14,529 nt of DNA. It comes from Alistipes sp. Its GTDB lineage: Bacteria > Bacteroidota > Bacteroidia > Bacteroidales > Rikenellaceae. The translations under genes were made by a program, and so were the position numbers. Within the stretch, counting starts at the first letter, position 1; the number at the start of each line of letters is the position of its first letter. Below, piece after piece: positions 1-14,529 of this stretch. The notes beneath the pieces are model-generated. The model made no database searches. It saw nothing but the letters and a program-made list of their open reading frames with translations, and was not told the DNA's origin. The stretch lies in assembly GCA_017559685.1 (NCBI GenBank), contig JAFYQY010000216.1:1-14529 (forward strand), written 5' to 3'.

Positions 1-2
1 AC

Positions 3-515
3 TCGATTGTTGGTGGTGCTATCGACGCACGCTTTATGCCGGCTATCTTGAAGGGTGTTATGGAGAAGATGGACGAGGGTCCGTTGACAGGATCGTATGC
101 TCGTGATATCCGTGTTACTATCTACGACGGTAAGATGCACCCAGTAGATTCGAACGAAATTTCGTTTAAGCTCGCTGCACGTAACGCATTCAAGGAGGCG
201 TTCCGCAATGCTGGTCCGAAGATTATGGAGCCTATCTACAACGTTGAGGTTCTCACCCCAACCGACTATATGGGATCGGTAATGAGCGACTTGCAGAATC
301 GCCGTGCTATGATTATGGGTATGGAGTCTGCTAAGGGCTTCGACAAGCTTATTGCACGTGTGCCACTCGCTGAGTTGTACCGTTACTCTACAACCTTGTC
401 GTCTTTGACATCGGGAGCTGCAACCTACACTATGAAGTTCGATTCATACGAGCAGGTGCCAAGCGATGTTCAGGATAAGCTTTTGAAGGCCTACACCGAC
501 ACTGATGAAGAGTAG
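3..515 (+). CDS. fusA: Elongation factor G, C-terminal part (5' end outside window)
   Basis: The frame is open from the window edge, so only the last 170 residues are present. They cover the end of domain IV and all of domain V of the ribosomal translocase EF-G, a GTPase that moves tRNA and mRNA through the ribosome; the GTPase domain lies outside the window. Recognisable family stretches are the VTIYDG segment, the FKEAFRNAGPKIMEPI segment, and the MGSVMSDLQNRRAMIMGMES segment typical of domain V. The tail (VPSDVQDKLLKAY) resembles the second EF-G paralogue common in Bacteroidetes more than the str-operon copy, so the symbol could equally be a fusA2. Codon use is strongly biased (AAG for Lys, CGT for Arg, GCT for Ala), as expected for a highly expressed gene. 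The stop is TAG at 513-515. Confidence 0.93.
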   Translation, partial: SIVGGAIDARFMPAILKGVMEKMDEGPLTGSYARDIRVTIYDGKMHPVDSNEISFKLAARNAFKEAFRNAGPKIMEPIYNVEVLTPTDYMGSVMSDLQNRRAMIMGMESAKGFDKLIARVPLAELYRYSTTLSSLTSGAATYTMKFDSYEQVPSDVQDKLLKAYTDTDEE

Positions 516-525
516 AAAATCGTTC

Positions 526-627
526 TGATAAGTTCTTTTTGCACGAATCTACGGAGAGCGGAATGCTCACATAGGCGTACTATGCTCCGCTTCCGCTCCC
601 TTGTTTCGCACAAAAATAATCTTATCA
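526..627. repeat. Imperfect long inverted repeat downstream of the EF-G gene
   Basis: TGATAAG at 526-532 pairs with CTTATCA at 621-627. The pairing continues inward through T-rich/A-rich stretches (535-547 with 605-616) to GAGAGCGGA (555-563) against the TTCCGCTCC stretch (591-599). A smaller stem CATAG/CTATG (570-574, 580-584) lies at the centre. It could fold in mRNA as a 3' structure or be an intergenic palindromic element. No T-run follows it, so a simple intrinsic terminator is unlikely. Confidence 0.55.
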
Positions 628-652
628 TAAGCAATTTTGAGATAAGACGAGT

Positions 653-724
653 TTTAGTGAATTTAATGAATTTAGCGAGTTTAGTAGAAATCTCTAATTT
701 CCCTAATTTCCCTAAATTCCCTAA
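653..724. repeat. Degenerate 9-nt tandem array with inverted halves
   Basis: Eight consecutive 9-mers run through this stretch. The first four resemble TTTAGTGAA (653-688). The last four resemble TTTCCCTAA (689-724), which in reverse complement is a phase-shifted TTTAGGGAA, so the second half is a diverged inverted copy of the first. By hand alignment about 25 of 34 positions of the two arms are complementary. No coding function is apparent; the open frame on the other strand here is a by-product of the 9-nt period. Confidence 0.6.
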
Positions 725-808
725 CAACTAAATATAAAAATGTTTTGAAGAAGACTAAAGTTTAGATAATTCCTAACCAACCATTTTTTTCATAAGCATT
801 TTTTGAGG

Positions 809-845
809 GAGAGGGCAGAGTCGTGAGATTCCGCCCTCTCTATTT
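809..845 (+). terminator. Possible terminator hairpin upstream of dprA
   Basis: GAGAGGGC (809-816) and GCCCTCTC (833-840) form a perfect 8-bp stem with a 16-nt loop, followed by TATTT. The U-tract is poor and the hairpin lies about 300 bp past the EF-G stop, so termination is plausible but not certain. Confidence 0.4.
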
Positions 846-876
846 AATAGTTAGTAAAGAGAAGAGCGTAGAGTGC

Positions 877-925
877 AATTTTTAATTTTTAATTTTCAAT
901 TTTTAATTTAAGATTGTTATCTTTG
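877..925 (+). promoter_or_regulatory. dprA promoter: TATCTTTG -7 element with 7-nt-periodic A/T tract
   Basis: TATCTTTG at 918-925 matches the Bacteroidetes -7 consensus TAnnTTTG. Directly upstream (877-911) is a run of TTTTTAA-like units covering the place of the -33 element, which has no clear TTTG. The -7 element ends only 4 nt before the ATG at 930, so the expected transcription start falls at or next to the start codon and the mRNA may be leaderless. Confidence 0.7.
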
Positions 926-929
926 TATT

Positions 930-2033
930 ATGATATTGGACGAACTTGCTTTGACCTTTGTTCCCGAGCTCGGAGTGCGTGGTGTAGCCCATCTTATGGA
1001 TATATACAGCGATGCCGAGGAGGTCTATGCGCAGAAGGAGCACAACCTTATTCTGTGTGCCGAACTGCGCAAGGATATTGCTACCCGTATCGTTCAAAAG
1101 GCGGGCTATGCGGAGGCGGAGCGAGAACTTCGATACTGCGAGTCGCAGGGTATAAAGATAAACTCCTACAACGACTGCGACTATCCTCCGCTGTTGCGTG
1201 AGGCTGCGGATAGACCGCACATTGTCTACTCGATGGGCGACATCGAGGCGTTGCAGTCGAAACATATCCTCTCGGTGGTGGGTACACGACGCATCAGCTC
1301 CTATGGCGAGAGCGTCTGCGCCAAGTTTATCCCCGAGTTGGCGGAGATGTTCCCCGACTTGGTGGTAGTTAGTGGCTTGGCCTTTGGCGTAGATGCTGCG
1401 GCACATCGTGCAGCGCTGGCTGCGGGAGTCAGAACGGTGGGTGTTGTGGCAAATAAGTTACCCGACGTAACCCCTGCGCAACATCGTAACCTCGCCAAGG
1501 ATATGCTCGATAATGGTGGTGCTATAATCACTGAACTCCACTCGCAGAGCAAGCAGAATGGCTCGTACTATATCCCACGCAATCGCATTATTGCGGGCGT
1601 GGCAGAGGGTTTGCTGGTTGTCGAGTCGCCTTCGAATGGAGGCTCGCTCTCGACGGCTAAGGCGGCGGACGCCTACTCTCGCACTATTATGGCGGTGCCT
1701 GGTCGTATTACCGACTCCCGCTCGGAGGGCACAAACCACCTCATAAAGACAAACGTGGCACAACTTGTAACTTCCGCAGAGGATATGGCGGCGGCTTTGG
1801 GCTGGGAAGTGCCTGGGGCAATGCCCGAGAAGATGCACTTTGCACCTCACGAGATAACACCTAAGGAGCGAGCAGTTTATAATGCTATTGCCGATAATTC
1901 GGATGGCTTAACACTCGAGAAGGTTGCCGATGCGACCGCCTTGCCTATCGCCGAGGTGAGTGCAATATTGTTAAATATGGAGTTGTCGGGTATGGTGCGA
2001 CAACTGCCTGGAAAGGTCTATGTGATATGCTGA
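930..2033 (+). CDS. dprA: DNA processing protein DprA
   Basis: This 367-residue DprA/Smf protein would bind incoming single-stranded DNA and load RecA during natural transformation. The Rossmann-like core is complete: VGTRRISSYG (117-126), SGLAFGVDAAAH (148-159), an IPRNRIIAG segment (215-223), GSLSTA (238-243), a VPG turn (256-258) and EGTNHLI (266-272). Residues about 308-367 look like the C-terminal winged-helix domain (KERAVYNAI ... LLNMELSGMVRQLPGKVYV). The N-terminal 100 residues fit the usual SAM-like region, which supports the ATG at 930 even though the promoter lies almost on top of it. It overlaps the next gene by 7 nt, so the two are probably translationally coupled. DprA is common in Bacteroidetes regardless of proven competence, so its presence alone does not show transformability. 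Confidence 0.95.
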   Translation: MILDELALTFVPELGVRGVAHLMDIYSDAEEVYAQKEHNLILCAELRKDIATRIVQKAGYAEAERELRYCESQGIKINSYNDCDYPPLLREAADRPHIVYSMGDIEALQSKHILSVVGTRRISSYGESVCAKFIPELAEMFPDLVVVSGLAFGVDAAAHRAALAAGVRTVGVVANKLPDVTPAQHRNLAKDMLDNGGAIITELHSQSKQNGSYYIPRNRIIAGVAEGLLVVESPSNGGSLSTAKAADAYSRTIMAVPGRITDSRSEGTNHLIKTNVAQLVTSAEDMAAALGWEVPGAMPEKMHFAPHEITPKERAVYNAIADNSDGLTLEKVADATALPIAEVSAILLNMELSGMVRQLPGKVYVIC

Positions 2034-2815
2034 TAGATACCCATTCACACATATATGACGAGGCTTTCGACAATGATCGCAACGAGGTTGTCGAGCGTGC
2101 TCGTGCCGAAGGTGTTGAGCGCATCATTCTCCCTGCGATCGATGGCGAGAGCAATGAACGCCTGTTCGACTTGTGCCGAGCGTGTGGCGACTATGTGGTG
2201 CCGTTGATGGGACTGCATCCGACATCGGTAAACGATAACCCTCGCTGGCGTGAGGAGTTGGCCGAGGTGGAAAAACTGCTTGCAAACCCTCCACAGGGTA
2301 TCGATCGCTTCTATGGCGTTGGCGAGATAGGCTTAGATCTCTATTGGAGTCGTGATTGGCAGGCGGAGCAGACCGAAGCCTTTCGTGCACAACTCGATAT
2401 GGCGTTGAAGTACAATCTGCCTATCGTGGTGCATACCCGTGATGCGTGGGAGGAGATGGCCTCCATCATCGAGGAGTATCGAGAAAAGGGCTTACGAGGT
2501 GTCTTTCACGCCTTCTCGGCCGATGTGGCGATGTATGAGCGACTCAGGGAGTGTGGCGACTTTGTCTTCGGTATCGGCGGTGTTGTGACCTTCAAAAAGA
2601 GCGCTTTGGCCGAGGTTGTCAAGGCTATGCAACTGGAGGATTTGGTGGTCGAGACCGATGCGCCATATCTTACGCCCGCACCCTACAGAGGCACTCGCAA
2701 CGAGTCGTCTTATGTGCGCTTTGTGGCGCAGAAAATAGCCGAGTTGAAGGGCGTTGAATACGAGGTTGTTGCCGAGACGACAACCGCAAATGCAAAACGA
2801 ATTTTTGGAATTTAG
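2027..2815 (+). CDS. TatD-family metal-dependent DNase
   Basis: A 262-residue TIM-barrel amidohydrolase of the TatD family, which acts as a Mg2+-dependent 3'-5' exonuclease/DNase in several bacteria. The metal-binding set is intact: DTHSH with H6 and H8, GEIGLD with E100, H136 in the IVVHTRD segment, H161 in the FHAF segment, and D211 in the ETDAPYL segment. The length is typical of the family, and the start codon overlaps the end of dprA by 7 nt. It is the middle gene of the dprA-tatD-ansA operon and lies 6 nt before ansA. Bacteria usually carry several TatD paralogues (TatD, YcfH, YjjV types) and I cannot tell which this is. A link with DNA handling alongside DprA is inference from position. 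Confidence 0.93.
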   Translation: MLIDTHSHIYDEAFDNDRNEVVERARAEGVERIILPAIDGESNERLFDLCRACGDYVVPLMGLHPTSVNDNPRWREELAEVEKLLANPPQGIDRFYGVGEIGLDLYWSRDWQAEQTEAFRAQLDMALKYNLPIVVHTRDAWEEMASIIEEYREKGLRGVFHAFSADVAMYERLRECGDFVFGIGGVVTFKKSALAEVVKAMQLEDLVVETDAPYLTPAPYRGTRNESSYVRFVAQKIAELKGVEYEVVAETTTANAKRIFGI

Positions 2816-2821
2816 AGCGAT

Positions 2822-3853
2822 ATGAAAAAGGCTTCGATTTTAATTATCTACACGGGAGGAACGATTGGTATGCGCCGTAACGAGAACGGAACGCTTGTAC
2901 CATTCGACTTCAACACTATCGAGCAGGAGTTTCCTGCAGTAAGAAACTTGAACGTCGATATCTCGGTCTACAAGATGGAGGCTATCGACTCCTCGAATGT
3001 AACCCCTTCCCGCTGGTGCGAATTGGCACACATTATAGCCGATAATTACGACAACCACAACGGTTTTGTGGTGTTGCACGGCACCGATACGATGTCCTAT
3101 ACAGCCTCGGCGCTGAGCTTTATGCTCGAGAATCTCTCGAAGCCTGTGATATTTACGGGTAGCCAGATTCCGATGGGTATCCTGCGCACCGATGGCCGTG
3201 AGAATCTTATTACTGCTATCGAGTTGGCTGCAGCCACAAACTCTGCAGGCGAGCCGTTAGTGCCTGAGGTGGCTCTCTATTTCCAGAATCGCCTTTTCCG
3301 TGCAAACCGCACATCGAAACACTCGGCCGAGGCGTTGAGTGCCTTCGAGTCGAGAAACCTCGCCCCATTGGCAGAGGTGGGCGTGAATATCGTCTACAAC
3401 CATTCGGTCATAAATAGATCACGCAGTAGTGAGCCGCTGCGAGTGAACGATAAACTCAACGACAAGGTTGTTATCATAAAACTCTTCCCGGGTTTGTCGC
3501 AGGCCTCGCTCAAGGCTATGCTCTCGATCGATGGCGTGCAGGGCGTTGTGCTCGAGACCTATGGTACGGGAAATGCTCCTACGGCAGATTGGTTTATCGA
3601 TACTTTGCACGACGCAATTTCACGTGGTATTGCCGTTGTGAATATCACCCAATGTCAGGGTGGAGCCGTAGCTATGCACCTCTACGAGACAGGCCGTAAA
3701 TTACAGGATTTGGGTGTGATTTGTGGCTACGATATGACCACCGAGGCTGCCGTTACCAAACTTATGTGGCTGCTTGGTAGTGGTTTGGAGGGTGCCGAGT
3801 TGGCTCAGGCGATGGCAACATCGTTGCGAGGAGAGCTCGAAAATGCACTTTAA
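2822..3853 (+). CDS. ansA: Type I (cytoplasmic) L-asparaginase
   Basis: A 343-residue asparaginase that hydrolyses L-asparagine to aspartate and ammonia. The family signatures are clear: YTGGTIG (10-16, nucleophile Thr within it), HGTDTM (86-91, giving the second Thr-Asp pair), TASALSFMLENL, FTGSQIPMG, and NRTSK supplying the expected catalytic lysine. It aligns along its whole length with the E. coli AnsA pattern as I remember it. There is no signal peptide, which agrees with the cytoplasmic type I rather than the periplasmic type II enzyme. It is the last gene of the operon, 6 nt after the TatD gene. No convincing intrinsic terminator is visible after the stop; an AT-rich inverted repeat (3888-3909) is the only candidate structure. 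Confidence 0.96.
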   Translation: MKKASILIIYTGGTIGMRRNENGTLVPFDFNTIEQEFPAVRNLNVDISVYKMEAIDSSNVTPSRWCELAHIIADNYDNHNGFVVLHGTDTMSYTASALSFMLENLSKPVIFTGSQIPMGILRTDGRENLITAIELAAATNSAGEPLVPEVALYFQNRLFRANRTSKHSAEALSAFESRNLAPLAEVGVNIVYNHSVINRSRSSEPLRVNDKLNDKVVIIKLFPGLSQASLKAMLSIDGVQGVVLETYGTGNAPTADWFIDTLHDAISRGIAVVNITQCQGGAVAMHLYETGRKLQDLGVICGYDMTTEAAVTKLMWLLGSGLEGAELAQAMATSLRGELENAL

Positions 3854-3918
3854 CGACTAAAAATTGCCTTTTTTGCCACCAAAGTCATTATAAATTTATT
3901 AATTTATAAAAAAATATA

Positions 3919-3926
3919 TATCTTTG
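3919..3926 (+). promoter_or_regulatory. Promoter -7 element of the OmpA/TPR lipoprotein gene
   Basis: TATCTTTG fits the TAnnTTTG consensus. An AT-rich inverted repeat, TTATAAATT and AATTTATAA (3888-3896 and 3901-3909), occupies the region just upstream; no TTTG -33 box is evident. The leader to the ATG at 4013 would be about 80 nt. Confidence 0.7.
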
Positions 3927-3931
3927 TGGCG

Positions 3932-3951
3932 AAATAGGTACATACCTATTT
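3932..3951 (+). promoter_or_regulatory. Perfect 9-bp palindrome at the predicted transcription start
   Basis: AAATAGGTA (3932-3940) and TACCTATTT (3943-3951) are exact inverted copies separated by 2 nt. The first arm begins 6 nt after the -7 element, at the expected +1. It could be a 5'-terminal mRNA stem-loop that protects the transcript or an operator for a dimeric repressor. Confidence 0.6.
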
Positions 3952-4012
3952 AGTCGGAATCGAATAGAAATAGATAGACAATTTTTTAACTTTTAATTAT
4001 TCAAACAACATT

Positions 4013-5701
4013 ATGAAAAATCTTTTTAAGATGACATTGGTTCTTGCAGCTGTTGCTTTGACCGTTACAGGTTGTAACTGCTTCAAGAAGATGGCGAAGG
4101 ATCCTTCGGCTATCACAATCACTTGCACCCCTGACGTGCTTGTTTTGAACAACGGTAAGGTTGTTGCTGACATCGCTGCAGAGGTTCCTGCAAAGTATTT
4201 CAACAAGACCGCTTCGTTGAAGGTTACTCCTGCTCTCGTTTATGAGGGTGGCGTTACTAAGGGTAACACTATCATCCTCCAGGGTGAGAAGGTTGCTGAC
4301 AACGGTATTCTCGTAAAGAATGGCGAGAAGGTTAGCATCAAGCGTCAGGTAGAGTTCGCTTACAAGCCAGAGATGAAGCTCTCGAACCTCGTACTCATCG
4401 TTGAGGTTAAGTGCAAGAGCGGTAAGTGCAAGGAGTTTACTCTTATCAACGCTAACACAGGCGAGATTATCGGTGCAGATACAAAGCTTACTCCTGCAGA
4501 GTACGGTTTGTCGATTGCAAAGGGTATCAACACTTTGCAGAGCGAGATCAACTTCTCGGAGGCTATGCAGCCTGCAGCTAACAACTACAAGCGTGTAACT
4601 ACCGTTGTAACTAAGGCTGACATCGTTTACCAGATCAACTCTTCACGTGTATCGAAGAAGGCTGTTAATACTGAGGAGTTGAAGGCTTTGAAGGCTGGTG
4701 TTGAGGCTAACAAGACTAACGATCGTGTTGCTCAGTCGCTCTACGTTAACGGTTACGCTTCGCCAGATGGTCCAGAGAAGTTCAACGACAAGTTGTCGGA
4801 GAAGCGTTCTAAGACTGGTTTGAAGGCTGTTGAGAAGTTGCTTGCTGACGCAGGTTTGAACATCGATGCTGCTGCATACGGTGAGGACTGGGAGGGCTTC
4901 CAGGCTGCTGTTGCTGCTTCGAACATCGCTGATAAGGATCTCATTCTTCAGGTTTTGAAGATGTACTCGTCGAGCGCAGAGCGTGAGGCTGAGATTCGCA
5001 ATATGGCTACAGTATTCAAGTCACTCAAGACTGACGTTTTGAAGAAGCTCCGTCGTGCTCAGGTTGTTAACAGCGCAGATGTAACCGGCTGGAGTGACGA
5101 GGAGATGATTGCTCTCATCAAGGAGGGTAAGGTATCTACTTTGAAGCTCGAGGAGTTGCTCCACATTGCAACTGTTTGCGACAGCGTTGCTGAGACTGCA
5201 TTGCTCGAGGCTACTAAGTCGGGTGATGCTCGTGCTTGGAACAACCTCGCATTGGTTTACGCTAAGGCTGGCAACTACGACAAGGCTGTTGAGTGCTTGA
5301 ACAAGGTTGACAACACAGTTTCTGCTGAGTTGAACAACAACTACGCTTTGATCTACGCTGCAAGCGGTGACCTCGCAAAGGCTGAGGGTTATGCTGCTAA
5401 CGCATCTGCTGAGACTAAGGCTATGGTTGCTGCTGCTAAGGGTGACTATGCTGCTGCTTCTCAGACTTTGAAGTCGGGTTACAACGCTGCAGTTGTAAAC
5501 TTGCAGAATGGCAACCTCGCAGCTGCTAAGCAGTGCATCGCTAGCGATATGTCTGCAAAGGCTGATTACCTCCGTGCTGTTATCGCTTGCAAAGAGGGCG
5601 ATGTAAACGGTGCTAAGGCTCAGCTCAACAGCGCAGTATCTAAGGATGCTTCGTTGAAGGAGAAGGCTGCGAAGGATGTAAATCTTGCATCTCTCAAGTA
5701 A
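4013..5701 (+). CDS. Lipoprotein with OmpA-like and TPR regions
   Basis: A 562-residue predicted lipoprotein. The signal peptide ends in a lipobox (VTGC, lipidated Cys 21) and a second Cys follows at 23. Residues about 35-190 look like a beta-rich domain. Residues about 200-345 include NGYASPDGPEKFNDKLSEKR (246-265), the Bacteroidetes version of the OmpA-C core (GxxSxxG ... N ... LSxxRA), which suggests peptidoglycan or envelope association. Residues about 405-545 are helical TPR-like units (WNNLALVYAKAGNYDKAVECL, NNYALIYAASGDLAKAEGYA and further degenerate copies). Lys is almost always AAG, and Ala is mostly GCT, which points to very high expression. It is monocistronic, with its own promoter (3919-3926) and a strong terminator (5750-5795). 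The envelope-scaffold role is inferred; I do not know a named homologue. Confidence 0.85.
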   Translation: MKNLFKMTLVLAAVALTVTGCNCFKKMAKDPSAITITCTPDVLVLNNGKVVADIAAEVPAKYFNKTASLKVTPALVYEGGVTKGNTIILQGEKVADNGILVKNGEKVSIKRQVEFAYKPEMKLSNLVLIVEVKCKSGKCKEFTLINANTGEIIGADTKLTPAEYGLSIAKGINTLQSEINFSEAMQPAANNYKRVTTVVTKADIVYQINSSRVSKKAVNTEELKALKAGVEANKTNDRVAQSLYVNGYASPDGPEKFNDKLSEKRSKTGLKAVEKLLADAGLNIDAAAYGEDWEGFQAAVAASNIADKDLILQVLKMYSSSAEREAEIRNMATVFKSLKTDVLKKLRRAQVVNSADVTGWSDEEMIALIKEGKVSTLKLEELLHIATVCDSVAETALLEATKSGDARAWNNLALVYAKAGNYDKAVECLNKVDNTVSAELNNNYALIYAASGDLAKAEGYAANASAETKAMVAAAKGDYAAASQTLKSGYNAAVVNLQNGNLAAAKQCIASDMSAKADYLRAVIACKEGDVNGAKAQLNSAVSKDASLKEKAAKDVNLASLK

Positions 5702-5702
5702 A

Positions 5703-5832
5703 AAATTCTTGTGATAAGCCGCAATCTGCGGCACATCCCAAAAAGTAAAGACCTCCGGGCTGTACGTTGTGTACTATCCCGGAGGTCTCTCTTTTGCGAT
5801 GTACCACATCTCACGGCTTCTGACAAGAATTT
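5703..5832. repeat. Long inverted repeat enclosing the terminator
   Basis: Positions 5703-5737 are an inverted copy of 5798-5832: 27 of 35 positions are complementary by hand count, and several mismatches would be G-U pairs in RNA. The ends are AAATTCTTGT and ACAAGAATTT. The left arm also holds its own stem GCCGCA/TGCGGC (5718-5732). The intrinsic terminator lies inside the repeat. Confidence 0.65.
5750..5795 (+). terminator. Intrinsic terminator of the lipoprotein gene
   Basis: GACCTCCGGG (5750-5759) and CCCGGAGGTC (5778-5787) form a perfect 10-bp GC-rich stem. The loop contains a small GTAC/GTAC stem, and TCTCTTTT follows. It lies 48 nt after the stop codon. Confidence 0.92.
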
Positions 5833-5956
5833 AGCGATGTCTGTATTGTTTGCCTTGCTCTCATCTGCTTAAAAATCGTTTTTTTGTTTGTAGCGATGCA
5901 CCACATCTCACGCCTTCTGACAAGAATTTAGTGATGTCTGTATTGTTTGCCGTGCT
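5796..5956. repeat. Two 64-nt direct repeats, 97 nt apart
   Basis: Copy 1 is 5796-5859 and copy 2 is 5893-5956. They match at 60 of 64 positions without gaps; both start GCGATG, contain CTTCTGACAAGAATTTAG and end in TGCT. The 33-nt spacer is T-rich. Both copies also match, inverted, the 35-nt stretch right after the lipoprotein stop (5703-5737). No open frame or RNA gene is recognised here. Confidence 0.85.
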
Positions 5957-5982
5957 AAAAGACGTTTTTGCGGTTGAGAGCT

Positions 5983-6011
5983 AAAAAAAATAGGACTCAA
6001 CCGAGCCCTAT
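5983..6011 (-). terminator. Intrinsic terminator of the pssA-porin-transglycosylase operon
   Basis: Read on the - strand, ATAGGGCTC and GAGTCCTAT (one G-U pair) form a 9-bp stem with a 4-nt GGTT loop, followed directly by eight T residues. It lies about 60 nt after the transglycosylase stop at 6073. Confidence 0.88.
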
Positions 6012-6072
6012 CTAATCCTATTAAGCACTGCAGGTGTGCATCCTATCAAATCCCATTAACTTCTATCAGCCT

Positions 6073-6777
6073 CTATTCGATATTGGCGATAGTCTCGTTT
6101 TGCGCCTTGTAGAGATTGTAGAGGTGCATAACCTTATCCACATACTCGAGCGTCTCTTTGCTGCCGTTAAATGTGCCCGATTGCACCACCTCGTGGTTGG
6201 CAAACTCGGGGTCGTTGAGCCAGCTCAAAAAGAGTCTTACCGACTGCCATTTATTAGCATCAGCATCGTAGTGCTTGGCCAATCGTCGTGCATCGGCAAT
6301 GCGTGTATAACCTGCGTTATAGCAGGCGAGAAGAAATCGCAACTGCTCCTCTTCGCTCACCTCTTGCGATAGGTTCAACATACTCTTATTCTCGAGCAAC
6401 AACTGCGCCGCAATCTCCACGTTTGTGCGGGGATCGAATAGCTCGCTGCGCTCGTAGCCCATATTCTGTGCCACAAACGGCATTATCTGCATCAGGCCGA
6501 TAGCACCCGCAGGCGATATTGCATCGAAGCGAAATACCGACTCGGCACGGGCGATAGCAGCCAGAAGTCTCCAGTCGAGTTTGTACTTTTCGCCCATATC
6601 CTTGAAGAGAGCGTCGTATTGCGAGATTGAGAACTTCGCCATTCTCTCGAGCTCTGCGGCACGGCGCTCTGCAACCTGATGCTCTACGACAGCGTTTGTC
6701 GAATAGAGTGCAGAGGCGATGCCTACCGAGACAAAGAGTGCCGGTGCTACAACTTTAGCAATAGATTTTTTTCGCAT
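6073..6777 (-). CDS. Membrane-anchored lytic transglycosylase (SLT family)
   Basis: A 234-residue protein with an N-terminal hydrophobic segment (about residues 8-30, after MRKKS), which is a signal anchor or signal peptide. A lysozyme-like SLT domain follows (about 55-200). The catalytic glutamate is E79 in ARAESVFRFDAISPAGAIGLMQIMP with the downstream GLMQIMP signature (94-100), and the ACYNAG segment (151-156) is the family's conserved A-YNAG motif. The domain cleaves peptidoglycan glycan strands to 1,6-anhydro products. The fold resembles the catalytic half of MltF, but the N-terminal solute-binding domain of MltF is absent. It is the last gene of the operon, 11 nt after the porin stop, and just before a strong terminator. 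Sharing a transcript with an outer-membrane protein and a phospholipid enzyme suggests an envelope-biogenesis operon. Confidence 0.92.
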   Translation of the reverse strand: MRKKSIAKVVAPALFVSVGIASALYSTNAVVEHQVAERRAAELERMAKFSISQYDALFKDMGEKYKLDWRLLAAIARAESVFRFDAISPAGAIGLMQIMPFVAQNMGYERSELFDPRTNVEIAAQLLLENKSMLNLSQEVSEEEQLRFLLACYNAGYTRIADARRLAKHYDADANKWQSVRLFLSWLNDPEFANHEVVQSGTFNGSKETLEYVDKVMHLYNLYKAQNETIANIE

Positions 6778-6788
6778 AACCTAAATGT

Positions 6789-8972
6789 TTAATCGTAGAA
6801 GGTCCACGAGATTCCAAACTTAAACATTCCGGGGTTAAGTGGGTATCGAGCTACGGCAAAGTACTCTTGGTTGCCGAATAGTCCGTAATTGAGGTGCTGG
6901 TACTTCAACAAGATACGCATACGCTTCCACTTTGCAGCGATGAAGGCGTCGAGATATGGGTAGTTACCCACCTCGGTCTCGTTCTGGTTGTAGAATACCG
7001 ATAGAGCAGGGTTGTATCCTTGCGCATAGTAGCGGGTGTTGAATCGTCCGTCCAAACCAACCTGCATACGCAATACATCACGCTTTATCCAGAACTCATA
7101 GTAGTACGAGAGGAAGGCCGAAGCGAGAGGTACAGGCACTACGTGTCGATTCGACGTGAGCTGCACCAGCACTCTATGGTCGAGGTGTAAACCCTTAATA
7201 TTAAAATTCTTCTGGGCGTAGATGCTCGTCACACTCACAGCACCATCGTGCTGTGTTGGCTTGCAATCTGCACCGTAGTATATCTTATCACGCAAAATGC
7301 TCTGCCAGAAGCCCAACTCAATGCCGTAGTCAGGTACCGTAAAGGCAATATTAAATCGTGTCTCGCCCTCCTTCTTGAAGTCGTTGTTCCAACGATAGTG
7401 GTTCGAGTCCCAATGATTCTGCCAATAACCAGGCGATGTCATCGACTCAGAGAATGAGCCCGACAGCGTAAGAGGCTTCTTCTTGATGTAGGCGCTGAAC
7501 GATGCTCGTGCGCTAACCTCGTAGTCACCCCCACGATATCCCGAAGGGTAAATCTTGAAGTTGGCACCCCAATTGGCATATTTGCGAATCTTGCCCTGCA
7601 CACCCGTGTAAGCAAACCAAGCTACCTTGTTATCCTTCTTGATTTTGCCCGAGAGGTAGTCTTGCTGACCGAATTGCGAATAGGTGTGGACATCCACTCC
7701 CAAACCTCCGTCGATAGTACCTACAGCGCCGTTACGATCCCACGGCTGAGCCTGTACGAAGACTCTGTTTGTGATGATGCGCTCGTAGGTCGAGTCTCGA
7801 GTCTTCTCGGGGTTGTAGAACCAATCTTTATAATATGTATCGGTCTTCGAGTTGAATGTTCCGTTCGGGTTACGCTCGTAGCGCTCGTCTTTGTAGGTTG
7901 CATACTTATCGGTGTAGACCTTGCTCCACTCGTTGTACTCGAAGGTGTGGCCCACATATATGGCTGGCAAGTCCGACATCGAGAAGTCTCGCTCGGTCAT
8001 TCTCACAAACGGAATACCTATAGACTGCTTGATGAAGAAGGCGTTGTTGCGATATGTGTTCTTTGCTTCGGCCTTAGCCAAGCGCATCGGCACTCCCGAC
8101 GGCATCTCGAACAATGTATCCGTGATAGCCCAATCGCCAACTACACCACCGCTCTCCTGCTGTTCCACCTTGTTGTGGGTGTAGCCCGCAAATATGGAGT
8201 AGCGACGTCCCGTGTGCGCCACAGTACCTGCAAAGTTGTTATTTCTCACACGTGAAACGTCGTATCTGCTACGAGAGCCTCGTGAGCGGTAGTTCAGCGA
8301 CACCGAGGTTGATGGGTTGATATTCTGCGACGCCATAATCTCGAAATGCTCCTCACGGTAACGCTTCTGTCCCGACTCGAGGTAGGTCATCCAGATGTAT
8401 GGGTGCTTCATATTGTAGAATGGCACATTCTCGGTATTGTAGGAGTAGGCGTCGTATGGCTGCGAGAAGGTGAACTCTTTCGAGCGGGTGCGCTCAAAGT
8501 AGTTTACCTCGGTCGAAGCCTGACCCAAACCGCCCACCGAGTTGTTACCCAATCGCTTGTGGTAGTGCGGATAGTCCAATCGCCAATTTACCAAAGTTGT
8601 GTCTATAGGCGACACCTTCACGGTGTTGTAGTCACGGTCGATGTTCCACTTGAAGTTGCGCAACGCACGAATCGAGTCGCTGAAGAAATAGGACTCCAAC
8701 GGCTTGCGTGGCTTTTTCTTCTTTGTTGTGTCGGCATTTCCCTCGGGAATAGGGTTGCCGTTAGCGTCTACCTGCTGACCATTAGGGTCGGTCGTGGCGG
8801 GCAGACCATTTGGGCCTAAACCCTGCTGTTGCTGTCGCTGGGCATTCATTAGCGAGCGTGCATCCTGTGCAGATGCAAAGCCGACAACCGCAACCATAAC
8901 GGTCACGGTCGCTATCACACGCCATATTTTTGCCCCGATTTGCACTCGTTCTATCTCTTTTGTACCATCCAA
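6789..8972 (-). CDS. Putative outer-membrane beta-barrel porin of the Bacteroidetes type
   Basis: A 727-residue protein with a signal peptide whose hydrophobic core (about 17-33) ends at an ASA-Q cleavage site near residue 35. A Gln/Asn/Pro-rich low-complexity linker (about 44-80) and a basic KKKKPRKP stretch follow. The rest is rich in aromatic, alternating beta-strand-like segments and ends in FKFGISWTFYD, a typical barrel terminus with aromatic residues. The layout matches the 'putative porin' family of Bacteroidetes (Porin_10-like); the substrate is unknown. The ATG at 8972 lies inside pssA, giving a 22-nt overlap. An alternative GTG at 8945, just after the pssA stop, would give a more usual signal peptide with a shorter n-region. 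The gene is co-transcribed with pssA upstream and the transglycosylase downstream. Confidence 0.85.
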   Translation of the reverse strand: MDGTKEIERVQIGAKIWRVIATVTVMVAVVGFASAQDARSLMNAQRQQQQGLGPNGLPATTDPNGQQVDANGNPIPEGNADTTKKKKPRKPLESYFFSDSIRALRNFKWNIDRDYNTVKVSPIDTTLVNWRLDYPHYHKRLGNNSVGGLGQASTEVNYFERTRSKEFTFSQPYDAYSYNTENVPFYNMKHPYIWMTYLESGQKRYREEHFEIMASQNINPSTSVSLNYRSRGSRSRYDVSRVRNNNFAGTVAHTGRRYSIFAGYTHNKVEQQESGGVVGDWAITDTLFEMPSGVPMRLAKAEAKNTYRNNAFFIKQSIGIPFVRMTERDFSMSDLPAIYVGHTFEYNEWSKVYTDKYATYKDERYERNPNGTFNSKTDTYYKDWFYNPEKTRDSTYERIITNRVFVQAQPWDRNGAVGTIDGGLGVDVHTYSQFGQQDYLSGKIKKDNKVAWFAYTGVQGKIRKYANWGANFKIYPSGYRGGDYEVSARASFSAYIKKKPLTLSGSFSESMTSPGYWQNHWDSNHYRWNNDFKKEGETRFNIAFTVPDYGIELGFWQSILRDKIYYGADCKPTQHDGAVSVTSIYAQKNFNIKGLHLDHRVLVQLTSNRHVVPVPLASAFLSYYYEFWIKRDVLRMQVGLDGRFNTRYYAQGYNPALSVFYNQNETEVGNYPYLDAFIAAKWKRMRILLKYQHLNYGLFGNQEYFAVARYPLNPGMFKFGISWTFYD

Positions 8973-9661
8973 CGCACGGTCGAAACCACCATATATAGAA
9001 CGATGATCGCAGGAATTGCGTATAATTTAAGTAGACAAATTGCGAGTGCTGCGGTTGCGAGGAAGATGTAACGCACCTTATTTTTGCTCCATCCCAACGA
9101 CTTGAACTTGAACGAGAACATTCTCACAGGGCTGATCAACATAGCGGCAACCAATACCGAAATGAGTACCAACCACTCAACCTCCACAACGATGCCGTTG
9201 CGCTGGCACAAGGCAGCCAACGATCCGAGCAATATCGCCGAAGCTGGGGTTGGAAGACCCTCGAACTCCTCGGTCTGAGTCTCGTCGATGTTGAACTTTG
9301 CAAGGCGAAGTGCCGACAACGCTGCAACGATAAGCGGAATGTAGCAGAGAACATCAAACCATACACCGCTTACGCCGAATGCCGAAGGCATAGACTTGCA
9401 AATTACGGTCATCGCAATTGCAGGAGTAGCACCGAACGAAACCATATCGGCCAACGAGTCGAGCTGTACACCGATAGCAGAGTACTGCTTGAGAAGTCGG
9501 GCTGTGAGTCCGTCGCAGAAGTCGGCCACTGCCGATGCGATAATAAAGATGAATGCCAACTGTAAGTCGTTGTAAACCAACGATGATACGATAGCACCGA
9601 TGCCGCACAACAAGTTGATGAGCGTGATGCAGTTTGGAATTGAAAAGAGTTTAATCTTCAT
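8951..9661 (-). CDS. pssA: CDP-diacylglycerol-serine O-phosphatidyltransferase
   Basis: A 236-residue integral membrane enzyme that makes phosphatidylserine from CDP-diacylglycerol and serine, the first step to phosphatidylethanolamine. The CDP-alcohol phosphotransferase motif is complete: D47, D50-G51, A54-R55, G64, D68 and D72. Several strongly hydrophobic segments follow, about six predicted in total. The opening IPNCITLINLLCGIGA is typical of the Bacteroidetes/Bacillus-type PssA rather than the E. coli PLD-like enzyme. A phosphatidylglycerophosphate synthase shares the motif but usually has a different N-terminus, so PssA is preferred. It is the first gene of the operon, 20 nt after a TATCTTTG element, and overlaps the porin start by 22 nt. 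No psd (decarboxylase) gene is in the window. Confidence 0.92.
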   Translation of the reverse strand: MKIKLFSIPNCITLINLLCGIGAIVSSLVYNDLQLAFIFIIASAVADFCDGLTARLLKQYSAIGVQLDSLADMVSFGATPAIAMTVICKSMPSAFGVSGVWFDVLCYIPLIVAALSALRLAKFNIDETQTEEFEGLPTPASAILLGSLAALCQRNGIVVEVEWLVLISVLVAAMLISPVRMFSFKFKSLGWSKNKVRYIFLATAALAICLLKLYAIPAIIVLYMVVSTVRWMVQKR

Positions 9662-9681
9662 TTTCTACACATTTTATCACG

Positions 9682-9721
9682 CAAAGATAAGAAACTTTTA
9701 ATTAAAAATTAAAAATTAAAA
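9682..9721 (-). promoter_or_regulatory. pssA operon promoter with A/T tract
   Basis: The - strand carries TATCTTTG (9689 to 9682), 20 nt before the pssA ATG. Upstream, 9721-9696 reads as repeated TTTTTAA units ending 6 nt before the -7 element. The arrangement is nearly identical to that of dprA (7 nt there). Confidence 0.75.
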
Positions 9722-9762
9722 GTGAAAAATGTCGAAAGTCGCTAACAGAGTCTCCGAAACCG

Positions 9763-9790
9763 CACAAAAAAAGACGAGAATTTCTCGTCT
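9763..9790 (-). terminator. Intrinsic terminator of the rubrerythrin gene
   Basis: On the - strand AGACGAGA and TCTCGTCT (9790-9783 and 9779-9772) form an 8-bp stem with a 3-nt loop, followed by a run of at least seven T. The stem begins immediately after the stop codon at 9791-9793. Confidence 0.9.
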
Positions 9791-10369
9791 CTAATAGTTC
9801 TCCTTCTTCGGTTCGAAGTAGGCCTGAGGGTGGTGACATACGGGACATTGGCGTGGCGCCTCTTTGGCCTTGCAGACATATCCGCAGTTGCGACACTGCC
9901 ACCAGATATCGCCCTCTCGGCGGAAAAAGTTGCCGTCAGTAATGCGTGAGAGCAACTTTAGGTAGCGATTTTCGTGCTCCATCTCTACGGTCAGGACCAT
10001 ACGAAAGGCCGTTGCAACCTCGGGAAAACCCTCCTCCTCGGCGATAATGGCAAAAGTGGGGTAGAGAGTATCCCACTCCTCTCGCTCACCCTCGACGGCG
10101 GCGAGGAGATTCTCGTAGGTCGAACTTATGCGACCAGCAGGGTAGGTTGCGTCGTGTAGGGTAGCTTTTCCACCTTCGAGCAACTTGAAGAATATCTCGG
10201 CGTGCTCCAGCTCCTGTTGTGCTGTCTCGTCGAATACGGCTGCAATCTGCTCGTAACCCTCTTTTCGGGCACGCTTTGCGAAGAATGTGTAGCGGCTGCG
10301 AGCCTGCGACTCGCCAGCAAACGCCTTCAATAGATTTTGTTCGGTGCGTGTTCCTTTGATACTTTTCAT
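9791..10369 (-). CDS. rbr: Rubrerythrin
   Basis: A 192-residue non-haem iron protein that reduces hydrogen peroxide in anaerobes. The N-terminal four-helix diiron domain has E20 and two ExxH motifs (E53-H56 and E129-H132). The C-terminal rubredoxin-like domain has C159/C162 and C175/C178, which bind the single Fe(SCys)4 centre. The start chosen is the ATG at 10369 (MKSIKGTRTEQNLL), the usual rubrerythrin N-terminus; the frame stays open upstream for 28 more codons, but those residues do not belong to the family. It is a single-gene unit with its own terminator, divergent from the DGR target gene. I see no good TAnnTTTG element in the 122-bp divergent gap on this strand. Its presence fits an obligate anaerobe. 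Confidence 0.96.
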   Translation of the reverse strand: MKSIKGTRTEQNLLKAFAGESQARSRYTFFAKRARKEGYEQIAAVFDETAQQELEHAEIFFKLLEGGKATLHDATYPAGRISSTYENLLAAVEGEREEWDTLYPTFAIIAEEEGFPEVATAFRMVLTVEMEHENRYLKLLSRITDGNFFRREGDIWWQCRNCGYVCKAKEAPRQCPVCHHPQAYFEPKKENY

Positions 10370-10435
10370 TTCGTGTCGATATTTTAGAAATTGTAGCAAG
10401 GTCAAGGGCAATATTTGTGCCGATAATCCATATTC

Positions 10436-10466
10436 TTGCAAAAACAAAAACAAATTATTACCTTTG
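10436..10466 (+). promoter_or_regulatory. Promoter of the DGR target gene
   Basis: TACCTTTG (10459-10466) is a -7 element, and TTG at 10436-10438 lies 20 nt upstream as a possible -33. The leader to the ATG at 10492 would be about 20 nt. The frame is open from an ATG at 10417, but that lies upstream of the promoter and before the signal peptide, so it is not the start. Confidence 0.7.
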
Positions 10467-10491
10467 TAGTAATAATCTTTTCCTAAATATA

Positions 10492-12678
10492 ATGAAGCGA
10501 CTTTTTATTTGCATATTATCACTATTTGTGCCTCTTTTTGTATTGGCGCAACAGAGTCAAAAGCTCCTCGAAATCGACGAGAGTAGTTTCCGCCCTGAGC
10601 AGACAGATGTGCTCTCGGGTGTGGCAATCGATAAAATTGCGAGGGATCCCTCACAGCGTCCGTGTGCCCGCATCAAGATGCATATCAACCGTATGACCAC
10701 CGACGAGATTCGTGGTGTGGTGGTGCGAACAGTTGGTGGCAATGTCGTATTGACCAAGCAGATTGTTGCAGCCGAGGGTAATGGTTTAATTATTGAGATG
10801 ACAGCCAAGGAGCAGACTCGCTTCTACATACATCACGACAAGTATGGCGATTCGAACGAGGTGTCGCTCCATCTCGAGGGCGACAAGGAGTACCGCATCA
10901 ACGCACAACTCAATTTCTTGTATTCGATTGTCGTAGCCTCGAATACTATTGATGCAGAGGTCTACTTAGATGATGCGTACAAGGGGCGCATAGACCAAAA
11001 TTATATGCTCTCAATAAATGGTGTGACTCCAGGCAAGCATAAAATAAAATTGCAGCAGGGTGCACTCGTTAGCGAACAGGAGGTCAATGTTAGCAGTTCC
11101 GATATCTCGTTTCGTATCAATATCAATCAAGCAACAGCACGCCCTCAATATGTAATCTTCGAGGTGGAACCTAAAGATGCAGAGGTTATGGTTGGCGATA
11201 AGAGCCACGCTCCCGATGGCGATGGTATCGCAATGTTGGTGCTTAATAACGGCTCCTACAATTATTCTGTTTCGGCAAAGGACTACTACCGCGAATCGGG
11301 AACATTTGTAGTCAGCGGCGCAAAGGTTGTGAAGAGGGTAATCTTGCGCCCTGCGCACGGCTGGCTTAGCGTGTCGGGCTCGGGCGCATTGAATGGTGCG
11401 AAGGTCTATGTCGACGGTGCACTCTTGGGTAGCGCACCTGTCAAGAGCGACAAACTCGCCAGCGGTACACACACCGTTCGCATCATTAAGGGTCTCTACA
11501 AAACCTTCGAGGGTAAGGTTTCTATCAGCGACGGTCAAACACTCAGCTATGCCCCTGCGCTTGTTGCCGACTTTGCAAATGTTTCGCTCAATGTGGGCAA
11601 CGATTGCGACATCTATGTAAATGGAGAGCGGAAGGGCAAAAATTCGTGGCGTGGCGACCTCGCTACGGGTGCCTATATTTTTGAAGCACGCAAGGCGGGA
11701 CACACCACAACCTCTATCTCTAAGACTATCTCGGCAACTCCTGCTCAGCAGAAGTACGACATCCCTATGCCGAAGCCGGTTTTGGGCTATCTCAATGTGC
11801 TGAGCACACCGAATATGGCCGATGTATATATCGATGACAAACTCGTTGGTCAAACACCTCTTATGCTCGATTTGATTGTCGGCGAGCACACTGTTAAGGT
11901 CAGCAAAGGCAATCTTAGTATCGAGCCTCAGACCATCACTATCGCCGAGGGCAAAACCGAGAATCTGAATCTTACTTTAGTGGAGGTAAAACCAAAGAGC
12001 CAGAACTACACCGAGACTGCCAAAGACCTCAATATGAAGATGATATATGTTGAGGGAAGTACCTTCTCGATGGGCTCAACAGCTGGAGGAAGTGACGAAA
12101 AGCCCGTACATAGCGTAACCCTCGATTCCTACTATATTGCCGAGACCGAGGTTACCCAGGCGCAGTGGCGTGCCATTATGGGGAACAATCCTTCATATTA
12201 TAAAGGCGATAATCGCCCTGTGGAAAATGTGAGTTGGTTCGAAGCACAGAAGTTCTGCGAAAAACTTAGCGCAATGACAGGCAAGAAGTATGTGCTACCA
12301 ACCGAAGCGCAATGGGAGTATGCGGCTCGTGGTGGCAACAAGAGTAAAGGTTATACCTATAACGGAAGCAATGATATAGGCAAAGTTGCAAAGTACAATT
12401 CATCGGACGGACATAACAATGTTAAGTCAAAACAACCAAATGAACTTGGCATTTACGATATGAGTGGAAATGTATGGGAGTGGTGCTCAGATTGGTATGG
12501 CAGCTATAGCTCGTCGAGCCTGGCAAACCCTACGGGACCTTCAAGCGGCAGCAATCGTGTACTCCGTGGTGGTAGTTGGAGCAACATCGCTGGGAACTGT
12601 CGTGTTCCGAATCGGTACAGCAGCGGTCCGTCGAATCGTAACGGCATCATTGGCTTCCGCTTTGTTTGCCTTCCATAG
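10492..12678 (+). CDS. DGR target: secreted PEGA-repeat protein with variable FGE/C-type-lectin domain
   Basis: A 728-residue protein starting at ATG 10492. The signal peptide (MKRLFICILSLFVPLFVLAQ) would be cut near residue 20; there is no lipobox. Residues about 141-211, 219-287, 288-357, 362-428 and 430-500 are five PEGA-like beta-sandwich repeats (patterns such as VYVDGALLGSAP and VYIDDKLVGQTPL), probably a stalk. Residues 515-728 form an FGE/SUMF1 domain: MIYVEGSTFSMGS, ETEVTQAQW, LPTEAQWEYAARGG, GIYDMSGNVWEWCSDWYG, RGGSW (692-696) and GFRFVC (721-726). Residues 686-728 are encoded by the variable repeat. Eight residues differ from the template: S697, I699, G701, Y709, S710, S711, G712, G718 and I719 include the changed sites (nine codons altered). 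The paired active-site cysteines of true formylglycine-generating enzymes are not in this loop, so a ligand-binding role is favoured over an enzymatic one. Ligand unknown. Confidence 0.93.
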   Translation: MKRLFICILSLFVPLFVLAQQSQKLLEIDESSFRPEQTDVLSGVAIDKIARDPSQRPCARIKMHINRMTTDEIRGVVVRTVGGNVVLTKQIVAAEGNGLIIEMTAKEQTRFYIHHDKYGDSNEVSLHLEGDKEYRINAQLNFLYSIVVASNTIDAEVYLDDAYKGRIDQNYMLSINGVTPGKHKIKLQQGALVSEQEVNVSSSDISFRININQATARPQYVIFEVEPKDAEVMVGDKSHAPDGDGIAMLVLNNGSYNYSVSAKDYYRESGTFVVSGAKVVKRVILRPAHGWLSVSGSGALNGAKVYVDGALLGSAPVKSDKLASGTHTVRIIKGLYKTFEGKVSISDGQTLSYAPALVADFANVSLNVGNDCDIYVNGERKGKNSWRGDLATGAYIFEARKAGHTTTSISKTISATPAQQKYDIPMPKPVLGYLNVLSTPNMADVYIDDKLVGQTPLMLDLIVGEHTVKVSKGNLSIEPQTITIAEGKTENLNLTLVEVKPKSQNYTETAKDLNMKMIYVEGSTFSMGSTAGGSDEKPVHSVTLDSYYIAETEVTQAQWRAIMGNNPSYYKGDNRPVENVSWFEAQKFCEKLSAMTGKKYVLPTEAQWEYAARGGNKSKGYTYNGSNDIGKVAKYNSSDGHNNVKSKQPNELGIYDMSGNVWEWCSDWYGSYSSSSLANPTGPSSGSNRVLRGGSWSNIAGNCRVPNRYSSGPSNRNGIIGFRFVCLP
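12547..12678 (+). repeat. DGR variable repeat (VR)
   Basis: This matches the TR at 14230-14361 over 132 bp without gaps. Adenine-to-other changes relative to the TR lie at 12581, 12592, 12593, 12620, 12623, 12625, 12643 and 12644 (A to G) and at 12587, 12616 and 12647 (A to T). The only other change is T to G at 12615, which is silent (Arg CGT to CGG). Invariant ends flank the variable core: 34 nt at the 5' side (12547-12580) and 31 nt at the 3' side (12648-12678), the latter the candidate initiation-of-mutagenic-homing region. The repeat ends exactly at the stop codon. Confidence 0.97.
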
Positions 12679-12687
12679 TTTAAGGCG

Positions 12688-12746
12688 GCCATTTGCAGAT
12701 GGCGAGCAGGTCAAGTGGAACAAGACCTGCGAGTGATGCAAATGGC
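12688..12746. other. Large two-stem hairpin/cruciform after the VR
   Basis: The outer stem pairs GCCATTTGCA (12688-12697) with TGCAAATGGC (12737-12746), 10 bp perfect. The inner stem pairs GCAGGTC (12706-12712) with GACCTGC (12724-12730), 7 bp perfect, with an 11-nt loop. It begins 9 nt after the target stop codon. An A-run, not a T-run, follows it, so it is not a + strand terminator. DNA hairpins at this place next to the VR are known to promote target recognition in the Bordetella phage DGR; the same role here is inferred. Confidence 0.85.
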
Positions 12747-12761
12747 AAAAAAAATAATTAT

Positions 12762-13223
12762 ATGCAACTAAAAATATTTGATATCCTTGCATCGGCTCCC
12801 GAGCAAGAGTTAGAAATAGTGAATAAGTTTATCCGAGGACACAAGGTTGTCGACATCGACAAGCAGTTCTATGTGTCGTCGGATAATGTAGGTCATTGGT
12901 CGCTCTGTATAACATACCTTCAACAGCCAAATGCGCAACAGTCGGGCGTTCAGTTCGAAAAACGTGACAAAATCGATTATAAGGAGGTGTTGAACGCTGA
13001 GGATTTTGAGAAATTCTCTAAACTCAGAGCAATTCGCAAACAGCTTGCTGCAGACGAAGCAGTTCCTGCATATGCTGTGTTTACTGATGCTGAGTTGGCT
13101 CAAATTGCTCAAATGCCTTCTGTTGAGAGTTCGTTGATGAAAAAGATAACAGGTATTGGCGACAAGCGTGTTGCAAAGTATGGCAATCTGCTTTGCGAAA
13201 TGTATAACAACCTATCAGAATGA
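12762..13223 (+). CDS. HRDC-domain DGR accessory protein
   Basis: A 153-residue protein. Residues about 82-150 form an HRDC domain, the helical nucleic-acid-binding module of RecQ helicases and RNase D: FEKFSKLRAIRKQLA, the VPAYAVFTDAELAQIAQ core, then MKKITGIGDKRVAKYG, which carries the conserved GIG(D/E)xRxxKYG pattern. Residues 1-80 are not recognised. The start chosen is ATG 12762 (MQLKIFDILAS); the frame is open from 12693, but that would lie inside the hairpin. The gene overlaps the RT start by 4 nt (ATGA). HRDC proteins are one of the described accessory types in DGRs and probably do the nucleic-acid-binding job that Avd does elsewhere; no avd gene is visible here. Codon use is more AT-rich than in the housekeeping genes to the left. 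Confidence 0.88.
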   Translation: MQLKIFDILASAPEQELEIVNKFIRGHKVVDIDKQFYVSSDNVGHWSLCITYLQQPNAQQSGVQFEKRDKIDYKEVLNAEDFEKFSKLRAIRKQLAADEAVPAYAVFTDAELAQIAQMPSVESSLMKKITGIGDKRVAKYGNLLCEMYNNLSE

Positions 13224-14221
13224 AGCGTGTAGGCAACCTTATGCCCGCCATTGCCGAGATGGATAATCTTATGCTTGCCTTCTGCAAAGCTCGACGTGGC
13301 AAGCAGTGTAAACGTGATGTAGTTGATTATTCGCTCAATATTACCGAGAATCTTCAGAGCCTACGCGAACGAATAATCAATGGAACTTTAAGGGTAGGCA
13401 ACTATCACTACTTCGAGATTTTTGACCCCAAGAAACGTACAATTTGCGCAGCCTCGTTCGAAGAACGAATTGTACACCACGCAGTGATGAATGTGTGCAA
13501 AGAGCGATTCGAAAGACATCTTATATTTGATACCTATGCTACTCGAGAGGGTAAGGGTGTTTATGCAGCCATTGATAGAGCGCGTGGTGCGATGCTCAAA
13601 TATCGATATGTTGCCAAGCTCGATGTACGAAAGTATTTCGACTCGATAAATCACGATGTGTTAAAAAATAAGTTGGCGAGATTGTTCAAGGATAGAGAAC
13701 TATTGCAACTTTTTGGTAGTATAATAGATTCGTATGAGGTTTTGCCCAATGTGGGTATTCCAATCGGAAATCTGACGAGCCAATACTTTGCGAATTACTA
13801 TCTTTCGGCACTCGATCACTATGTTAAAGAAGTTTTGCGTGTGCCTGTATATGTGCGATATATGGATGATATGTTGCTATTTGCCGACGACCGCAGTGAG
13901 TTGCGAGCCATCGTATCAAATGTCGAGGCTTATCTCGCAGATAATCTACATCTTAGCTTAAAGCCTGCGCAGGTTAGCAACGTGAATAGTGGAGTCTCGT
14001 TTCTTGGCTATAGATTGTTGCCACATCGTCTGCTACTTAATAGACGTAGTAAACTGCGCTTGGTCAAAAAATTCTATAGTTATAACTCGATGTTAGAGAG
14101 TGGGAAGTGGAATGAAAATACTTATCTACAACACATTCAACCCCTATTTGCATTTGCCGATAAAGCACAAACTCTAAGCTTGAGAAAGCGGTTGTGTGAA
14201 AGTTATGCGGAAGGCGGTTAA
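13220..14221 (+). CDS. DGR reverse transcriptase
   Basis: A 333-residue reverse transcriptase. The catalytic aspartates are D135 ([11 protein letters not shown]) and D216-D217 ([11 protein letters not shown]). The [10 protein letters not shown] segment (179-188) is the RT motif whose IGNxxSQ form is typical of DGR enzymes. FLGYRL (261-266) follows as motif 6/7. Further support comes from the [13 protein letters not shown] region (78-90), also standard in DGR RTs. There is no maturase or integrase domain, so it is not a group II intron ORF. It would copy the TR RNA into cDNA with errors at adenines, together with the HRDC protein encoded just upstream. The ATG overlaps the HRDC stop by 4 nt. 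The TR begins 8 nt after the stop, so the TR RNA may be part of the same transcript. Confidence 0.97.
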
Positions 14222-14229
14222 AGGAAGTT

Positions 14230-14361
14230 GGCAGCAATCGTGTACTCCGTGGTGGTAGTTGGAACAACAACGCTAAGAACTGTCGTGTTCCGAATCGTAA
14301 CAACAACAGTCCGTCGAATCGTAACAACAACATTGGCTTCCGCTTTGTTTGCCTTCCATAG
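14230..14361 (+). repeat. DGR template repeat (TR)
   Basis: This is the invariant donor for the VR, transcribed and reverse-transcribed. In the target reading frame it encodes ten AAC codons, three of the AAC groups being NNN triplets, plus one AAG and one AGT at the mutable sites. AAC is the codon DGRs prefer, since adenine changes at its first two positions give many amino acids and no stop. By my count it holds about 35 adenines; 11 differ in the VR. An 18-nt block (14291-14308) is repeated exactly at 14315-14332, a period of 24 nt. The boundaries of the RNA itself cannot be read from the sequence. Confidence 0.96.
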
Positions 14362-14362
14362 C

Positions 14363-14388
14363 TTATGGCGGTTGGATTTCCGCCTTAA
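14363..14388 (+). other. Hairpin just after the TR
   Basis: TTATGGCGG (14363-14371) and CCGCCTTAA (14380-14388) form a stem with one T-T mismatch and an 8-nt loop. It begins one base after the end of the TR homology. It may mark the 3' end of the TR RNA. Confidence 0.6.
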
Positions 14389-14429
14389 ACAAATCGCAGT
14401 TCGCTCTGTTCGTTAGAGAGAATAGAAAA

Positions 14430-14525
14430 AAGAGAGATGAAATCTCCTATAGTAGCAGTGATAGTAGCCTTGTGCGAATTCTCTGCTACTTAGTTTATAC
14501 GATCTCTTTCTTTGGTTGTTTTTTT
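14430..14525 (+). terminator. Possible structured 3' end of the DGR transcript
   Basis: A nested structure: AGAGAT (14434-14439) with ATCTCT (14503-14508) outside, and AGTAGCAG (14452-14459) with CTGCTACT (14484-14491) inside. A T-rich stretch (14509-14525) follows. It resembles a long terminator, but the loops are large. No gene is seen in 14389-14529. Confidence 0.35.
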
Positions 14526-14529
14526 AGTG

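Follow-up and report, generated by a model that had tools for sequence, protein, structure and literature searches.

In phage BPP-1 it has been worked out how a diversity-generating retroelement (DGR) tells the recipient of its mutagenesis from the template, a choice that involves Avd and a small hairpin. The window analyzed here (the whole stretch of DNA under study, 14,529 nucleotides) raises the same question for a cassette with an HRDC accessory: does it hold a complete DGR that belongs to the cell, and what could mark its variable repeat (VR), rather than its template repeat (TR), as the sequence to be rewritten? The positions of the features considered are collected in table 1.

Table 1. 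Features of the DGR cassette, with positions in the window
Feature	Position	Strand	Basis
Target gene, 728 aa: signal-peptide-like start, PEGA stalk, FGE/C-type-lectin-like tip	10492..12678	+	Start read by eye; Pfam PEGA and FGE-sulfatase; TvpA match
Stalk, five PEGA-like units starting at residues 155, 230, 303, 372 and 443	10954..12006	+	Repeat pattern
FGE-sulfatase-like tip, residues 515-725	12034..12666	+	Pfam PF03781, E = 2.7e-47
VR, variable repeat (recipient)	12547..12678	+	Ends with the target stop codon; mismatches to TR
Two-tier hairpin after VR	12688..12746	+	Fold, z-score, covariation in five loci
Hairpin outer arms	12688-12697 and 12737-12746	+	Fold
Hairpin inner arms, 11-nt loop between	12706-12712 and 12724-12730	+	Fold
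HRDC accessory gene, 153 aa, ATG at 12762	12762..13223	+	Pfam PF00570, E = 3.9e-13, residues 85-146
Reverse transcriptase (RT) gene, 333 aa	13220..14221	+	Pfam RVT_1; PDB 8ub7; motifs
RT motif IGNLTSQ, residue 182	13763-13783	+	Motif search
RT motif YMDD, residue 214	13859-13870	+	Motif search
TR, template repeat (donor)	14230..14361	+	Begins 8 bases past the RT stop codon

Organization of the DGR Cassette

The original prediction of a 132-bp VR and TR was reproduced in full: the two repeats align without gaps at an offset of 1683, and 11 of their 12 mismatches fall on adenines of the TR (p = 1.2e-6, hypergeometric), in which 35 of the 132 bases are A. The lone exception, at 12615 (T in the TR, G in the VR), is synonymous. 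The repeat can be extended to 12688/14371, adding two mismatches not at adenines (p = 1.5e-5 over 142 bp). Target, HRDC accessory, RT and TR form one cassette in the order VR-HRDC-RT-TR, in which the stop codon of the HRDC gene overlaps the start of the RT gene (ATGA, 13220-13223). An Rfam scan of positions 10400-14529 returned nothing above gathering scores.

The RT lying between the repeats has both of its predicted motifs intact; in the alignment with PDB chain 8ub7 (E = 7.1e-41), which we take to be the RT of BPP-1, they fall opposite IGSLTSQ and YMDD. The protein also matches a PHROG reverse transcriptase family (E = 4.6e-100), and sequence matching thus assigns it to the DGR type with an intact catalytic YxDD. 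The place of the DGR accessory gene, avd or HRDC, is taken here by HRDC, the predicted structure of which finds the HRDC domain of RecQ as its best match (Foldseek E = 1.5e-3); a fold search with the N-terminal domain of the same protein gave no convincing match. The original prediction suggested that the target architecture with HRDC might be a little-described subtype; for HRDC this view is not supported, as it appears as a DGR accessory in the available text of papers from 2011 (PMC3240598), 2016 (PMC4891356) and 2023 (PMC10053308). FGE targets of DGRs are likewise in print together with HRDC, according to the available portions of the same three papers and of PMC3521204, and the core of the window therefore represents a known kind of system.

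The Target Protein and Its Family of Stalks and Tips

The five PEGA-like repeats noticed originally were recovered as five units by their repeat pattern, against three stretches of the target in which Pfam resolves PEGA. Among solved structures, TvpA of Treponema denticola is the closest to the tip (2y3c, E = 1.4e-42), and this sequence match places the C-terminal VR in a C-type-lectin-like fold. With its signal-peptide-like start, the target is likely an exported, stalked binding protein. A search for its homologues found 645 proteins, and among the 120 listed some combine this stalk with different tips, as judged from Pfam accessions that we take to be LRR_5 and DUF1566, while several proteins about 960-1040 aa long have a pair of FGE tips. 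On these sequence comparisons, the PEGA stalk is a member of a paralogous family with apparently swappable tips.

The tips were then compared column by column in a set of 93, which takes in the window's own tip and was obtained after leaving out 33 of the 120 proteins, in which the anchor motif is missing, as well as 4 of 97 tips that cover fewer than 39 of the 43 columns. The 14 columns corresponding to AA codons of the TR show entropies of 2.6-3.3 bits, and K, E, Q, M and W make up 2.7% of their residues versus 23.6% in the portion of the domain that precedes them. One of these columns corresponds to an AAG codon, able to give these residues. Since NNY codons cannot encode K, E, Q, M or W, this depletion is, as read from the alignment, a signature of adenine mutagenesis. 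Column 31 is also variable (2.24 bits), though the window's TR has no adenine codon there. At the DNA level, comparing 31 of 40 FGE matches (duplicates and short alignments removed), the third base is C or T in 95% of AAY-equivalent codons of the 20 tips at least 55% identical to that of the window, which come from both RT-bearing and RT-less genomes, and in 72% of those of 11 more distant FGE domains, a mix of DGR and other FGE. Two targets (P0014 and P0018) and two RTs (P0124 and P0123), at 88-89% identity, have equal longest contigs (16,827 and 25,077), which suggests that target and RT are linked in sister species as they are in the window.

Genomic Setting and Related Loci

The genes to the left of the DGR look cellular: TatD-family and asparaginase matches lie above the cut-off, a DprA-like one just under it. 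A neighbor gene of 727 aa is 87% identical in G087, a genome from the genus of the closest RT relative, and the host is therefore probably related to Alistipes. Relatives of the RT were found in 283 genome stretches, 80 of which were kept as related loci; the closest RT among these, from an Alistipes MAG, shows 63% identity, and the best relatives belong to Bacteroidales. A phage origin was rejected, given that identity reaches at most 39% in viral stretches (80 kept of 121) and that all 154 phage records remain below 60%. The claim of a complete DGR encoded by the cell, with a PEGA-FGE target, is thus sustained.

HRDC is found in all 80 kept loci and an FGE match in 76; the stalk is matched in 6 of the 80, so that PEGA-FGE targets, which the original prediction had proposed to look for in other genomes, do recur. 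A VR/TR pair of at least 90 bp is present in 65 of the 80 loci, and 53 of these 65 are ordered VR-HRDC-RT-TR. Across the related loci, 1076 of 1134 mismatches of the best pairs lie at TR adenines, a proportion biased upward by the pair finder, which required at least 70% adenine mismatches; the window's 11 of 12 is unaffected by this. One or more of the second VR/TR pairs (for example, in locus L068) may not contain true VRs.

A Two-Tier Hairpin Follows the VR

The hairpin past the VR, like the stalk family, goes beyond the original prediction. Both of its stems are intact in the window, and the 130 nt after 12688 fold with a z-score of -6.1. The same length of sequence past 77 VR ends (3 of 80 had too little downstream sequence) gives a median z of -2.73, with 50 below -2, versus a median of -0.60, with 12 below -2, for 75 TR start/end pairs, corresponding to 69 distinct ends (p = 4.6e-13). 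Scoring 63 loci for simple inverted repeats within 80 nt had found no difference between VR and TR (p = 0.27); many structures were cut off at that length, and folding 130 nt then revealed them.

Five RT-bearing loci of the Alistipes type share a common two-tier layout with outer stems that differ in sequence. In these loci, which were picked for holding the inner stem and from which the structure itself was derived, 95.3% of the cells are paired and 9 of the 17 pairs have changed on both sides. Slid controls are paired at 25-37%, and shuffles did as well in 0 of 500 cases for three of five measures besides pairing and in 2 of 500 for pair types. In more distant relatives the loop of the predicted hairpins is the invariant GAGGGACGA, which occurs 46-87 nt past 39 of the 77 VR ends, in loci of Saprospiraceae, Chlorobiaceae and other Bacteroidales, and within 200 nt of none of the 69 TR ends; it is missing at the other 38 VR ends, that of the window included. 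Of its 47 occurrences in related loci, 39 fall after VR ends, where 0.49 would be expected, and at least two VRs have a copy of their own in 8 of the 11 loci where several VR ends could be used. Among 36 distinct GAGGGACGA hairpins, compensatory changes occur at every one of the 9 consensus pairs, and any given pair is broken or gapped in 3-10 of the 36.

Under a strict definition, the two-tier structure is present at 28 of 77 VR ends, where shuffles give 2, and at 7 of 69 TR ends, where they give 3. A hairpin of the BPP-1 type (stem of 7-10 bp and 4-nt GRNA loop, 4-34 bp past the VR) was not found after the window's VR, and GRNA-type hairpins with at least 7 perfect pairs were found at none of the 77 VR ends, window included, by a criterion that recovers the published type in 1 of 58 viral loci and is possibly too strict. 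Viral loci pass the two-tier test in 7 of 58 cases versus 5 of 58 in shuffles; with these counts, a division of hairpins between HRDC and non-HRDC systems was considered and not established. Eight other DGRs of the genus have no such two-tier hairpin by eye, and Pfam returned no match for six of their proteins, accessory candidates and targets.

Relatives without a Detectable DGR RT

The stalk is matched in 22 of 180 genomes of the genus (1-14 matches each). The RT query (E <= 1e-40) matches 11 of the 180, 4 with the window's type of RT (57-63%) and 7 with more distant forms (36-43%), and the two sets of genomes do not overlap. A Pfam search found RT-like genes of some kind in 5 of 16 stalk genomes (G055, G087, G127, G135 and G173). 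FGE domains (E <= 1e-20) are present in 12 of 20 stalk genomes, at 22 places; G087 has three tips, two of them inside one ORF of 1042 aa. With the TR peptide as query, the TR was clear in three of four RT-bearing genomes and weak in G003. The same query found no clear TR in the RT-less genomes, where it gave two weak matches in short frames: that of G059 was discarded as a TR, as it sits in an FGE gene cut by the contig end, and that of G027 has 38% identity. When the empty site was looked up in G087, its genes were collinear with the neighbors of the DGR, and the 9.4 kb past the rubrerythrin gene contained no DGR; the window itself has no right flank.

By their sequences, the tips kept by some relatives in which no DGR RT was detected resemble frozen VRs, provided that no RT was missed. 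After four such tips that were compared, the outer stem of the hairpin is interrupted in G087, both inner and outer stems are damaged in G027, and the two-tier structure is not seen in G127 and G051. Since 7 of 19 RT-less tips precede other strong folds (z < -2 over the next 130 nt), mostly single stems of another shape, the case for decay of the mark depends on a small number of tips.

Proposed Mechanism and Alternative Explanations

Altogether, the window very probably carries a complete, cell-encoded DGR, predicted to keep rewriting the lectin-fold tip of its target, with the hairpin as putative docking mark. The RT and its HRDC partner would copy the RNA of the TR into cDNA, placing random bases at adenines, and this cDNA would be pasted over the VR; the lectin-fold tip of the likely exported PEGA-stalk protein would thereby keep changing while the TR stays unchanged. 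The two-tier hairpin likely serves as the docking mark by which the VR is chosen as recipient in preference to the TR, and the HRDC protein would be the best candidate for its reader. We infer in this way the present-day activity of the element, the export of the target, its binding of a ligand and the role of the hairpin in homing.

An element that is intact in sequence could nevertheless be silent, its VR being the frozen product of past homing. The persistence of VR-like tips in relatives without a detectable DGR RT agrees with this, as it indicates that tips can outlive their mutator, but in the window the RT motifs, the HRDC frame, the TR and both hairpin stems are all intact, and we regard silence as distinctly unlikely. 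The seemingly RT-less relatives might instead own an RT, unassembled or on another replicon, that diversifies their tips in trans. Their genomes are fragmented, with completeness not stated; pairwise comparison of the three G087 tips shows 13, 12 and 9 differing codons, among which third-position changes number 1, 2 and 1; and the available text of PMC10907252 proposes activity in trans for DGR loci that are incomplete. Yet a laxer RT search (E <= 1e-5) of 20 of the 22 stalk genomes (all except G135 and G173) produced a single match, at 29%, although the same query had recovered the window's type of RT in 4 of the 180 genomes, and a DNA query of G087 found its three VRs and no TR. A hidden RT appears somewhat improbable.

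The hairpin, too, could have a function unrelated to homing, as a transcription terminator or a stabilizer of the target mRNA, given that it sits past a stop codon and that strong folds also follow the RT-less tips just mentioned. However, the bases past the window's hairpin are A and not T. Also against such a function stand its position on the VR side and not on the TR side, the separate copies at individual VRs in the multi-VR loci, and the invariance of the loop while the stems change, as in phage DGR hairpins (PMC3240598, available portions). We therefore consider such a function unlikely, and retain the docking mark as our reading of the hairpin. A broader proposal is tentative, and we would sooner doubt it than assert it: in HRDC-class DGRs of Bacteroidota and their neighbors, each VR might be marked by a two-tier cruciform, made up of an outer stem, a bulge, an inner stem and a conserved loop of 8-12 nt and read by HRDC, unlike the phage system of hairpin and Avd, and after loss of the RT this mark would erode, leaving frozen hypervariable tips on surface proteins.

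Comparison with Known Systems

A VR-side hairpin as such was to be expected from published DGR work. The novelty here lies partly in the family of stalks, some of whose tips may be frozen, but chiefly in the two-tier hairpin conserved next to the VR, the form and loop of which were not met in the open-access DGR literature, available mostly as partial text. The one open-access paper found to mention both DGR and PEGA has PEGA in other proteins. The covarying hairpin offers a concrete, mutable handle on the role of the HRDC accessory, and a landmark for DGR targets in genomes, perhaps even in genomes from which the RT has been lost. As for the stalk family, it suggests that diversified tips can be retained by gut Bacteroidales once the mutator is gone.

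The TvpA DGR of T. denticola resembles that of the window in combining an FGE/C-type-lectin target with an HRDC accessory; according to the available text (PMC4891356), its TR and RT are separated by the accessory gene, a layout different from VR-HRDC-RT-TR, and the window's tip stands on a PEGA stalk, unlike that of TvpA. The chromosomal DGRs of Marichromatium and Thiohalocapsa are similar in having several FGE tips or VRs per ORF and incomplete loci, as far as the available parts of PMC3521204 and PMC10907252 describe them, whereas the carriers of tips related to that of the window are PEGA-stalk paralogues in a genus of gut Bacteroidales. With the DGR of phage BPP-1 the window shares a related RT (via 8ub7), adenine mutagenesis and a hairpin past the VR; it differs in having HRDC instead of Avd, and a two-tier hairpin with an 11-nt loop where the available text of PMC3240598 gives BPP-1 an 8-bp stem with a 4-nt loop.

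DGRs and Stalk Proteins in Related Genomes

At each of the eight additional loci found in the genus (L135-L142, listed below), a VR/TR pair accompanies the RT, with the TR placed upstream of the RT gene; inspection of these eight loci by eye revealed no two-tier hairpin. The invariant loop sequence GAGGGACGA was also found, without a detected VR, a short distance upstream of the HRDC gene at three related loci (L036:37, L043:103 and L045:60), where a target is perhaps cut off or was missed. Fold comparison of the N-terminal domain of the HRDC accessory gave no convincing match.

The stalk family is present in 22 of the 180 genomes of the genus around G001, with up to 14 matches per genome, and many of its members in this genus bear non-FGE tips. 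In genome G087 neither a DGR RT nor a TR was found; in its two-tip protein, the same codons are diversified in both FGE tips. Among the listed relatives, P0004 has a LysM domain in its Pfam accessions.

Location and properties of the features considered
Feature	Location	Extent	Description
L146 / L192	G087 C18	1042-aa ORF	Single stalk protein bearing two FGE tips
N-terminal domain of HRDC accessory	window 12762-13004	~residues 1-80	Conserved, strand-helix-strand-strand
L135-L142	same genus		Eight more DGR-type RTs, 32-41% identity to the window's RT
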